From assembly GCA_949292215.1 (NCBI GenBank), contig CASEYW010000034.1, positions 62,001 through 126,000 of the forward strand: 64,000 nucleotides of DNA, given 5' to 3'. The notes under the pieces are model-generated. The model searched no databases. It worked only from the letters and a program-made list of their open reading frames with translations, and was not told the origin of the DNA. This stretch comes from an uncultured bacterium (lineage in GTDB: Bacteria; Verrucomicrobiota; Lentisphaeria; Victivallales; UBA1829). The translations under genes were made by a program, and so were the position numbers. Of the stretch, positions 1-64,000 are shown one piece after another (position 1 is the first letter of the stretch; each line of letters starts with the position of its first letter).

Positions 1-2
1 TG

Positions 3-791
3 ATCACGATTGCGCCGGCCTATCAGGAACATCTTGCGATGCTGAAGGATGTCAAGGTTCCGTACATCGTATTTGCCGGAAGTTTCCCGAAAGAGAAAGA
101 GGTTATCGCCGCCAAGGAGACGGGAGCGAAAGTGCTCTGCTTCGCCTCGACCATCTCCATCGCGGAACGAATGATCAAATTCGGAGCAGACGCCATCATT
201 CTGGAAGGCAGTGAAGCCGGCGGACACATCGGGCATGTCTCCTCCGTGGTTCTCATGCAGCAGGTGCTGTTCCGTTTCGCAGACCAGATTCCGATGTTCT
301 GTGCAGGCGGCATCGCGACCGGAAAAATGATCGCTCATACCCTTTTGATGGGCGCAGCCGGGGCCCAGCTTGGAACCCGTTTCGTCATGACTGAAGAGTG
401 CAAGGCCCATCCGAAATTCAAGGAAGTGTTCAGCAAAGCCAATGCCCGTGACGCCATTGCAACGCCGCAGTTCGATTCGAAACTTCCCGTTGTCTCCGTC
501 CGTTCGCTCAAGAACAAGGGGATGGAACAGTTTGGCAAACTCCAGCTCAGCCTTCTCAAACAGCTTGAAACGGGGGAGATTCACCGTCAGGAGGCACAGG
601 AGCAGGTGGAACGCTTCTGGGTCGGCGCGCTCCGCAAGGCGGTTGTTGAAGGAGATGTGGACCACGGCTCTCTGATGGCGGGACAGTCCGTCGGACTTGT
701 CGATAAAATTGTTCCGATCCGGGACCTGATCCACGAACTCGTAACGGATGCTGAAAAAGAGCTCGAACTCGTCAAATCGAAGCTCGGCTGA
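3..791 (+). CDS. NAD(P)H-dependent flavin oxidoreductase, FabK / nitronate monooxygenase family (5' truncated)
   Basis: The reading frame is open from the left edge of the window, so the N-terminus lies outside; about 262 residues are visible. The family consists of FMN-binding TIM barrels that act either as enoyl-ACP reductase II (FabK, last step of fatty acid elongation) or as nitronate monooxygenases. The diagnostic stretch EAGGHIGH is present, followed by the FMN-phosphate-binding pattern CAGGIATG and then GAAGAQLGTRF. These are typical of the barrel C-terminal half. The stop is 5 nt before the next ATG, so the ABC exporter gene is probably co-transcribed. FabK is slightly preferred over nitronate monooxygenase, but the missing N-terminus prevents a decision. 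Confidence 0.85.
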   Translation: MTIAPAYQEHLAMLKDVKVPYIVFAGSFPKEKEVIAAKETGAKVLCFASTISIAERMIKFGADAIILEGSEAGGHIGHVSSVVLMQQVLFRFADQIPMFCAGGIATGKMIAHTLLMGAAGAQLGTRFVMTEECKAHPKFKEVFSKANARDAIATPQFDSKLPVVSVRSLKNKGMEQFGKLQLSLLKQLETGEIHRQEAQEQVERFWVGALRKAVVEGDVDHGSLMAGQSVGLVDKIVPIRDLIHELVTDAEKELELVKSKLG

Positions 792-796
792 AATCC

Positions 797-2560
797 ATGC
801 GGGAACCCGGTAAAAAACCATCCTTCACGGATGCGTGGCGCAACGTCAAGGTCTTTGTCTCCTACTACAAACCGTACAAAGTCCTGGCGGCGGCTGATCT
901 GGTCTCAATCCTGGCGCAGTCAGGGTTGACGATCCTTCTGCCGATGGTCGTTTACCGGGTTTTCAATGATTATCTGCCGCAGATGGACCTCCGGAAACTC
1001 CTGATTGCGGCAGCTCTCCTGTTCGTTCTGACCGCACTCATCAGCGGTGCGGAATACGTGAGTCTGCGCTGGGGCCACATCCTCGGAGCCCGCATGGAAG
1101 CCGATATGCGGAGGGATATCTTTTCGCATATCCAGAAACTTTCCTTCAACTATTTCGACCGCACCAAAACGGGACACATCATGTCCCGTATCTCCAATGA
1201 CCTGACCATGCTTGCGGAGACGGCGCACCATGCGCCGGAAGACCTGCTTATCTCGACATTGACTCTGACGGGCGCATTCATTGTCATGTTCAGCATCAAT
1301 CCGCTGCTGGCGGCAATTACACTGATTCCCCTCCCCTTCATCATCGTATGGGGATCGATTTTCCAGACGCGGATGCGCCGGGGATTCCGCAGTGTACGGG
1401 AAAAAATCGCAGAGATCAATCGAAGCGTGGAGAACTCCATTCAGGGAGTCCGGGAGGTCAAATCCTTCACAAACGAGGGAATGGAGATCACAAAATTCAA
1501 AAAAGTGAATGTTTCGTTTCTTTCCGCAAAGGAAGAGGTCTATTCCACGCTGGCATCCTTCCACGCGGGGGAAAAATTCCTGATGCAGTCCTACTCGCTT
1601 CTTTTCATTGGCGCCGGTGCACTTCTTGCATATTACGAAAAAGCGGATATTCCACAGATCATCGCTTTCTTCATGTATTCCCGCTATATCACGATGCCGA
1701 TGATGAGAGCGCTCAGTTTCACGGAACAGTTTCAGCAGGCGTCCTCGGCGTTTGAACGGTTTCAGGAAGTCATGCTGGAAAATCCTGATCTCAAGGATGC
1801 TCCGGACGCAGTGGCTCCGGACAGAATCCGCGGAACCATCCGCTTCAATGATGTTTCGTTTTCATACCCGTCGCGTCCGGATTCGGATGTGATCGACCAT
1901 GTCTCCTTTGAAGTGAAAGCGGGGACTACGGTAGCTCTTGTCGGAGAATCCGGTGCAGGAAAGTCCACGATTGCATCGCTGATTCCGCGCTTCTACGACG
2001 TCTCCGGAGGAAGCATTGAAATCGACGGCATCGATGTCCGGAAATACCGGCAGAGAGATCTGCGCGCCCGGATCGGCATTGTCCAGCAGTCGGCATTTCT
2101 GTTCGACGCATCCATCCGCGACAATATTCTCTTCGGGCGGCCCGGAGCTTCGGAAGAGGAGGTTGTTGAAGCCGCACGCGAAGCCAATGTTCTGAATTTC
2201 GTTTCCACCCTTCCGGAAGGGCTCGACACACAAACCGGTGAACGCGGTGTGAAACTTTCCGGCGGACAGCGTCAGCGCATCTCCATTGCACGCGTCTTCC
2301 TGAAAAATCCACCGATCCTTATTTTTGACGAAGCCACCAGCGCTCTCGACAACGAATCGGAAGAGCTGGTCCGTCAGTCCATGGAAACGCTCTGCAAGGG
2401 CAGAACCGCAATCATCATTGCACACCGGCTTTCCACCGTGAAACACGTGGATCTGATCTACTGTCTCAAAAATGGACGTCTGATCGAAAGCGGTTCCCAC
2501 GCGGAACTCATCGCGAAAAACGGCTACTACAAAAAACTTTACGACATGCACTCCTTCTGA
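797..2560 (+). CDS. ABC exporter, fused permease and ATPase (MsbA-like)
   Basis: This 587-residue half-transporter has an N-terminal six-helix membrane domain (about residues 25-310), followed by a nucleotide-binding domain. Walker A GESGAGKST is near residue 382, the signature LSGGQRQR near 487, Walker B ILIFDEATSALD near 507, and the switch histidine lies in AHRLST. This is the layout of type IV ABC exporters such as MsbA or lipid and drug exporters, which act as dimers in the inner membrane. It starts 5 nt after the FabK-like gene, which suggests a lipid-related operon and makes lipid A or lipid flipping a reasonable guess. The substrate cannot be read from the sequence, and a drug or peptide exporter is equally possible. 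Confidence 0.88.
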   Translation: MREPGKKPSFTDAWRNVKVFVSYYKPYKVLAAADLVSILAQSGLTILLPMVVYRVFNDYLPQMDLRKLLIAAALLFVLTALISGAEYVSLRWGHILGARMEADMRRDIFSHIQKLSFNYFDRTKTGHIMSRISNDLTMLAETAHHAPEDLLISTLTLTGAFIVMFSINPLLAAITLIPLPFIIVWGSIFQTRMRRGFRSVREKIAEINRSVENSIQGVREVKSFTNEGMEITKFKKVNVSFLSAKEEVYSTLASFHAGEKFLMQSYSLLFIGAGALLAYYEKADIPQIIAFFMYSRYITMPMMRALSFTEQFQQASSAFERFQEVMLENPDLKDAPDAVAPDRIRGTIRFNDVSFSYPSRPDSDVIDHVSFEVKAGTTVALVGESGAGKSTIASLIPRFYDVSGGSIEIDGIDVRKYRQRDLRARIGIVQQSAFLFDASIRDNILFGRPGASEEEVVEAAREANVLNFVSTLPEGLDTQTGERGVKLSGGQRQRISIARVFLKNPPILIFDEATSALDNESEELVRQSMETLCKGRTAIIIAHRLSTVKHVDLIYCLKNGRLIESGSHAELIAKNGYYKKLYDMHSF

Positions 2561-2611
2561 GCCGCACTTCCGGAATTCTTCTTCCTGAACGATCTGAAAT
2601 CTTTAAAAAAG

Positions 2612-2646
2612 ATAGTGACACAGTATTGTTGTTCATGTGCCACTAT
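2612..2646. promoter_or_regulatory. Inverted repeat, candidate operator of the regulator gene at 2697
   Basis: Arms ATAGTGACACA (2612-2622) and TGTGCCACTAT (2636-2646) are reverse complements with one mismatch, separated by 13 nt. The repeat covers the -35 element and the promoter spacer upstream of the regulator gene. This is where an autorepressor would bind. The binding protein is inferred from position only. Confidence 0.6.
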
Positions 2647-2654
2647 GATATAAT
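2626..2654 (+). promoter_or_regulatory. Sigma70-type promoter of cassette 1
   Basis: TTGTTG (2626-2631), 17 nt spacer, then a perfect TATAAT (2649-2654). The start codon at 2697 lies about 36 nt after the predicted transcription start. A Shine-Dalgarno sequence (AGGAAGG) precedes the ATG. Confidence 0.65.
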
Positions 2655-2696
2655 ATAAAGATATAAAGACACAGCACTTCAAAAAATCAGGAAGGA

Positions 2697-3773
2697 ATGA
2701 TGCCGAAAGACATTCAGAAAAACATCAACGATCTTTATGGCACACTGGTCATGGAACTGGATCGTTTTTCCCGTGGAGAGCAGTTTCACTCCATCCGCGA
2801 ACTGATCCAGAAGCATCACGTTTCGCGCAGGGTTGTTGAAAAAACGCTTGCCCGTCTGGAAGAAGACGGCCAGATTGCCATCGAGCCGGCCAACGGAATC
2901 TACGTCAGCCGGAACCGCGATAAAACAACCCATACGGTTGCCTGCGTCCACTGCGACTGGCCTGCGGAATACTGGCAGAATCTTGACTCCGCTATCGAAG
3001 CGGAACTCCAGAAACACGCGGGATACCGTTTCACCCGGGCATTTTTCGAACCGAATTCAGGACAGGACTATCTGAAACTCCTGAATTCCCTTCAGTGCGA
3101 CGTGATTTTATTCACCTTCCCGGTTCACCGTTTCTCCCAGCAGGAGATTGCTTCCATTCTGAACGTAAAAACCCCGATTGTTTTTCTGGAGAACAATCTG
3201 CTCTGCGACGGAATCAACGCGATCGACTCCCAGCCGGAATACTCAGGAATGACTGCGGCAGAGTGCCTGATCCGAAACGGACACCGGAAACTTGCCCTGA
3301 TCCTTTCCGAACCATGGAGCGTCGGAGATGAACGACGCAACAGCGGTTTCCTGAATTATGCACGCCTGAACGGAATCGAACCGCAGATCCTCGACTGCCA
3401 TATCGAAAGCGGAGAGGCTTCCTGCAGCAAAGTGTTCGACAGCATTCTGGACTACCTTCAGCGGAATGGTCCAACCTTCACTGGCTGTTTCACAATGAGC
3501 GACTATTCCGCGCTCGGAGTCATCAGCGCCATCAAAGAATACGGACTGCGTGTTCCCGACGACATCAGTATCATCGGAGAAGCCGGAATTCCAAGCAGCG
3601 CATTCTTCGATCCGCCGCTGACAACCATTGCTCATGATACAAAAAAACGGGCAATAGTCATCACAGAAGGCATTCTCGAACTGCTCTCCGGTGGAACCTT
3701 CGGCATCCGGACAGTCCCGACAAAACTGATTGAACGCAAATCTGTCAAAAACATAACAGGAGAAAACAAATGA
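2697..3773 (+). CDS. GntR-type winged-helix regulator with LacI-like sugar-binding domain
   Basis: The 358-residue protein begins with a GntR-like winged helix (about residues 8-75, with [20 protein letters not shown] as recognition region). It continues with a periplasmic-binding-protein type 1 domain related to LacI/GalR (about 80-350; [10 protein letters not shown] is the typical late strand). Such proteins bind DNA in the cytoplasm and release it, or bind it, on sensing a sugar. The start is supported by AGGAAGG just upstream and by the promoter at 2626. The stop overlaps the next start as ATGA, so the pseudopilin is translationally coupled. It probably controls cassette 1, including itself, through the inverted repeat at 2612-2646. 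The ligand is unknown. Confidence 0.85.
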
Positions 3774-4498
3774 AACTCGCGCGGAACCATTTCACATTAA
3801 TAGAGCTTCTCGTCGTAATTGCGATCATCGCAATTCTGGCCGCCATTCTGCTTCCGGCACTTCAGTCGGCCAGAGAGAAAGCGAACAGCATCCGCTGTGT
3901 CAACAATCTCTCCCAGCTGATGAAGGGGGAGCACCTTTACGCGGCTGACTTTGATGATTTTATCTATTTTGTCTCCAAGATCAACGGCTCCGTCATATAC
4001 TGGACGGATATGCTGAAAAGCCGTCAGAAATACGTTCCCAACGGAAAAGTCTATGCCTGCCCCTCAAATCCGAATTCTCCGAAAGACTACGACGGCTGGA
4101 AAACCTACGGCATGTACCGCGCAGGAAAATCGGGAGTCGACGGATACGGCGATACCGACTGGCAGAATAATACATCCAAAAATGGAGACTTCGTCATCCG
4201 GATCACGGGAGACAGTGAATTCCTCGGCTACAAACTGAACCGGATGAAAAATGCCACCGGACTCGTCATGATTACCGACTCCATCAATGTCAATACCGGC
4301 AATCCCATTCCGCAGTGGAAGCCCGGCTGGTTTCTTGATGACAACAGCGGAATCCATACCATTCACAAAGGCAGAGCCAACGTTGCATTCGCCGATGGAC
4401 ACACCGCCGGCATGACCGCCTATCAATTGCGCTACAACACAACCCTGCCCATCAAATGTACCTATACAGAGTATAAAAAACAACTTTGCCTCTGGTAA
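3770..4498 (+). CDS. Pseudopilin-like protein, prepilin-type N-terminus with H-X9-DG motif (cassette 1)
   Basis: The N-terminus [20 protein letters not shown] is a short positively charged leader, followed by the prepilin peptidase site and the hydrophobic pilin helix (residues 8-27). Cleavage would expose the Phe for methylation. Near the C-terminus the family motif H-X9-DG is exact (H starts HKGRANVAF, then ADG). The rest is a globular, Trp- and Tyr-rich domain, 242 residues in all. Proteins of this type are abundant in Lentisphaerae and Planctomycetes and their role is unresolved. Here the gene overlaps the regulator by 4 nt and precedes a secreted glycosidase by 16 nt. A surface role in glycan binding or enzyme display is inferred, not shown. 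Confidence 0.85.
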
Positions 4499-4514
4499 CA
4501 GAAAGGATTCACCC

Positions 4515-6386
4515 ATGCGTTTTTCCACAATTTCTGCCTTGCTCGCCATGATTCTTCTGCCTGGCTTTTTCCTGAACGCTGCGGAAAAGCCCGCAACCAT
4601 CGGCTCTCCATACGGCATCTGTGCCCATCTGAACCGATGGGAATACGACAGGATGCCGCAGGAACTCGAACTCATGAAAAAAGCGGGCATCCGTCATGTC
4701 CGAACCGATCTCGACTGGAATCAGGTCGAAAAAACAAAAGGAAACTGGAACTTCGAGCGCTGGGACGCCTTCGTCAAAGAAGCAGAGAAACAGGGAATCT
4801 CGATTCTGCCGATTCTCGGAGGAATGCAGCCCCGCTGGGCTTCCCCCCTCATCAAACACATGGACGACTGGAACACCTATCTGAAAACGGTTCTTGCCCG
4901 CTATCCCGGCCTCACTTACTGGGAAGTCGTCAATGAACCGAATCTCGGGGAGTTTTCCAATCCGGAAACCTATGCCCCCTTTCTGACGAAAAGTTTCCGG
5001 ACCATCAAAAACGCCCGGCAGACGGCAACCGTTCTGACTGGCGGCTGGGCGGATATCCCCCTTCCCTATCTTGACCGGATGCTGAAGTCCGGCGGCGCCG
5101 GAGGCTTCGATATTATGAACGTCCATCCGTACTATTGGAAAACCTATCCGGAAGGATCGCTCGCCCATGAACTGAATCAGCTCAAAAAGCTGATCGCAAA
5201 ATACGGCCCGGAGAAAAAAATCTGGATCACGGAAACGGGGTATGCCACGGCAACCGCCATGGACATGCGGAAAACCACTGCGGCTGTTCTGAAAAAACTG
5301 AATCTGGACCGGGATTCCATCCCTGTCGTCCTGATCTGCGATGATGAGTTCCAGTATTATTCCGAAGGAATCAACATCGACCGCAAAAAATTTTTCTTCT
5401 CAAACCGGAACTTTCATGAGATTTCTCTCAAACAACTCGGGACCCTCAATCCCAGCACCTATCCTCTGCTCATGCTCTCCGTGACCGAAGGCTTCCCGAT
5501 GGCTTATGCAAAAGAGCTCCTCGCCTATGTAAAAAACGGCGGCACTGTCCTGATCCCCGGCGGAGGCATTCCCCTCTACTACAATTTCCGCAAACAAAAC
5601 GGAGCCATCGTTCGGGATTCTGCCCCGGATTCCATTCAGAAAATGTTTCATATCGCGTGGGATGCCTGGTGGATCAATCCCAAAGCACCCAAGGGAACGC
5701 AAATTCAGAAAACGTCTTCCGAATTCGGGAATCTTGAGTTCCCGCGAAATGCGGCTCGCTTTCTCTCCGATCGCAATCTCAAACCGGGCGACAAACTGAT
5801 CCCAATCGTTACGGCATATTCCAAAGACAAATCCTATTCCGCTCCGGTGGCAGCGATTTATAAGCTCAACAGTGACCTGAAGGGAAATCTCATCGTCTTC
5901 ACCTGGGCAGAATATACGGAATCCGTTCCAAAGGAGACACAGGCAAAACTTCTGCCGCGAACCATTCTGATTGCGCTGAGCAGCGGGGTTGAAAAAGTCT
6001 TCTGGTACAATTTCCGCTCCATGGGGACATCTCCTAACGCCAGGGAACACCATTTCGGAATCGTTGAACGGGATCTGACTCCAAAACCAGCCTTTCATGC
6101 CTACAGAACTTTGACAGAGCAGTGTCCGCCGAAATCCACCCGACCGATCCTGAAAAGAAAAGGCTCCCTGTATCTTGCCGCATGGACCAGACCGGATGGT
6201 GGAAACACTTACGCTGTCTGGCGTCTCCGCGGCAGCGGCGATGTGAAAATGCACATCACCGGGAACCTCAGGGAAATCAAAAATCATCTCGGCGGGAAAC
6301 AGACAATGAAAAACGGCGTTCTGCAGCTCTCCGACGGTCCCATCTATCTGAACGGAGACCGAACTCTTTCAGTCAGCTTCAAGTGA
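4515..6386 (+). CDS. Secreted clan GH-A glycoside hydrolase (GH39-like) with C-terminal GATase-like region
   Basis: A 623-residue protein with signal peptide (residues 1-23, cleavage after FFLNA). Residues 35-260 form a TIM-barrel glycosidase. The acid/base is Glu141 in VVNEPN and the nucleophile is Glu240 in ITETGY, both typical of clan GH-A and closest to GH39-type xylosidases or glucosidases. After the barrel, about residues 265-350 look like a class I glutamine-amidotransferase fold (VVLICDDEFQYY, LLMLSVTEGFP, GGTVLIPGGG), as seen in beta-galactosidase trimerisation domains; this part is unusual here. A beta-sandwich-like tail follows. It is the enzyme of cassette 1, 16 nt after the pseudopilin and followed by a strong terminator. 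Substrate unknown. Confidence 0.8.
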   Translation: MRFSTISALLAMILLPGFFLNAAEKPATIGSPYGICAHLNRWEYDRMPQELELMKKAGIRHVRTDLDWNQVEKTKGNWNFERWDAFVKEAEKQGISILPILGGMQPRWASPLIKHMDDWNTYLKTVLARYPGLTYWEVVNEPNLGEFSNPETYAPFLTKSFRTIKNARQTATVLTGGWADIPLPYLDRMLKSGGAGGFDIMNVHPYYWKTYPEGSLAHELNQLKKLIAKYGPEKKIWITETGYATATAMDMRKTTAAVLKKLNLDRDSIPVVLICDDEFQYYSEGINIDRKKFFFSNRNFHEISLKQLGTLNPSTYPLLMLSVTEGFPMAYAKELLAYVKNGGTVLIPGGGIPLYYNFRKQNGAIVRDSAPDSIQKMFHIAWDAWWINPKAPKGTQIQKTSSEFGNLEFPRNAARFLSDRNLKPGDKLIPIVTAYSKDKSYSAPVAAIYKLNSDLKGNLIVFTWAEYTESVPKETQAKLLPRTILIALSSGVEKVFWYNFRSMGTSPNAREHHFGIVERDLTPKPAFHAYRTLTEQCPPKSTRPILKRKGSLYLAAWTRPDGGNTYAVWRLRGSGDVKMHITGNLREIKNHLGGKQTMKNGVLQLSDGPIYLNGDRTLSVSFK

Positions 6387-6394
6387 ATGTACCC

Positions 6395-6440
6395 GGGGAG
6401 GAACGCCGGAACCGGCCTCCTCCCCCTTTCCTTTTCTTTG
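6395..6440 (+). terminator. Intrinsic terminator of cassette 1
   Basis: Stem GGGGAGGA (6395-6402) pairs with TCCTCCCC (6418-6425), with an inner GCCGG/CCGGC helix. A T-rich run (CTTTCCTTTTCTTTG) follows. It sits 8 nt after the glycosidase stop, between convergent genes. Confidence 0.75.
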
Positions 6441-6441
6441 C

Positions 6442-8337
6442 CTACAAGGTCGGACGGAACACGGCTGAGCCGCGGGCAAAATCCAGGCTCTCCAGATAGA
6501 GAAAAATGAAATCTCCCGGCTTCGGCGGACGCTTCGTATGGCGGCGCAGATAACGCGACGGCACAAATCCGCGCATTCCGTACTCCGGAATATCACAGAT
6601 CATTCCCTGCGATGAAATCTTCACGACGACCGCTTCATACAGTTTTGCACTCTCCAATGCGTTTTGTGACTGGAGATAGTGCATTTTCATCCGGTCATTG
6701 GCAGCGAAGTATGCTTCATCGTTTCTCTCCTCCAGTTTTGAGCACTCTCTTGCGACCGCCTCGAGATTCTTTTTGGAGTGCAGGCGGGATTTCGCCGCAA
6801 GCGCATGGAGCTGCTGGTGCAGTACCAGATCCGGATAACGCCGGATCGGACTGGTAAAATGGGAGTAACGAGTCTTTCCCAATCCGTAATGAAGCCCCGG
6901 TTCCGGGGAATAGGAGGCTCTCTGCATGGCACGCAGAAAAGCGGAAGTGATCACACTCTTCCGGTGGTCGTCCGGGAGAGTGTCGAGAAACTCATTGCAG
7001 ACTGACCGGTTCATGAGATCCCCCGGCATCCGCTTAAGAATCGTTGAAGCGAAAAGACAGAACTCCTCCAGCTTTTCGGCATCGGGTTCCGGGTGAATCC
7101 GGTAAAGTCCGGCGAACGGTTTCAGGGAGATCTCCTCCGCAACAGCGCTGTTGGCGGCAAGCATACACTCCTCCACAAGCTGATCGGAATTCTTCTGAAT
7201 CCGTCGTTCGAGTCCGAGAATCTGTTTGGTCTGTTCGTCGCAGAGGACGCGGACATCCGGAGTTTCCAGTTCGAGGAACTGTTCCAGCTTTTTGCGTCGA
7301 GTCCGCATTTTCGCCGTTGCCCGCGCGAGAGAAGCAACAGCCTTTTTCAGCGGAGCACTCCAGGCTGCGGGCGCATTTCCTTCGATCGCCTCCTGCACCT
7401 CGTCATAATTCAGACGGGCCTTGACAACGATCTTCGAAAACATCCGTTCCGCAGAAAGGATCGCACCGTCGCGCTTGCGTACCTTCAGCAGAACAGAGTG
7501 AGCAAGCGATTCACGACCGGCGGCAAGACTGATCTTCGAGGTCAGCGTCCGGGGCAGCATCGGGCGGAACATGCCGGGGATATAAGAAGAGAATCCGCGC
7601 TTGCGCGCCTCCTTGTCAAATTTTGTTCCAGGACGGATGTAAGCGGCAACATCCGCGATATGCACACCGATCCGCCACTCCCGTGAAGAAAGATCTTCTA
7701 TAGAAACAGCGTCGTCGAAATCCTTTGCATCTTTCGGGTCGATGGTAATCGCGAAACAGGAAGTCAGATCAGCACGTTCCGGACAATCTGCGGGATTCAG
7801 TTTCAGCGCGGCTTTCTCCTCTTCAGCGGAATAGGGGCCCGGCAAATCGAATTCGCGTGCGACTGCCAGGAGATCCCCCTGTACGGTCCCGGCTTTGTCG
7901 AGAGCTTCCTCCACGGAGCCGCGCAGGGCCTCGGTATGTTTCGAACCGTTTTTCAGCAGACGCAAATTGACCCAGTCTCCGCGTTTAGCCCCTTTCAGAG
8001 AACCGCTGACTTTGAGTTCCTGAGAAATATTACGGTTCAATGGCCGCGCCGTGTGGTTGTCGAGAAGCTGGCAGACCATGAATTCGCGTCCGCGGTGAAG
8101 GATCTTTGCAATTCTGCCGACGGGGCCGCGTTCATCTTTTTCGTAAGTGATTTCCGCTTCGACCGTGTCACCGTCGAGAGCACCGTTCATCGCGGACGGC
8201 GGAATAAAAACCTCCTCCTCTTCCGTGTTGACAAAACCGAATCCCCCGGCTGCCGTGGACAAAACTCCGGTCACGGTTTTCAAGACTCTGTTTCTGCGTT
8301 TCTCCTTGCGCTCCAGCCGACGTGATCGTTTCCCCAT
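6442..8337 (-). CDS. rnr: Ribonuclease R (RNB-family 3'-5' exoribonuclease)
   Basis: A protein of 631 residues, shorter than E. coli RNase R (about 800) but within the range of compact RNB nucleases. Order: cold-shock-like OB fold at the N-terminus (GVLSTAAGGFGFV), then a second OB region. The RNB catalytic domain contains the metal-binding pattern DPKDAKDFDDA (four acidic residues). A C-terminal S1 domain (VVVKISSQGM) ends the protein. It degrades structured RNA processively. The longest frame starts at 8394, but the start at 8337 (MGKRSRR) is preferred, because CAGGAGA lies 8 nt upstream and the extra 19 residues lack family resemblance. A 12-bp palindrome at 8352-8363 precedes the gene. 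Confidence 0.9.
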   Translation of the reverse strand: MGKRSRRLERKEKRRNRVLKTVTGVLSTAAGGFGFVNTEEEEVFIPPSAMNGALDGDTVEAEITYEKDERGPVGRIAKILHRGREFMVCQLLDNHTARPLNRNISQELKVSGSLKGAKRGDWVNLRLLKNGSKHTEALRGSVEEALDKAGTVQGDLLAVAREFDLPGPYSAEEEKAALKLNPADCPERADLTSCFAITIDPKDAKDFDDAVSIEDLSSREWRIGVHIADVAAYIRPGTKFDKEARKRGFSSYIPGMFRPMLPRTLTSKISLAAGRESLAHSVLLKVRKRDGAILSAERMFSKIVVKARLNYDEVQEAIEGNAPAAWSAPLKKAVASLARATAKMRTRRKKLEQFLELETPDVRVLCDEQTKQILGLERRIQKNSDQLVEECMLAANSAVAEEISLKPFAGLYRIHPEPDAEKLEEFCLFASTILKRMPGDLMNRSVCNEFLDTLPDDHRKSVITSAFLRAMQRASYSPEPGLHYGLGKTRYSHFTSPIRRYPDLVLHQQLHALAAKSRLHSKKNLEAVARECSKLEERNDEAYFAANDRMKMHYLQSQNALESAKLYEAVVVKISSQGMICDIPEYGMRGFVPSRYLRRHTKRPPKPGDFIFLYLESLDFARGSAVFRPTL

Positions 8338-8351
8338 AGTGACTATCTCCT

Positions 8352-8363
8352 GTAACACGTTAC
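8352..8363. promoter_or_regulatory. Short palindrome upstream of rnr
   Basis: GTAACACGTTAC is a 5+2+5 palindrome, 14 nt before the rnr start and overlapping the likely 5' leader. It could be an operator or chance; no regulator is identified. Confidence 0.25.
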
Positions 8364-8394
8364 TATAACTTGACGCATCCGGCTGTATTTTCAA

Positions 8395-8994
8395 ATCGAA
8401 TCAGTAAAATATCCGCAAAAAAGCGGCATTTCTCTGTTCCGCAACGACATGTACAATCCGAAAATGCGGAAAACGTTCTAAGAATATATCCCGATTAGCA
8501 CCTCCTTTTTCAATGAAAATACTTGCGGACACTTGAATCAATGATTCATATGCCCGACTCGCCTTTTCGTATCTGACACGCAAATTCCGGAATGGATGGA
8601 AGCAGGAATGAAGGACCTCAACAATTCAGCGACATGCGTGAAATCCGTCCTGAACGGCCATCGAATCTTCCCCTAGGGGACGTAAGCAAAGTTCATCGCG
8701 GCAAGTTCACTGGATTTCTGCTTTTTTGCCAGAGTTATCCTGCATCAGCACAAAGATTCAGGGTTGTCCGAACACGAGTCCGGCGAATTCTGTTCTTCAA
8801 AAAGCGGCTTCCACAATTTCTCAGCCATCTATAACTCTCCTTGATTCAGGAGAGAGGAGATAATCTGATAAAACATTCCGGATGATTTGCTGAAGATCAA
8901 AAAAGAAACATCCGGAAATTTCCGGCAAGGAACTTTCCTGAGGAAATGGCGTCAGACAAAATCGAAGAACATGGCAAAAAAGAGAGAAAAAGAG
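8395..8994. other. 600 bp without a recognisable gene; possible small or decayed minus-strand ORFs
   Basis: No frame here gives a protein with family resemblance. On the minus strand an ATG at 8829 is preceded by AAGGAG with 9 nt spacing and opens a 27-codon frame (MAEKLWKPLFEEQNSPDS...) that stops at 8746. Further short open stretches follow downstream in shifted frames (ending near 8617 and, from 8583, at 8401). This may be a decayed gene or simply spacer. A perfect 6-bp inverted repeat (CTCTCC/GGAGAG, 8835-8854) overlaps that ribosome binding site. I assign no function. Confidence 0.3.
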
Positions 8995-9864
8995 TCAGGG
9001 TCTGCCATCCGGACTCCACCCCAGAGAGATCAACTTCTCCACGGCTTCCCGCAGCAGATATTCGGGAGCGGAGGCGCCGGAAGTGATTCCGATGTCTCCA
9101 TCTCTCAGCCAGGAATCCGGCAACTCCTCAATGGAAGAGATCAGGATCGCTTCCGCACCGCAGGACTCCGCCACCTCGCGAAGTTTCCGTGAATTGGAAC
9201 TTTTGCCGGAACCGATGACAATGATCCGCCGGCATCGTCCGGCAAGTTTCTTGACGGCGGTCTGGCGTGCAGTTGTTGCATTGCAGATTCCGCCGCAGAT
9301 ACGGATTTCGGGGAAACGATCTCTCAGAATCTGGAAGAGCCCGGCACAGTCATCGACAGACAACGTAGTCTGGGTCAGACAGGCATACTTCGCATCTTTT
9401 TCAAACACGGCATTCTCGGCATCGGCACGCGACTCAATCACCTGCGGCGCCCGGCGCAGCCGTCCGATCACCCCCTCAATTTCCCGGTGTGTCCGTTTAC
9501 CGATCAGAAGAATCCGGTATCCCTCCCGTTCCAGCTCCGCGGCTTTTTTATGAATGCCCTTCACCAGCGGACAGGTCGCATCAATCAGGTTCAGATTCAT
9601 GGAATGGGCGCAACGCTCGACCTCTTCCGTCACTCCGTGAGCGCTGAAAATCAATGTTCCACCCTCCCATGCAGGGTTCAGGTCCTCCGCAAAAAGCACG
9701 CCCTTCTTCCGAAACTCATCCACAACGCTCTCATTATGAACGATTTCATGCAGAACGCGAACCGGGAAAGGTCCCTCTTCCACGGCATGCTCCACCAGCC
9801 GGACTGCCCGTTCGACTCCACTGCAGAATCCGCGAATCTCAGCAATGAAAAGATTCCCCCGCAT
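8995..9864 (-). CDS. ispH: 4-hydroxy-3-methylbut-2-enyl diphosphate reductase
   Basis: IspH catalyses the last step of the MEP isoprenoid pathway, reducing HMBPP to IPP and DMAPP with a [4Fe-4S] cluster. All three cluster cysteines are visible in their motifs: GFCSGVERAV near the N-terminus, DATCPLV in the middle and GGICNATTARQ near residue 190. HEIVHN, HREIEGVIG, TQTTLS and the C-terminal SGASAPE are also conserved. At 289 residues it has normal length. The gene starts exactly where the upstream membrane-protein gene ends (no intergenic base), so the two are probably translationally coupled. IspH supplies undecaprenyl precursors, which fits a neighbour acting on lipid-linked glycans. Confidence 0.95.
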   Translation of the reverse strand: MRGNLFIAEIRGFCSGVERAVRLVEHAVEEGPFPVRVLHEIVHNESVVDEFRKKGVLFAEDLNPAWEGGTLIFSAHGVTEEVERCAHSMNLNLIDATCPLVKGIHKKAAELEREGYRILLIGKRTHREIEGVIGRLRRAPQVIESRADAENAVFEKDAKYACLTQTTLSVDDCAGLFQILRDRFPEIRICGGICNATTARQTAVKKLAGRCRRIIVIGSGKSSNSRKLREVAESCGAEAILISSIEELPDSWLRDGDIGITSGASAPEYLLREAVEKLISLGWSPDGRP

Positions 9865-11748
9865 TTACAACAGCTCCTTGTATTTTGGATTCATGGGTGA
9901 GAGTCTCCGCGCAGTTTCAAAAGCGGCAGAAGCCTCGGCGGAACGCGCAGGGTCCCCGCGCAGAAGCCGGTACCTGCGGAAGTGAAGCGATGAGAGATTC
10001 GGCGCACGCTTCAAGGAAATGTCCAGGAAACGCTCCTCATTGACCGGATCACGCAGCGCAGCAAAATAGTTCATGACCGCAATCGCCTGGAACGGGGAAT
10101 CCGGTTCCAGTTCGTCACAGACTCGCAGCGCCTGCAGCACCTCCTCCGGAGAAGGCGGCCCTTTCCGTTGTGCTGGATCCAGATACCGCGGATCCAGAAG
10201 ATTGTTCAACTGCTCGAATGCCAGTTCGAAACGGATCAGGCGCAAGTCAGTCGTCAGAGAACAGACAAGCAGGACAAGCGAACTCAGCAGAAACACGCTC
10301 TTCCAGATGCGTGGATGCGGCGCAGACCGTTCCGTCGACGTTCCCGCCATCCGTCCGTTTTCCGACTCTTTTCCTGCTGAAACAGATTCCGGCCGCGATG
10401 GAGCATTCTCCTTCCGCGAAAAAACCGCCAGGCAGACGGCAATTGCAAGAGCCATCGAACCGGGAGTTTCAAAACTGACTTCCATCATCGCATGGAAGGT
10501 CCACGCGGCAAGTCCGTAAACAGCCGCGGTAGCACACACGGAGTCGTCCGTGAACGCATCCTTCAACCCGTGTCCGCGCAAATACCGGTAACATCCGAAC
10601 AATGCAAACAAAACCAGCACAACCGATACCAGAAAAGCCGCAACTCCAAGCTGGGAACCGATTGTCAGGACAAAATTGTGCGGAGAATTCGGTGCCTCAT
10701 CGTTCACAAGATATTTCATTGTCAGATAGTGCTGAAGAAAACCGCCCCATCCCTTTCCCGCCAGCGGAGAATCCAGCATCATGCGGAACGCCGCCTGAAA
10801 ATAGTCAAACCGGAAAATCATGGATTTCACTCCGCGTCCCAGCGCCAGCATCAGGGCGAACGCCCCGATCCCGACCGGAATCAGAGCCAGCAGCCCATAC
10901 CGGACCTTCCGCGGAAGATGCAGACAGAGAAAACTGAGAATCAGCATTGCCCCTCCGGCGAGCACCGCACCGCGGCTGCCCGTCTTCGCCAGGACAAAGA
11001 GCGACACAAACAGAACCGGCACCGTGAAAAGCAGACGCGACAGAAGCGGAGGAGTCACACGGCTGCCGAGCTTCCAGAGAGTCCCCAGCAGAACGGGAAT
11101 CATCAGCAGGAGATATCCAGCATAGGCGTTGCAGGCGGAAAAATCAGCGCTGATCCGCTGCTCCATCAAACGGCTTTTGAGATTTCCATGAAACTGCACT
11201 CCATAAAAAGATTCCATCTGCTTCACCTGATCCAGCGTCATGTCGAAGCCCTGGAAATACTGGGTCACGGCGGAATAGAGAGAAAACACACCTGCAGCTG
11301 CAAGAGCCCCGAAAATCCGGTTTGCAAACGAGGGACGGTACTCCAGAATCAGCGCGATCGACATAGCAAACGCCGCCAGCCCGAAACAGTATGGAACCAT
11401 GTGCATCGGATAATTCACCACCACATCCGGGCCGAATGCACCAAGCGGGGAAAACCCTGCCAGCACCAGCCAGAGCAGCGCATACCATCCTCTCCGGGAA
11501 CACGATACGGGAAGCGGAACGCAGAAAAGTGTCACCAGAAGCGACGCTGCCGCAAAAAACGGAAACAACGTCGAAGGCCACGGCGAAATCACCAGCGGGA
11601 ACAGCTCCCGCCAGTAAATCATCGTAATTGCAGGGATCCCGACAATCGCTCCGAATTTCAGCGGCAGCAGAAACAGCAGCAGAACGGCAAATGCCTCCGC
11701 GACAAACACAAACCGTCCCTTCCGGGGACACTGATCCGGCATTTTCAT
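9865..11748 (-). CDS. O-antigen ligase / polymerase-like membrane protein with C-terminal TPR-like tail
   Basis: A 627-residue protein with about 10-12 hydrophobic segments through residue 430 and a soluble tail. The Wzy/WaaL-family core is recognised by TGSRGAVLAGGAMLI, then GKGWGGFLQHY and the His-containing PHNFVLTIGSQLG. The soluble end (about 480-627) has helical repeats resembling TPRs (EEVLQALRVCDELEPDSPF, ending SPMNPKYKELL). Family members transfer or polymerise lipid-linked glycans on the periplasmic face. The start at 11748 has GGAG 7 nt upstream. It is immediately followed by ispH. Whether it is a ligase, a polymerase or a glycoprotein O-ligase cannot be decided. Confidence 0.75.
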   Translation of the reverse strand: MKMPDQCPRKGRFVFVAEAFAVLLLFLLPLKFGAIVGIPAITMIYWRELFPLVISPWPSTLFPFFAAASLLVTLFCVPLPVSCSRRGWYALLWLVLAGFSPLGAFGPDVVVNYPMHMVPYCFGLAAFAMSIALILEYRPSFANRIFGALAAAGVFSLYSAVTQYFQGFDMTLDQVKQMESFYGVQFHGNLKSRLMEQRISADFSACNAYAGYLLLMIPVLLGTLWKLGSRVTPPLLSRLLFTVPVLFVSLFVLAKTGSRGAVLAGGAMLILSFLCLHLPRKVRYGLLALIPVGIGAFALMLALGRGVKSMIFRFDYFQAAFRMMLDSPLAGKGWGGFLQHYLTMKYLVNDEAPNSPHNFVLTIGSQLGVAAFLVSVVLVLFALFGCYRYLRGHGLKDAFTDDSVCATAAVYGLAAWTFHAMMEVSFETPGSMALAIAVCLAVFSRKENAPSRPESVSAGKESENGRMAGTSTERSAPHPRIWKSVFLLSSLVLLVCSLTTDLRLIRFELAFEQLNNLLDPRYLDPAQRKGPPSPEEVLQALRVCDELEPDSPFQAIAVMNYFAALRDPVNEERFLDISLKRAPNLSSLHFRRYRLLRGDPARSAEASAAFETARRLSPMNPKYKELL

Positions 11749-11853
11749 CTTTCGACTCCAGCAAATTTTCCGCTCTCTGCGCGCGACATCCTATGGCAGG
11801 CGCGACCCGGCAATTCGGAACAATACCCTGTGAAGAAGTGTTTTTCAAGCCCG

Positions 11854-11880
11854 GTTCCATGAAAATTCACCGCATGGAAC
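11854..11880. promoter_or_regulatory. Inverted repeat upstream of AraC gene
   Basis: Perfect 8-bp arms GTTCCATG (11854-11861) and CATGGAAC (11873-11880), 11 nt apart, 60 nt before the AraC start and between divergent genes. This is a candidate operator, inferred from symmetry and position. Confidence 0.4.
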
Positions 11881-11940
11881 ATTTGCTTTCCGCAGACTTC
11901 CGGATTACATTTCCAGCAACAGCACCGGAGAAAAACGGAC

Positions 11941-12750
11941 ATGAACTATTTCAATGATCTGATTTTTGTCAATCATGGCGATGCGAAATATACGGCATGC
12001 CAGGCGCGAAAACGTCTGTTCGAAGGGTATTACGGCATTCAGTTTCATTATTCCGGAAAAGTCCGTGCATGGGTGAATGACCATGCCCCGGAAATGGTTG
12101 ATGCTCCTCATGTGTTCATCACCTGGCCGGGGGTTGAGTTCAACTACGGCGCACCGGAAGGAACGGTCCGGCATCAGGCGCATGTCTGCTTCCGCGGTCC
12201 GCGGGTGGAACGATATCTCCGGGAGGGACTCCTCGAACTCCGGGAAAGGAATCTTTTTCTTCCGATTCACGATCCGGAACGATTCCTGCAAACGATGCTC
12301 CATCTGTTTTCGCTTCTGGAACTCCCGGGTGCAACCAGTCACGCCCGGGCGGTCCTGCTTCTGGAAGAGCTTCTGATCCAGATCCGCGAACAGCCGGACC
12401 TCCCCGCCAGGACCCGCAGTCTGTATGGAGAACGCTTGCGGCATCTGCGCAGCAGAATCGCGGAAACACCTGAAAAGGAGTGGTCGTTTGAACGGGAAGC
12501 CGCAGCCATGTCACTCTCCTACGTCCACTTCCGCAGACTTTTCCAGCAGTTCGCAGGGCTGCCTCCCGGACAATTTCTCCTGGAATGCCGCCTCCGCAGG
12601 GCAGAAACGCTTCTGACCTCCGGAACGATGCGCATCGGAGAAGTCGCCCTCGCCTGCGGATTCGAAAGCGAATTTCATTTTTCCCGGATCTTCAAACGGC
12701 ATCGCGCCCTTTCGCCCTCGGCATTCCGGGAACGCTACGGAACATTTTGA
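11941..12750 (+). CDS. AraC-family transcriptional regulator
   Basis: A 269-residue protein with an N-terminal ligand-binding region (about 1-150, cupin-like by family) and a C-terminal double helix-turn-helix (about 170-269). The second HTH is typical: IGEVALACGFESEFHFSRIFKRHRALSPSAFRERY. GGAG lies 10 nt before the ATG. It sits upstream of two Gfo/Idh/MocA dehydrogenase genes in the same direction and probably controls them; the intervening 100 bp contain a 20-nt-period direct repeat. Sugar or sugar-acid sensing is inferred from this context. Confidence 0.85.
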   Translation: MNYFNDLIFVNHGDAKYTACQARKRLFEGYYGIQFHYSGKVRAWVNDHAPEMVDAPHVFITWPGVEFNYGAPEGTVRHQAHVCFRGPRVERYLREGLLELRERNLFLPIHDPERFLQTMLHLFSLLELPGATSHARAVLLLEELLIQIREQPDLPARTRSLYGERLRHLRSRIAETPEKEWSFEREAAAMSLSYVHFRRLFQQFAGLPPGQFLLECRLRRAETLLTSGTMRIGEVALACGFESEFHFSRIFKRHRALSPSAFRERYGTF

Positions 12751-12779
12751 TCAAAAAAGACGAGTCTTCATCAAAAAAG
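12750..12779. repeat. Direct repeat ATCAAAAAAG with 20-nt period
   Basis: Copies at 12750-12759 and 12770-12779 flank the small palindrome AAGACGAGTCTT (12757-12768). They lie just after the AraC stop and 80 nt before the oxidoreductase gene. This could be an activator site for the downstream operon. Confidence 0.35.
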
Positions 12780-12858
12780 TCATTTACTTTTCCCGCATCA
12801 GCCTGTACGTTTCCTGCAAAGAAACCTCCTTTCAATCCAACATGAGGAAATGAACAAA

Positions 12859-13758
12859 ATGACAAAAACAAGCAAAGTCGCGATCATCGGACTGGACACC
12901 AGCCACGCGGTCGAGTTTCCTAAACTGATGCAGGATCCCGCCGTTCCGGCAGAAAACCGCGTTCCGGAACTGAAGGCAACCCGCTGTCTCCGATTTGAAA
13001 CACCCTTCCAGAACAAAGAGGGCCTCGAAAAACGATCCCGGTATCTCGAAAACATTGGTGTACAGGTGACAGAAGACTTTGATGCCGCCGTCGCCGACTG
13101 CGACGCCATCCTGATCGAAATCAACGATCCCTCTTTTCATCTGGAGTATTTCGAACGCTGTGCGGCCCTCGGCAAACCGGTCTTCCTCGACAAACCGTTT
13201 GCGGACACCTTCGCCAATGCAATGAAAATCATTGAGATTGCGGAAAAGCACGGAACCCGCTTCTTCACTTCTTCCGCGCTCCGCTTCGATTTCGATTTTG
13301 TTGCGGGACTCGCAGAAGGAACGGTTCCGGAAGCGGTCACGGTCTGGGGACCGATCGGGGCAGCGCCAGCCGGCTCCTCGCTGATCTGGTATGGAGTCCA
13401 CACATTTGAAATGCTTCAGCGGGCAATGGGGCGTGGAGCAGTATCCGTCAAAGTCTGCGGAGACCGGCGCGGATATGTCTGCCATGTTGTCTATGCCGAT
13501 GGACGGCGCGGAGTTGTGGAACTCACGGAGAATGTTTACCGCTACGGCGCTCTGATCCGCGACCACAAAGCCAAAGAACAGCTTATTTCCCTCACCGGAA
13601 ACGTTCCGTTCTACGCCATGCTTCTGCGGGAAATCGTCCGATTCCTTGATGGGGCGCAACCGGTCGAACTCGCCGATTCGGTCGAAGTCATGGCAATGCT
13701 CTCCGCCGCGGAAAGATCCATCGTCACCGGCAACGCGGAACCGGTCTATACCAGATAA
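12859..13758 (+). CDS. Gfo/Idh/MocA-family oxidoreductase (first of pair)
   Basis: An NAD(P)-dependent sugar or inositol dehydrogenase family protein of about 299 residues. The N-terminal Rossmann fold begins VAIIGLDTSHAVEF; the usual third glycine of GxGxxG is replaced, so cofactor binding may be altered. The catalytic-lysine motif appears as FLDKPFADT. The C-terminal substrate domain is short. The frame also has an ATG at 12850, but GAGGA is only 1 nt from it and 10 nt from the ATG at 12859, which is therefore chosen. A second family member follows after 26 nt. The substrate is unknown. Confidence 0.8.
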   Translation: MTKTSKVAIIGLDTSHAVEFPKLMQDPAVPAENRVPELKATRCLRFETPFQNKEGLEKRSRYLENIGVQVTEDFDAAVADCDAILIEINDPSFHLEYFERCAALGKPVFLDKPFADTFANAMKIIEIAEKHGTRFFTSSALRFDFDFVAGLAEGTVPEAVTVWGPIGAAPAGSSLIWYGVHTFEMLQRAMGRGAVSVKVCGDRRGYVCHVVYADGRRGVVELTENVYRYGALIRDHKAKEQLISLTGNVPFYAMLLREIVRFLDGAQPVELADSVEVMAMLSAAERSIVTGNAEPVYTR

Positions 13759-13784
13759 TTTCTCAATCACCAAGGAGATTTTCC

Positions 13785-14864
13785 ATGAAAAAAATTCGAG
13801 TGGGCATCATCGGACAGGGCCGGAGCGGACGCGATATCCATGCAGTCTCGCTGGAACGGCCGAAACTGAAGGAACGCTTCGAACTCGCTGCCGTCGCAGA
13901 CCGGATTCCGGAACGCTGTTCCGAAAGCTGTACGAACAATCCGGGCTGCCGGTCATACACAGATTACCGGGAACTGCTGAAGGATACCTCGCTGGATCTG
14001 ATCGTCAACGCAACGCAGAGTCCGGATCATGTCGGCATCAGCATTGAAGCGCTGGACGCGGGACACGCGGTACTCTCCGAAAAACCGCTGGCTCGGCACG
14101 TCGCGGACGTCGACCGGGTGCTCGACGCGGCAAAACGGACCGGCCGCTTTTTCGCAATTTTCCAGCAATCCCGTTTTGCCCCTACATTCCGCAAAGTTCG
14201 GGAAGTCATGAATTCCGGCATTCTCGGACGTATCGTCATGGTCAAAATGGCCTTCAACGGCTTCGCGCGCCGCTGGGACTGGCAGACCCTTCAGGACATG
14301 TGCGCCGGAAATCTGCTGAACACGGGACCGCATCCGCTGGATCAGGCACTCCAGCTCATGGGGGATGTCGACCCCGAACAGATCGTCTGCATCATGGACC
14401 GCGCCAACACCTTCGGCGACGCGGAGGATCATGTCAAACTGCTGATGACGCGGAAAGGGCATCCAACCATCGACCTGGAAATCTCCTCCTGCTCCATGTT
14501 CAACCCGTATGTCTATTCCGTTTACGGCACTTGCGGCTGCCTGACCGGAGATCACAACACTCTGCAATGGCGCTATTTTCTGCCGGAAGAAGCGCCGCTC
14601 CAGCATCTCATCCGCACACCGATGGAAGGACGCGCCTACTGCAGCGAAACTCTGACATTCTACAATGAGACCTGGACCACCTCCGAAGAAGGGGCCGCCT
14701 TCAACTCCCGTACGGAAAAGTTCTATTTGAATCTGTATGAGGCCATGATCCACGGTGCTCCGCTGGAAGTGACTCCGGCGCAGGTCCGCCGCCAGATCAT
14801 GGTAATCGAAGAGTGTCATCGGCAGAATCCGCTCTCCAAACTCACAGGAGAGCCCCTCTGCTGA
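13785..14864 (+). CDS. Gfo/Idh/MocA-family oxidoreductase (second of pair)
   Basis: This 359-residue paralogue-type partner has a canonical nucleotide-binding loop (VGIIGQGRSGRDIH), the catalytic lysine motif LSEKPLARH near residue 105, and the alpha/beta C-terminal domain with GPHPLDQALQL, where the His is typical of the family. AAGGAG lies 7 nt before the ATG. Two adjacent and divergent family members are common in sugar-interconversion operons (oxidation by one and reduction by the other). That role is inferred. The preceding AraC gene is the likely regulator. A terminator for the opposite strand lies just downstream. Confidence 0.85.
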   Translation: MKKIRVGIIGQGRSGRDIHAVSLERPKLKERFELAAVADRIPERCSESCTNNPGCRSYTDYRELLKDTSLDLIVNATQSPDHVGISIEALDAGHAVLSEKPLARHVADVDRVLDAAKRTGRFFAIFQQSRFAPTFRKVREVMNSGILGRIVMVKMAFNGFARRWDWQTLQDMCAGNLLNTGPHPLDQALQLMGDVDPEQIVCIMDRANTFGDAEDHVKLLMTRKGHPTIDLEISSCSMFNPYVYSVYGTCGCLTGDHNTLQWRYFLPEEAPLQHLIRTPMEGRAYCSETLTFYNETWTTSEEGAAFNSRTEKFYLNLYEAMIHGAPLEVTPAQVRRQIMVIEECHRQNPLSKLTGEPLC

Positions 14865-14875
14865 AGAATTGCACG

Positions 14876-14927
14876 AAATAAAAACCGGGAAGACGTCCTG
14901 CGGCAATATGTGCACGCCCCTTCCCGG
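14876..14927 (-). terminator. Intrinsic terminator of cassette 2
   Basis: Read on the minus strand, CCGGGAA (complement of 14921-14927) pairs with TTCCCGG (complement of 14885-14891) across a long loop and is followed by TTTTTATTT (14876-14884). It ends the minus-strand 1320-residue gene, 33 nt after its stop. Confidence 0.55.
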
Positions 14928-14959
14928 AAAACATCCGCGAACCAATCTCAAAATACCCG

Positions 14960-17900
14960 CTATTTCAGAATCATGCGCGGCCAGAGGTGCGGACTCCGGT
15001 CCGCCGGTTTCCCTCTTTCCGAAGAGATGGACACCCCTTTCCCGCCGGTCTTGTCGGCAAGCGAATCCTTGTCATGAAGAAAGAGACAGAATCCAGCCTG
15101 TGATCCTGATTTCAACTGAAACGGCTCCAGATAGCGCTGCGGAAATTCGATCTCGTAACAATATCCCTGCTTCGTCCGAATGAACTGGCATTTCACGTTT
15201 TTCGCGGCCTCTTCCGGAGTCGGCATATCCAGTCCCCCTGCCAGCTGCATGTGTGCCGCGACCCGGCGATGAACCAGTCCGGGACCGGATTCCATACGCG
15301 GATTCCCGGGAGCGAAATCATAGCGGTAATCGTCATCATCGTATCCGCTGATCCGGCTGCCGATTCCATTCGCGCCGCAGTCGAAATACACCTCCAGACA
15401 GCCGTCAAAATAGTAGAGATCCCGATCGAATCCGGCAAGCTGGAACCGTTTCGGGTCACTCTGAAGAATATCATCTTCCACCTCCACACGGAGATGGAAA
15501 GCGTTCTCACTCCATGCCGCACGAAACAGGGCATTCAGATCGCGCTGCCCGCGGAAGGAAATTCCTTTCGCGCAGAAACGGTTCGAAAGAGGAATCTCCG
15601 GAATCTGTGCCCAGTCGGGTTTGCCGGAAATCCGGGGAACATAGAAATAGTGCATTGCCCAACGCTTGTCCAGACGAGCGCCGTTCTTCAGAGAAAGCGA
15701 GAGGTCATCCGAATATGGGTACATGGTTCCGAATGCCGCCGGTCTCCCGCCCTTCAGCGGAAGGTCCAGACGCTGATTCGGCGGAATCGCAAACGGAAGA
15801 ACTTCTCCCTGCCCCGTCTTCAAGGTTCCCGACTGCACTTTACCTGTCAGATTCACCAGTTCGGCACGGAGAGTCCCGTCGTTTCCGGGAATGACTTTCA
15901 CATCGGCGTTGACCTCTCCTCCAACCGCCTCGCTCCGCTTCAGCATTTCCGCCAGAAGCACAGGATTCTTCATCCGCAGGAAGATCGGAGCCGCATTCAG
16001 CGGCAGAGTCACGAAACCGTTTTTCCGATTATACGAACGCGGATTTCCCATGAGATCGATGAACTCCAGCTTGTTTGTTCCGGGCTTCAGGGTCAAAGAC
16101 GGAGCGGCAATCAATCCCTGTTCAACCTTTTCACCGATATACCAAACGCCCGCAAGTCCCTCTCCCTTTTCATTGCGGAACACATACGCACGAATCCCCG
16201 CCGCAGGACGGATATCCGCATAAAACTTCGGATCCCCGAACAGATTTCCCAGCGTGTTAATGGCATTCAGCATCGCGAACGGAGCCAGATGCAGATCGAA
16301 AAACGGTGAGTTGCGCCAGAAATCCCAGTGCTGCATCTTCGGCCAGTATTTGAGGGCGATCAGATAGCCGCGGGCGATCCAGGCAGCCTGATTGTATTCG
16401 CGCAGGCCCCAGTCGTAACCGGGCTTTCCGCCCTGCCAGTTGTCGCCCCACCAGGTGGCACCCCATTCGGGAACATAAGCGGCGATCAGATTAAACGCCT
16501 CCACAAAATAGATCGGCTCCTTCTCATAGCCGTATTTTTTCAGCATGGAGATGAAATGAGCGCAAACATCGCTGTCGAAATCATCGGGTCCCGCCGCGGT
16601 TCCGTCGAGCGATCCATACGGGTGCGTTGCAAAGGCGTCCCAGCGGATCTTTCCGGCAGTGGCGCGAATCTTTTCCTCCGTTTCGCGCCGTCCCCAGATC
16701 TTTTTGTACGCCTGAGTTCCCGCATCGGGAAAAAGTTTCGCACGGGGATTTGCCCGACGGACACCACGATGAAATGCGGCAAGCAGTTTGGCGTATTCAT
16801 CATAACGATTGTTGCGCAGCATGACGGCAGCTTTGTCGATCTCTCCGGTCAGTGCCCAGCGAGTGGCCTCCGGAGCGTCCTTCGCACAGACATACCCCAT
16901 CTCCTCGATTTTTTTCAGGGCCTCCGGCGTGGCACACTCCAGCTTCCGGAAATCGTTTTTCAGATAGTTCCGGTACTCCTGAAAACGGGTGTCCGCACCC
17001 TCATGGCTGTGAACCATGTACAGCAGATTCTCTATACCGTATTTGTCCAGAAGATGATTATCGGGACCGTTGATCCTGCCATATACAGTCGCGCCGACGC
17101 CGCTGACCATGAAAAGACGCCCCAGCTCATCCGCACGTGAAATTCTGCCGATGGAACGCATCTCCGTACCGAACAGATTTTTCGTTGCATGTTTGTTCTT
17201 CAGGAAATTCATTCTGGAAAAGCGGTAGTAATCGTAATACGGCTCCCCGCTTTCCGGAATAAACTGTGCACGGACGACAAAATTGCCGAGTCCGATTTTC
17301 TGTTTGTCAAAGGGAAGTTTAAGCGAATCACCGCCCTTCACGGAAAAAGTCTGCTGCCAGAGAATTTTCCGGTAATAGTCGATCAAAGTCAGTTCCACTC
17401 TGCCGCGTCCGCCGAACAACTCAAATGTTGCATTGACAGGCGTGCCGGAGTCCAGCAGATTGTCGGGATCGGAAGTCCGCAGGAGGCCTTCAAGCGGCGG
17501 TGCGGAAAACGCCGTTGCCGAAGCGCCCTCCTCCAGCTGGAGATCGTCGATCCATACGCATCCGTCGGCAATCGCCCGCAGCATCAGCCCCACACCTCCG
17601 TGATCGTACCGGAAACTCATGGAATAACGCTTCCACTCTCCCGTCAGAGCATGAGTCGTCTTTTCCGCATGTTGCGAGGAGTACTGATGGCGGAACTGGG
17701 TGCCGGAAAACGAAAACGGAGAAAATACCAGCTGTCCGCCCTTTTCGCTCTTTGCATAACAGCTCATCGTATAGAGCGTTCCCTTTTTCATCGGAATGGC
17801 GAAGGTGGCTATCGCCGCGGATTTCTGCTGCACCGGACGGATCAGCAGGCACTTTCCCCCCCCTCTTCCATGTTCAGCATCAATGGAATAGCGCGGCAGA

Positions 17901-18922
17901 TCGGATGGTGTATATTTTGCTCCTCCAGAAATCCAGCGGAAATAACGCAGATTCTGATCGAACCTCGGATTCGGCAGCAGATTCCGGGTCGGTCTCAATG
18001 GCACATGAATTGCATCGTTCTTCCAGAAGTCAATTCCGGCGACCGGAGAAGGCGACTTGTTTTCCAGTACACCGGAACCGAAGTCAATTCGAATCCGCCG
18101 ATTTTTCTCCAGAGGATTGATCCGCAGCTGAAGCACCGCCTGAAACTGCTTCTCTCCCGCGGCGTTTTCATAGAACGATTCGTAAAGGCTCCCCGGCAAT
18201 TTGCCCGGAAGCTGAACCGAAATTTTCTTCCCGGCGGAGAAGCGGTCGAATTCCACAGAGGAAACCGTTCCCTGAAATGAACGGACACTTTTCTTTGCGC
18301 CCGTTCCGGAGAAACGTTCCGGAGGCGATGGGATCAGATCGGTTCCGTCGATGGTAATCTTCCGCGTCCGATATGCCGTGGAGAAAGGGAATTCCAGCCA
18401 CGGCGCAAGCGAATATCCTTTTACCGCGGCGAGCTTCTCCCGCGAAACGCCCGGATTCCACAGGATCTCCACCGAACCATCTCCTGCGGGACGGATCGTG
18501 AAGGAAAAAACGCCCGGAGTTCCATCGGGAAGGCGCCAGGATTTGCGGTAGGTGATCGTCTTCGCGGCTCGATCAACAAGAATTGTCCCCTTGTCCTCCC
18601 CGTCGCGGAAGGGCCAGCCGGAATTTCCTCCGGGAAGCGAGCCCCAGAAACGAATATGGAATACATCTTTTCCGTCCACTTGAATTCCTATAATGAAATC
18701 ACGGTCGACGCGGTCCTGATTGTACAGACGGCGCAGACCGATCCGCTTGTTCCCGATCAGAAAATACGGCTGCTCATACGTTTTTCCATTTCGCAGAAAG
18801 GAATCCACCTTCAGTTCCGGCGGCAGACGCTTCATTGTTCCGGAAGAGAACGGCGGCTTGTATTCCGGCAGATCCGCCATTAGAACTCCGCAGAGAAAAA
18901 AGAGAAGAAAAAAACGAATCAT
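14960..18922 (-). CDS. Large secreted glycoside-hydrolase-like protein with carbohydrate-binding modules (cassette 2)
   Basis: A 1320-residue protein with signal peptide MIRFFLLFFLCGVLMA. Residues about 340-480 look like a CBM4/9-type beta-sandwich (WKRYSMSFRYDHGG, WIDDLQLEEG). The centre (about 590-900) resembles a clan GH-A barrel, with Glu694 in LTGEID at the acid/base position and Glu808 in YFVEAFN at the nucleophile position. Residues about 1150-1320 resemble a family 9-like carbohydrate-binding domain (FHLRVEVEDDI, LEVYFDCGANG). The longest frame starts at 18952, where it overlaps the pseudopilin stop as ATGA. The ATG at 18922 is preferred, because GGAGG lies 7 nt upstream and the signal peptide begins there. 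Substrate unknown; no close GH family is claimed. Confidence 0.7.
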   Translation of the reverse strand: MIRFFLLFFLCGVLMADLPEYKPPFSSGTMKRLPPELKVDSFLRNGKTYEQPYFLIGNKRIGLRRLYNQDRVDRDFIIGIQVDGKDVFHIRFWGSLPGGNSGWPFRDGEDKGTILVDRAAKTITYRKSWRLPDGTPGVFSFTIRPAGDGSVEILWNPGVSREKLAAVKGYSLAPWLEFPFSTAYRTRKITIDGTDLIPSPPERFSGTGAKKSVRSFQGTVSSVEFDRFSAGKKISVQLPGKLPGSLYESFYENAAGEKQFQAVLQLRINPLEKNRRIRIDFGSGVLENKSPSPVAGIDFWKNDAIHVPLRPTRNLLPNPRFDQNLRYFRWISGGAKYTPSDLPRYSIDAEHGRGGGKCLLIRPVQQKSAAIATFAIPMKKGTLYTMSCYAKSEKGGQLVFSPFSFSGTQFRHQYSSQHAEKTTHALTGEWKRYSMSFRYDHGGVGLMLRAIADGCVWIDDLQLEEGASATAFSAPPLEGLLRTSDPDNLLDSGTPVNATFELFGGRGRVELTLIDYYRKILWQQTFSVKGGDSLKLPFDKQKIGLGNFVVRAQFIPESGEPYYDYYRFSRMNFLKNKHATKNLFGTEMRSIGRISRADELGRLFMVSGVGATVYGRINGPDNHLLDKYGIENLLYMVHSHEGADTRFQEYRNYLKNDFRKLECATPEALKKIEEMGYVCAKDAPEATRWALTGEIDKAAVMLRNNRYDEYAKLLAAFHRGVRRANPRAKLFPDAGTQAYKKIWGRRETEEKIRATAGKIRWDAFATHPYGSLDGTAAGPDDFDSDVCAHFISMLKKYGYEKEPIYFVEAFNLIAAYVPEWGATWWGDNWQGGKPGYDWGLREYNQAAWIARGYLIALKYWPKMQHWDFWRNSPFFDLHLAPFAMLNAINTLGNLFGDPKFYADIRPAAGIRAYVFRNEKGEGLAGVWYIGEKVEQGLIAAPSLTLKPGTNKLEFIDLMGNPRSYNRKNGFVTLPLNAAPIFLRMKNPVLLAEMLKRSEAVGGEVNADVKVIPGNDGTLRAELVNLTGKVQSGTLKTGQGEVLPFAIPPNQRLDLPLKGGRPAAFGTMYPYSDDLSLSLKNGARLDKRWAMHYFYVPRISGKPDWAQIPEIPLSNRFCAKGISFRGQRDLNALFRAAWSENAFHLRVEVEDDILQSDPKRFQLAGFDRDLYYFDGCLEVYFDCGANGIGSRISGYDDDDYRYDFAPGNPRMESGPGLVHRRVAAHMQLAGGLDMPTPEEAAKNVKCQFIRTKQGYCYEIEFPQRYLEPFQLKSGSQAGFCLFLHDKDSLADKTGGKGVSISSERGKPADRSPHLWPRMILK

Positions 18923-18948
18923 GAAAAGACCTCCTGCCTGAATTGAAT

Positions 18949-19776
18949 TCATGGTAAGGGGATTCCGAACTTCGCGTCGAATCCGGTCCGCAGAGCGGCA
19001 TTCGAGGGAGCAGCTCCGGTATCCGGTTTCGGCATGGAATACAGAGTGGAAAACGCCACCGTCTGGACATGACCGTCAAAGTACAGAAGATTCGTTTTTG
19101 AATTACCGGGCGAATTCGTGCTGTACTGATTGGAAGAGGCGGGATTGCCGTCGTCACGCAGATCATAACCGTCATGGCGGTAGGAAAAACGGTAGATGAC
19201 CTCTCCGGAAGTGCCGCCGGCATTTGCGGCATCTCCGGCAAAAATCGTCGAAGCAGGAGCCTTCACATTCCCGGTTTTGTGCCCGAAAAGATACGAACTG
19301 CCGGAACTGCCCGTAAGAATCGCATTCACCGTGAAGTGTGTGTATTTGTACTGCTCAATCCCGTAACGTGATCCCGGGCAGCGGAAACTCGACTGATTCG
19401 CCCTTTTATCATAATAGGCATAATATTTGATCCCATAGGGTGGAACCGCCGGCATATCGGGATTTCCATCCTTCTCTTCCACTCCTGTCAGTTTGCAGTA
19501 CCACGTTCCATAAGGATGGGAGGTGGAACGCATCGGGACAATCCAGTTCTCGTAGTCCGAGGAATACATCGCCTGAGCGCTCCCGATGGATTTCAGATTG
19601 TTCACGCATGAAATTTTCGCGGCGGTCAGTTTTGCCTTGTTCAAAGCGGGCAGAAGAATTCCTGCAAGAATTGCAATAATTGCAATTACAACAAGGAGTT
19701 CTATCAATGTGAAATATCCAAGAGAACATTTTCTGCGCCATCCGGTCAAGGGTTCCGTTTTCGAAGATTCTCTCAT
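18949..19776 (-). CDS. Pseudopilin-like protein, prepilin-type N-terminus (cassette 2)
   Basis: A 275-residue protein with an unusually long charged leader (about 21 residues) before [19 protein letters not shown], the prepilin-peptidase site and pilin helix. The C-terminal motif is degenerate: LLYFDGHV is present, but the His ten residues before the Asp is replaced by Gly. AAGGAGG lies 6 nt before the ATG. The gene overlaps the upstream regulator by 4 nt and ends at the start region of the 1320-residue glycosidase-like gene, repeating the arrangement seen at 2697-6386. The function is inferred only from this recurring context. Confidence 0.83.
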
Positions 19777-21167
19777 ATTCGTTCCTCCTTCAGCATTTCT
19801 TCGGGAATGCAGTTCCGGTAAAAATGTTTTTTCAGGTCCAGACGTTCGAGAGTCTCCTTCTCGGACGCATGATAAAACTTCCAGTTTTCCAGAAGAATGG
19901 AAAACATTGCCATCTGTCTCATGGGAAAAAAGAGGCGTGGATAGAAAACCTCACCCTTGTTTCCCGGGAAAAATGCGGCGTAACGGTTGTCATGGTTCCA
20001 GAGGTATTCTTCAGGAAGAATGTCATTTGCGACGGAAATCATACCGGTCAGAGAACAGTAATCAAGCTGGAAATCACGCGAAACCATGATTTTCATCAAT
20101 TCCCAGATGCGCAGGCGCTCATCCGGAAGAATGTCTGGATGCAGATACGCTTTCAGGCAGTCCTGGTCAAAAACGGTGAATGGAACACCCGCCTGATCCC
20201 GGTATGGCAGGAAATCAAGACCGTCAACCGCTTTGTCGGGCCGTTCCGCCGCCTGGTTCTGGACTGTAAGCCAGCTTCCGCACCGCCAGTTGAAAACGGC
20301 GCCGTTCTGATAAAAACTGTGCGGATCGGAAAGCGTTTCCGTGATCGTCTGCGTATCCCGGACAATCTGCAGAAAGCGATGTCCTTCCGGTGAGAGGAAA
20401 AGCGGAACATCCCCTTTGTATTTCTCCGCAGAATACGATTGAAGTGCGAGCAGAAGATTCTGAAATTCCTGAAAAAGAAGAGCCCCCACCGGAACATAAT
20501 CCGCGCTGGCAGGAAGAACTCCGAACCGTCGGCAGGATTCGGCAAAGGAATCCCACCATCGGAAATCCGGCGTCAATTTTTCCAGATTCCAGCCAACTTT
20601 TTTCAGCAGATTCCGATTGACCCCGATCAGATAGGAATTCTGCGTAAACGGAAGCGAACAATCGTAATTGACTCCGCCGATGGCATTCAGTCTGCCCAGC
20701 ACCTTTCTGTAATCAGCGAACTGGGAAAGAAGCGCAGCAGGAAGCTGATCGTCCTCCACACAGATCGGGTGAATCGAAAGCGCGGCCTTGAACTCTCCTG
20801 CGACCCGGCTCCGGACGACGGGATCCGCCAGATGCTGAACCGGACGGATCACAATCTCCAGATGAAGATTCGCATCCGCCAGATGCTTCTTCAGAAGCCG
20901 CCGCATCTTCACCACGGATATGGTCGTTGGCTGAATGTTGACAAGCACCCGCAGAGGAGTCCCGCCGGCAAGATACGAACCGCTCCCCTTCCGCGTCTCC
21001 ACGAGTCCCTCTTTTGAAAGTTTGCCGAAAATTGAGGAAACCGTCTGATAACTGATCTGGAACATCTCTGTGAATTCATTGTAGGAGGGAAGCCGGTCAC
21101 CGGATTTCAGTTTTCCCAGTTTTTTTTCCCTGATTATGTAGCTTCTTACCCGTTCAAGATTTGTCAT
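19773..21167 (-). CDS. GntR-type regulator fused to a MalE-like (type 2) solute-binding domain
   Basis: About 464 residues. The first 70 form a GntR winged helix ([17 protein letters not shown], then [20 protein letters not shown]). The remaining 390 have no signal peptide and resemble extracellular sugar-binding proteins of ABC importers ([37 protein letters not shown]). A type 2 binding fold as regulator sensor is unusual; LacI-like type 1 domains are the rule. The longest frame begins at 21209, only about 9 nt after the predicted transcription start. The ATG at 21167 is chosen because GGTGAT, matching the anti-Shine-Dalgarno, lies 7 nt upstream. It likely controls cassette 2. Confidence 0.75.
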
Positions 21168-21224
21168 TGGAAGCATCACCGATCTGTTTTTTCTGAAAAA
21201 GTTATCCATATATCTTTGTTATAA

Positions 21225-21253
21225 ATTATAACCGATTCCGGGACAAATGTCAA
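21225..21253 (-). promoter_or_regulatory. Perfect consensus sigma70 promoter of cassette 2
   Basis: On the minus strand TTGACA (21248-21253) and TATAAT (21225-21230) are separated by exactly 17 nt. Both hexamers are identical to the sigma70 consensus. The predicted transcription start is near 21218. Confidence 0.8.
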
Positions 21254-21390
21254 TAGGCCCGGATGAAAAAAAGAGAACTTTTCTTTTCCGCAGCAGAAGA
21301 ATCCGGAAGATGTTTTCCTGCGAATTCCTGAAAAAAGAACCTTTCCCGCCTCCGGCACAATTTTTCCTTGAATTATTTTTGGCAAAAAAC

Positions 21391-21419
21391 TTGCGAAAAG
21401 AGGAAAAAGAGGCTAATTT
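21391..21419 (+). promoter_or_regulatory. Candidate promoter of the PPi-PFK operon
   Basis: TTGCGA (21391-21396), 17 nt, TAATTT (21414-21419). It lies 49 nt before the start codon in a purine-rich leader that ends in AAGGAG. Confidence 0.4.
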
Positions 21420-21467
21420 ACCGGATCAAATCTTTCAACGGAAAAAGCCAAAACAAGGAGATTTCTT

Positions 21468-23120
21468 ATGGACAGCAATGTTTCCGCGCTTCAGAAAGCA
21501 AGGTACAGCTACAATCCGAAACTTCCGGCGGCCCTGCGCGCCGGCGCCAATGTGAAATGTATCGAGGGAGAAAAACTTCAGGCATTTGCCGACGTTGAAA
21601 AAATCAACGCGCTCTTCCCCTCGACCAGCAATATGCCTGTTCTTAAATTTGAGAAAACGGATTCTCCGGCACAGGCAAACGCGATCAATGTCGGCGTAAT
21701 TCTTTCCGGCGGACAGGCTCCCGGCGGACACAACGTCATTGCCGGACTCTATGACGGAATCAAGAGCCTCAACAAAAACAGCAAACTGTACGGATTCAAA
21801 GGCGGTCCCGGCGGACTCGTCGACAATCAGTATGTCGAAATCACCGACGACTTCATGAACGCCTACCGGAACACCGGCGGATTCGACATGATCGGTTCCG
21901 GCAGAACAAAACTCGAACTTGTGGAACAGTTCGACAAGGCGGCTGCCAACTGCAAGGCGCTCGGAATCTCCGCGCTCGTCATCATCGGCGGTGACGACTC
22001 CAACACAAACGCCTGCCTGCTTGCAGAATACTACAAGAAGCAGAACATTCCCATTCAGGTTATCGGCTGCCCGAAAACCATCGACGGCGATCTTAAGAAT
22101 AAATTCATCGAAACCTCCTTCGGTTTCGACACAGCTTCCAAAGTCTACAGTGAACTCATCGGGAACATCGAACGCGACGCGAACTCCGCGAAGAAATACT
22201 GGCACTTCGTCAAACTGATGGGACGCTCCGCCTCCCACATCACGCTCGAATGCGCCCTCAAGACCCATCCGAACATCACGATCATCTCCGAAGAAGTCGC
22301 CGAAAAGAAGCAGACCCTCGATCAGATCGTCACCTATATTGCCGATACGGTTGCCGCACGCGCCAAAAACAAGGAAAACTTCGGCGTGGTTCTGATTCCG
22401 GAAGGACTCATTGAGTTCATTCCCGAAATGAACACCCTCATCAGCGCCCTCAACGAACTCCTCGCAAAAGAAGGCGACGCATTCGCTAAAATCGAGAACA
22501 AAGACGAAAAAATGGCTTTCATCACCAGTCGTCTCGACAAGGCTCTAGCCGATGTTTTCGCCTCTCTCCCGCAGACAATCCAGCTTCAGCTGACCAATGA
22601 CCGCGACCCGCATGGAAACGTTCAGGTTTCCCTCATCGAAACAGAAAAACTGCTGGTGGAACTTGTCAAAGCGAAACTCAAAAAGAATCCGGAAAAGGTC
22701 AAGTTCTCTGCGCAGACCCACTTCTTCGGCTATGAAGGCCGCTGTTCCGTTCCTTCCAACTTCGATGCGGATTACTGCTACAGCCTCGGTTACAATGCCG
22801 CTGCGATCATCGGAGCCGGCAAAACGGCGTATATGTCCTACATCAGCAATCTCGTTGCCCCCGCCGAACAGTGGAACGCGGGCGCCGTGCCTCTGACCGC
22901 CATGATGAATGTCGAACGCCGTCATGGAGCAGACAAGCCGGTCATCAAGAAAGCGCTCGTTGAACTTGATGGAAAACCGTTCGCCGAATTCGCAAAGAAC
23001 CGCGCGAAATGGGCGATCGAAACTTCCTTCATCTTCCCCGGACCGATCCAGTACTACGGACCGGCTGAAGTCGCCGACGCAACCACCGAAACACTCAAAC
23101 TCGAACAGGCGGGAAAATAA
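21468..23120 (+). CDS. pfp: Diphosphate--fructose-6-phosphate 1-phosphotransferase (PPi-dependent PFK, long type)
   Basis: This enzyme phosphorylates fructose 6-phosphate reversibly with pyrophosphate instead of ATP in cytoplasmic glycolysis. At 550 residues it matches the long-type PPi-PFK class. GGDDSNTNA marks the donor site (Asp in place of the Gly used by ATP enzymes), PKTIDGDLKN is the catalytic and PPi-selectivity motif, and MGRSASHIT binds the sugar phosphate. AAGGAGATTTCTT precedes the ATG. The stop overlaps the gatC start by 1 nt (TAATG), which links glycolysis to tRNA amidation genes; that coupling probably reflects operon packing rather than function. Confidence 0.93.
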   Translation: MDSNVSALQKARYSYNPKLPAALRAGANVKCIEGEKLQAFADVEKINALFPSTSNMPVLKFEKTDSPAQANAINVGVILSGGQAPGGHNVIAGLYDGIKSLNKNSKLYGFKGGPGGLVDNQYVEITDDFMNAYRNTGGFDMIGSGRTKLELVEQFDKAAANCKALGISALVIIGGDDSNTNACLLAEYYKKQNIPIQVIGCPKTIDGDLKNKFIETSFGFDTASKVYSELIGNIERDANSAKKYWHFVKLMGRSASHITLECALKTHPNITIISEEVAEKKQTLDQIVTYIADTVAARAKNKENFGVVLIPEGLIEFIPEMNTLISALNELLAKEGDAFAKIENKDEKMAFITSRLDKALADVFASLPQTIQLQLTNDRDPHGNVQVSLIETEKLLVELVKAKLKKNPEKVKFSAQTHFFGYEGRCSVPSNFDADYCYSLGYNAAAIIGAGKTAYMSYISNLVAPAEQWNAGAVPLTAMMNVERRHGADKPVIKKALVELDGKPFAEFAKNRAKWAIETSFIFPGPIQYYGPAEVADATTETLKLEQAGK

Positions 23121-23437
23121 TGAGCACCGGCGGCGGAGAAAATTCGTTCAACGCGGCAAAAGTCGCGCTGCTCGCGCGGCTGGAGCTTTCCCCGGAAGCC
23201 CTGGAAAAACTCCAGGGCGAAATGGAGGCGATCGTCGGCTACGTGAATCAGCTCTCGGAGCTGAATGTGGACGGAATCGAACCGACCGCCCATGCCATTC
23301 CCAGAAACAACGTCCTGCGCGATGATGTCGCCGAGGTGGATTTCGACCGGGCAACCATGCTCTCGAACGCTCCGGCGACGATCGATGACGAACTCATCAA
23401 AATGCCGCAGGTTCTTCCCGGAGAAGGTATGTCATGA
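23120..23437 (+). CDS. gatC: Asp-tRNA(Asn)/Glu-tRNA(Gln) amidotransferase subunit C
   Basis: A 105-residue protein of normal length for GatC, which wraps around GatA and GatB and stabilises the complex that amidates misacylated tRNAs. Typical elements are KVALLARLELSPE near the start, VNQLSELNVDGIEPT in the middle and LRDDV near residue 73. It overlaps pfp by 1 nt and gatA by 4 nt (ATGA), so it is probably translated by coupling. The extra 12 N-terminal residues are Gly/Ser-rich. Confidence 0.92.
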   Translation: MSTGGGENSFNAAKVALLARLELSPEALEKLQGEMEAIVGYVNQLSELNVDGIEPTAHAIPRNNVLRDDVAEVDFDRATMLSNAPATIDDELIKMPQVLPGEGMS

Positions 23438-24870
23438 GTGATTTGACAAAATTATCAGTTGCACAGTGTGCAGAGCTTCTCAACGGGAAACAAATCAGTT
23501 CCGTGGAACTCTGCAAAGCATCCATTGAACAGGTCAAACGCGTCGACCCGACTATTCAGGCATTTCTTGCACTGGATGAAACTCATGTCCTCGACGCCGC
23601 GGCACAAGCGGACAAACGCCGCGCGCAAGGCTCTTCCCTGAGTCCCTTCGACGGCATCCCCATCGGAATCAAAGACTGCATCTCCGTCAAGGACGAACGC
23701 TGTTCCTGTGCCTCGAAAATTCTGGAGAACTTCAAAGCGGTCTATGATGCCGGTGTCATCAGGAAACTGAAAAATTCCGGATTCATCCCGTTCGGCAGAA
23801 CCAACATGGATGAGTTTGCCATGGGTTCCTCCTGCGAGAATTCCGCATTCCAGAAAACGCGCAATCCGCGTAATCCCGATTGTGTTCCGGGAGGCTCCAG
23901 CGGAGGTTCCGCGGCAGCGGTCGCGGCGGATGAAGTTCCCGCAGCGCTCGCATCCGATACCGGCGGTTCCATCCGCCAGCCGGCGGCATTCTGCGGAGTC
24001 GTGGGACTCAAACCGACCTATGGGAGAGTCTCGCGTTTCGGACTTGTCGCATTCGCTTCTTCACTTGACCAGATTGGTCCCATCACGAAAACGGTGGAGG
24101 ATTCCGCCATTCTGCTGGACACCATCGGTGGGCATGACCCGAATGACTGCACCAGTCTGGAAGCGGAGTGCGGCGGTTTTGCGGAAGGTCTCCGCAACGC
24201 ATCCGTCAAAGGACTGAAAATCGGCTTGCCGAAAGAGTATTATGAACTCGAAGGGATGTCCGACAGCGTCAAAAAATGCGCGCAGGATGCGATTGATGCG
24301 TTCCAGCAGCTCGGAGCTGAACTTGTGGAGGTCTCCCTCCCCCATACGAAATACTCCATGGCGTGCTATTACATCGTGGCTACGGCGGAAGCAAGCGCGA
24401 ACCTCGCCCGCTTCGACGGAGTCCGTTACGGCTACCGCAGTCCGGATGCGCATGATGTCCTTGAAAATTATATGAAATCGCGTGGAGAAGCGTTCGGTAC
24501 GGAAGTCAAACGCCGCATCATGCTGGGAACCTATGTTCTCTCCAGCGGCTATTATGACGCATACTATCTCAAAGCGCAGAAGGTCAGAACCCTGATCCGT
24601 CGCGACTTTGAAAACGCCTACAAACAGTGCGATATTCTGCTGACGCCGGTCACTCCGGCAACGGCATTCCGGTTCGGGGAAAAATCCGACCCGCTTCAGA
24701 TGTATTTGAGCGATGTCTTCACAACCTCCCTGAATCTTTCCGGCAACTGCGGCATCAGCATCCCCGCGGGCAAGGACCCGAACGGCATGCCCATCGGCGT
24801 ACAGCTGATGGCTCCTGCGCTTGCCGAACAGCTTCTTTTCAATACGGCTTACGCATTCGAAAAGCGCTGA
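23434..24870 (+). CDS. gatA: Asp-tRNA(Asn)/Glu-tRNA(Gln) amidotransferase subunit A
   Basis: The amidase subunit that releases ammonia from glutamine for transamidation. It has 478 residues, the usual length. The amidase-signature Ser-cisSer-Lys triad is visible: Lys in GIPIGIKDCIS, the Gly/Ser-rich loop GGSSGGSAAAVAA and the nucleophile Ser in ALASDTGGSIRQPA. It overlaps gatC by 4 nt. A strong hairpin terminator follows 5 nt after the stop, so the pfp-gatC-gatA operon ends here. gatB is not in this window and must be elsewhere if the complex is functional. Confidence 0.95.
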   Translation: MSDLTKLSVAQCAELLNGKQISSVELCKASIEQVKRVDPTIQAFLALDETHVLDAAAQADKRRAQGSSLSPFDGIPIGIKDCISVKDERCSCASKILENFKAVYDAGVIRKLKNSGFIPFGRTNMDEFAMGSSCENSAFQKTRNPRNPDCVPGGSSGGSAAAVAADEVPAALASDTGGSIRQPAAFCGVVGLKPTYGRVSRFGLVAFASSLDQIGPITKTVEDSAILLDTIGGHDPNDCTSLEAECGGFAEGLRNASVKGLKIGLPKEYYELEGMSDSVKKCAQDAIDAFQQLGAELVEVSLPHTKYSMACYYIVATAEASANLARFDGVRYGYRSPDAHDVLENYMKSRGEAFGTEVKRRIMLGTYVLSSGYYDAYYLKAQKVRTLIRRDFENAYKQCDILLTPVTPATAFRFGEKSDPLQMYLSDVFTTSLNLSGNCGISIPAGKDPNGMPIGVQLMAPALAEQLLFNTAYAFEKR

Positions 24871-24875
24871 CAGTG

Positions 24876-24908
24876 AGGCGCCTGCGAAAACAGGCGCCTT
24901 GTTTTTTC
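24876..24908 (+). terminator. Intrinsic terminator of the pfp-gatCA operon
   Basis: AGGCGCCTG (24876-24884) pairs perfectly with CAGGCGCCT (24891-24899), loop CGAAAA, followed by TGTTTTTTC. Confidence 0.9.
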
Positions 24909-24935
24909 ATTATTCAATTGAACGCGAGGTGTTTC

Positions 24936-26084
24936 ATGAAACTGCTTTTTTTATGCCTGACCTTTTCCGCCGTGCTTCTCTGTGCACAGGTACCGTCGCT
25001 TCAACAGCGGGATTCTCTTCCGCCAGGCACCAAAATGCCGTCTGTCAGCGCGGAATGGATCAACGAACCGATTCGGAAAGCTCCGGCAGACAAGCAGAAA
25101 CGAATCACCATCCTGACCCTCGTCGACATTCTATCCCCGGACATCTTCCAGACCCTCCGGATGATTGAAAGTCTCGAAAAAAAGTATGCGCTCGAAAAAC
25201 GGGCAGTCGTTTCCATCCAGACCGTTGCAAGAAATGACTTGAGTCTCGTGAAAAAAATACTGAAGTCGGACGACAATCCCTTTGTCCTGGCCATCGGTGC
25301 AGACGACAAGGGAAAAACCTTCAAACGGTTCGACACAACCGTCGGCACCCTCCCCTTTACCGTCATTGCGGAGAACGATGCCATTGCCTGGAAGGGCCAT
25401 CCCGTTGAAATAGAAACCGTTACCGATTCCATTCTTGCCGGGGACTTTTCCCGGTCCAAACAGGAAAAAATCTCCTCTTTCCGCAAACAGCTGCAGTCCG
25501 CGCTCAAAGCGGGTCTTCCCGACGTCGTGGCTCAAACGGCTGACAAGATTCTGGCAATCGCCCCCCTCGACACCATCGCCATGCAGGCGCGCCTCTATGC
25601 GTTCGAACAAAAAGGACAGACTGCCGAAGAAGCAAAATTCCTCGCGGAACACATCCGCAAACACCCGCAGAACACCATGCAGATGCGGATGCTCCTTCTT
25701 GATCTCCTTCAGCGCCTGGACGACACCCCCGGCTGGAACAAGGCTGTGACAGAGGCAATTACGGAAGCAGAAAAAAAGCCTGAAGATTCTCTGAACTTCG
25801 CCGCCTATCTTCTTGATCGTTCCGTTATGGCAAACATGCCGATCAAAGCCATACTTCTTCTTTCGGATAACGCGGTTCGCAATTTCAAACCGTCCCTGCG
25901 ACAGGATATGTATGCCGATGCACTGGAGATCGCCGCACGAGCCAATTATGCGGCATGCAGACTCAATCAGGCGATTGCTTTGCAGAAAGAGGCCGTCGCA
26001 GTCAGACAGAAAAACAAAAGTCCGTTTCTGAATCGTTCCCGGAAAAGCCTTGCATTCTTTGAATCGCTCAAAACACTGAATTAA
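24936..26084 (+). CDS. Secreted protein with thioredoxin-like fold (no CxxC) and TPR-like helical tail
   Basis: The real start is the ATG at 24936 (signal peptide MKLLFLCLTFSAVLLCAQ, GAGGT upstream). The frame is open further upstream only as the shadow of gatA. The mature part begins with a thioredoxin-like segment (ITILTLVDILSPDIFQTLRM, TVGTLPFTVIAEND with the typical cis-Pro), but the redox CxxC site is absent. About residues 170-382 are helical repeats resembling TPRs (AQTADKILAIAPLDTIAMQA). The 382-residue product probably acts in the periplasm as a scaffold or chaperone; no enzymatic role is supported. It follows the gatA terminator, so it needs its own promoter. Confidence 0.6.
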   Translation: MKLLFLCLTFSAVLLCAQVPSLQQRDSLPPGTKMPSVSAEWINEPIRKAPADKQKRITILTLVDILSPDIFQTLRMIESLEKKYALEKRAVVSIQTVARNDLSLVKKILKSDDNPFVLAIGADDKGKTFKRFDTTVGTLPFTVIAENDAIAWKGHPVEIETVTDSILAGDFSRSKQEKISSFRKQLQSALKAGLPDVVAQTADKILAIAPLDTIAMQARLYAFEQKGQTAEEAKFLAEHIRKHPQNTMQMRMLLLDLLQRLDDTPGWNKAVTEAITEAEKKPEDSLNFAAYLLDRSVMANMPIKAILLLSDNAVRNFKPSLRQDMYADALEIAARANYAACRLNQAIALQKEAVAVRQKNKSPFLNRSRKSLAFFESLKTLN

Positions 26085-26175
26085 CCCTCTTTCCGCCTGT
26101 CGTTTTCCAAGCGGAAAAAAAAAGGGAAGCGCGTAAAAGCGGCTGATCCGTCTTCCGGCGATCGGAAGCAATGTG

Positions 26176-27153
26176 TTACATGAGCTTGAGTCCGGGCAGA
26201 TCCTGAATGTCAACAACGCCGACGACTCTGCCGTCATTGTCCGTCACCAGGATGTCGTCAATCTTGCGGGTTTCCACCAGTTTGAGAACTTCAACGGCGA
26301 GCGATTCCGCATTGATGGAAACAGGATTTTTTGTCATAACTTCAGAAATTTTCCGTTCCAGAATGGAGATGTCATTGGCACGACGGCGGAAATCGCCGTC
26401 GGTGAAAATGCCGATCGGACGATTTTCCGGATCAACGATGGCAGCCGATCCGCTTTTGCAGGCAGTCATTTTCAGGATTGTGTCTTTCACAGTGGCATCC
26501 GGCGGAACCAGGGCCAGACGATCGCCGGAACGCATGGCATCACCAACACGCATCGTCACAGCACGCCCGATCGCGCCCGCGGGATGGAGTCTTCCGAAGT
26601 CCTCTTTTGTGAACTTGCGAAGCGCAAGAAGAGTCATTGCCAGAGCATCACCGACTGCAAGCTGCACGGTGGAAGTGGTTGTCGGAGCAAGATTGAATGG
26701 ACAGGCCTCTCGGGGAACAGCCGTTTCCACATGAATGTCACTCAGCTGTGCGAGAGTTGAATTCCGGTTTCCGGTCAGGGAGGCGACTCTTACGCCAAGA
26801 CGTTTCGCCGGCACAATCACCCGCACCAGCTCATCGCTTTCCCCGCTGTAACTGATCGTAACCAGCAGATCATCCTTCTGGATCATGCCAAGATCGCCGT
26901 GCATCGCTTCCACGGGGTGCATGAAGATGGTCGGGGAACCTGTACTTGCCATCGTCGCAGCGATTTTACTGCCGACATGTCCGCTCTTCCCGAGTCCGGA
27001 AATCACAATTTTACCACCAGCATTGAGCGCTTCGCAGCAGGCTTCCACCAATTTCACAAAATTTTCATCCAGATTCTGTTTTACAGTTTCCAGACCTTCA
27101 ATCTCTATCGAGAGAACCTCTTTTGCTTTTTCCAGAATTTTACGGGAATCCAC
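26176..27153 (-). CDS. kdsD: D-arabinose-5-phosphate isomerase (KdsD/KpsF type)
   Basis: This enzyme converts ribulose 5-phosphate to arabinose 5-phosphate, the first step of Kdo synthesis for lipopolysaccharide. The SIS domain (about 1-190) shows ISGLGKSGHVGSKIAATMAS, HGDLGM and SYSGES. Two CBS domains follow (MRSGDRLALVPPDATV, then MTKNPVSINAESLAV). The start is the GTG at 27153, because GGAGG lies 6 nt upstream; this gives 325 residues, the usual KdsD length, whereas the ATG at 27198 would add 15 residues without resemblance. The presence of lpxC in the same window agrees with an LPS-making organism. It diverges from the BNR-repeat operon. Confidence 0.92.
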   Translation of the reverse strand: MDSRKILEKAKEVLSIEIEGLETVKQNLDENFVKLVEACCEALNAGGKIVISGLGKSGHVGSKIAATMASTGSPTIFMHPVEAMHGDLGMIQKDDLLVTISYSGESDELVRVIVPAKRLGVRVASLTGNRNSTLAQLSDIHVETAVPREACPFNLAPTTTSTVQLAVGDALAMTLLALRKFTKEDFGRLHPAGAIGRAVTMRVGDAMRSGDRLALVPPDATVKDTILKMTACKSGSAAIVDPENRPIGIFTDGDFRRRANDISILERKISEVMTKNPVSINAESLAVEVLKLVETRKIDDILVTDNDGRVVGVVDIQDLPGLKLM

Positions 27154-27244
27154 TTTCACCCTCCATGTTTTCCGGATAATATAGTCCGCTTTCCGCAAAA
27201 GTCATCCGCACCGGAAATAAAATTCATTTTTTTTCTCTCCGCGC

Positions 27245-27273
27245 TTGACAAAACCAAAGAATTCCTGTAAAAT
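27245..27273 (+). promoter_or_regulatory. Sigma70 promoter of the BNR protein/FadR/aldolase operon
   Basis: TTGACA (27245-27250), 17 nt, TAAAAT (27268-27273). The predicted transcript starts near 27280, inside the first copy of the direct repeat, leaving a leader of about 85 nt. Confidence 0.6.
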
Positions 27274-27274
27274 A

Positions 27275-27350
27275 TATACTACAAATAATCCTTAAATTAA
27301 ATAAAAAAAGAAAAAAAGGATTATTTTTTCAAGATTTATACTATAAATAA
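27275..27350. promoter_or_regulatory. Direct and inverted repeats in the leader of the BNR-protein operon
   Basis: TATACTACAAATAA (27275-27288) recurs as TATACTATAAATAA (27337-27350), one mismatch in 14, 62 nt apart. Between them AAATAATCCTT (27283-27293) and AAGGATTATTT (27316-27326) form a perfect 11-bp inverted repeat. The whole leader is extremely A/T-rich. Likely operators for the FadR-type regulator encoded in the operon, or an RNA hairpin; both are inference. Confidence 0.5.
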
Positions 27351-27364
27351 AAAAAAGGAGTCGT

Positions 27365-28405
27365 ATGAAAGCGGAATTTATCGCAGACCATTGGATTGAG
27401 ACGGAAAAACCGGCGACTTATCATGGCTGGCCGACCTTGATCAACGCGGGAAATGATCATCTCATGATCGTCTGTTCCGCGAACCGGGAGGGACATATCT
27501 GCCCGTTCGGACGAGTAACTCTTTACACCTCCGACGACGGAGGCAAAACCTGGAGCGCCCCGGTCCGGCTCTCCAAGGGACCACTCGATGACCGGGATGC
27601 CGGAATCATCAAGACGCAGGCTGGAACCCTTCTGGTCAATTATTTCACAAGCATCCGTTTTCTGGAAACACCCGACCAGCCCACCTCCTGGGAAAAAACG
27701 GAAGAAAACATTTCCCTGGCAGAATTGAAAAAGGAACATGGGTTCTTCATGCTCCGATCCACAGACGGCGGCAGGACATGGTCGGAAAAATATGCGGTTC
27801 CCGTCAACAACGTCCACGGACCGGCACTTCTGAACGACGGTTCGCTCCTCTGGGTCGGCAGAGAAATCGGGAATGCGATCATCCAGGCCAAAAAGGGAAA
27901 ACGGAATCTTGCGGTCCGATCCACGGATGACGGGTTGACATGGCAATTTGTTTCCGAAATACCGGTCGTCCCCGGACAACTTGCAACGGACTGGCATGAA
28001 TTCCACGCGGTTCAGGCAAAAGACGGAACCATCATCGCACAATTCCGCAACCATACGGAACAGGAAATCGCCACCTGGCAGACGGAATCCGAAGACGGCG
28101 GACTCTCCTGGACCATTCCCCGCTACGTCTGCTACGGTTTCCCGACTCACCTTCTGAACCTTCCCGACGGCAGAATCCTGATGGTCTACGGCTATCGCAA
28201 AAAACCGTACGGCAACCGTTTCCGCATCAGCGCCGACAACGGGAAGAGCTGGTCCGGCGAGGCAATCCTCTCCGACGACGGCGAAGACTGGGATCTCGGC
28301 TACCCCTCCTCCGCCATCCTGAGCGACGGCTCCATTGTCACCGCCTGGTACCAGAATCGGGGCGGAACCGCGTCTCTGCGCATCAAGCAATGGAGACTCG
28401 CATGA
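27365..28405 (+). CDS. Sialidase-like BNR/Asp-box beta-propeller protein
   Basis: A 346-residue protein with five Asp-box repeats: SDDGGKTWS, STDGGRTWS, STDDGLTWQ, SEDGGLSWT and SADNGKSWS. This defines a six-bladed sialidase-type propeller. No signal peptide is visible, so the protein is predicted cytoplasmic, unlike classical exo-sialidases. AAGGAG lies 4 nt before the ATG. It is first in an operon with a FadR-type regulator (ATGA overlap) and an HpcH/HpaI aldolase, a context suggesting processing of a sugar acid or its oligosaccharide inside the cell. Sialidase activity itself is uncertain; related propellers act on other glycans or as lyases. Confidence 0.75.
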   Translation: MKAEFIADHWIETEKPATYHGWPTLINAGNDHLMIVCSANREGHICPFGRVTLYTSDDGGKTWSAPVRLSKGPLDDRDAGIIKTQAGTLLVNYFTSIRFLETPDQPTSWEKTEENISLAELKKEHGFFMLRSTDGGRTWSEKYAVPVNNVHGPALLNDGSLLWVGREIGNAIIQAKKGKRNLAVRSTDDGLTWQFVSEIPVVPGQLATDWHEFHAVQAKDGTIIAQFRNHTEQEIATWQTESEDGGLSWTIPRYVCYGFPTHLLNLPDGRILMVYGYRKKPYGNRFRISADNGKSWSGEAILSDDGEDWDLGYPSSAILSDGSIVTAWYQNRGGTASLRIKQWRLA

Positions 28406-29064
28406 CCCGTTCAGAAGAAGACTCCATTGCAGAGCGCATTTTCCATTTCATCCGGGAAAATCATCTCTCCGCCGGAGACAAACTGCCGACGGAAAAAGAA
28501 CTGGCCGCCATGTTCAATACGAGTCGCGTTGTCATCCGGGAAGGATTGCAGGGATTGAAATTCCTCGGCATACTCGAATCCTCCACCCGCGGAGGAACCG
28601 TTATCCGGGAAGTGAACTTTCCCCTGCTGAGCAGAAGCATCCAGTTCCAGATTGCCATCAACCGCGTAGACTGGAATCAGTTGACGGATGCTCGTCTGGC
28701 AATCGAACTGGGTGTGCTGGACTCCATCTGCGGTAAACTCTCGGAAGAACAGCTCAATGCTCTGCGGAAAACGGCAGACTGTACCCGGACCGGCAATACA
28801 CCGGAAGAACTCCAGCACGCCATTCAGCAAGATAAGCACTTTCACCATCTTCTCTTTGAATACAGCGGCAATCCAATCCTGCTGGCGTATTCGCAACTTC
28901 TGGAGTGCTTCTTCGACGGGAAGCGTCTTCCGGGAAAAGTCGACGAATCCGCCGCAGTCACCGGAGATCATCTGCAAATTCTATCCGCGCTTGAAACGGG
29001 GAATCTCGAACTCGCCCGCGGAACAATGCGCAGACATCTGAACAAATACAAACTCAATTCTTAA
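28402..29064 (+). CDS. FadR-type GntR regulator with FCD domain
   Basis: About 220 residues: winged helix (about 1-75; LPTEKELAAMFNTSRVVIRE is the recognition region), then an all-helical FCD domain with the metal-ligand spacing seen in this family (DKHFHHLLFEY, GDHLQILSAL, RRHLNKY). Family members sense carboxylates such as hexuronates or lactate. The frame also has an ATG at 28390, but 28402 gives the ATGA overlap with the preceding gene and GGAG 7 nt upstream. It lies between a BNR-repeat protein and an aldolase, and probably regulates that operon through repeats at 27275-27350. Confidence 0.85.
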   Translation: MTRSEEDSIAERIFHFIRENHLSAGDKLPTEKELAAMFNTSRVVIREGLQGLKFLGILESSTRGGTVIREVNFPLLSRSIQFQIAINRVDWNQLTDARLAIELGVLDSICGKLSEEQLNALRKTADCTRTGNTPEELQHAIQQDKHFHHLLFEYSGNPILLAYSQLLECFFDGKRLPGKVDESAAVTGDHLQILSALETGNLELARGTMRRHLNKYKLNS

Positions 29065-29080
29065 CACAGAGGACTTCAAT

Positions 29081-29857
29081 ATGTGCAATTGTTCTCCCCG
29101 GAGAAGTGTCGTCCTGGACAAACTGCGTTCTGGAAAAAAAGCACTCTCGTTCAAAAACAACTTCGCCTGTGCCCGCGCAACCGAACAGGCAGCCCTCGCC
29201 GGATTCGACTGCATCTGGATCTGCAGCGAACATGTCCCGACCGATTTCGATACCATGGAAAAGCAGATTCTTGCGGCAAAAGCTCACAATACAGATATCA
29301 TCGTCCGGGTGCCGAAGGGCTCCTACAGCGATTACATCCGCCCTCTGGAAGCCGACGCCACAGGAATTATGATTCCCCATCTCATGAGCGCGGACGAGGC
29401 AAGGGAAATCGTCTGGAAAACCCGTTTTCATCCGCTCGGGCGGCGTCCCGTCGACGGGGGCAATGCCGATGGACAGTACTGCCGTCTTCCTTGCCGGGAC
29501 TACATTCAATTCATGAACGAAAACCGCATGATCATCGTACAGATCGAAGACCCCGAACCGCTTGCGGAACTCGACGAAATCTGCAAAGTCCCCGGCATCG
29601 ACATGATCTTTTTCGGTCCCGGCGATTTCAGCCACGCACTCGGGGTCCCGGGAGAACTCAATCACCCGGACGTAAACCATGCCCGCAAGCTGATCGCGGA
29701 AACAGCCCATAAGTACGGAAAATTCGCAGGCACCACCTGCGGAATCGAAAATATGAAGGCCTGGTTCGAACTCGGCTACGATTTCCTCAACTGCGGGTCC
29801 GACGTCGGCGCAATGAATGCCTTCTGCAACAGAATCATGGATGTGTTCCGGGGATGA
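29081..29857 (+). CDS. HpcH/HpaI-family aldolase (2-keto-3-deoxy sugar-acid type)
   Basis: A class II, metal-dependent pyruvate aldolase family member of 258 residues. Visible are the barrel strands FDCIWICSEH and DIIVRVP, GIMIPHLMSADEAR, the Glu-containing VQIEDPEPL that supplies a metal ligand, and FFGPGDFSHALG, with the Asp that completes the metal site. GAGG precedes the ATG by 8 nt. Family enzymes cleave 2-keto-3-deoxy acids to pyruvate and an aldehyde. Together with the FadR-type regulator this suggests catabolism of a sugar acid released from glycans. The exact substrate is not assignable. Confidence 0.85.
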   Translation: MCNCSPRRSVVLDKLRSGKKALSFKNNFACARATEQAALAGFDCIWICSEHVPTDFDTMEKQILAAKAHNTDIIVRVPKGSYSDYIRPLEADATGIMIPHLMSADEAREIVWKTRFHPLGRRPVDGGNADGQYCRLPCRDYIQFMNENRMIIVQIEDPEPLAELDEICKVPGIDMIFFGPGDFSHALGVPGELNHPDVNHARKLIAETAHKYGKFAGTTCGIENMKAWFELGYDFLNCGSDVGAMNAFCNRIMDVFRG

Positions 29858-30027
29858 CAGTTCCGGAAAAAAGCGTCCGGCGTGCCGAGAAGATAAGACC
29901 GGAACAGCCGCCTTGCAGCATCTCAATGCCGCAGCACACCGGACGGAATTTTCAAAACAAATGCACAGAAAGTCACAGCCGTACAAACGGATCTTCCAGC
30001 GGAAACCGGAAAAACGGCAAAAAAGCA

Positions 30028-32541
30028 TCAGGACTCCCTGTCCCATCCTTCCGGGAGAGCCATCAGTTCCGGAAAGTGAAGGACAAAACGGCGCACCGCC
30101 TGAAGATAACTCCGAATCTGACGGCGATGCCCGCAGATGCAGAGAGAACCGGCATACAGCCCGTTCTCCGTCCGCATCCTCACGGAACCGAGAGACAAAA
30201 AACCATTGGACTGAAAATCCGTCAGAGGACTGATGAACATCTCCGCATCCCGGATAATCGAAAGTCCCATCGAACCGACGATCTCATTCAGATCACGCGG
30301 AGCAAGAACACGCGCCAGATGATAGAAAAACGGATGCAGCATTGTGCAGAGAGAAAGAAACTCATGGCTCTCGCCGCGCCCCAGCCGAATATCGTTCATG
30401 CGGAGATTCATCTCTTTCTGAAAGTTCAGGAACTCCTCCAAAGGCGATATCTCTGACGAATAAAAGCCCGGACGGATGAAAAGCAATCCAAGTTCCCGTT
30501 CCCCCTGAGCACTCATTCCAGCATCTACGGGCAGAAGCATTTTCTTGTTGCGAAACGCTTCATGACGCGAAAGCCCCCACAGCATCAGCCCGGCAAGTGA
30601 CGCGGCACCGTTCATCCGGGTCAGGTAATGCACGTTCAGCCACTTCCGCAAACGCAGAAGCCGGGAAAAATCAATATACAGACGAGTCCGGAAAATCTGA
30701 TCGCCGCAATCCATTGTTTCCGCCAGCGTAACGGGGTACCGCAATGCCGGATAAAGCACCTCCCCCGCACTCCCCCAGGAACGCTTGAGTTCCGTCAGCA
30801 TCTCCTGCATCGGAGCGCCGTCCGCAGTAATGTGATGGAACTGGAACCAGAGATCAACTTCCCGGAAATCCGCGGTAAAACGCGCGCTGATACAGCTCAT
30901 TCCCCAGCCGGGATGACGGCGGATGCGAAGATCTGGCGTCGCCATCCGCGCTCCAACGCGGGAAACGGGATCTTCCGGAAGAACTGAAACATAAAGAAAA
31001 GTCGCGCTCATCACCCGCTCCACCAGCCGATGGAGATTCCGACGGGAAAGAAACGAGAACCCCTTCGCACGCTTCGACCAGCTGGCCAATGCCTGACGAA
31101 TCAGCTGCGGCCGCTTCTTATCCGGAGCATCTTTGTACTGATTGCAGATTTGAATGATCTGTTTCAGCGCAGAATCAAGCTGCGCCTCCGTCAACTGGAG
31201 GCGCCGGGAATGGCGTTCATCAAAGACCGGATACAAATGCTCCAGACGGCCCTCCGAGTCGACCTCCGCCTCCACGATATTGCAGAGAGTTGTCTTGCGG
31301 CGGCGGAACGAAAGGACCCCGGGCTCAACAGACCAATGAAGCTCCTTTCTTGTCAGCAGAAAGGCATACAGGCGTTCCAGCAGAATCGCCTTCGCCGCCG
31401 GAAGCGAAGACGGAATACGTCCCCCCGCATAATCCAGCCGGAAACTCGCAAGCATGAATTTCGAGTACTCCCCGCGCAGGAAAACCGATGTCACCTTCCG
31501 CCAGCCGTGCGCTTCTGCCCGGACTCCAAGCAGACGGAAAAACTGCAGGATTTTCAGGATTGAAATCAGAATCACGGCACCGATGCTCCAGGTTTCGAAC
31601 AGAGAGCTCAGGCGCATTCTGCGTCCGGGAGTCTCCGGCAGGCGGACAATCTCTTCGGCAGCTCTTCGATCGGGAAGAGACGGACGCTTCCGATGAATGA
31701 AATCCGTCATCAGTCCGGCTGTCAGTTCCGGAAACTCCTCCTGCGGAAGATGTCCGCAGTCCGGAATCAGAATCTCCGTAGAATTGCGGAGGATGCTGGA
31801 AAAGATACGCATATCCTCCTGCGGCACAATGGCATCCTCCTCTCCCCAGATGAGCAGGACGGGCAGTTCGAAACGGCTCAGCCCCGCTGTAACGCTTTCG
31901 CGGTCCGGTGCCTTGTAATTCTTTGCCGCCCGGATAATGGAATCCAGGCGTCCCGGATGCGCAAGCATTCCGGAATAAGCTTCCAGTGTCCGCGGAGAAA
32001 TCCGATCCGGCTTGTGATAGACATAATCCAGCACAAGTTTCGCCAGAAAACGGGAGCGGGCAAAGCGAAGGACCCGTCCCGTGGCAAGGGAAGCAATCTT
32101 TCCGATGTATTCCGGCACCTCCTTCAGCAGACTGCTGCAGGAAAGCAGAATCATGCGGTCCATACGCGCCAGAATCTCGGGAGAGAGTGCCAGGAGAAGA
32201 GCAATTTCTCCGCCGAGTCCCTGTCCGATCAGCGTCAGCCGCCGCAAATCCAGCGACAGAATGAATTTCCGCAGAAGCTCCGCCTGATCCGAATTGGAAA
32301 CAATATCCTGCGAGGTCTGAAGCGAAAAACCGAATCCGTTCAAATCCACCCGGATCGAGCGGACCCCATCCGGCATGAAACGGAGCAGTTCATTCCAGGT
32401 TCCTGAAAACGAGGCGAAATCATGCAGAAAGAGGAGAACGGGTCCGTCTCCTCCGGAATCACGATAGGCAAGGATGTTGTTTGCATCAAGACGGATGTGC
32501 CGATATTCGGTATTGAGTTCACTTGCGGCTGCCGTCGTCAT
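30028..32541 (-). CDS. Fusion of alpha/beta-hydrolase fold (nucleophile Ser lost) and CoA-type acyltransferase/condensation-like domain
   Basis: 837 residues from the ATG at 32541 (AGGA 9 nt upstream; 23-nt overlap with the preceding gene). The frame is open to 32643, which would give a 125-nt overlap. Residues about 20-285 are an alpha/beta hydrolase (VLLFLHDFASFSGTW oxyanion loop, WGEEDAIVP acid, CGHLPQEEFPE His). The nucleophile elbow reads GQGLGG, so Gly108 replaces the Ser. After a hydrophobic linker (about 325-350), residues 400-837 carry HHITADG (His569, His570, Asp574), the HxxxD active site of chloramphenicol-acetyltransferase, condensation and wax-ester-synthase folds. It is last in a minus-strand cluster with an LCAT-like lipoprotein. 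An envelope or lipid acyl transfer role is inferred. Confidence 0.7.
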   Translation of the reverse strand: MTTAAASELNTEYRHIRLDANNILAYRDSGGDGPVLLFLHDFASFSGTWNELLRFMPDGVRSIRVDLNGFGFSLQTSQDIVSNSDQAELLRKFILSLDLRRLTLIGQGLGGEIALLLALSPEILARMDRMILLSCSSLLKEVPEYIGKIASLATGRVLRFARSRFLAKLVLDYVYHKPDRISPRTLEAYSGMLAHPGRLDSIIRAAKNYKAPDRESVTAGLSRFELPVLLIWGEEDAIVPQEDMRIFSSILRNSTEILIPDCGHLPQEEFPELTAGLMTDFIHRKRPSLPDRRAAEEIVRLPETPGRRMRLSSLFETWSIGAVILISILKILQFFRLLGVRAEAHGWRKVTSVFLRGEYSKFMLASFRLDYAGGRIPSSLPAAKAILLERLYAFLLTRKELHWSVEPGVLSFRRRKTTLCNIVEAEVDSEGRLEHLYPVFDERHSRRLQLTEAQLDSALKQIIQICNQYKDAPDKKRPQLIRQALASWSKRAKGFSFLSRRNLHRLVERVMSATFLYVSVLPEDPVSRVGARMATPDLRIRRHPGWGMSCISARFTADFREVDLWFQFHHITADGAPMQEMLTELKRSWGSAGEVLYPALRYPVTLAETMDCGDQIFRTRLYIDFSRLLRLRKWLNVHYLTRMNGAASLAGLMLWGLSRHEAFRNKKMLLPVDAGMSAQGERELGLLFIRPGFYSSEISPLEEFLNFQKEMNLRMNDIRLGRGESHEFLSLCTMLHPFFYHLARVLAPRDLNEIVGSMGLSIIRDAEMFISPLTDFQSNGFLSLGSVRMRTENGLYAGSLCICGHRRQIRSYLQAVRRFVLHFPELMALPEGWDRES

Positions 32542-34033
32542 CCGGAGCGGTCCTGTGTTTGATAATGTCGGAATACTCCGCCATATGCTTTCTCTGATAA
32601 GGAGTCGGCGAAGCAAGAAGAAGAAAACGGAGGTTGGTTTCAAAGGTATCGCTGTTCATGATGCCCATGTGCCCGCCATGAAAATAATAGACGGATGACC
32701 AGTTGATCGGCGAAACGAGAAACGGAAGCCAGTTGTCTTTTGTACGAAGATCGTGACGGGCGCTCATGGCGGTGATCTTTCCGTCGCCCGCATCACGTTT
32801 CGTCACGACGACACGTCCGTCCGGCTGCACAGCGACCTTGTCGTTGGTCAGCAGCGCATCTCCTGCGATCAGATACAGAGCCACATTCTCCGGTGCAGCC
32901 GCCGGAGTCCGAAGCGAGCGTTTGAACTGGCGCGCCCGCTTGAGACATTTGTCCAGATGATCCAGCGCCACACGATAGCGTTCCTCGGGGGTTTCGACAT
33001 CGGGCAGGATGATTTTAAGCCACTTGTCCTGATCCGGATCGGCAAGTCCCCAGCCGTAGTGAATCCAGGTGTCAATGGAGAAGCAGTCGACCGGCTTCGC
33101 CTCATTGCCGGAAAGAAGCACGGAATCGGTTTCCGGATCGGGAAGCATCTGATAGTACGAGGGAAACGTGCCGATGACGGTTTTCGGATAAAGCGGTGCA
33201 GCTGGCGCCAGACGCAGTCCTTCTGTCAGCTCAACCAGCGTATCGACATATCCGGCGTTCGGCGTAGCGATGATCACGACCTTATCAATGAATCCGGCTC
33301 CTTCCCATGTCACTTTCGGAATCTGCTCCGGATCGTCGGGCAGCGGAGTTCCGCCGTAACGCATGAAGTAGCGGGCGACAAGACCACCCATGCTGTGCGC
33401 GACAAGATCGAATTTCACATTGTAATCATGGAGTCCGTAGAGCTCCCGGTATTTCTCCCGCAGTTCGTTTCTGCGCTCGAGAATGAACTCGCGGAGACGC
33501 GCAGCGTTTTCCGAAATATCGCGTCTCCAGTCATAATAAAAAAGAAATTGAGAATGGAAATGACGGTCCGGAGGCAGCGGTTCGGAATCGGGCATATAGC
33601 CGGAATTCTTCAGACTCCTGACGAGAATATCGTACCCTTCATAATCAAAGGAAAAGCCCAGAATCCGGATCTGAGAACGGTCGAGAAGACCCGAGGGTTT
33701 GACTGGCGAAGAAAGATCCCTCAGCGGAATTCCCGCTTTCATGGGATGCGCCAGCCGTGCGAATTTATTGCCTGTCAGCATCTCCCCGAGCGAAAAATTG
33801 CCCCAGATGTTTTCCGCATTCGACTCATCCTCCAGTTTGGAACCGAGAAGTCCATGAATCACAATCACCGGATTCCGTCCGGGGCCCTCGTACTCAAATG
33901 ATTTCCGGATCACGTCGCAATAGACCGATTTTCCGTGGACCTTCGCATCCTGATACGACCCGGAATCCGTGGAACAGGCGCTGAGAAGCAGAAGCGGCAG
34001 GAGCGAAAGGGAAAAGGCATGGCCTTTGTTCAT
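32519..34033 (-). CDS. LCAT-like alpha/beta-hydrolase lipoprotein
   Basis: About 504 residues beginning with a lipoprotein signal (SLSLLPLLLLSAC, lipobox LSAC). VIVIHGLLGSKL is the oxyanion region of lecithin:cholesterol acyltransferase-like and PGAP1-like lipases. The catalytic Ser, near residue 214, lies in AHSMGG, and the C-terminal FHGGHMG supplies the His. The start is ambiguous: the frame opens at 34054, but AGGA lies 7 nt before the ATG at 34033 (4 nt before one at 34036), giving a standard signal peptide. The enzyme would be anchored in the outer or inner membrane and act on lipids or esters. It overlaps the acyltransferase fusion gene, implying a shared pathway. Confidence 0.75.
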   Translation of the reverse strand: MNKGHAFSLSLLPLLLLSACSTDSGSYQDAKVHGKSVYCDVIRKSFEYEGPGRNPVIVIHGLLGSKLEDESNAENIWGNFSLGEMLTGNKFARLAHPMKAGIPLRDLSSPVKPSGLLDRSQIRILGFSFDYEGYDILVRSLKNSGYMPDSEPLPPDRHFHSQFLFYYDWRRDISENAARLREFILERRNELREKYRELYGLHDYNVKFDLVAHSMGGLVARYFMRYGGTPLPDDPEQIPKVTWEGAGFIDKVVIIATPNAGYVDTLVELTEGLRLAPAAPLYPKTVIGTFPSYYQMLPDPETDSVLLSGNEAKPVDCFSIDTWIHYGWGLADPDQDKWLKIILPDVETPEERYRVALDHLDKCLKRARQFKRSLRTPAAAPENVALYLIAGDALLTNDKVAVQPDGRVVVTKRDAGDGKITAMSARHDLRTKDNWLPFLVSPINWSSVYYFHGGHMGIMNSDTFETNLRFLLLASPTPYQRKHMAEYSDIIKHRTAPDDDGSRK

Positions 34034-34113
34034 CATGGAGTCCTGTGTATTCATCTGGCAAGGCTTTCGTAAGGGGTTGATGCTGTTCGGCAGGAATATA
34101 TCATGATGAACTT

Positions 34114-34127
34114 CGATTTACAAATCG
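34114..34127. promoter_or_regulatory. Palindrome upstream of the LCAT-like gene
   Basis: CGATTTACAAATCG is a perfect palindrome apart from its two-base centre, about 80 nt before the lipoprotein gene. It may be an operator; no partner is known. Confidence 0.25.
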
Positions 34128-34150
34128 GAAAAGGAAACAAATCCGTTTCC
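34127..34150 (-). terminator. Weak intrinsic terminator after the OpgB-like gene
   Basis: On the minus strand GGAAAC-GGATTT-GTTTCC (34133-34150) is followed by TTTTCCG. The stem is only 6 bp. Confidence 0.45.
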
Positions 34151-34162
34151 GAAGTTCCGCAT

Positions 34163-36073
34163 TCAGAATTCGAGCGAAAGTTCATCCATCCGCGGCTTCA
34201 CGTCAAAGAGAATTTTGCCGTGCTTCACAACAAAGAGCCCCCAGTGATCTTCCGGAAGTGCCGGATTGCCCGCAAGAGACCGGAGGTAGCGGTTCATCTT
34301 TCCAAAAATAAGATAATATTCGAGTCCTTTGGCTGCTTTGTCGACCGGCATGCGGACCATCCGCATCCGCCGCGGCTGTTTGTTGATGCCAAGGGGAACC
34401 AGCAGATAGATATCGCCATCCGGCAGATCCTGAATTCCGAAACGGTTCAGGTAAAACGGATAAAGGCTCTCACCGAACTGAAGAGCCGGATAAGGTTTCT
34501 CCGTCACCCGGACCCGGGAGGGTAGAATTGTATACCGGCTGTGACTGAGGGTATAGGAGGCCAGCAGTCGTTCCTGCCGGGCAGTCGGGAAGAGCCGTTC
34601 TTCCGAAAGCGGTCCCAGCAGACTCTCGCCCAGAGGAAACACATAGTTGTGACGAACCCCGAGAAGATCCAGCACGGTCGGAGCAATATCAAAAGTCATC
34701 CCGGCGACATCCCGGTGTCCGCGCGTTCCAGTGTTCAGAGCCATTACAACAAGACGGCGGCGGGAATTCCGGGACAAGACCTCCGACAGAATCCCGCCGG
34801 GCATGAGATGATCACTCACCAGAATCACGCAGGTGTCTTTCCAAGCGGGAGTCTTTTTCAAACGGTCGATGAAAGCCCCGATTCGTTCGTCCATCGTATG
34901 AACCGCATCCAGCATCACATTGCCGGTCCGGTTCTCCGGATAGCGGATGGAATCGGAATAAAAAAATCCATGCGGCGCGTGGGTATCCAGAGTCAGAAGG
35001 GTAAGATTGAACGGTTTTCCGCCGGAAGCAAGCTGCTGAAACGTCTCAAATGCCCAGTCAAAAAGAACGGCATCCTTGCAACCCCAGGTTCGGGAACGTC
35101 CGGGGAATTCGGTTTCGTAAGCGAACATCCGGTTGAAACGTTCCCGTCCGAGAAACACGTTCATCCCGGCAAAAGAGAGATTAACCCCCCGCAGAAAAAC
35201 CTGCTCGTATCCCGCCGACGCCAGGATGGACGGCAGAGACGGCAGCTTCTCCCCCACAGCCACCCGGATTCCGGAATTCACGAATCCGCCGCGAAGCACC
35301 TGTTTCACGAGAGGCAGTCCCATCATGGATGCGTAAATGCCTCCGAATGTGTAATCCGCATTCAGCGCCGGAGAAATATTGTCAAAAGACAAAGCCTCCT
35401 CAGCCAGCGCATTCAGCCGGGGAGTCAGACCGGGAAACATCCGTTCGTCCAGAAATGTGTTTTCCAGCGATTCCATGTAAATCAGAACAAGATTTTTCCC
35501 GGGAGAAGCAACCACATCATCTTTGCTTATGGACGACACCTTCACTCCAGCTTTCCGGTAATCCTCATCGGAAAAACGCCCGCTCCAAAGTTCAAAATCC
35601 AGAAAAGCCTCCCGCGCCGGAGAAAACAGCAGAAGAGGAAGCGACAGCAGAAGACCGGTCACACACCAGCGTCTCCTGATTTTTTTCCCGGGAAATTTCA
35701 GATACAGAAACACGAGTCCGCTCAGGAGCAGCACGTAGTAAAGAATACTGACCAGAATCTCCTCCAGAAAGAGAGAAAAGATTATCGGAACATTTTCCAG
35801 CCGCACATGATAGAGCAATTCAAAATTCAGAGTCTTTCCCGAACAGAAAAAAACCAGATCGAAAAACAACTGGAAAAACAGCAGAAGGCCGCTCGTTACA
35901 GCCACAACGCATATCCGCCGGCCAGATCCGAGCAGCAAGCTCGAAACAAAAAAAACGCACAACGCAATTCCAGCCGTCCCCAGGAATACCCGATAATCAA
36001 ACTGATGCGCAACAATCGAATTCACAATCGGCGCAAGCGAGATCAGAAGATAAGAGATCAGAAGAGAATACAC
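34163..36073 (-). CDS. OpgB/LtaS-like membrane phosphoglycerol or phosphoethanolamine transferase (sulfatase superfamily)
   Basis: A 636-residue protein with about five N-terminal membrane helices (to residue 155) and a periplasmic alkaline-phosphatase-superfamily domain. LVLIYMESLENTF and LNADYTFGG resemble E. coli OpgB; Thr242 in DYT is at the nucleophile position. LVSDHLMPGG supplies late metal ligands. The start is GTG, with AAGGAAA 9 nt upstream; no better ATG exists. Family enzymes transfer phosphoglycerol or similar head groups from phospholipids to periplasmic glucans, teichoic acids or lipid A. The two lipase/acyltransferase genes downstream could use or recycle the lipid by-product; that link is inference. 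Confidence 0.8.
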   Translation of the reverse strand: MYSLLISYLLISLAPIVNSIVAHQFDYRVFLGTAGIALCVFFVSSLLLGSGRRICVVAVTSGLLLFFQLFFDLVFFCSGKTLNFELLYHVRLENVPIIFSLFLEEILVSILYYVLLLSGLVFLYLKFPGKKIRRRWCVTGLLLSLPLLLFSPAREAFLDFELWSGRFSDEDYRKAGVKVSSISKDDVVASPGKNLVLIYMESLENTFLDERMFPGLTPRLNALAEEALSFDNISPALNADYTFGGIYASMMGLPLVKQVLRGGFVNSGIRVAVGEKLPSLPSILASAGYEQVFLRGVNLSFAGMNVFLGRERFNRMFAYETEFPGRSRTWGCKDAVLFDWAFETFQQLASGGKPFNLTLLTLDTHAPHGFFYSDSIRYPENRTGNVMLDAVHTMDERIGAFIDRLKKTPAWKDTCVILVSDHLMPGGILSEVLSRNSRRRLVVMALNTGTRGHRDVAGMTFDIAPTVLDLLGVRHNYVFPLGESLLGPLSEERLFPTARQERLLASYTLSHSRYTILPSRVRVTEKPYPALQFGESLYPFYLNRFGIQDLPDGDIYLLVPLGINKQPRRMRMVRMPVDKAAKGLEYYLIFGKMNRYLRSLAGNPALPEDHWGLFVVKHGKILFDVKPRMDELSLEF

Positions 36074-36258
36074 AATCTTTGGTTTCCTTACGAAACGGAG
36101 CGGAACAATCTCCGGAATCCATTTTCCCTACAATCCGTTCGGGAAAAGGAATATACTCATGCAATCTAACCGCAGAATGATCCGTAAATGATTTTTCGGT
36201 CATAAAAACTCCGGATTTTCCTCCATGGAGTTTTTCAGCTGAAAACAGCATGAATCTC

Positions 36259-36287
36259 TTGAAAAAGTTCTGCCGGAGTGTTATGTT
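36259..36287 (+). promoter_or_regulatory. Candidate promoter of the Gly/Pro-rich membrane protein gene
   Basis: TTGAAA (36259-36264), 17 nt, TATGTT (36282-36287); the predicted leader is about 36 nt. Confidence 0.45.
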
Positions 36288-36329
36288 GTCTGCAAGAGAA
36301 GAGAGGCAAAAAGAAGGATTGCCGTCAAA

Positions 36330-37046
36330 ATGAGCACCGAGAAAAATTCGGAAAAAGTTGCCTTGTATGTTGCGCTGGTTGCATCCATTTTAGCCTTGGT
36401 TCTGACAATTTTTACATATCTGGTTCCTCCATCCGGCAATCTGCTTTCCGGATTTGCACCCAAAGCGCCCTCGGTGCCATCACGCGGTCCGGGAGGTCCG
36501 GGCGGTCCCGGCGGAGGACGCGGGTCCGGTGGTCCCGGCGGAGGACCCGGTGGCAGAATGATGCGCGGGTTCGCTCCCTCGCCCGAATATGTTCAGAAAT
36601 ATGAAGAACGCGTTGATCTGTTAAAAAAGCATTCGGATGAGATCAGGACCCGCTATCAGGCAGCCGGCGCGGATCTGGGAGAGGTTCTGGCGGCACACTC
36701 ACGCTGGATCGAAGCAAAACTGAATCTGATGCGCTTGAAAAAAGGACAGCGTATCCAGGCAAATTCCTTTGCCAATACCTGTATTGCCCTGCGGAATGCC
36801 GAAGAACAGCTGAAACTGGCCCAGGAAAAGTTCAAGGCTGGCGGAATCCCGCATGAGAAAGTAGCTGAATTGCGCCTTGAAGTCAATGATGCGGAACTGC
36901 GCCTTCTGGAAACGGGACGCCGTCTGAATCCGGAAAAAGTGGCAGAGGCAAAAGCTGTTCTTCAGAAAACTTCTCTGGAAAAGCTGACGGATCAGGATCT
37001 GGAAAAACTCCTTGCGGCGGAACAGCGTTCCCGCGGTCCGCGCTGA
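36330..37046 (+). CDS. Hypothetical membrane-anchored protein with Gly/Pro-rich linker and coiled coil
   Basis: I recognise no family. The 238-residue protein has one transmembrane helix (about residues 10-32, VALYVALVASILALVLTIFT). A low-complexity linker rich in Gly, Pro, Arg and Ser follows (about residues 48-75, runs of PGG and GGPGGG). The remaining 160 residues are highly charged and helical, probably coiled coil (KFKAGGIPHEKVAELRLEVN and DAELRLLETGRR resemble TolC-type or periplasmic adaptor helices). No signal cleavage site is seen, so it is probably a bitopic protein with the coil in the periplasm. It is monocistronic: a promoter precedes it and a strong terminator follows. A structural envelope role is a guess. 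Confidence 0.6.
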   Translation: MSTEKNSEKVALYVALVASILALVLTIFTYLVPPSGNLLSGFAPKAPSVPSRGPGGPGGPGGGRGSGGPGGGPGGRMMRGFAPSPEYVQKYEERVDLLKKHSDEIRTRYQAAGADLGEVLAAHSRWIEAKLNLMRLKKGQRIQANSFANTCIALRNAEEQLKLAQEKFKAGGIPHEKVAELRLEVNDAELRLLETGRRLNPEKVAEAKAVLQKTSLEKLTDQDLEKLLAAEQRSRGPR

Positions 37047-37060
37047 ACATTCGAACAACA

Positions 37061-37107
37061 GAAAAACAGGCGCCGGACGGGTCTCTTTCCGCGGCGCCTC
37101 GTTTTTT
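37061..37107. terminator. Bidirectional intrinsic terminator
   Basis: AGGCGCCG (37068-37075) pairs with CGGCGCCT (37092-37099). CGTTTTTT follows on the plus strand and TGTTTTTC on the minus strand. It separates the convergent genes ending at 37046 and 37107. Confidence 0.8.
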
Positions 37108-38357
37108 CAGGAGAGAGCCGTTTTCTTCGCGACGGTGCGACATCCGTTCAGCCGCTTCAGAGCCGCTCTCTTCTGAAGATAGATGTCAAACCCGATCAGA
37201 GCTGAAATCAGAACAAAGCAGACCGGTACGATAAAGAAGGAAAGCCGCAAACCAAAATGATCTCCCAGAATGCCCAGAAGGGTGGAGAAAATCCCGCAGC
37301 CGGGGACCCCGGAAGCGGAAAGAATGATGAAAATCATCGTATCGTCTCCACTGACCTTGTTTGCACAGACCGACTGAATGCTCGCCCAGAACGGCCCCAC
37401 CCCCACACCTGATAAAAACAGGAGCGGAAACAGCAGATACAGCGATTTCAGATACGGAAAGAACAGAGAGACTATCGCTGCGCCAATGCCGCAGCCGACG
37501 ATCAGCCAGCCGAGGTTCTTTTCACGCACAAAATATCCAGCCCCCATTCTGCTGACAATCATGCCGAGTGCAAACGCACCCGTCCCGACTCCTGCCGCCC
37601 AAGCGGACCCCGCATAGGACATCTGGATGAAACTGGCAGTCCAGAATGTCAGGCAGAACTCCCCACCCCCCGCAAGAAAGATCGCGGCGAAATAGATCCA
37701 GAACCGGGGAGTCCGGAACAGTTGAACCGCATACCCGCAAATAGCTTTCCAATGCACGGGTTCCTCTTTTTTCGGAAACGGCTTCTTTTTACTGGGAAGC
37801 AGAAGCAGAAGTCCCGGAATCACTGCGACACACCCGAATACAGCGGCAAGGACTCTCCAGGAAACACCCCAGTAAAGCAGTGCGCCGCTCACCAGCACCG
37901 TCACCAGCACTCCGATTGACCAGAACGAATGAGTAAAATTGATATAGCGTCCCGGTTCATCCTCATGCAGGTCATTTACCAGCGGCGTGGCAAGCCCCTC
38001 CAGCACGCCCTCGCCCAGACCTGCGATCGTCAGTGCGGCAAACAGGAACCAGTAGCCGGGAGAGACAGACGCCAGCAGAATTCCCGACGCCATGAACAGC
38101 ACCGCCACTCCAACGGAAATCCGATTTCCCCAGCGGGCGGCAATGAAACCACAGAGAATGAGCATGATCGTCATCGGGATGCTTCGTCCAAGCTGAATCG
38201 CTCCGCCCATCCCCATGCCGCCCTCGTCCAGTGGGAAGTTCAGATCTCTTGCCAGCGGCACCAGGCACATCGGAATCACAATGGAACACATTGCATAAGA
38301 CGCGAATGTCAGGAACGCCGCGTAATCGTAGCGGCCGAACACCATTTTTCTGCTCAT
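37107..38357 (-). CDS. Major facilitator superfamily transporter
   Basis: A 416-residue protein with about twelve hydrophobic segments and the cytoplasmic loop 2-3 motif in the form GFIAARWGNRISVG. Start: AAGGA about 10 nt before the ATG at 38357. It lies on the same strand downstream of an AraC regulator whose divergent partner encodes a glycosidase, so uptake of the liberated sugar or oligosaccharide is plausible. No substrate-specific motif is recognisable; sugar and drug importer families look alike at this level. Confidence 0.8.
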   Translation of the reverse strand: MSRKMVFGRYDYAAFLTFASYAMCSIVIPMCLVPLARDLNFPLDEGGMGMGGAIQLGRSIPMTIMLILCGFIAARWGNRISVGVAVLFMASGILLASVSPGYWFLFAALTIAGLGEGVLEGLATPLVNDLHEDEPGRYINFTHSFWSIGVLVTVLVSGALLYWGVSWRVLAAVFGCVAVIPGLLLLLPSKKKPFPKKEEPVHWKAICGYAVQLFRTPRFWIYFAAIFLAGGGEFCLTFWTASFIQMSYAGSAWAAGVGTGAFALGMIVSRMGAGYFVREKNLGWLIVGCGIGAAIVSLFFPYLKSLYLLFPLLFLSGVGVGPFWASIQSVCANKVSGDDTMIFIILSASGVPGCGIFSTLLGILGDHFGLRLSFFIVPVCFVLISALIGFDIYLQKRAALKRLNGCRTVAKKTALS

Positions 38358-38463
38358 GACCCAAAAATCCTTCTATTCGTTGCAGAGTGACAGGAAAACA
38401 ATATCCCCATTTCAGGAAATGTCAATCATCAATCCTCGTAATTGCCATAAAACAAGCACAAAA

Positions 38464-38500
38464 AAGGTGGATTTTTAAAAAAACCTCTTCTTTTGTTTTC
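38464..38500 (-). terminator. Possible weak terminator after the AraC gene
   Basis: On the minus strand AGGT and ACCT flank a T/A-rich stretch and are followed by TTTTTTGTG. The stem has mismatches; low certainty. Confidence 0.3.
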
Positions 38501-38521
38501 CCGTTTTCCGGGCAGCTAACA

Positions 38522-39385
38522 TCAGAGCGTATCCGGACGGCTCTTCCGATACTCTGCGGGTGGACATCCTTTCCAGCGTTTGAATTCGCTGGAAAAGTGG
38601 AACTGGTTGCAGTACCCAAGGCGAAACGCCGTCTCTTTGACGGAGAAATCCGTATTTTTCAGCAGATATTCCGCAGATTCCATTCTCCGCCGGAAAATAT
38701 ACTTCCGGGGAGAACAGTGCAGATGAACATGAAAAAGCCGTCCGAGAGTCGAACGGCTGATATGGAGCCGTTCTGCGGTCTGTTCCAGCAGATGCGGCAG
38801 TTCCAGATTCGATTCAATAAAATTCAGCGCCGTCTGAAGTATTGCATCCCGTTCCGGCGCAGGACAAGCCAGCATGGAACATGCAGTCAGCAGTTCGGTG
38901 GCCTTTCCCATGATCCGGGGAACCTCCTTGCTGCGCCCGGATTCCAGCAGTGCGCCGATTTCGCGAAAGGTCCGGATTGTCTGTTCCGGATCAGGCAAAG
39001 CATAAACCCCGAACCGGTCCAGATTCAGGGATTTCGCAATCAGATCCAGTTTCCCTCCGCGGAACTCCAATACGAGCTTTCGATAGGCCCCACCGGTTGA
39101 ATATGACTCAAAAGCATATTCCGCATGACGGGGAATAATCAGAATCTCGCCAGGCACAAGCGTATGCGCTCTCCCGGACGACGTATATCGGAGCGCACCC
39201 GATTCCAGCAGTGCCAGCAGAAGAAACGGATTGCTCCCGCACTGAAATCCCCGGGGAAAAACACGCTCCGTCTCCTCAAAACAAAACACGTATAGAGGAA
39301 GTTCAAAACCAAGTTTCATATTCCAGTAGTGAACCTGAAAACGGAGACACCCATCCGGAGGAACGCTGGATTGATGATTTGCCAT
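38522..39385 (-). CDS. AraC-family transcriptional regulator
   Basis: About 287 residues: an N-terminal cupin-like arm (HTLVPGEILIIPRHAEY is the typical ligand-pocket strand pair) and a C-terminal double HTH (LHISRSTLGRLFHVHLHCSP, then VKETAFRLGYCNQFHFSSEF). The frame is open to 39430, but the ATG at 39385 is preferred because the longer start would place two operator-like repeats (39393-39425) inside the coding sequence. Neighbours are a divergent glycosidase and a downstream MFS transporter, so it probably activates both on sensing a sugar. Confidence 0.83.
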   Translation of the reverse strand: MANHQSSVPPDGCLRFQVHYWNMKLGFELPLYVFCFEETERVFPRGFQCGSNPFLLLALLESGALRYTSSGRAHTLVPGEILIIPRHAEYAFESYSTGGAYRKLVLEFRGGKLDLIAKSLNLDRFGVYALPDPEQTIRTFREIGALLESGRSKEVPRIMGKATELLTACSMLACPAPERDAILQTALNFIESNLELPHLLEQTAERLHISRSTLGRLFHVHLHCSPRKYIFRRRMESAEYLLKNTDFSVKETAFRLGYCNQFHFSSEFKRWKGCPPAEYRKSRPDTL

Positions 39386-39392
39386 GATTGCG

Positions 39393-39425
39393 GATTTCCA
39401 TATCTTTTCTGATTGATTTCCATAT
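39393..39425. promoter_or_regulatory. Direct repeats, candidate AraC-type operator
   Basis: GATTTCCATAT occurs at 39393-39403 and again at 39415-39425, identical, with a 22-nt period (two helical turns). It sits between the divergent AraC and glycosidase genes. Tandem sites with this phasing are typical of AraC-family dimers. Confidence 0.6.
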
Positions 39426-39504
39426 ATCATAACCTGTTTTTTTCTTGTTTCAAGAGCGCTTCCGGTGTATTTTCCGACAACACTGAAAAAGAAAGGGTTT
39501 TGGC

Positions 39505-41262
39505 ATGAAACTCACATGTACAAAAAAGAATGCGGAGCAGAACCGTTATGTTCCGCCGGTTCTCGGAAACGGAGATCTCTCGCTGCAGATCGACTATCGG
39601 GGAGGAATGAGACAGGAACGATTCTGCGATATGCTTCCCGGCATCTATCGCGCGGGCTTCCGCTATGACAACTACTATGCGGAGCTGGTTCCTTTCGGCT
39701 ATTTCGAACAGACTGTCGCCGGCTGCGGAGAACCAACGGACTGGATTCAGACCTTCGATCCCGATTTCGGCATTTGTGAAACACACTGTGAATACCGCAG
39801 CGGCATCCAGGTTGATACCGGAATCTTCTGCCATCTGGAACACAACATCATCGCAATCCGGAAACGGATTTCCGGCGGAGAGGAGATTGATTTCCGCTTC
39901 TCCTATACGCTGAACTCAAAACGGATGACCGTAACCCACTCCGGGACATTCCGTCTGGACTATGCAATCGACACAATCGGCGATCCTGCAGGATCGATTT
40001 TCCTGATCTCAGCCGGAACGAACGAAGCCCATGTGATCGACAATCATACCTACGAGCTCCGGACAGCCGAACGCGAAAGCATCTTTTTCATCGCCTTCGG
40101 AGAAGAGGAGGCAAAACTGGTGGAAACCCTCGGCTATGATGGACTTCTGGAATCGCACCGGTCGGCGTGGAGCGCCTTCTGGAAGGATTCGAAAATCAAT
40201 GTTCCCGAAGGCCGTTTACGGGAAGTCTGCCGCACCGCCGAATATCATCTCCGGATCAGCTCCACAAAATGGTCGATTCCGGTCGGCATTTATCCTTCGC
40301 ACTGGCACGGACGTTACTTCGGATTTGATGAATACTTTGCTTTCAGCGGACTTCTTCTTTCCGGACATGCAAAGGAAGCAAAAAAAGTTCCGCTGTTCCG
40401 TCACGCAATCCTTCCCTCCGCCATGAAACGCGCCTATACCTATTTCGGAAAAACCTCCACCTTTGCACGGTATCAGTGGGAAACCATCGAAACGCCACTG
40501 ATCGAAGGAGCTCCGCAGGGATTCTGGCTGGAACACATCTTCCACATGGCACACATCGGACTGGAAGCCCGCAAATATTATGATGCCACCAATGACCGGG
40601 AATTTCTTCGGGAAAACGGCTATCCGGTAATCAAGGCTTGCGCGGAGTTCTTCCGCATTCAGGCGGCCTGCGAACTTGGCAACGGACGCGTCATCATCGG
40701 CAAATGCGTCGATCTGGAGCGGCTCGGACCGGCTCGTGAAAACGCCTTCATGACCACCTGCGGAGCTGTTGCAACCTTGAAAGCGGCGGCAGCATCGGCG
40801 GAGGAACTCGGAACGGATTCCGAGATGATCCCCGTCTGGCGCACTCTGGCGGAACGGCTGCTGGAATCTCTGCCGGAAGAGAACGGCAAATACGTTCCCT
40901 ATCCGGGCTGTCCGGACAAAAGCATCGCACTTCTGACCGGCATTTATCCTTATGCAGTCCTCCCAGCAGACAACCCGAAACAGCTTGCCGCAATCCGCGA
41001 TTTCTGCGATACGGAATCCTCTTTCGGGAATATGTATCCGGTCGGAAAATCCATCTGCGCATGGTATGCCGGATGGAAGGCCATCGTATTCTCGCGCCTG
41101 GGACGGCGCAGCGAGGCATGGAAAATTCTTGAGGAGTGTGCCGCAGACACCGGATGTTTCTCGGAACTCTTTGAAATCCACGAAACGGGTTCCCATCCCT
41201 GGTTCACCACGGCTGAAGGAGTCTTTCTTGAGGCCGTTATGGAACTGCAGGAAGTCCGCTGA
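39505..41262 (+). CDS. (alpha/alpha)6-barrel glycosidase-like protein, family not assigned
   Basis: A 585-residue cytoplasmic-looking protein (no signal peptide). The N-terminal beta-sandwich (about 1-215) contains VLGNGDLSLQIDYRG, a pattern seen at the start of GH65/GH95-like enzymes. Residues about 230-585 are helical pairs typical of six-hairpin glycosidases (SHWHGRYFGFDEYFAFSGLL, QGFWLEHIFHMAHIGLEARK, with acidic residues Asp and Glu at possible catalytic positions). AAAGGG precedes the ATG. It diverges from an AraC gene and is followed by a very stable terminator. Lack of a signal peptide suggests intracellular action on imported oligosaccharides. Confidence 0.65.
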   Translation: MKLTCTKKNAEQNRYVPPVLGNGDLSLQIDYRGGMRQERFCDMLPGIYRAGFRYDNYYAELVPFGYFEQTVAGCGEPTDWIQTFDPDFGICETHCEYRSGIQVDTGIFCHLEHNIIAIRKRISGGEEIDFRFSYTLNSKRMTVTHSGTFRLDYAIDTIGDPAGSIFLISAGTNEAHVIDNHTYELRTAERESIFFIAFGEEEAKLVETLGYDGLLESHRSAWSAFWKDSKINVPEGRLREVCRTAEYHLRISSTKWSIPVGIYPSHWHGRYFGFDEYFAFSGLLLSGHAKEAKKVPLFRHAILPSAMKRAYTYFGKTSTFARYQWETIETPLIEGAPQGFWLEHIFHMAHIGLEARKYYDATNDREFLRENGYPVIKACAEFFRIQAACELGNGRVIIGKCVDLERLGPARENAFMTTCGAVATLKAAAASAEELGTDSEMIPVWRTLAERLLESLPEENGKYVPYPGCPDKSIALLTGIYPYAVLPADNPKQLAAIRDFCDTESSFGNMYPVGKSICAWYAGWKAIVFSRLGRRSEAWKILEECAADTGCFSELFEIHETGSHPWFTTAEGVFLEAVMELQEVR

Positions 41263-41283
41263 CCCTTTTCCCTTGAGCAAGAT

Positions 41284-41334
41284 TGCGAACGTTCCGTTCA
41301 CTCCATCGGACGGAGCGTTCGCATTTTCCTCTCC
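41284..41334 (+). terminator. Strong intrinsic terminator after the glycosidase
   Basis: A 14-bp stem, TGCGAACGTTCCGT (41284-41297) with ACGGAGCGTTCGCA (41310-41323), a single G-T wobble, loop of 12 nt, then TTTTCCTC. Confidence 0.85.
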
Positions 41335-41420
41335 GCTGTCCGAACCGGCCAGAATCTTGCGGCTCTTGAAAAAAATTCCGTTCCGGGGTATATTACTGTT
41401 TCAAACGGAAAGTGTTGCAA

Positions 41421-42038
41421 ATGAATTCCCAACTGATCGGCCAGCCGCGGGGAAAAGTCCTGTGGCTGCTGTTTTATCATTTTTTCAAGATTGCGCTGTT
41501 TGTTGTCGGCGGAGGCTATGCGATTCTGCTGGCGGCGGAAGAGATCTTCGTAAAACGCCTGCACTGGCTGAAGGACGGGGAACTCATGGATATGCTGGCG
41601 ATCATTCAGACGATTCCCGGACTTCTTGCCGGAAATGCCGCCATTTACGTCGGCTATCGCGCCGCAGGACGGCTCGGAGCGCTGGTTGCACTGACCGGAG
41701 TTGCCCTGCCCTCGTTTCTGGTGATTACGGTTGTCGCAATGGGATTCTCCTGGATTCCGATGGAGAACGGGTATATTCAGGGAGCATTCGTCGGTGTGCG
41801 CACAGCTCTCGCCGGACTGATGCTCGTGACTCTGATCCGCATGTGGAACAAAACGGTGCATGACTGGATTCAATATCTGATTGTTCTGGCATGTTTCATC
41901 GGAATTGTCTTTCTGCGCTGGAATCCCGGGCTTCTGCTGGTCGGGGCAATGGCACTCGGCATCGTCTACTGCATGGGGGTCTGCGACACACTCCCTCCCG
42001 CAGCCGAACTCGACCATGACACGGAGGATCGACAATAA
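41421..42038 (+). CDS. chrA: Chromate transporter family protein, first half-size subunit
   Basis: A single-domain CHR protein of 206 residues with about six hydrophobic segments. The family hallmark is visible: FFKIALFVVGGGYAILL, then the PGLLAGNAAIYVGY loop. Full-length ChrA has two such domains; here they are split into two genes overlapping by one base (TAATG), as in other paired short-chain ChrA systems. The domain pair likely works as a heterodimer, exporting chromate or, more probably in this context, another anion. The start at 41421 is preferred over a GTG at 41412. Confidence 0.85.
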   Translation: MNSQLIGQPRGKVLWLLFYHFFKIALFVVGGGYAILLAAEEIFVKRLHWLKDGELMDMLAIIQTIPGLLAGNAAIYVGYRAAGRLGALVALTGVALPSFLVITVVAMGFSWIPMENGYIQGAFVGVRTALAGLMLVTLIRMWNKTVHDWIQYLIVLACFIGIVFLRWNPGLLLVGAMALGIVYCMGVCDTLPPAAELDHDTEDRQ

Positions 42039-42643
42039 TGCTCTATCTTTCGATGTTTCTGATCTTTGTCTATTTCGGAGCGATCTGCTTCGGAGGCGGC
42101 AGTTCCCTGATGCCGTTCTACATCGACATCCTCGTGGAGAAATATCATTGGCTGACGCTGCATGAGCTTGGGGATTTTGTCGCAATTTCGCAGGTTACAC
42201 CGGGACCGATCGGAGTCAATCTGGCGACTTTTCTCGGTTATCGCCAGGGAGGAATCGCCGGCGGGCTTCTCTGCACGGTCGGACTCCTGCTGCCCTCCTG
42301 GATTCTGATGACTCTGGGCGTAAAATCGCTCGACAAATGGGAAAAAAGTCGTGTTGTGCGCAGTCTGATGTACGGAGTCAAACCGGCAACCATGGGACTG
42401 ATCGCCGCCGCATTCATCGCCTATCTTGAAATCTCTCTTTTCAGTGACCGCATTCCGTGGGATTACTGTCTGGAACTCCTGAAAGCGCATTTTGCCCCCT
42501 ACGAGGGCGCATTCGCCCTGCGCTGGGACATGCTTCCCATTTTTCTGTTCTCCTGCTGGGCTCTTTATAAGAACAAGCTCAGCATCATGGGAGTCATCTT
42601 TCTTTCCGCCGGACTGGGCGCTCTGTTTCACGCGATCTTCTGA
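42038..42643 (+). CDS. Chromate transporter family protein, second half-size subunit
   Basis: A 201-residue partner of the preceding gene. FVYFGAICFGGGSSLMPFYI and VAISQVTPGPIGVNLATFLGY are the family signature in its more canonical form (GGG near the N-terminus, PGPIGVN). About six membrane helices. The one-base overlap with the first subunit implies translational coupling and 1:1 synthesis. It converges on the DUF2264 gene with only 6 nt between stops; no terminator is evident. Confidence 0.88.
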   Translation: MLYLSMFLIFVYFGAICFGGGSSLMPFYIDILVEKYHWLTLHELGDFVAISQVTPGPIGVNLATFLGYRQGGIAGGLLCTVGLLLPSWILMTLGVKSLDKWEKSRVVRSLMYGVKPATMGLIAAAFIAYLEISLFSDRIPWDYCLELLKAHFAPYEGAFALRWDMLPIFLFSCWALYKNKLSIMGVIFLSAGLGALFHAIF

Positions 42644-42649
42644 CGCAGC

Positions 42650-43798
42650 TCATACCTGCATCGCATGATCGGCAGGGAAATCCTCTCCAGCCCAGACCCG
42701 CACGGAAGTCCATTTTTCTGCCGGAGCGCTCCAGAACGCATTTCCCGGCGGAAGTCCCAGCGGCAGAAACGCGGCGGACGCCAGATAAAGACTTCCAGTG
42801 GAAATGTAATTCTCGCCAAGCCCCGGTTGATGCCCGCAGAGACCGATCCGCAGCCAGCCGGAAGAGTCGAAGGTACCGGGGGCGGATAAAGTCCGGCGAA
42901 TGACCGCCGTCATCGCTCCGCGAACCGCAGCCGGAGAGAGAGTCTCCGGCAGATCGCCGCGGAGAACCGTCTGTGCCAGCGCCTGAAATGCACCGCAGCG
43001 GTAGGCGATGGAGCGTCCAATCACCGGATAGGTGCCATCCGGAGCGATCATCCGCTCCAATATGACGGCATAGCGGCGCATCCGGGAACGGATCGTCTCA
43101 AACCGTGAAGAGCCGTCGCTGAAACGGGCTGCATTCTGTTCCATGACGTCCAGAAGCATCGGCTGGATGACAAAACTGTTATAATAATCCCATGCGAAAC
43201 GGGGACCATCTCCATAGATGCCGTCGCCCTTGAACCACTGTTCATGCTGACGGAGTGCATAATCAATCCGCATGAGATCACTCCATTCACCGAGTTTTCC
43301 CAGCGCAGTTTCGACCATGGCGGAAAAGAGCAGCCAGTTGTTCGCACAGGGAGTGATAACCCGCGAGCGACGGAAAAGATCCGCCGTCAGATGACGGGTC
43401 CGGGCATCCAGTTTTGCAATCAGTTCATTCGGGGCGCGGAGAAGTCCGTGAGCAAAAAAAGCGGTATCCACCAGAAACTGCGGATGCGGGAGAGCTTCCG
43501 TGCTCCAGAGATAATCGGATGACCCGGGATCCACGGCTGAGGCAATCGCACGCCGAACCTTCTCCGCATACTCCGTCCGCAGACGACCTTCGGGAGAATC
43601 ATCTGCGGGGAGTTCCAGCCACGGAGCAATCCCCGTCAGAAGTCGTCCAAAAGCCTCCATATGAGTACAAACGGTGCGTTCCGGTTCCTTCGCCTCCACC
43701 GGCATGGAGCGTTTCAGTTCCCGTTTTCCAAGCGCATCAAGCACCGGGTCGGCGATCCGGCGGAGAAACGCAATCCATTCATCCCGCAGGTTCTCCAT
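42650..43798 (-). CDS. DUF2264 domain protein (putative glycan-active enzyme)
   Basis: A 382-residue protein matching the DUF2264 pattern: HMEAFGRLLTGIAPWLEL near the start, CANNWLLFSAMVETAL, the Asp-rich WFKGDGIYGDGPRFAWDYYN, and IGRSIAYRCGAFQALAQ. The helical-pair organisation suggests an (alpha/alpha)6 barrel such as found in unsaturated glycuronyl hydrolases. No signal peptide. The frame opens at 43822, but AGGAG lies 9 nt before the ATG at 43798 (MENLRDEW), which is used. It is 46 nt downstream of a CE15-like esterase gene; the two likely serve breakdown of uronic-acid-containing polysaccharide. Confidence 0.85.
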   Translation of the reverse strand: MENLRDEWIAFLRRIADPVLDALGKRELKRSMPVEAKEPERTVCTHMEAFGRLLTGIAPWLELPADDSPEGRLRTEYAEKVRRAIASAVDPGSSDYLWSTEALPHPQFLVDTAFFAHGLLRAPNELIAKLDARTRHLTADLFRRSRVITPCANNWLLFSAMVETALGKLGEWSDLMRIDYALRQHEQWFKGDGIYGDGPRFAWDYYNSFVIQPMLLDVMEQNAARFSDGSSRFETIRSRMRRYAVILERMIAPDGTYPVIGRSIAYRCGAFQALAQTVLRGDLPETLSPAAVRGAMTAVIRRTLSAPGTFDSSGWLRIGLCGHQPGLGENYISTGSLYLASAAFLPLGLPPGNAFWSAPAEKWTSVRVWAGEDFPADHAMQV

Positions 43799-43844
43799 TT
43801 GATTCATCTCCTGTAAAATCAATGTTCCTCAAGTACGTGACAAT

Positions 43845-45059
43845 TTACGATTGTCCGGTGAAAAAGAACCGGTCGGCGAAATCGAGGTAGCGCAGCCAGT
43901 CATACTCTGTGATATCGTGCTTTCCGGGACGGCAGTGATATGCGCAGTCTCCGGAGAGCACCTCTCCGACCGGCGGCATCTCGTCTCCGGGCACCCCTCT
44001 GCTCCCGAAAAGAGCATAGGCTTCGCGCGAGGCTGCAAGACCGAGAAATTCCCCTTTCGGATCCGCCCAGAGATCCTCCGACGCACTCGCCACATAGAGC
44101 GGACGCGGTGCAATCAGCGAAAGCAGAAAATGCTGGTCATACGGCATCTCCTGCGACCGGAACGCATAGCGGGACATCCCGCAGCAGAACCAGTGCGGAA
44201 ACGGCGACAGCATCACGCCGAGCGTCTCCCCGAAACAGCGTTTGGAGAGCGCCGCCCCTCCGCAGCCGGAATCGTTGGAGATGACCATCGCAAACCGTTC
44301 ATCGTTGGCACCCGCCCAGAGCGCCGTCTTCCCCAGACGGGAATGACCGGTGGCGGCGACCTTTCCGGCATCAAGTTCCGGCTCGGTTTCGATATAGTCC
44401 ATGATGCGGGAGAGCCCCCATGCCCAGGCGCTGATGGCAGGCAGCTCCTCCTTCCGTTTCCGGAGCTCCTTCTCCGTCAGAAACAGCGTATAGATGCTTT
44501 CAAGAGCCCCGCCCTTCTGATCCAGATAGACCTGCTGATAGCAGGCGGTCACAAGCGCATACCCGCGTTTCAGAAGCAGTTCCGGCTGCCATCTGGCTTT
44601 CTGAAAGCCCGGTTCATGAAGAGTTTCGCCGTCGGGGAACGGAAACGCGGGAAGAGGCAGATCCGTCTCCGGAGTCGCCGTATGATTGCCGCAGAAATTC
44701 AGGCCGATGAAAACAGGAACTTTTCCATGCTTTCCTTTCGGCAGATAAACCAGAAGATCCAGCTCGCGGGAAACGCCGGAAATCATTTCAAAATGAAGCC
44801 GCACCAGCTTTCGCCTGCCGAGTCCGCCGAACACATTCTCCTTGACGGACAACACCTCCACGCGCATGGAATCGGGACGCCGCGGAACGGGACCATACAG
44901 ATTTTCCTCCAGAATCTTCAGAAGATGTCTTCGCTGGAAGTTCATCCATTCGAAGGCGTTCCGGATACGTGTCCCGTCGGGCCGCTCCAGAGCGGAGAGC
45001 AGAGTGTAATGCGGGACTTTCGATTCGTCGTAATTGATTTCGCGGCTGTCTTCCGGCAT
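43845..45059 (-). CDS. CE15-like glucuronoyl esterase / acetyl xylan esterase family hydrolase
   Basis: A 404-residue alpha/beta hydrolase. The nucleophile Ser240 lies in GHSRLGK, the bacterial version of the glucuronoyl-esterase motif. FVGLNFCGNHT-type oxyanion strand (here FIGLNFCGNHTATPE) and the late His in RPGKHDITEYDW complete the picture. Family members cleave ester links between lignin and 4-O-methylglucuronate of xylan, or remove acetyl groups. No clear signal peptide is visible, which is odd for a cell-wall enzyme. A sigma70 promoter lies upstream, and an AraC gene diverges from it. DUF2264 follows in the same operon. Confidence 0.8.
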   Translation of the reverse strand: MPEDSREINYDESKVPHYTLLSALERPDGTRIRNAFEWMNFQRRHLLKILEENLYGPVPRRPDSMRVEVLSVKENVFGGLGRRKLVRLHFEMISGVSRELDLLVYLPKGKHGKVPVFIGLNFCGNHTATPETDLPLPAFPFPDGETLHEPGFQKARWQPELLLKRGYALVTACYQQVYLDQKGGALESIYTLFLTEKELRKRKEELPAISAWAWGLSRIMDYIETEPELDAGKVAATGHSRLGKTALWAGANDERFAMVISNDSGCGGAALSKRCFGETLGVMLSPFPHWFCCGMSRYAFRSQEMPYDQHFLLSLIAPRPLYVASASEDLWADPKGEFLGLAASREAYALFGSRGVPGDEMPPVGEVLSGDCAYHCRPGKHDITEYDWLRYLDFADRFFFTGQS

Positions 45060-45110
45060 TTTTCCAATTCCTGTGTTGCGGTTTTTATTTTCTGTTTTAT
45101 ATTTTCGGTA

Positions 45111-45138
45111 AGTATAGTCCGAGATTCCGGATTGTCAA
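45111..45138 (-). promoter_or_regulatory. Sigma70 promoter of the esterase/DUF2264 operon
   Basis: On the minus strand TTGACA (45133-45138), 16 nt, TATACT (45111-45116). Its predicted transcript has a leader of about 45 nt. Confidence 0.65.
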
Positions 45139-45158
45139 TCATTTTTTGCGGAGAAGAG

Positions 45159-46049
45159 ATGAAAAAGACGCGTGAACTCTATTTGTCAAAAGATCAATTT
45201 GATGAGACACACTACTCATCCTGCTTCAGAGAGACCTATCTGCTGTCGGCAAATGAAGCGCTCCATCTTCCCGTCTGGCCGATCGTCGTTCTGAGGTCGG
45301 ACTGGAAATACCGCTGGTTCCGTCATGAGAACTATTCGTATCTGGCGCTGGAAATTCCGCTGGAAGGGGAACTGAAAATCGTGCAAAGGGATCATGAGTT
45401 CCTGCTGAAGCGGGGAGATATCGGCCTGATTCATCCCGGCGAGGACTCCCTGCTGAAATGCGGTCCGAGTTTCTACTGCCAGAAAACGTCCATCGTTTTC
45501 ACTGGAGCGCTTCTTGCCGATCTTCTGGCGACCTCGCGCCTGACGACAAAAACGATGATCCATCCATCCGACTTTGAATCGTTTCTCCGTGTGGCAGGAG
45601 AAATCGAAATGCTTCTGAAGTCCAAAGACCGCCGGAACATTCCGGAAATCATCGGGAAAGCCATGCAGATGCTCATGATGCTTGCGGAAGAAAACGCCCT
45701 CCCTTCGGACGACCTCTTCGAACGGGCGCAGGACCTCCTCCGCAATAACATCATGCATCCGTTTCCCATTACGCGGATTGCAAAAGCTCTCGGGATCGAT
45801 TCCTCCACTCTCTACCGCATGTTCCTGCGCCATCTTCAGATCAGTCCCGGAGAATATGTCCGGAGGTTCCGCATTCAGAAAGCGAAACATCTGCTGAAAA
45901 ATACCCGCTATCCAGTCCATGTCATTGCATCGGAAACCGGCTTCCGGACCGCGGCAGCCTTCTGTGCCGAATTCCGCAAAAGGACCGGAATCACTCCCCT
46001 GGCCTATCGAAAAAATCCAGATGCAAAAAATAAAATATCTTTTGCATGA
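45159..46049 (+). CDS. AraC-family transcriptional regulator
   Basis: A 296-residue protein with a cupin-like sensor (about 40-140; LLKRGDIGLIHPGEDSLLKC) and a C-terminal double HTH (ITRIAKALGIDSSTLYRMFL, then HVIASETGFRTAAAFCAEFR). The start is the ATG at 45159 with GGAG 5 nt upstream. The frame is open much further left, but that part is the antisense of the esterase gene. It divides an esterase/DUF2264 operon from a pseudopilin/GH5 operon and is likely to control both. Its own 3' end contains part of a repeated motif preceding the next promoter. Confidence 0.87.
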   Translation: MKKTRELYLSKDQFDETHYSSCFRETYLLSANEALHLPVWPIVVLRSDWKYRWFRHENYSYLALEIPLEGELKIVQRDHEFLLKRGDIGLIHPGEDSLLKCGPSFYCQKTSIVFTGALLADLLATSRLTTKTMIHPSDFESFLRVAGEIEMLLKSKDRRNIPEIIGKAMQMLMMLAEENALPSDDLFERAQDLLRNNIMHPFPITRIAKALGIDSSTLYRMFLRHLQISPGEYVRRFRIQKAKHLLKNTRYPVHVIASETGFRTAAAFCAEFRKRTGITPLAYRKNPDAKNKISFA

Positions 46050-46059
46050 AATAAAATAT
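46021..46059. promoter_or_regulatory. Inverted and direct repeats upstream of cassette 3
   Basis: AAATAAAATAT occurs at 46028-46038 and 46049-46059, period 21 nt (two helical turns). ATGCAAAA (46021-46028) and TTTTGCAT (46040-46047) form an inverted repeat around the first copy. They end about 20 nt before the -35 element, a classical place for an AraC-type activator. Confidence 0.55.
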
Positions 46060-46078
46060 TTTCTACCTTTTTCTCCTA

Positions 46079-46106
46079 TTGCCTTTTTTACTTTTTGTCT
46101 TATAAT
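46079..46106 (+). promoter_or_regulatory. Promoter of the pseudopilin/GH5 operon (cassette 3)
   Basis: TTGCCT (46079-46084), 16 nt, perfect TATAAT (46101-46106). The weak -35 fits dependence on an activator bound at 46028-46059. Confidence 0.6.
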
Positions 46107-46150
46107 GTAGTACATAACATCAAAGGATCCCTCAGAAAAAGGAGACAGAT

Positions 46151-46918
46151 ATGCAAAACGGTATTGCCCTTCCCTTTACGGGGAAAAAGATCCTCGCAGC
46201 GAGCCGGAAAAGACGGATCAGGAACTTTACTTTGATAGAGCTCCTCATCGTAATTGCGATCATCGCCATCCTTGCCGGACTGCTTCTGCCTGCCTTGAAC
46301 AAAGCCCGGATGGCGGGCGAAAAGGCCGGATGCACCAGCAACCTGAAGCAGATCGGAAACGCCATGACCATGTACCGGAGCGACAACGAGGATTACATTG
46401 CCCCTAAAATGGACGGCATCAAACACATGTATTACTGGGACTTCGTATACGGCAATCTGTATCTGGGCGGAAAATACGCCAACGGCTGGGTCAAAAGCCC
46501 GTCCAGCTGGAATGTGTTCCGGTGCCCGGAGGACAAAACCGTGAAGGACTATCGGAGAACCTATGCGATGGTGAAGAATCTTTTCTACACCCTGACGGAC
46601 GGCACAACCCTGGTGAAAGGCTCCGCCTACAAGCAGGCCTCCCGGACTTACGCAATCGCGGATACGGACTATCATGGGTATGTCACTGCAAATTCGTATT
46701 TTCTGGAATCCAGCATCGGCGTGGCAAACGAAAAAGGACGCTGGTATTTAGCACTCTCACGCCACATAGGGCCCAACCATAACAATGCCGCGAACATTCT
46801 CTTCCTCGACGGACACGCCGCCTCCCGCGACTACTGGAAAGGCAGGGACAGTAATCTCTATTACGATTATATTCATGACACCAACATCGCACAGCGCAGC
46901 AATGCCTTTACAGAATAA
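46151..46918 (+). CDS. Pseudopilin-like protein, prepilin-type N-terminus with H-X9-DG motif (cassette 3)
   Basis: A 255-residue protein with a long basic leader (about 24 residues, SRKRRIRN) before [18 protein letters not shown], the prepilin-peptidase site and pilin helix. The C-terminal motif is intact ([13 protein letters not shown]). AAAGGAG precedes the ATG. It follows an AraC gene and a promoter, and precedes a GH5 gene by 23 nt. This is the third occurrence of regulator, pseudopilin and glycosidase in the window. The body of the protein is rich in Tyr, Trp and Asn, in keeping with, but not proof of, glycan contact. Confidence 0.85.
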
Positions 46919-46941
46919 CCATCAACAAAGAAAGACCAGAT

Positions 46942-48471
46942 ATGATACGAAAAATCTTTTTTTGCGTTCTGCTCGGGCTGGGAACTCTGTTCTCCGTCCA
47001 TGCAGCCTATATCAACGAAACACTGCTTTTTGAAGAGACCTTCTCCGCACCGGACTCACTTTCCAAATGGAAAACCAATGGAAACGTCACCCGTCTGGAG
47101 AAAGGCGGACCGGACAACGGTCCTGCCGTGAAAATGGAGGTACCGAAAAACGGGAACGCCAAACTTTCCATGGAACTTGATCCGAAAAAAATCACCGGAA
47201 TGATCGCTTTTGAAGCCATGGTCAAAGGCGAAAATCTGCGCCAGGGCGTAAAACCCTTCTTCGGACCGAAATTCATGCTGTTCAACACAAACGGGAAAAA
47301 AAGTGCCTGGCCCGAACCGATGCGTCAGTTCGGCACCTACAACTGGAAACGGGTCCGCAAATACTTTCTCCTGCCTCCGGATACGAACCGGCTGGTTCTT
47401 TCCGCCGGGATTCAGGAGGCATCCGGAATCTACTGCATTGCGAATATCCGCATCTACCGTGTCAGGGAGGTCCCTGATTCCGAAGTCAAAGCACCGGCCA
47501 ATCCCGAAGCCGAACGGATTCCCCGAGGCACATTCAAAGGAACAAATTACCGGGGATTCATGAGCGGATCGGATCTGAGTCCGGAAGCGTTTGCCGTACT
47601 GAAACAATGGAATGTCAATCTTCTCCGCTATCAGCTGAATCCGAAACGCGGACGGGATGTCTCCACTCCGGAAAAGTATCTGGCGTGGATTGACGATGAA
47701 ATCAGAAAACTCGACGGCATTCTGGAGCTCTGCGAAAAGAATGGAATCAAAGTCGCTCTGGATCTTCACAGGGGTCCCGGAACGGCGATCTCGAAAGTCG
47801 CCAGCAACATTCTCGTGAAAGAGACAAATCTGGAAATCCTCGACGAAGCCTGGCGCAGACTCGCAAAACACTGCAAGGGAGACAAGCGAATCTACGGATA
47901 TGATCTCCTGAACGAACCGGTCATCGAAGACTACGGATTCCGGCGAACCGAGAAAAATCCCTGGAAACAAATTGTCGAACGACTTGTGAAAGTCATCCGG
48001 GAAATCGATCCAGGAACTCCGATCATTGTTGCGTTTGAAGGGTGCAGCCAGTTCGTTGTCAACGACAAAAACATCATTTATACCCCGCATTTCTATTCGC
48101 CGCATGCTTTCACGCATCAGGGAATACTCGGCAAGCTCAAATGGAGCTACCCAGGCGAAATCGACGGCATCTACTGGAACAAGGATCAGCTCCGCGTCGC
48201 AATGAAGGATATCATCGAATTCCAGCGGAAGCACAATGCGCGCATCTTCATCGGAGAATTCAGCGCCGTCAACACCGCCAAAGGCGCGGATCAGTATCTG
48301 AAGGACTGCATCGAACTCTTCGAGGAGTACGGCTGGGACTGGGCTTACCACGCCTTCCGCGAATGGCCCCCCTGGAGCATTGAACACGAGAACTGGGCAA
48401 AACCCTCAAAGGATAATCCCCGAAAACAGGTTCTGCTGGAAGCGCTCAAGAAAAACCGTCCGCAGAAATAA
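46942..48471 (+). CDS. Secreted glycoside hydrolase family 5 enzyme (cassette 3)
   Basis: A 509-residue protein with signal peptide (1-22, cleavage after VHAA). Residues about 25-175 form a beta-sandwich that may be a carbohydrate-binding module. Residues about 190-500 are the GH5 (beta/alpha)8 barrel: NLLRYQLNP, VALDLHRGPG, the acid/base Glu325 in LLNEPV, and the nucleophile Glu439 in IGEFSAV. His and Trp residues typical of cellulase-like subsites occur (YTPHFYSPHAF, WDWAYHAFREWPPW). GH5 members act on beta-1,4-glucan, mannan or xyloglucan; the subfamily is not assigned. It is the catalytic gene of an AraC-controlled cassette next to a CE15-like esterase. Confidence 0.87.
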   Translation: MIRKIFFCVLLGLGTLFSVHAAYINETLLFEETFSAPDSLSKWKTNGNVTRLEKGGPDNGPAVKMEVPKNGNAKLSMELDPKKITGMIAFEAMVKGENLRQGVKPFFGPKFMLFNTNGKKSAWPEPMRQFGTYNWKRVRKYFLLPPDTNRLVLSAGIQEASGIYCIANIRIYRVREVPDSEVKAPANPEAERIPRGTFKGTNYRGFMSGSDLSPEAFAVLKQWNVNLLRYQLNPKRGRDVSTPEKYLAWIDDEIRKLDGILELCEKNGIKVALDLHRGPGTAISKVASNILVKETNLEILDEAWRRLAKHCKGDKRIYGYDLLNEPVIEDYGFRRTEKNPWKQIVERLVKVIREIDPGTPIIVAFEGCSQFVVNDKNIIYTPHFYSPHAFTHQGILGKLKWSYPGEIDGIYWNKDQLRVAMKDIIEFQRKHNARIFIGEFSAVNTAKGADQYLKDCIELFEEYGWDWAYHAFREWPPWSIEHENWAKPSKDNPRKQVLLEALKKNRPQK

Positions 48472-48516
48472 CACGGAAGGAATTTCCGTTCCGGGAAATC
48501 CTATACGCGCAGTACA

Positions 48517-49245
48517 TCAGCGACTCAATTCATCGAGCACCGCGGCCGCACAGTGACAGCCGAAAACAGCGGGCAAATAGGAAATTGTCCCGAGAACGGA
48601 CCGCTTGTTGTTCTCCATGCAGCCAGTGTCCTGAACGGCGCTCCGGATCGGGGGTTCAATGGAAAAAACCGCCCGGCATCCACCATTCCGGTATCCCATC
48701 CGGTGCAATTGCTGTCGAACCGCCTTTGCCAGAGTGCAGTTGAATGTTTTTTCAATATCCGTGCAGCGGACGCTCTCCGGATTCCGGCGCGCACCGGAGC
48801 CCATCGACGAAACAATTTTCAATCCGCGGTCCAGACATCCTGCGATCAGATGCACCTTCGGAGCCAGCGTGTCGATGGCATCCAGGACGCAGTCATACGG
48901 AGCGGCGTCCAGAACCGCGGCAAGGGTGTCATCCTTGAGGAAGTCATTGACGACGTGCAGTTTCAAATCCGGATTGATCGTCATCAGGCGTTCCGCCATG
49001 ACCTCCGCTTTTGGACGGCCCGTGGTCAGAGTCGTGGCGATGATCTGCCGGTTGCGGTTGGAATCCTCGACCGTGTCTCCATCGACGATTGTCATCTCTC
49101 CGACCGCAGTACGGGCGAGAAGCTCGGCGGCAATCCCTCCGACGCCCCCCAGTCCGACGCACAGCACATGTGAGTGTTCAATCCGAACAAGCGCCTCATC
49201 TCCCAGGAGAAGCGCCGTCCGGCTCTGCCAGTCATTGGAGATCAT
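48517..49245 (-). CDS. tcdA: tRNA threonylcarbamoyladenosine dehydratase
   Basis: A ThiF/E1-like adenylating enzyme of 242 residues, which cyclises t6A at position 37 of tRNAs to ct6A. The ATP loop GLGGVGGIAAELLARTAVGE, the Asp/Arg-containing VDGDTVEDSNRNRQ and the late VLDAIDTL match TcdA (CsdL) rather than MoeB or ThiF. The start overlaps the TatD-like stop by 4 nt. It is the last gene in a run of minus-strand genes that starts with lpxC or later. Confidence 0.88.
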   Translation of the reverse strand: MISNDWQSRTALLLGDEALVRIEHSHVLCVGLGGVGGIAAELLARTAVGEMTIVDGDTVEDSNRNRQIIATTLTTGRPKAEVMAERLMTINPDLKLHVVNDFLKDDTLAAVLDAAPYDCVLDAIDTLAPKVHLIAGCLDRGLKIVSSMGSGARRNPESVRCTDIEKTFNCTLAKAVRQQLHRMGYRNGGCRAVFSIEPPIRSAVQDTGCMENNKRSVLGTISYLPAVFGCHCAAAVLDELSR

Positions 49246-49952
49246 TTCCGGAACACTCTCTGGAAATTTTCCTGTATCCGGTCGCAGAGATATTCCACTT
49301 CGCAGTCACAGAGATGTGCGGCGACCTTGTAAATATATTCGATCGGCATGGTACTTTCATCCGTTTCCAGGAAAAAGGAGTCATAATTGAGTTCACCGAT
49401 CACGGCGCGGGCCTTTGACTGCTCCTCCGTGACAGCCTCCCCAAAAGAGAGCAGAATATTGTGGCGGATCAACGACTCCGCCGCTTCGATCGAACTGCGG
49501 AATCCATGCACAACCCAGGTCTGTTTCCGGGCATACTGCTTCTTGACACGGATAATCTCCTGCCAGGAACGGACGGAATGAATAACCATCGGCAAATCGT
49601 ATTTCAGAGCCATTTGAATCTGCGCGACAAACACTTTCTCCTGTGTTTCGAGATCGACAAGGGAAAACTTGTCGAGTCCGCACTCGCCCACTGCAACAAC
49701 GCCCCCGGAACGATTCTCGGCCAGGACACGGTCCATAATCGCCAGATCACGCTCAATGAACTCCGGATCGATGTTTTTCGGATGGATTCCGATGGAAAAG
49801 TGTTCCGGCAAACGGCTCTCCCCTGAAACGTCAGGGAAAATATTCTGTACCCGCAGAACGCCGTCGCCGGTCATAAAGGAATGGGTGTGAAGGTCGATAT
49901 AAGACGGAGGTTTGTCTTCCGACAACGAATGGTCTTCCTGCTGCATAATCAT
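49242..49952 (-). CDS. TatD-family metal-dependent hydrolase
   Basis: A 236-residue TIM-barrel metal hydrolase. The first metal motif is DLHTHSF; GIHPKNI, VAVGECGLDK, MVIHSVRSW, VVHGF and LETDES supply the remaining ligands. The Asp/Glu in GECGLDK and the His in HS follow the usual TatD order. Typical TatD enzymes are about 260 residues with 3'-5' DNase activity; this one is somewhat short. The ATG at 49952 overlaps the rsmB-like stop as ATGA. An ATG 6 nt later has better spacing to AGAGG, so the true start may be 49946. Confidence 0.87.
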   Translation of the reverse strand: MIMQQEDHSLSEDKPPSYIDLHTHSFMTGDGVLRVQNIFPDVSGESRLPEHFSIGIHPKNIDPEFIERDLAIMDRVLAENRSGGVVAVGECGLDKFSLVDLETQEKVFVAQIQMALKYDLPMVIHSVRSWQEIIRVKKQYARKQTWVVHGFRSSIEAAESLIRHNILLSFGEAVTEEQSKARAVIGELNYDSFFLETDESTMPIEYIYKVAAHLCDCEVEYLCDRIQENFQRVFRK

Positions 49953-51262
49953 CCTCTAGTTGAAATCGACCGCATCCGTGCGACAAACGAAGCGTCGCAA
50001 TCCGCGGACCACGGCAGAGTACGGAGCATGCCGTCCGTCATCTCTCCTGTCACGGGATCCGGAAACGGTTCCAATTCATATTCATGGTGTTTATTCAAAA
50101 AGTTCCTGACAATTTCCTCGTCCTCCCGTTCAAAGAGCGAACAGGTTGCATAGACGAGAACGCCGCCCGGCTTCACGGCACCGCAGGCGGATTCCAGAAT
50201 CCGGGTCTGAATTTCCGCCAGCTCTCCGACCCGTTCCGGCGCAGTACTCCAGCGACCGTCCGGATTGCGCCGCCAGCGGCCGGAAGAGGAACAGGGAGCA
50301 TCAATCAGAACGCCATCAAAATCACCGGTTTTTCCTCGCGGCAGCGTCTCTCCGTTCCACTCCGCACAACGGATGTTCGGATACGCGGCCCGGGCAGCGC
50401 GGCGCTTCAGATCCTCCAGCTTGTAGGCGCGGATATCTGTCGCCAGAATCGTTCCGCGGCATTCCATCATGGATGCCAGCTGAAGAGTTTTACCTCCGCC
50501 TCCGGCACAGACATCCCACCAGCGCTCTCCCGGATGCGCCATGCAAGCCATTCCGATGCACTGTGAGGAGAAATCCTGAATCTCAAACAACCCCTTTGAA
50601 AATTCGGGAGTGGAGTACAGACTTCCCCGCGCATCGGAGATTTTCAGCGCATTGGAAACCATTTCATGCGGTTCCGCCGCGAAACCGCTTTTCATCAGTT
50701 CATTCACGAGTTCCGGAATCTGCCCGGTCTGGGCACGGAGCCACATCGGGGGACGCTTCTGAAGGGAAAGCGGCACTCTTTCATCGTTTTGCAGCTTCTG
50801 CGGCAACAGTTTTCTCGCCCATTCCGGGATCACGTCCCAGAGGGAAACGGAATGCACCACCCCCGCTCCTGCAGCGGTGAGAAGCGCTTCAAAACGTTCG
50901 ACCGCGGATGCCCGTTTCAAGATTCCGGCAAACACGGATTCAGAGATTCCGGCATCTTCCGCCCATGAGAGCACCGGTCCGGCCCCCTCGCCTTCGGCAG
51001 CAAATGCAGCAGCCAGCGCAAGTTCCATCTGTTTCTCGATCCCCGCTTCTGCAAGCCAGCCGTACCAGCGGAAATAGGCGAACAGAACGTTGTTGAGAAA
51101 ACGGCGGTCACGGGAACCGATTCGGCGATCTCGCTTGAAACGAAGGGCGGCGGCATTGTCGGCGGCCTCTCCGCGGGAAAAGACCGCATCAGCGATTTCC
51201 TGGACAAACAGGGCGCAAAACCGGGCGCGCGCCCTGGATATGCCATCTTGCGTTGTACTCAT
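49949..51262 (-). CDS. rsmB: RsmB/NOP-family rRNA (cytosine-5) methyltransferase
   Basis: A 437-residue protein with an N-terminal NusB-like helical region (about 10-130) and a Rossmann methyltransferase. Features are the SAM loop DVCAGGGGKTLQL, the catalytic-Cys motif DAPCSSSGRWRRNPD, and TCSLFEREDEEIV, which contains the second conserved Cys of RNA m5C methyltransferases. E. coli RsmB modifies C967 of 16S rRNA. The protein could also be an RsmF-like paralogue, so the symbol is moderately certain. It starts 18 nt after glgB and overlaps the TatD-like gene by 4 nt. Confidence 0.85.
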   Translation of the reverse strand: MSTTQDGISRARARFCALFVQEIADAVFSRGEAADNAAALRFKRDRRIGSRDRRFLNNVLFAYFRWYGWLAEAGIEKQMELALAAAFAAEGEGAGPVLSWAEDAGISESVFAGILKRASAVERFEALLTAAGAGVVHSVSLWDVIPEWARKLLPQKLQNDERVPLSLQKRPPMWLRAQTGQIPELVNELMKSGFAAEPHEMVSNALKISDARGSLYSTPEFSKGLFEIQDFSSQCIGMACMAHPGERWWDVCAGGGGKTLQLASMMECRGTILATDIRAYKLEDLKRRAARAAYPNIRCAEWNGETLPRGKTGDFDGVLIDAPCSSSGRWRRNPDGRWSTAPERVGELAEIQTRILESACGAVKPGGVLVYATCSLFEREDEEIVRNFLNKHHEYELEPFPDPVTGEMTDGMLRTLPWSADCDASFVARMRSISTRG

Positions 51263-51280
51263 ACAGAACAGGGATCTCCG

Positions 51281-53509
51281 TCAGACCTTCTTCGGTTTCA
51301 GGATTACCGCACCGAGCCATGGCAGCCGCAGCGTGATATGCTGTTTCTGTCCATGATAAAGGCCTTCGCTTGTTCTCATCGGAGCCGTGTTCAGCAGATC
51401 GGTGCCGCCATAACACGACTTGTCGGTATTGAGCACTTCCACCCATTCTCCGGGCAGAGGAACACCAGTCGTATAAGGATCGCGGACGACTGGCGTCAGA
51501 TTCAGGATCACCACGACCGGCTCACGGTGCGCCTTGTCCCAACGGATGAAGGAGACAACGGACTGTCTGTAATCGCCGCCGTCGAGCCAGGTGAAACCGT
51601 TTGGTGTAAAATCATCGCTCCACAATGCCGGATTTTCTCTGTAAAAATGGTTCAGGTCCCGAACAAGAGCCTGCATTGCCTTATGCATCGGATAGTCGAG
51701 AAGATTCCAGTCGAGAGCCTGTTTTTCATTCCACTCAATCCATTGACCGAACTCGCCGCCCATAAACAGGAGCTTTTTCCCGGGATGCATTGTCATGTAT
51801 GCGTAAAGAGCACGCAGATTGGCAAATTTCTGCTGATAATCACCGGGCATTTTGTCCAGCAGAGAGTGCTTGCCGTGCACCACCTCGTCATGGCTGAGCG
51901 GAAGGATAAAGTTCTCGGAAAACGCATACAGCAGAGAGAACGTCAGCTTTCCATGATTGTAACTGCGATAAATCGGGTCCAGGGCAAAATATTCGAGTGT
52001 GTCGTGCATCCAGCCCATGTTCCATTTGAAGGTGAAACCAAGTCCTCCGAGATAAACCGGTTTTGAGACTCCCGGCCATGCGGTCGATTCTTCCGCCACC
52101 ATCGCAATTCCGGGATACATCTCATGCGCGATCTCGTTCAGGTGCTTCAAAAAAGCAATCGCATCCAGATTTTCATTTCCGCCGTATTTGTTGGGAATCC
52201 ACTCGCCGGCCTGTCGGGAGTAGTCAAGATAGAGCATGGAAGCGACAGCATCGACACGGAGACCGTCAACATGGTACTTGTCAAGCCAGAACAGAGCGCT
52301 TCCGATCAGGAAACCACGCACCTCGTTGCGTCCGAAATTAAAGATATAGGTCCCCCAGTCCCTGTGTTCGCCCTGGCGCGGATCGTTATGTTCGTAGAGA
52401 GCGGTCCCGTCAAAGCGTCCGAGCGCGAATGAATCCTTCGGGAAATGGGCGGGCACCCAGTCCAGAATCACGCCGATTCCGAGCGAGTGCATATAGTCGA
52501 CGAAATATGCAAAATCCTCCGGTGCGCCGTAGCGTGCGGTCGGTGCGTAAAAACCGGTCACCTGATATCCCCATGACTGATCCAGCGGATGTTCGCAGAT
52601 CGGCAGCAGTTCGATATGGGTATAGCCCATCTTCACGACATAATCGCCAAGTGCATGAGCCAGTTCACGATAGTTGCAGAAATCGTCTTCCCCGGAACGA
52701 GGCGTTGTCCCGGGCCCGCCCCAGGAACCGAGATGGACCTCGTAAATGTTCATCGGAGAAGCCTGAATATTCGTTTCCGAGCGTTTCCTGAGCCATGCTT
52801 CGTCGGACCATTCAAAAGGCTTGGAATCAACAACGATCCCGGCCGTGGAGGGCCGCAGTTCCGTCCGCTGCGCATAGGGATCCAGTTTTGTAAAGACATC
52901 CCCGTTTTTCGCGCGGATCTCATACTTGTAGATTTCGCCGGGTTTGAGACCGGGTACAAAGAGTTCCCAGATTCCGGAAGAACCCATCAGACGCATCGGT
53001 TCGCGACGTCCATCCCAGCAGTTGAAATTGCCGACAACGGAAACGCGCTCCGCGTTGGGTGCCCAGACCGTGAACACAACGCCATCGGTTTCATCAATGG
53101 TTCTGTAATGTGCCCCCATGCAGTCATAAACTCTGCGATTCTCTCCCGCGTTGAACAGATAGAGATCCATCTCCCCGATCGCAGGAAGAAAGGAATAGGG
53201 ATCGCGAGCCGTAAACTCGGTTCCGTTAAAAAACAGTTTCCGCACCCGATATCTGAAAAATTCAGAGGAATCGAATTCTGCTGCAAACAAACCGTCCTTG
53301 TGAATCTTCTTCATGATTTGCCGGGAGAGGAACTCCTCTCCGAACTGAATCTCGACGGATTCCGCCATGGGATCAAACACGCGCACAAGGACATTTCCGT
53401 TTTTCCCCTTGTGCATTCCCAGAATGGAATGGGGATCCTGCAGTCTGCCTTCCAGCAGAGCGGAAAGTGATTCGGCATCCGGCAGTAAATCGGAACTGGT
53501 CTTTTTCAT
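51281..53509 (-). CDS. glgB: 1,4-alpha-glucan branching enzyme
   Basis: A GH13 enzyme that introduces alpha-1,6 branches into glycogen. It has 742 residues, the full length including two N-terminal CBM48-like domains (HSILGMHKGKNG; VFTVWAPNAERVSVVGNFN). The nucleophile Asp420 lies in GLRVDAVASM and the acid/base Glu473 in MVAEESTAW. DWVPAHFPKD and LSHDEVVHGK are the other conserved regions. It is on the same strand as lpxC and fabZ, 57 nt after the latter; a shared transcript is possible. No other glycogen gene is present in the window. Confidence 0.95.
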   Translation of the reverse strand: MKKTSSDLLPDAESLSALLEGRLQDPHSILGMHKGKNGNVLVRVFDPMAESVEIQFGEEFLSRQIMKKIHKDGLFAAEFDSSEFFRYRVRKLFFNGTEFTARDPYSFLPAIGEMDLYLFNAGENRRVYDCMGAHYRTIDETDGVVFTVWAPNAERVSVVGNFNCWDGRREPMRLMGSSGIWELFVPGLKPGEIYKYEIRAKNGDVFTKLDPYAQRTELRPSTAGIVVDSKPFEWSDEAWLRKRSETNIQASPMNIYEVHLGSWGGPGTTPRSGEDDFCNYRELAHALGDYVVKMGYTHIELLPICEHPLDQSWGYQVTGFYAPTARYGAPEDFAYFVDYMHSLGIGVILDWVPAHFPKDSFALGRFDGTALYEHNDPRQGEHRDWGTYIFNFGRNEVRGFLIGSALFWLDKYHVDGLRVDAVASMLYLDYSRQAGEWIPNKYGGNENLDAIAFLKHLNEIAHEMYPGIAMVAEESTAWPGVSKPVYLGGLGFTFKWNMGWMHDTLEYFALDPIYRSYNHGKLTFSLLYAFSENFILPLSHDEVVHGKHSLLDKMPGDYQQKFANLRALYAYMTMHPGKKLLFMGGEFGQWIEWNEKQALDWNLLDYPMHKAMQALVRDLNHFYRENPALWSDDFTPNGFTWLDGGDYRQSVVSFIRWDKAHREPVVVILNLTPVVRDPYTTGVPLPGEWVEVLNTDKSCYGGTDLLNTAPMRTSEGLYHGQKQHITLRLPWLGAVILKPKKV

Positions 53510-53566
53510 CGGTCACATCCAATCTGTTACAGGGTAAACACGACGCGTCCCCCCCGGGTACGCGTA

Positions 53567-54484
53567 TTAAGGATCGACGAGCGCAAACATCATCTGCGTT
53601 CTGGAAATAAGTTCTCCGTCTACGGACATGGTTCCTTCCCCTTTTCCAAAGCGGGATTTTGTATCCGGAATATCGACTTCAAGCACCATCTGATCTCCGG
53701 GAAGAACCGGTTTTTCATAGAAATCGGACTGATCGATTGCCATGAAGATTGCAAGTTTTCCTTTGTTTTCCGGTTTGGAGAGCATGGAGATTGCTCCGAC
53801 CTGCGCAACGATTTCCGGTTGAACGGAGCCGGTCAGCACGGAATAATGGTCTGCATAACGGCGGAATGCCGGCTCTTCGGCCGTGGCATTTTTGATTCCG
53901 GTCACATGAGGTCCGTCGCTCTTGGCAACGTAATCCACAAAGAGGAAGGGATAGCGATGCGGAATATAAGAAGCGACCGTCAGGACATCCATTTCGCTTT
54001 TGTCGCTCTTGTCAAATTCATTGAATCCTGCAGGCATCCGCATCGGGACCTTCGGCCGGACTCCGAGAATGATCTGTGCCTGGCAGGCTGCGCCGGAATT
54101 GTTGGAGGCCGTGGCAGTAAATTCGAAGGTGTCGGAAGTCTCTCCGGTGACTTCGACATTGAAGAAAATCCGATCGCCGGGATTGTTCGGCTTGCGGAAT
54201 TTTACTTTTCTGAGCCCTTTGATGTAGATATCGCCCTCGCGATTGGGGTCCAGTTTCTTCCAGACGAGCAGCTCGGCAAGCTGAGCCATGGATTCGACAA
54301 GAAGCACGCCCGGGACAATCGGATGGTTCGGAAAATGCCCCTGAAAATACCATTCGTTCATGGTAACGCTTTTGAGTCCGGCGATCTTTTTTTCACCATC
54401 GAACGCCGCGCGGTCGAGCAGGACCATCCGGTCGCAGTAAGGCAGCTGCTCCATGATTTGAGAGTGAGTCAAAACTTCAGACAT
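53567..54484 (-). CDS. fabZ: Tandem-hotdog FabZ-like (3R)-hydroxyacyl-ACP dehydratase
   Basis: A 305-residue protein with two hotdog domains. The first (about 1-150) has the intact FabZ active site, HFPNHPIVPGVLLVESMAQ, containing the catalytic His and Glu. The second (about 160-305) starts canonically with PHRYPFLFVDYV, but the active-site helix reads HYSVLTGSVQPEIVAQ: the His and Glu remain, but the FPxxPxxPG loop is lost and is three residues shorter. Most FabZ are about 150 residues and form homodimers; here an intramolecular pair would have only one normal site. It lies 27 nt after lpxC, echoing the LpxC-FabZ fusion of Bacteroidetes. Confidence 0.83.
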   Translation of the reverse strand: MSEVLTHSQIMEQLPYCDRMVLLDRAAFDGEKKIAGLKSVTMNEWYFQGHFPNHPIVPGVLLVESMAQLAELLVWKKLDPNREGDIYIKGLRKVKFRKPNNPGDRIFFNVEVTGETSDTFEFTATASNNSGAACQAQIILGVRPKVPMRMPAGFNEFDKSDKSEMDVLTVASYIPHRYPFLFVDYVAKSDGPHVTGIKNATAEEPAFRRYADHYSVLTGSVQPEIVAQVGAISMLSKPENKGKLAIFMAIDQSDFYEKPVLPGDQMVLEVDIPDTKSRFGKGEGTMSVDGELISRTQMMFALVDP

Positions 54485-54511
54485 TGCATTGATCCTTTCT
54501 TGAGTCGAAAA

Positions 54512-55369
54512 TCATTTCTGTTTGGCCGCATAACGGGCAAGCATCTCCTGTGCGAGCTTCACATGTGTCGGATGACCGGATTTGACAGAGGAAATTCTGG
54601 CGCGGACGCGCATACCGGTCAGATAAAGATCTCCGACCATATCCATCATTTTGTGCCGTGCGAATTCTTCCTTATGGCGCATACCCTCTTTGGAGACGAT
54701 TGCGCCGTCGTGCATGACAACGGCATTATCAAGACTCCCACCTTTCACGAGTCCTGCGGCAATCAGCTGTTCCAATTCCCGGAAAATACAGAATGTTCTG
54801 GAATCGGAAAGTTCTCTGCCGAACGACTCGGGAGTTACGACACAGGAAAAGCTCTGCTTGTCAAGAGGTGTGGCACCATATTCCACCTGAAAGGAGATCT
54901 CCAGCTTGTCCGAAGGCTGAAGAAGAATATGGATGTCCTTCTCCGGCTCGTCAATCCGGATCTCCTCTTTCAGATCCCAGATTCGGGCAGGCGCGGACTG
55001 TTCCTCAATTCCGGAATTCATGACTGCATCAAAATAAGCTTTGGCGGAACCGTCGGCAATCGGCGGTTCGGGACCATCCATTTCGACAATCGCATTATCG
55101 ACACGTGCGGCATGCAGGGAGGACATGATGTGCTCCACAGTCACGACGAATCCTCCTGTGATTCTGGATGCAATCGTCGTCGCACGGCGGACATCGATCA
55201 CATTGCCTGCCACAGCCAGTACTTCGGGTTTTCCCGGCATATCGATCCGCCGGAACACAATTCCGGTATTCTCCGGGGCGGGAAGAATTCTGAGATTGGC
55301 GCGCACTCCCGTATGCAGTGCAATTCCGGAGACAACAGCCTCCTTCTTTATCGTATTTTGCAGTTCCAT
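54512..55369 (-). CDS. lpxC: UDP-3-O-acyl-N-acetylglucosamine deacetylase
   Basis: LpxC carries out the committed step of lipid A synthesis, a zinc-dependent deacetylation. The 285-residue protein shows GIALHTGVRANLRILPAP at the start, the Zn ligand His in TVEHIMSSLHA, and the second ligand pair in RHKMMDMVGDLYLTG, followed by the terminal catalytic His region GHPTHVKLAQ. A good promoter lies 49 nt upstream. fabZ follows closely, as expected for lipid A and fatty acid coordination. This gene supports a Gram-negative LPS-containing cell envelope. Confidence 0.95.
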   Translation of the reverse strand: MELQNTIKKEAVVSGIALHTGVRANLRILPAPENTGIVFRRIDMPGKPEVLAVAGNVIDVRRATTIASRITGGFVVTVEHIMSSLHAARVDNAIVEMDGPEPPIADGSAKAYFDAVMNSGIEEQSAPARIWDLKEEIRIDEPEKDIHILLQPSDKLEISFQVEYGATPLDKQSFSCVVTPESFGRELSDSRTFCIFRELEQLIAAGLVKGGSLDNAVVMHDGAIVSKEGMRHKEEFARHKMMDMVGDLYLTGMRVRARISSVKSGHPTHVKLAQEMLARYAAKQK

Positions 55370-55417
55370 TCTTTTCCGGTCCTAACTGTAAATTTTTCAA
55401 TAATTTCAGCCACAGGA

Positions 55418-55446
55418 ATTATAACCCCATTTTCCGTTTTATTCAA
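55418..55446 (-). promoter_or_regulatory. Sigma70 promoter of lpxC
   Basis: On the minus strand TTGAAT (55441-55446), 17 nt, perfect TATAAT (55418-55423). The leader would be about 42 nt. Confidence 0.7.
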
Positions 55447-55604
55447 GTTTATTCCTTGTATTTTTAGAATAAAATCGGTTTGAACACGCCAGGAAGTTCC
55501 GATTCTCCGGGAAAAACAGAAGAGAAAGCGATTTCCGTTTGCAAATTCGGCCATCCGCATTACTGTATTTCCCGTCAAACTGAACTTGCAAGGGAGGTAT
55601 TTCC

Positions 55605-57131
55605 ATGAAATCGTTTTCCGCCGAAAAAATGCGTTCTCTCGACCGTAGGACCATCGACGAATACGGAATTCCCGGAATCGTTCTGATGGAAAACGCCGGC
55701 AGCGCGCTCACTCGTGAAATCCAGCGTTTTGTTTCCGGCATGCACAATCCGGAGTTTGTCATTCTTGCAGGAAAGGGAAACAACGGAGGAGACGCATTCA
55801 TTACTGCAGGACAGCTTTTTGCAAAACACTATCCGGTTGCTCTCTTCATGGCAGCCCGGCCGGATGAACTTGCGGGAGACGCGGCAGAGGCCTTCGAAGC
55901 ACTTCCTCAGACACTGAAGGAACAGATTCAGTTCGACTTCTCAGCAGACGCCCTCGGAGAAAACTCCGTCATCGTCGACGGACTTCTCGGGACCGGAATC
56001 CGGGGCCCTCTCCGGGAACCGTTCGCGACCTGGATCCGGATCGTCAATGACTCCCGGAACCCTGTCGTTGCCATCGACATTCCTTCCGGGCTCAATGCCG
56101 ATGACGGCTCCGCCGACCTGTGCATCACAGCAGACCTGACCGTCACAATGGCCGCTGTCAAGACCGGTATGCTGCTCAGAAAAGGACCGAATGCGTCCGG
56201 AAGAATCGTCGTCGCTCCGATTGGAATCCCGGATCGTTATCTGGAAGAAGCCGGCGGAGACTACGAACTTTTCACAAAACGGGACGCCGCGCATCTTCTG
56301 AACCGGGAACCGTTCGACACCTTCAAGAACCGGCGGGGCCACCTTGCCGTCATCGGAGGGTCTGTGGATTACTGCAGTGCGCCGTTTCTCTCGGGAGAAG
56401 CAGCGCTGAGAGCCGGTGCCGGCCTGGTCACGATCCTGCTTCCCGACTCAGCGGATATCCTCTGCTCTGTGCGGAAAGCGCTCATTGTCCGACGGATTGC
56501 GGATGGTCAGCACGGCTGTTTCAACGAGTCATCTTTGCAGCAGCTGGAACGCGAAATTCTTCCCATGCAGGCTCTTGCCATCGGCCCGGGACTCTCGCAC
56601 AGGGAAGAGACTCTCCCGGTCCTTGAACTTCTGATCGCCTCCGGCAAACCGCTTGTGCTGGATGCCGATGCACTGAATCTGGTCGCAATGAATCCGGAGC
56701 TTCTGGAAGAAAAACGCAGTAACATCATACTGACCCCGCACCCGGGAGAAATGGCACGCCTTCAGAATGCCTTCGGACTCGATGGAAGCAAGCATCGGAT
56801 TGAACAAGCACTGGATCTTTCCTATGTGACAGGAGCAGTCGTTGTTCTGAAGGGAAGCCGCAGCGTGACGGCCTCGCCGGCAGGAGACTACAATATCAAT
56901 ATGAGCGGATGCGCCGCCCTTTCGACCGCCGGAAGCGGCGATACCCTGACCGGAATTTGCGGAGCCCTTCTCGCAGAAGGCTGCGACGCCTACGATGCTG
57001 CCCGACTCGGGGTGTTCCTCCACGGTCTCTGCGGCGAGATCCTCTCTCCATACGGCTCGCGCGGCATCATCGCGGATGATCTGGCGGATGCCATTCCGCA
57101 GGCGCTGAAACGCATTCTGCCAACCGCATAA
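55605..57131 (+). CDS. nnr: Bifunctional NAD(P)H-hydrate repair enzyme (epimerase and ADP-dependent dehydratase)
   Basis: It repairs damaged nicotinamide cofactors. Residues about 1-215 form the YjeF_N epimerase (GNNGGDAF substrate loop, VDGLLGTGIRGPLREP with the catalytic Asp, IDIPSGLNAD). Residues about 225-508 are the ribokinase-like ADP-dependent dehydratase (GHLAVIGGS, VLDADALNL, LTPHPGEMARL, and the catalytic STAGSGDTLTG). Total length 508, as in E. coli Nnr. AAGGGAGG precedes the ATG at good spacing. It diverges from lpxC and is monocistronic. Confidence 0.94.
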   Translation: MKSFSAEKMRSLDRRTIDEYGIPGIVLMENAGSALTREIQRFVSGMHNPEFVILAGKGNNGGDAFITAGQLFAKHYPVALFMAARPDELAGDAAEAFEALPQTLKEQIQFDFSADALGENSVIVDGLLGTGIRGPLREPFATWIRIVNDSRNPVVAIDIPSGLNADDGSADLCITADLTVTMAAVKTGMLLRKGPNASGRIVVAPIGIPDRYLEEAGGDYELFTKRDAAHLLNREPFDTFKNRRGHLAVIGGSVDYCSAPFLSGEAALRAGAGLVTILLPDSADILCSVRKALIVRRIADGQHGCFNESSLQQLEREILPMQALAIGPGLSHREETLPVLELLIASGKPLVLDADALNLVAMNPELLEEKRSNIILTPHPGEMARLQNAFGLDGSKHRIEQALDLSYVTGAVVVLKGSRSVTASPAGDYNINMSGCAALSTAGSGDTLTGICGALLAEGCDAYDAARLGVFLHGLCGEILSPYGSRGIIADDLADAIPQALKRILPTA

Positions 57132-57159
57132 TTTCTCCGCAGCAGTCCGGGAAAACAGT

Positions 57160-58245
57160 TCAAAGGTGTTTGAGAAATTTCTTTTCCAGGGAAATTTTCT
57201 TCAGCAAATCCTTGATTTTCGGAGTGGAGGTATCTTTGCAGATCAGTGTTGCATCTCCGGTCTGGATAATGACAAGGTGTTCCAGATCAATCCCGGAAAT
57301 CAAATGCTCTCCTTCGGTATGGACGATGCAGTCGCGACAGCCGAGGAGTTCCGCATTCCCCTGGATGATGTTATTTTCTCCGCGGGGTTCAATATGATTG
57401 CGCAAAGCGGTCCAGTTGCCGATATCGTCCCAGTCGAACGATGCGGGTATGACAAAAATTTCAGCAGCCTTCTCCATAACGGCATAATCGATGGAGATCT
57501 TCGGAGCATTGTCGTACTCCCGGCATAAAACATCGGAGAAACCGGGCTGTCCCCATGCAGACGCAATGTGTTCCAACAGATGCGCCAGTTCCGGTGCACG
57601 GTTTTTCATTTCTGACAGAATCGTGGAAACGCTCCAGGCAAACATTCCGCTGTTCCAGAGAAAGTTTCCGGATTGCAGAAACTCTTTCGCCGTCTTCCTG
57701 TCCGGTTTTTCACGGAAACGGCGCACCCGAAATGCAGGGCCTCCCCCGACTCCGTCTCCGCATTCGATATAGCCGTAATCAGGACTCGGGAAATCCGGTT
57801 TGATGCCGATTGTGACAATGGCACCGGGCGTCTCCGCAAGCACCGCCGCCGTTTCAAGATCGTGAATCAGCGCAGTCACATTGGTGATGCAGTGATCGGA
57901 AGGCAGGAGAAGCATCACAGCATTTTCGTCTCCGGTCTTCGCTTTGATGATTCCCGCCGCAAGAGCAACACAGGGAGCCGTATCTCTCCCGACAGGTTCT
58001 CCGATGATATTTTCCTTCGGCAGATAAGGAAGAATCGTCTGAATCCGTTCCGTATATCTGCCATTGGTTACGATCAGAATCCGTTCAGGAGGCAGAAGCG
58101 AACGCAAGCGCATCACGGTCTGTTCTATCAGCGATACTTCTCCGAACAAATTCAACATCTGTTTCGGACGTTGTTCCCGGCTCAAAGGCCAAAAGCGCTC
58201 GCCCTTCCCCCCAGCCATGATGACAGCAAACAGTGTTTGTTCCAT
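57160..58245 (-). CDS. manC: Mannose-1-phosphate guanylyltransferase
   Basis: A nucleotidyltransferase of 361 residues that makes GDP-mannose from mannose 1-phosphate and GTP. The N-terminal signature MAGGKGERFWPLSREQRPKQ is exact for the type I GMP family; NIIGEPVGRDTAPCVALAAG and GYIECG are the other landmarks, and FLWNSGMFAW is present. It lacks the C-terminal phosphomannose isomerase fused in some homologues. The frame extends to 58263, but the ATG at 58245 matches family length. The upstream gene encodes a second sugar-nucleotide-type enzyme, suggesting a GDP-sugar or glycan pathway. Confidence 0.88.
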   Translation of the reverse strand: MEQTLFAVIMAGGKGERFWPLSREQRPKQMLNLFGEVSLIEQTVMRLRSLLPPERILIVTNGRYTERIQTILPYLPKENIIGEPVGRDTAPCVALAAGIIKAKTGDENAVMLLLPSDHCITNVTALIHDLETAAVLAETPGAIVTIGIKPDFPSPDYGYIECGDGVGGGPAFRVRRFREKPDRKTAKEFLQSGNFLWNSGMFAWSVSTILSEMKNRAPELAHLLEHIASAWGQPGFSDVLCREYDNAPKISIDYAVMEKAAEIFVIPASFDWDDIGNWTALRNHIEPRGENNIIQGNAELLGCRDCIVHTEGEHLISGIDLEHLVIIQTGDATLICKDTSTPKIKDLLKKISLEKKFLKHL

Positions 58246-58402
58246 AGTACAGCCATCTTCCATAAAAATAAGTTCAGGTTCCAGATATTTTCGACGTTCC
58301 GCCGTTCAACGGGAGACGGGCAGGAACAATGTCATACCGTTTCAGATCAGGGGAAAACCATTTCTCTCCATTATGAAATGAACCCGACAACCTTTCATCC
58401 GG

Positions 58403-59542
58403 TCAATCCACCCGCCGTGCCCGGATTCGAATCGCATACGGGATTGTCTTTTCCGAAATCAGGATCAGATAACCGCCGCCTCCGGCTCCGGAGAGTTTCC
58501 AACCGTAAACCGAATCTTTCATGCGTGCAATCGTCTCATGGATTCCCGGAACGGCCATGTTCGGGAACATGCGCAGTTGCGCTTCAAAGCATCGACGCGT
58601 TGCCTCACCCCAGGCTTTTACATTTTTATTCAGGATTCCAGTCCAGGCATCTTCCGTTGAATCTGCAAGCTCCTTGATGGCATCCATTGTGACATTCGCA
58701 TTGAGATATGGATCGTACCCGGCATTCCGGGGAGGAAGCTGAAACAGCCAGATATGGTTTTCCACAAACGACAGGAGATCATTGTCAATCACGGATTCAA
58801 TACTTTTCGGCCAGAATCCCTTGTCATAATTCAATTTGTTGAGTCCCGGCAAGAGGATACCCAGCTGATCCTGCGACCCGCTGATGTTTTTGGTTCCGGG
58901 AGGATTCTCCACGCAGAAGAGAGTTTTCGCATGTTCTTCCGGATTCCCGACCGGCAGATTGCTTTTCCAGAGCTCCACCGCCTTTTTACGGGAACTGGTT
59001 GCCATTCCGCTGCGATCGTTGAATTCATAATCGGGTTCAATGGAACAGGTGATGACAGCTCCCGGATACTGTTCATTGAGCAGAGGCTGATCCATCCATC
59101 CTCCACACAATTCCACCCGGTAAGGGATATGGCATTCCTGACGGAGAGCCGTGGTTGAACGAACCGGCAGTCCGGCCGAGGGAATGCGTTCGCTCACAAT
59201 CAACTGGATGCCATACTTTTTGCAGAACTCCTCTTTGGCGGGAGTAAAACCATCCGTATTGACGAAAAAAATGTCCGGCTTCAGGGCAATGACTTCTTTT
59301 TCAAAATCCATGACACCGCTTCCGGAATTGATCCACGCATCCTTGACGCAGCGCAGCGCCTTCACCATATAAAGACGCTCCGCATTATTGTTCACTGTCG
59401 TGCGGCCTTTCAACTCCCAGATTGTGGAATCCGATCCCAGTCCTACATACAGATCTCCGAGTTTTGCAGCCTCCTGAAAAAACGCAACATGCCCGCTGTG
59501 AAGCATATCGTAACAACCGGATACAAATACTTTTTTTGCCAT
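58403..59542 (-). CDS. Cytidylyltransferase-like / GHMP-kinase-like fusion protein
   Basis: 379 residues from the ATG at 59542 (GAGAGGG 7 nt upstream); the frame opens at 59644 but that part precedes a promoter at 59616-59644. Residues about 1-135 are a HIGH-type nucleotidyltransferase (GCYDMLHSGHVAFFQEAA, then GRTTVNNNAERLYMVKALR). Residues about 150-379 resemble GHMP sugar kinases: PYRVELCGGWMDQPLLN, a degenerate GMATSSRKKA loop, and LSGAGGGGYLILIS at the C-terminus. The combination could both phosphorylate and nucleotidylate a sugar, like HldE, which uses a PfkB-type kinase instead. It is upstream of manC. The substrate is unknown; a heptose or other envelope sugar is a guess. Confidence 0.72.
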   Translation of the reverse strand: MAKKVFVSGCYDMLHSGHVAFFQEAAKLGDLYVGLGSDSTIWELKGRTTVNNNAERLYMVKALRCVKDAWINSGSGVMDFEKEVIALKPDIFFVNTDGFTPAKEEFCKKYGIQLIVSERIPSAGLPVRSTTALRQECHIPYRVELCGGWMDQPLLNEQYPGAVITCSIEPDYEFNDRSGMATSSRKKAVELWKSNLPVGNPEEHAKTLFCVENPPGTKNISGSQDQLGILLPGLNKLNYDKGFWPKSIESVIDNDLLSFVENHIWLFQLPPRNAGYDPYLNANVTMDAIKELADSTEDAWTGILNKNVKAWGEATRRCFEAQLRMFPNMAVPGIHETIARMKDSVYGWKLSGAGGGGYLILISEKTIPYAIRIRARRVD

Positions 59543-59565
59543 TCGCAATCCCTCTCCCTGCCGGC

Positions 59566-59578
59566 CCGCCGGAGGCGG
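59566..59578 (-). promoter_or_regulatory. GC-rich leader hairpin near the ribosome binding site
   Basis: CCGCC (59566-59570) and GGCGG (59574-59578) pair across a 3-nt loop in the 5' leader of the fusion gene, 12 nt before the GAGAGGG ribosome binding site. It might modulate translation; the stem is short. Confidence 0.3.
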
Positions 59579-59615
59579 ACAGCACAATTCTTGTAACATT
59601 GATTTCGCATCCGAT

Positions 59616-59644
59616 ACTATACAGGATGAGCAATCAGAAGTCAA
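59616..59644 (-). promoter_or_regulatory. Sigma70 promoter of the cytidylyltransferase/GHMP-kinase gene
   Basis: On the minus strand TTGACT (59639-59644), 17 nt, TATAGT (59616-59621). The predicted start near 59609 leaves a 67-nt leader before the ATG at 59542 and rules out the longer frame. Confidence 0.65.
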
Positions 59645-59701
59645 ATTTTCATTTTCCAGGAGAAAATGCAGCGTCTGTCGACCGGGATTGGAGACAAGAA
59701 A

Positions 59702-61837
59702 TCAGAAATATTCAATCGGACACGCAGGAATGGAGTCCAGAAAGCGACGTCCGTAATTTTTTGCAACAATGCGACGATCAAGAACGACAACGATCCCCGA
59801 ATCCGTTTTGCTCCGGATCAATCGTCCGACCCCCTGCCGGAACTTCAGGACCGCATCCGGAATGGAATAATCCCGGAACGGCTCCCCGCCCTCCAGACGG
59901 ATTCGCTCAAGACGCGCTTCAATCAAAGGATGCGACGGAACCGCAAACGGCAGTTTTGTAATCATCACATTTGACAATGCTTCGCCGGGTACATCGACAC
60001 CCGTCCAGAAACTCGTCGCGCCGAAAATCACACAGGGCACCGTACTGCTTTTAAATTCCGCCAGCATGGACGAACGCGACAGCGCTCCTCCATGAACCAG
60101 CAGCCGGATTCCAAGTTCGCGAATCTCATCCTTTAATTCCTCCGCACAGGTCTTCAGCATGCTGTAACTGGTAAAAAGAACAAAGGCTCGTCCGTTTGTC
60201 ATCTTCAGGAAACGCATGATTTCATCGCAGACAGCCCCGTAATACAGATCCTCCGAAGGCAGAGGCATCGCCCGCGGCAGATACAGCGTCACCTGTTTCG
60301 AATAGTCGAACGGGGAATCGAGAATGATTCCTTTCCCATCCGAAAAACCGATCCGACGGAAAAAATAATCAAGGGAACCGTTCACTGCCAGCGTCGCACT
60401 GGTCAGGATGATCGACTTTTTCCTGGAAAACAGAATCCGGTTCAGCAACTCCGAAATATTCAGGGGCGCAGCGGACAGCTCCAGAATCTGCGACCGGGTC
60501 ACGGGAGAAATCTTGCCTTCCGCCCAGTAAACATGTTCATCCCATTCCATATTCGTAAAGCAGGCGATCTCCTCCTGGAAGGCCAGACAGCGTTCATGAA
60601 GCGACTGAAGCTCCGTCTTGAAATCCTCGTCCTCCTGTTCGGCGATGTACTCCCGGAGCAGTTTTGCGACTGTTCCGAGCGCTGGAGAAAGACGGTCCTC
60701 GAATCTGCCCGGAGAGGTAATCCGCAGAACAGCGTCGGAGCGTTTTGAGACCGCCTCATGAAACTGATCGAAATACTCGGTCGCGGCATCCTGCACTTTT
60801 GCGATCGTCGCACGGAGATTCATGGAACTTTCACCGGCACGCAGAAGGAGCCCCTTCCCCGTGGCAGGATTATAAAGACGGTTCAAAAAATAGCGGACCG
60901 CGCCTGAACGCAGTGACAGCCCCAGGTGCGCAGAAGCGGAATCCTCCAGCGTATGCGCCTCATCGAAAACAACCGCGCCGTAATTCGGCAGAGGAGAGGA
61001 TTCCAGCTGTTCAATCTCGCGAATTTTCAGATCGACAAAAAACAGCGCGTGATTTGCGACAATGATATCCGCTTTTTCCCACTCTCGCCGCGCTTTGAAA
61101 TAGAAGCAGGTCCGAAAATATCTGCATGCCGGTCCGGAACAGTTGGATGCCTCGCTGCATACACAGAGCCACAGATCGCTGTTCACAGGGAAATCGATAT
61201 CGTAACGGGTTCCATCCTCGGTTTTGTCTGCCCAATCGGCAAGACGTTCCACGTCGGGGACCAGTCCTGGCGCAGGCAGGAACTCCTCCCGGCGCCCTCC
61301 CCGTGCAAGGTCGAGACGCCGTTTGCAGATGTAATTGCCTCGTCCCTTTGCAAGCACGAACTTCAAATCAACGTCCAGCAGTTTTGTCAGCAGGGGAAGA
61401 TCTTTGTAGACAAGCTGTTCCTGAAGGTTCAAGGTCTCCGTCGTAATCAGAACCGGATATTTCGTAGAGAGCGCCATGTAGATCGCCGGAACCAGATACG
61501 CAAAACTTTTGCCGACTCCGGTCGGTGCTTCGACACAGAGATTTGCAGAACGCTCAAACGCTGCGGCAATTGCATTGGCCATCGCAGCCTGCTGGGGACG
61601 CGGTTCATAAGGACGCCCCCCATGCGCCTCCGCATGTCTCAGAGGCCCGTCTTCGGAAAAGAAACGGGCGGTCTCTTCCAGGCACTGCGGATGCAGAACC
61701 GGAGACGGCGGCTCTGCCAGCTCCTCCTCCGGATCAATCTCCTCAAGGGTTTCGAATTCCAGATCTTCCGATTCTGTAAAAGCGGAAGATTCCTCTGCAG
61801 CATCCCCTCGGTCTGACGGCCGTATCGGTGCAACCAT
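59702..61837 (-). CDS. dinG: DinG-like ATP-dependent DNA helicase (XPD/Rad3 family)
   Basis: A 711-residue superfamily 2 helicase, 5'-3' polarity by family. Walker A is APTGVGKSFAYLVPAI, Walker B is VVFDEAHTLED (DEAH). Four Cys in the [4Fe-4S] region occur between (CVCSEASNC, PACRYF, RTCFYF). The C-terminal motifs include FVLFTSYSMLK, FGATSFWTGVDVPGEALS and the final QGVGRLIRSKTDSG. The first 60 residues are acidic (Glu/Asp-rich) and unusual. It resolves R-loops and G-quadruplexes in other bacteria. Located between aroC and the nucleotidyltransferase fusion, after two tandem terminators. Confidence 0.87.
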   Translation of the reverse strand: MVAPIRPSDRGDAAEESSAFTESEDLEFETLEEIDPEEELAEPPSPVLHPQCLEETARFFSEDGPLRHAEAHGGRPYEPRPQQAAMANAIAAAFERSANLCVEAPTGVGKSFAYLVPAIYMALSTKYPVLITTETLNLQEQLVYKDLPLLTKLLDVDLKFVLAKGRGNYICKRRLDLARGGRREEFLPAPGLVPDVERLADWADKTEDGTRYDIDFPVNSDLWLCVCSEASNCSGPACRYFRTCFYFKARREWEKADIIVANHALFFVDLKIREIEQLESSPLPNYGAVVFDEAHTLEDSASAHLGLSLRSGAVRYFLNRLYNPATGKGLLLRAGESSMNLRATIAKVQDAATEYFDQFHEAVSKRSDAVLRITSPGRFEDRLSPALGTVAKLLREYIAEQEDEDFKTELQSLHERCLAFQEEIACFTNMEWDEHVYWAEGKISPVTRSQILELSAAPLNISELLNRILFSRKKSIILTSATLAVNGSLDYFFRRIGFSDGKGIILDSPFDYSKQVTLYLPRAMPLPSEDLYYGAVCDEIMRFLKMTNGRAFVLFTSYSMLKTCAEELKDEIRELGIRLLVHGGALSRSSMLAEFKSSTVPCVIFGATSFWTGVDVPGEALSNVMITKLPFAVPSHPLIEARLERIRLEGGEPFRDYSIPDAVLKFRQGVGRLIRSKTDSGIVVVLDRRIVAKNYGRRFLDSIPACPIEYF

Positions 61838-61872
61838 GGTGAACTCCCGCTGATAAAGAAGTACGAGTCATG

Positions 61873-61902
61873 AAAAAACCGCCGGAACGATATGGTCCCG
61901 GC
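61873..61902 (-). terminator. Second tandem terminator between aroC and dinG
   Basis: On the minus strand GCCGG (61898-61902) pairs with CCGGC (61881-61885), followed by GGTTTTTTC. Short stem; follows the main terminator at 61903-61941. Confidence 0.5.
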
Positions 61903-61941
61903 AAAAAAACAAGGTCCCCGGAAAACCGTCCCGGAGACCTT
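61903..61941 (-). terminator. Intrinsic terminator of aroC
   Basis: On the minus strand AAGGTCTCCGG (61931-61941) pairs with CCGGGGACCTT (61911-61921) with one G-T pair, followed by GTTTTTTTG. It is 15 nt after the aroC stop. Confidence 0.85.
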
Positions 61942-61956
61942 CGATCAAAACAGAGG

Positions 61957-63138
61957 TCAAATCTTGAGCCACTTGGGATCGATTCCCTCGACCTTCCAGT
62001 AGGCTTCCGCCATGTAGATGGCGTCGAGAATGACGCAGCGGGTCATGGCTTCGATCACCGGATAGATGCGCGGCAGCAGAGAGGGATCGCGGCGCGTGAT
62101 CGGAGAAAGAACCACATTTTCCATTTTCGCAACGTTGACGGTATCCTGCGGAACGGAAACGGTCGGTGTCGGTTTCACGGCACAGCGGAAACGGATGTCT
62201 TCCCAGGTTGTAATACCGCCGAGAATTCCGCCGGCGTTGTTGGTTTTGAAGCGGACTTTACCGGTTTCAGGATCGACATAGGCTTCATCGTTGGATTCCG
62301 CGCCGAGCATATCGGCGACCTTGAATCCGGCCCCGAATTCGAGCCCCTTGATCGCGCCGATCGAGCAGACGGCATGGGCAAGCATGGCGTTCATCTTATC
62401 GAAGACAGGCTCGCCGAGTCCGGCGGGAACGCCGTGCGCGATGCACTCGATGATGCCGCCGGCGGTTTCTCCCTGCTCCTTGATTTTCAGGATATCGCGC
62501 TTCATCTCCTCCGCGAGCTTCAGATCAGGGCAGTTGATCTCGTTTTTGCGATAGTTGGCTTTTGCGAACTCGTAAGAGACTTCTCCGTCGACTTTGATTC
62601 CGTGCGAGGCGATGGTGTAGGCGATGACGTCAATGCCCATGCGGTCGAGGATCGCTTTTGCGACGGCTCCACCTGCGACACGGCTGGCAGTTTCGCGTCC
62701 GCTGGCGCGGCCTGCGCCGACCCAGTCGCCGTGCTCGCCGTATTTCTTGAAGAATCCGTATTCCGCGTGTCCGGGACGGATCTCGTCCTTGTAGGAGCGG
62801 TACTGATCGATATGGACGTCCTGAATATCGTTGTTCGGGATAATCATGCCGACGGGCGCGCCGGTTGTGATGTCATTCTCCATGACGCCGGAATAGATGT
62901 AAACGCGATCCTTTTCAAGACGGGGGGAATCCAGCGGAGTCTGTCCCGGTTTGCGTTTATCGAGTTCCGCCTGCACCATTTCCGCAGTGAGTTTGATGCC
63001 TGCGGGAACGCCGTCGACGATCACCATCAAACCGCCGTAGAGTTCGGGCGGGACCGGGAGATTTTTTCTGAATCCGCCGGCATAGGATTCGCCGCAGCAA
63101 GTAATTTTGAAGAGTCTACCGAAAGTGTTTCCGAACAT
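61957..63138 (-). CDS. aroC: Chorismate synthase, divergent active-site loop
   Basis: The last step of the shikimate pathway, FMN-dependent removal of phosphate from EPSP. At 393 residues it is of normal length and clearly AroC-like: GNTFGRLFKIT, VIVDGVPAGI, SGVMENDITTGAPVGM, RPGHAEYGFFKKYG (second catalytic His), GAGRASGRETASRVAGGAVAK, GVPAGLGEPVFDK and NNAGGILGGIT. Odd: the first signature, normally GESHG, reads GESYAGG, so Tyr19 stands at the conserved active-site His, and about 13 extra residues (RKNLPVPPELYGG) follow. The gene has its own promoter and a terminator. The function is probably retained, but this deserves a check. Confidence 0.87.
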   Translation of the reverse strand: MFGNTFGRLFKITCCGESYAGGFRKNLPVPPELYGGLMVIVDGVPAGIKLTAEMVQAELDKRKPGQTPLDSPRLEKDRVYIYSGVMENDITTGAPVGMIIPNNDIQDVHIDQYRSYKDEIRPGHAEYGFFKKYGEHGDWVGAGRASGRETASRVAGGAVAKAILDRMGIDVIAYTIASHGIKVDGEVSYEFAKANYRKNEINCPDLKLAEEMKRDILKIKEQGETAGGIIECIAHGVPAGLGEPVFDKMNAMLAHAVCSIGAIKGLEFGAGFKVADMLGAESNDEAYVDPETGKVRFKTNNAGGILGGITTWEDIRFRCAVKPTPTVSVPQDTVNVAKMENVVLSPITRRDPSLLPRIYPVIEAMTRCVILDAIYMAEAYWKVEGIDPKWLKI

Positions 63139-63193
63139 AGTGATGTTCTCCCTTGAGATTGGTTGTTGAACGGCCCCTGCCGCACAAAACAGT

Positions 63194-63221
63194 AATATAG
63201 CTTTTTTCCGGAATTTTTCAA
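63194..63221 (-). promoter_or_regulatory. Sigma70 promoter of aroC
   Basis: On the minus strand TTGAAA (63216-63221), 16 nt, TATATT (63194-63199), with a leader of about 48 nt. Confidence 0.55.
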
Positions 63222-63410
63222 TAATCTTTACCGAATTCTCTCAGGATTCTTTGCAATGTTCTTCTCAATGAATGGAAAAAATCGGCAAAAGAATTTTCCG
63301 AAAAATCATCCGCGCATCTGAAAGCGCCTGTTGATTTCTTCGGAAAAGGATTATATTACCCTCTGTCGGACTCATTCTCACACACCAAAATCCAATCGGA
63401 AGGAATCTGT

Positions 63411-64000
63411 ATGAACACGGAACGTAACTGGGCAGGCTACTGGATCAACTCCGGAAGAAGCATGGGGACTCCCACCACGACGACCCCTGCCGCACCATAT
63501 TTGAGAACAACTTTCGAATGTAAATCCATCCCGGGAAAAGCAACGGTCTTTCTCTGCGGACTCGGCTGGCATGAACTCTATATCAATGGAAAAAAAGCGG
63601 ATAACCGGGTACTGGCTCCCGTCGTCACACAATATGACAGGCGCGTCTCCTGGATCGAATACGATATCACGCCGTTTGTCCGGCAGGGGAAAAACGCTCT
63701 TGCCGTTCTCCTCGGCAACGGCTGGTACAACTGCCAGACCGCCGAAGTCTGGAGTTTCGACAAAGCCCCCTGGCGCGATCTGCCGAAACTCCTCTGCGAC
63801 ATCGAAATCGACGGCGTCACCGTCGTAAAAAGCGACACCACCTGGAAAACCCACGACAGCCCCATCACCTTCGACGCCCTCCGCAATGGAGAATTCTACG
63901 ACGCAAGGCTTGAGATTCCCGGATTCGCTGACCCGGAGTTCGATGACTCCTCCTGGAACAACGCTGTCCAATGCAATCCGCCCGGCGGCAGGATCGTCAA
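63411..64000 (+). CDS. GH78-type alpha-L-rhamnosidase (3' truncated by window end)
   Basis: The frame runs from the ATG at 63411 (AAGGAA upstream) to the end of the window without a stop; 196 residues are visible. It carries the rhamnosidase N-terminal beta-sandwich: APYLRTTFECKSIPGKATVF, GWHELYINGKKADNRVLAP, YDITPFVRQGKNALAVLLGNGWY, then WKTHDSPITFDALRNGEFYD, YDARLEIPGFADPEFDD and SSWNNA, all typical of the domains preceding the (alpha/alpha)6 barrel of GH78. No signal peptide is visible, which suggests cytoplasmic cleavage of rhamnosides. The catalytic domain lies outside the window. Confidence 0.88.
   Translation, partial: MNTERNWAGYWINSGRSMGTPTTTTPAAPYLRTTFECKSIPGKATVFLCGLGWHELYINGKKADNRVLAPVVTQYDRRVSWIEYDITPFVRQGKNALAVLLGNGWYNCQTAEVWSFDKAPWRDLPKLLCDIEIDGVTVVKSDTTWKTHDSPITFDALRNGEFYDARLEIPGFADPEFDDSSWNNAVQCNPPGGRIV

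Follow-up and report, generated by a model that had tools for sequence, protein, structure and literature searches.

A nucleophile-less alpha/beta-hydrolase domain fused to an uncatalogued CAT-like acyltransferase fold and co-inherited with an LCAT-type lipase in Victivallales

Gene content of the locus

The window analysed here (64,000 nucleotides of contig CASEYW010000034.1, from an uncultured bacterium of the order Victivallales) encodes an 837-residue protein in which an alpha/beta-hydrolase-like domain precedes a domain of the CAT superfamily of acyltransferases (HxxxDG). The open reading frame of this fusion starts at an ATG at position 32541. The gene directly upstream, on the same strand, encodes a lipase; the two reading frames share 23 bp, the fusion ATG being located within the 3' end of the lipase gene, so that co-transcription and translational coupling are probable. 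The nearest named relatives of the fusion protein are from Victivallales genomes. The features discussed below are as follows.

30028..32541, minus strand: fusion gene, alpha/beta-hydrolase-like domain plus CAT-superfamily (HxxxDG) acyltransferase domain (837 aa)
31684..32502, minus strand: N-terminal pseudo-hydrolase domain, residues 14-286 (PF00561/PF12697, AF2 model, Foldseek)
32209..32226, minus strand: nucleophile elbow GQGLGG, residues 106-111, with Gly108 for Ser (sequence and alignment column)
31834..31836, minus strand: D236, triad acid position, present in all full-length members of the alignment
31750..31752, minus strand: H264, triad His position, present in all full-length members of the alignment
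30031..31626, minus strand: C-terminal acyltransferase-fold domain, residues 306-837 (AF2 and Foldseek; without a Pfam or NCBIfam model)
30817..30837, minus strand: HHITADG motif, residues 569-575; no aligned homologue differs at H570, D574, or G575
32519..34054, minus strand: LCAT-family lipase, probably a lipoprotein by its signal (lipobox Cys27), with AHSMGG, Asp, and His intact (PF02450, alignment)

Several other genes are encoded nearby. A sulfatase/phosphoglycerol-transferase-like membrane protein (34163-36073, minus strand) lies directly upstream of the LCAT-type gene, and a second copy, 38% identical, is present in the same genome (G000:C8). This gene was rejected as a member of the system because it occupies this place only in genus g1 (three of four genomes, by coordinates) and because its phyletic profile differs from that of the acyltransferase. 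On the plus strand at 27365-29857, a BNR-repeat (sialidase-like) gene, a GntR/FCD regulator, and an HpcH/HpaI aldolase stand in a row and likely form a sugar-acid catabolic cluster, and at 36330-37046, also on the plus strand, a small protein has an N-terminal hydrophobic segment followed by a Gly/Pro-rich low-complexity stretch. A search for a defense function with PADLOC gave no match. Comparison with a viral fold library gave one weak and uninformative match, and generic alpha/beta-hydrolases aligning to the N-terminal domain were among the matches listed in a plasmid search.

The two halves of the fusion protein

The N-terminal domain has an alpha/beta-hydrolase fold, with Pfam matches to PF00561 (residues 34-270, E 2.2e-15) and PF12697 (residues 36-275, E 6e-15) and Foldseek matches to ABHD6, PlaF, and haloalkane dehalogenase. 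The match to ABHD6, a monoacylglycerol lipase, has an E-value of 6e-17 and a TMt of 0.76, and another of the best structural matches is to 6i8w, a membrane phospholipase A from a bacterium. An earlier note on this DNA had read the elbow as GQGLGG, with Gly108 in the place of Ser and the acid and His positions kept. The reading frame and an alignment of 43 full-length fusions from Victivallales bear this out: the window protein has no Ser, Cys, or Asp at the elbow, the column of residue 108 holds Ser in 35 sequences, Gly in seven, and Phe in one, and the columns of D236 and H264 are conserved in 43/43. The oxyanion hole is also altered, as the window protein has H40-D41 (G41D) and not the HG of the comparison set, which consists of members selected as canonical, namely the 28 of the 35 Ser-keeping fusions with a canonical hydrolase site. 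Residue 41 is Asp or Glu in six of the seven Ser-less members, and the changes in this clade at columns fixed in the canonical set include S108, G41, K68, G137, I181, and W232. D236, H264, G233, and E269 are retained in Ser-less members (D236 and H264 in 7/7), along with most structural residues. The domain appears to descend from a serine lipase or esterase, the triad of which is intact in most relatives and the nucleophile of which is gone in this clade.

Since Ser is kept in most full-length homologues, the fusion usually combines an acyltransferase with a presumed-active hydrolase. The pseudo-hydrolase fusion proposed in the earlier note was found in related genomes, but the loss of the nucleophile is confined to one clade. 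All seven Gly108 copies belong to genera g1, g3, and g4 of a single family, and every full-length member of their clade has Gly at this position. Homologues with Ser do exist, yet Gly recurs in three genera (seven genomes), which indicates that the loss is real and lineage-specific and rules out a sequencing or strain quirk at residue 108. Elsewhere in the alignment, the sequence with Phe at this column (L080, from G070) reads GHFTGG, and its congener G071 has GHSTGG, apparently reflecting a separate loss of the nucleophile. In L057, L058, L050, and L100 (genera g46 and g47), Ser is present and the oxyanion HG is changed to GG, with GYSLG in one of them; these proteins are possibly impaired hydrolases.

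No Pfam or NCBIfam model fits the C-terminal half of the window protein, and a PDB sequence-profile search gave no convincing match for it. The structure prediction suggested by the earlier note recovered an acyltransferase fold in this half (AF2 model, pLDDT 90.7, pTM 0.90). The model has the two-subdomain CAT fold (Foldseek probability 1.00 to 1xmc, 4eyw, 6chj, and others), and matches over most of the domain, with E-values of 1e-10 to 1e-7, include carnitine/choline acyltransferases, BAHD acyltransferases, wax ester synthase, and condensation domains, the carnitine acyltransferases being the best. Because the superpositions have RMSD values of 10-16 Å and TM-scores of about 0.5 at best, the domain is assigned to the CAT-like superfamily and not to one of its families. 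The carnitine/choline, BAHD, and NRPS condensation-domain enzymes share this fold at about 10% identity, and no NRPS modules were recognized near the fusion gene. The HHITADG motif that had been noticed in the second half is located at residues 569-575, and H570, D574, and G575 are invariant across a family about 40% identical to the window protein. Given the motif, which falls between a strand and a helix, H570 probably corresponds to the catalytic His of CAT-like structures. The HHxxxDG motif and the two-subdomain fold are shared with WS/DGAT (PF03007; 6chj), but this profile matches none of 48 family members and nothing in the 137 genomes of the order, the control genomes likewise giving no match. 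The condensation-domain profile (PF00668) matches two of the 48 members, with a best E-value of 0.002, and does not match the window protein. The acyltransferase family is an uncatalogued one inside a known superfamily, and the literature search found no description of such hydrolase-acyltransferase fusions or of Victivallales acyltransferases.

Distribution, phylogeny, and co-inheritance with the lipase

Relatives of the fusion protein are present in 67 of the 137 Victivallales genomes. Among 388 genomes sampled from the phylum, all matches to the C-terminal profile fall within Victivallales; the restriction to the order is firm within this sample, and other phyla were covered by one pattern-limited scan. 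The acyltransferase half occurs without the hydrolase domain in g8, g6, g44, G130, and G054. Split genes were ruled out as an explanation for these lineages, as no open reading frame related to the N-terminal domain lies beside the acyltransferase. In three hydrolase-less acyltransferases of genus g6 (L076, L077, and L099), the open frames run upstream past the domain, spanning 587-712 codons. In a tree of the acyltransferase half built by maximum likelihood, all Gly-bearing copies group with the hydrolase-less g8 (support 99/97), and this clade joins the hydrolase-less g44 (100/100), with Ser on most other branches. The simplest reading is that the nucleophile was lost first and the whole domain was then lost in some descendants. 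The root position and several long branches are uncertain.

The LCAT-type gene matches PF02450 with 27.7 bits (cut-off 21), 17/17 members of its family match this profile, and the candidate catalytic residues S221, D424, and H462 are invariant in the family alignment. Within the LCAT family it represents a bacterial lipoprotein subfamily, the lipoprotein signal being read by eye, that is largely restricted to Victivallales in the phylum sample. The lipase adjoins the acyltransferase, upstream or downstream, in 10 genera. Across the 137 genomes, both genes occur in 64, the acyltransferase only in three, the lipase only in two, and neither in 68, so that 64 of the 69 genomes with either gene carry both (Fisher p 1e-32, phylogeny ignored). 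Genera g3 and g4 include genomes with the pair as well as genomes lacking both genes. For the single control, the adjacent sulfatase gene, 8 of the 18 genomes encoding it have the acyltransferase, approximately the chance expectation. No other conserved neighbors of the acyltransferase or lipase were found beyond small local clusters, and a relation between the state of the hydrolase domain and lipase adjacency was suggestive by eye and not significant in an independent-pairs test. The near-constant co-inheritance with an exported LCAT-type lipase points to an uncharacterized lipid-acylation system of this order.

Selection on the hydrolase domain and potential function

The dead hydrolase domain is under purifying selection. 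Among the three closest genomes, the Ser-less domain has a dN/dS of 0.08-0.14 (dS 0.7-0.8) and the acyltransferase half one of 0.07-0.12; for comparisons with the more distant G001, in which synonymous sites are close to saturated, the values are 0.29 and 0.24. The ratio of N- to C-terminal divergence in Ser-less pairs (1.04-1.26) is inside the range of Ser-bearing pairs. Together with the retained Asp, His, and structural residues, the dN/dS values indicate that the domain is maintained, though not as a classical serine hydrolase.

The domain may instead be the remnant of a hydrolase that once served in editing or in acyl delivery, now decaying toward complete loss, in which case the acyltransferase alone would matter in this clade. 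The complete absence of the domain from g8, within the same clade, and from the neighboring clade g44 would fit such decay, as would the loss of the oxyanion Gly41 and Trp232 in most or several Ser-less members. However, the low dN/dS at substantial synonymous divergence, a divergence ratio like that of Ser-bearing pairs, and the retention of D236, H264, G233, and E269 argue against it, leaving a relic a real but minor possibility. Alternatively, the chemistry of the domain may be changed and not lost, with the Asp-His dyad activating water or an acceptor, or with a recruited D/E41. Although the full retention of Asp and His in the absence of Ser and the frequent acidic residue at position 41 are consistent with serine-independent catalysis, G001, the seventh Ser-less member, lacks an acidic residue 41 as well, and D/E41 would disrupt the oxyanion hole, making such catalysis improbable. 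As for the C-terminal half, the lack of a sequence-level match between the window protein and any curated family could indicate a CAT-like fold that is not an acyltransferase, for instance a binding or cyclizing domain as in some condensation-domain relatives; given the invariant H570, D574, and G575, we consider this very unlikely.

The reading favored here, with a probability of roughly 0.6, is an active acyltransferase with a selected pseudo-hydrolase module that, together with the exported lipase, would serve a pathway acylating or remodeling envelope lipids. The retention of the acyltransferase in lineages that lost the hydrolase counts for this reading, and the loss of the domain in related lineages, equally compatible with decay and with regulation, counts against it. 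From the fold and motif, we infer that the protein transfers acyl groups to O (or N) atoms as a member of the CAT-like (CoA-dependent acyltransferase) superfamily. H570 would act as a general base, taking a proton from the acceptor where the two subdomains meet, and the acyl donor may, as in the superfamily, be acyl-CoA or acyl-ACP. The N-terminal domain, with its nucleophile (Ser to Gly) and usually also its oxyanion Gly lost, would persist under selection without catalyzing a reaction, most likely as a lipid-binding or regulatory module for the acyltransferase or the partner lipase. The earlier note proposed that it may bind an acyl or polyol substrate for the second domain. The LCAT-type lipoprotein may belong to this pathway, acting at the envelope, and the fusion and lipase would together constitute a lipid acylation/remodeling system of Victivallales.

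In its mode of action, the closest known parallel is, by analogy, the animal protein ABHD5/CGI-58, which has another residue in place of the nucleophile Ser (Asn153 in human), retains the acid and His, and functions not as a hydrolase but as the activator of a separate lipase (PMC9694394). The N-terminal domain of the window protein resembles it as an alpha/beta-hydrolase without the nucleophile Ser that keeps the acid and His positions. The likeness is not one of membership: ABHD5 is a single domain with Asn, whereas in the window protein Gly takes that place and an acyltransferase follows in the same chain, and the partner of ABHD5 is the patatin-type ATGL, whereas the co-inherited lipase is LCAT-type. 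A more specific and rather tentative proposal is a two-gene envelope-lipid system with an order-restricted acyltransferase, in which the pseudo-enzyme might control acyl transfer or the LCAT-type lipase, a bacterial equivalent of the control that ABHD5 exerts on a lipase.

For a little-studied bacterial order, the analysis names an acyltransferase family absent from catalogues, together with a lipase that is likely its partner. Victivallales also provide a natural series on one acyltransferase backbone, comprising an intact hydrolase, a Ser-less but conserved hydrolase, and a deleted hydrolase, which makes the role of the pseudo-hydrolase directly testable.
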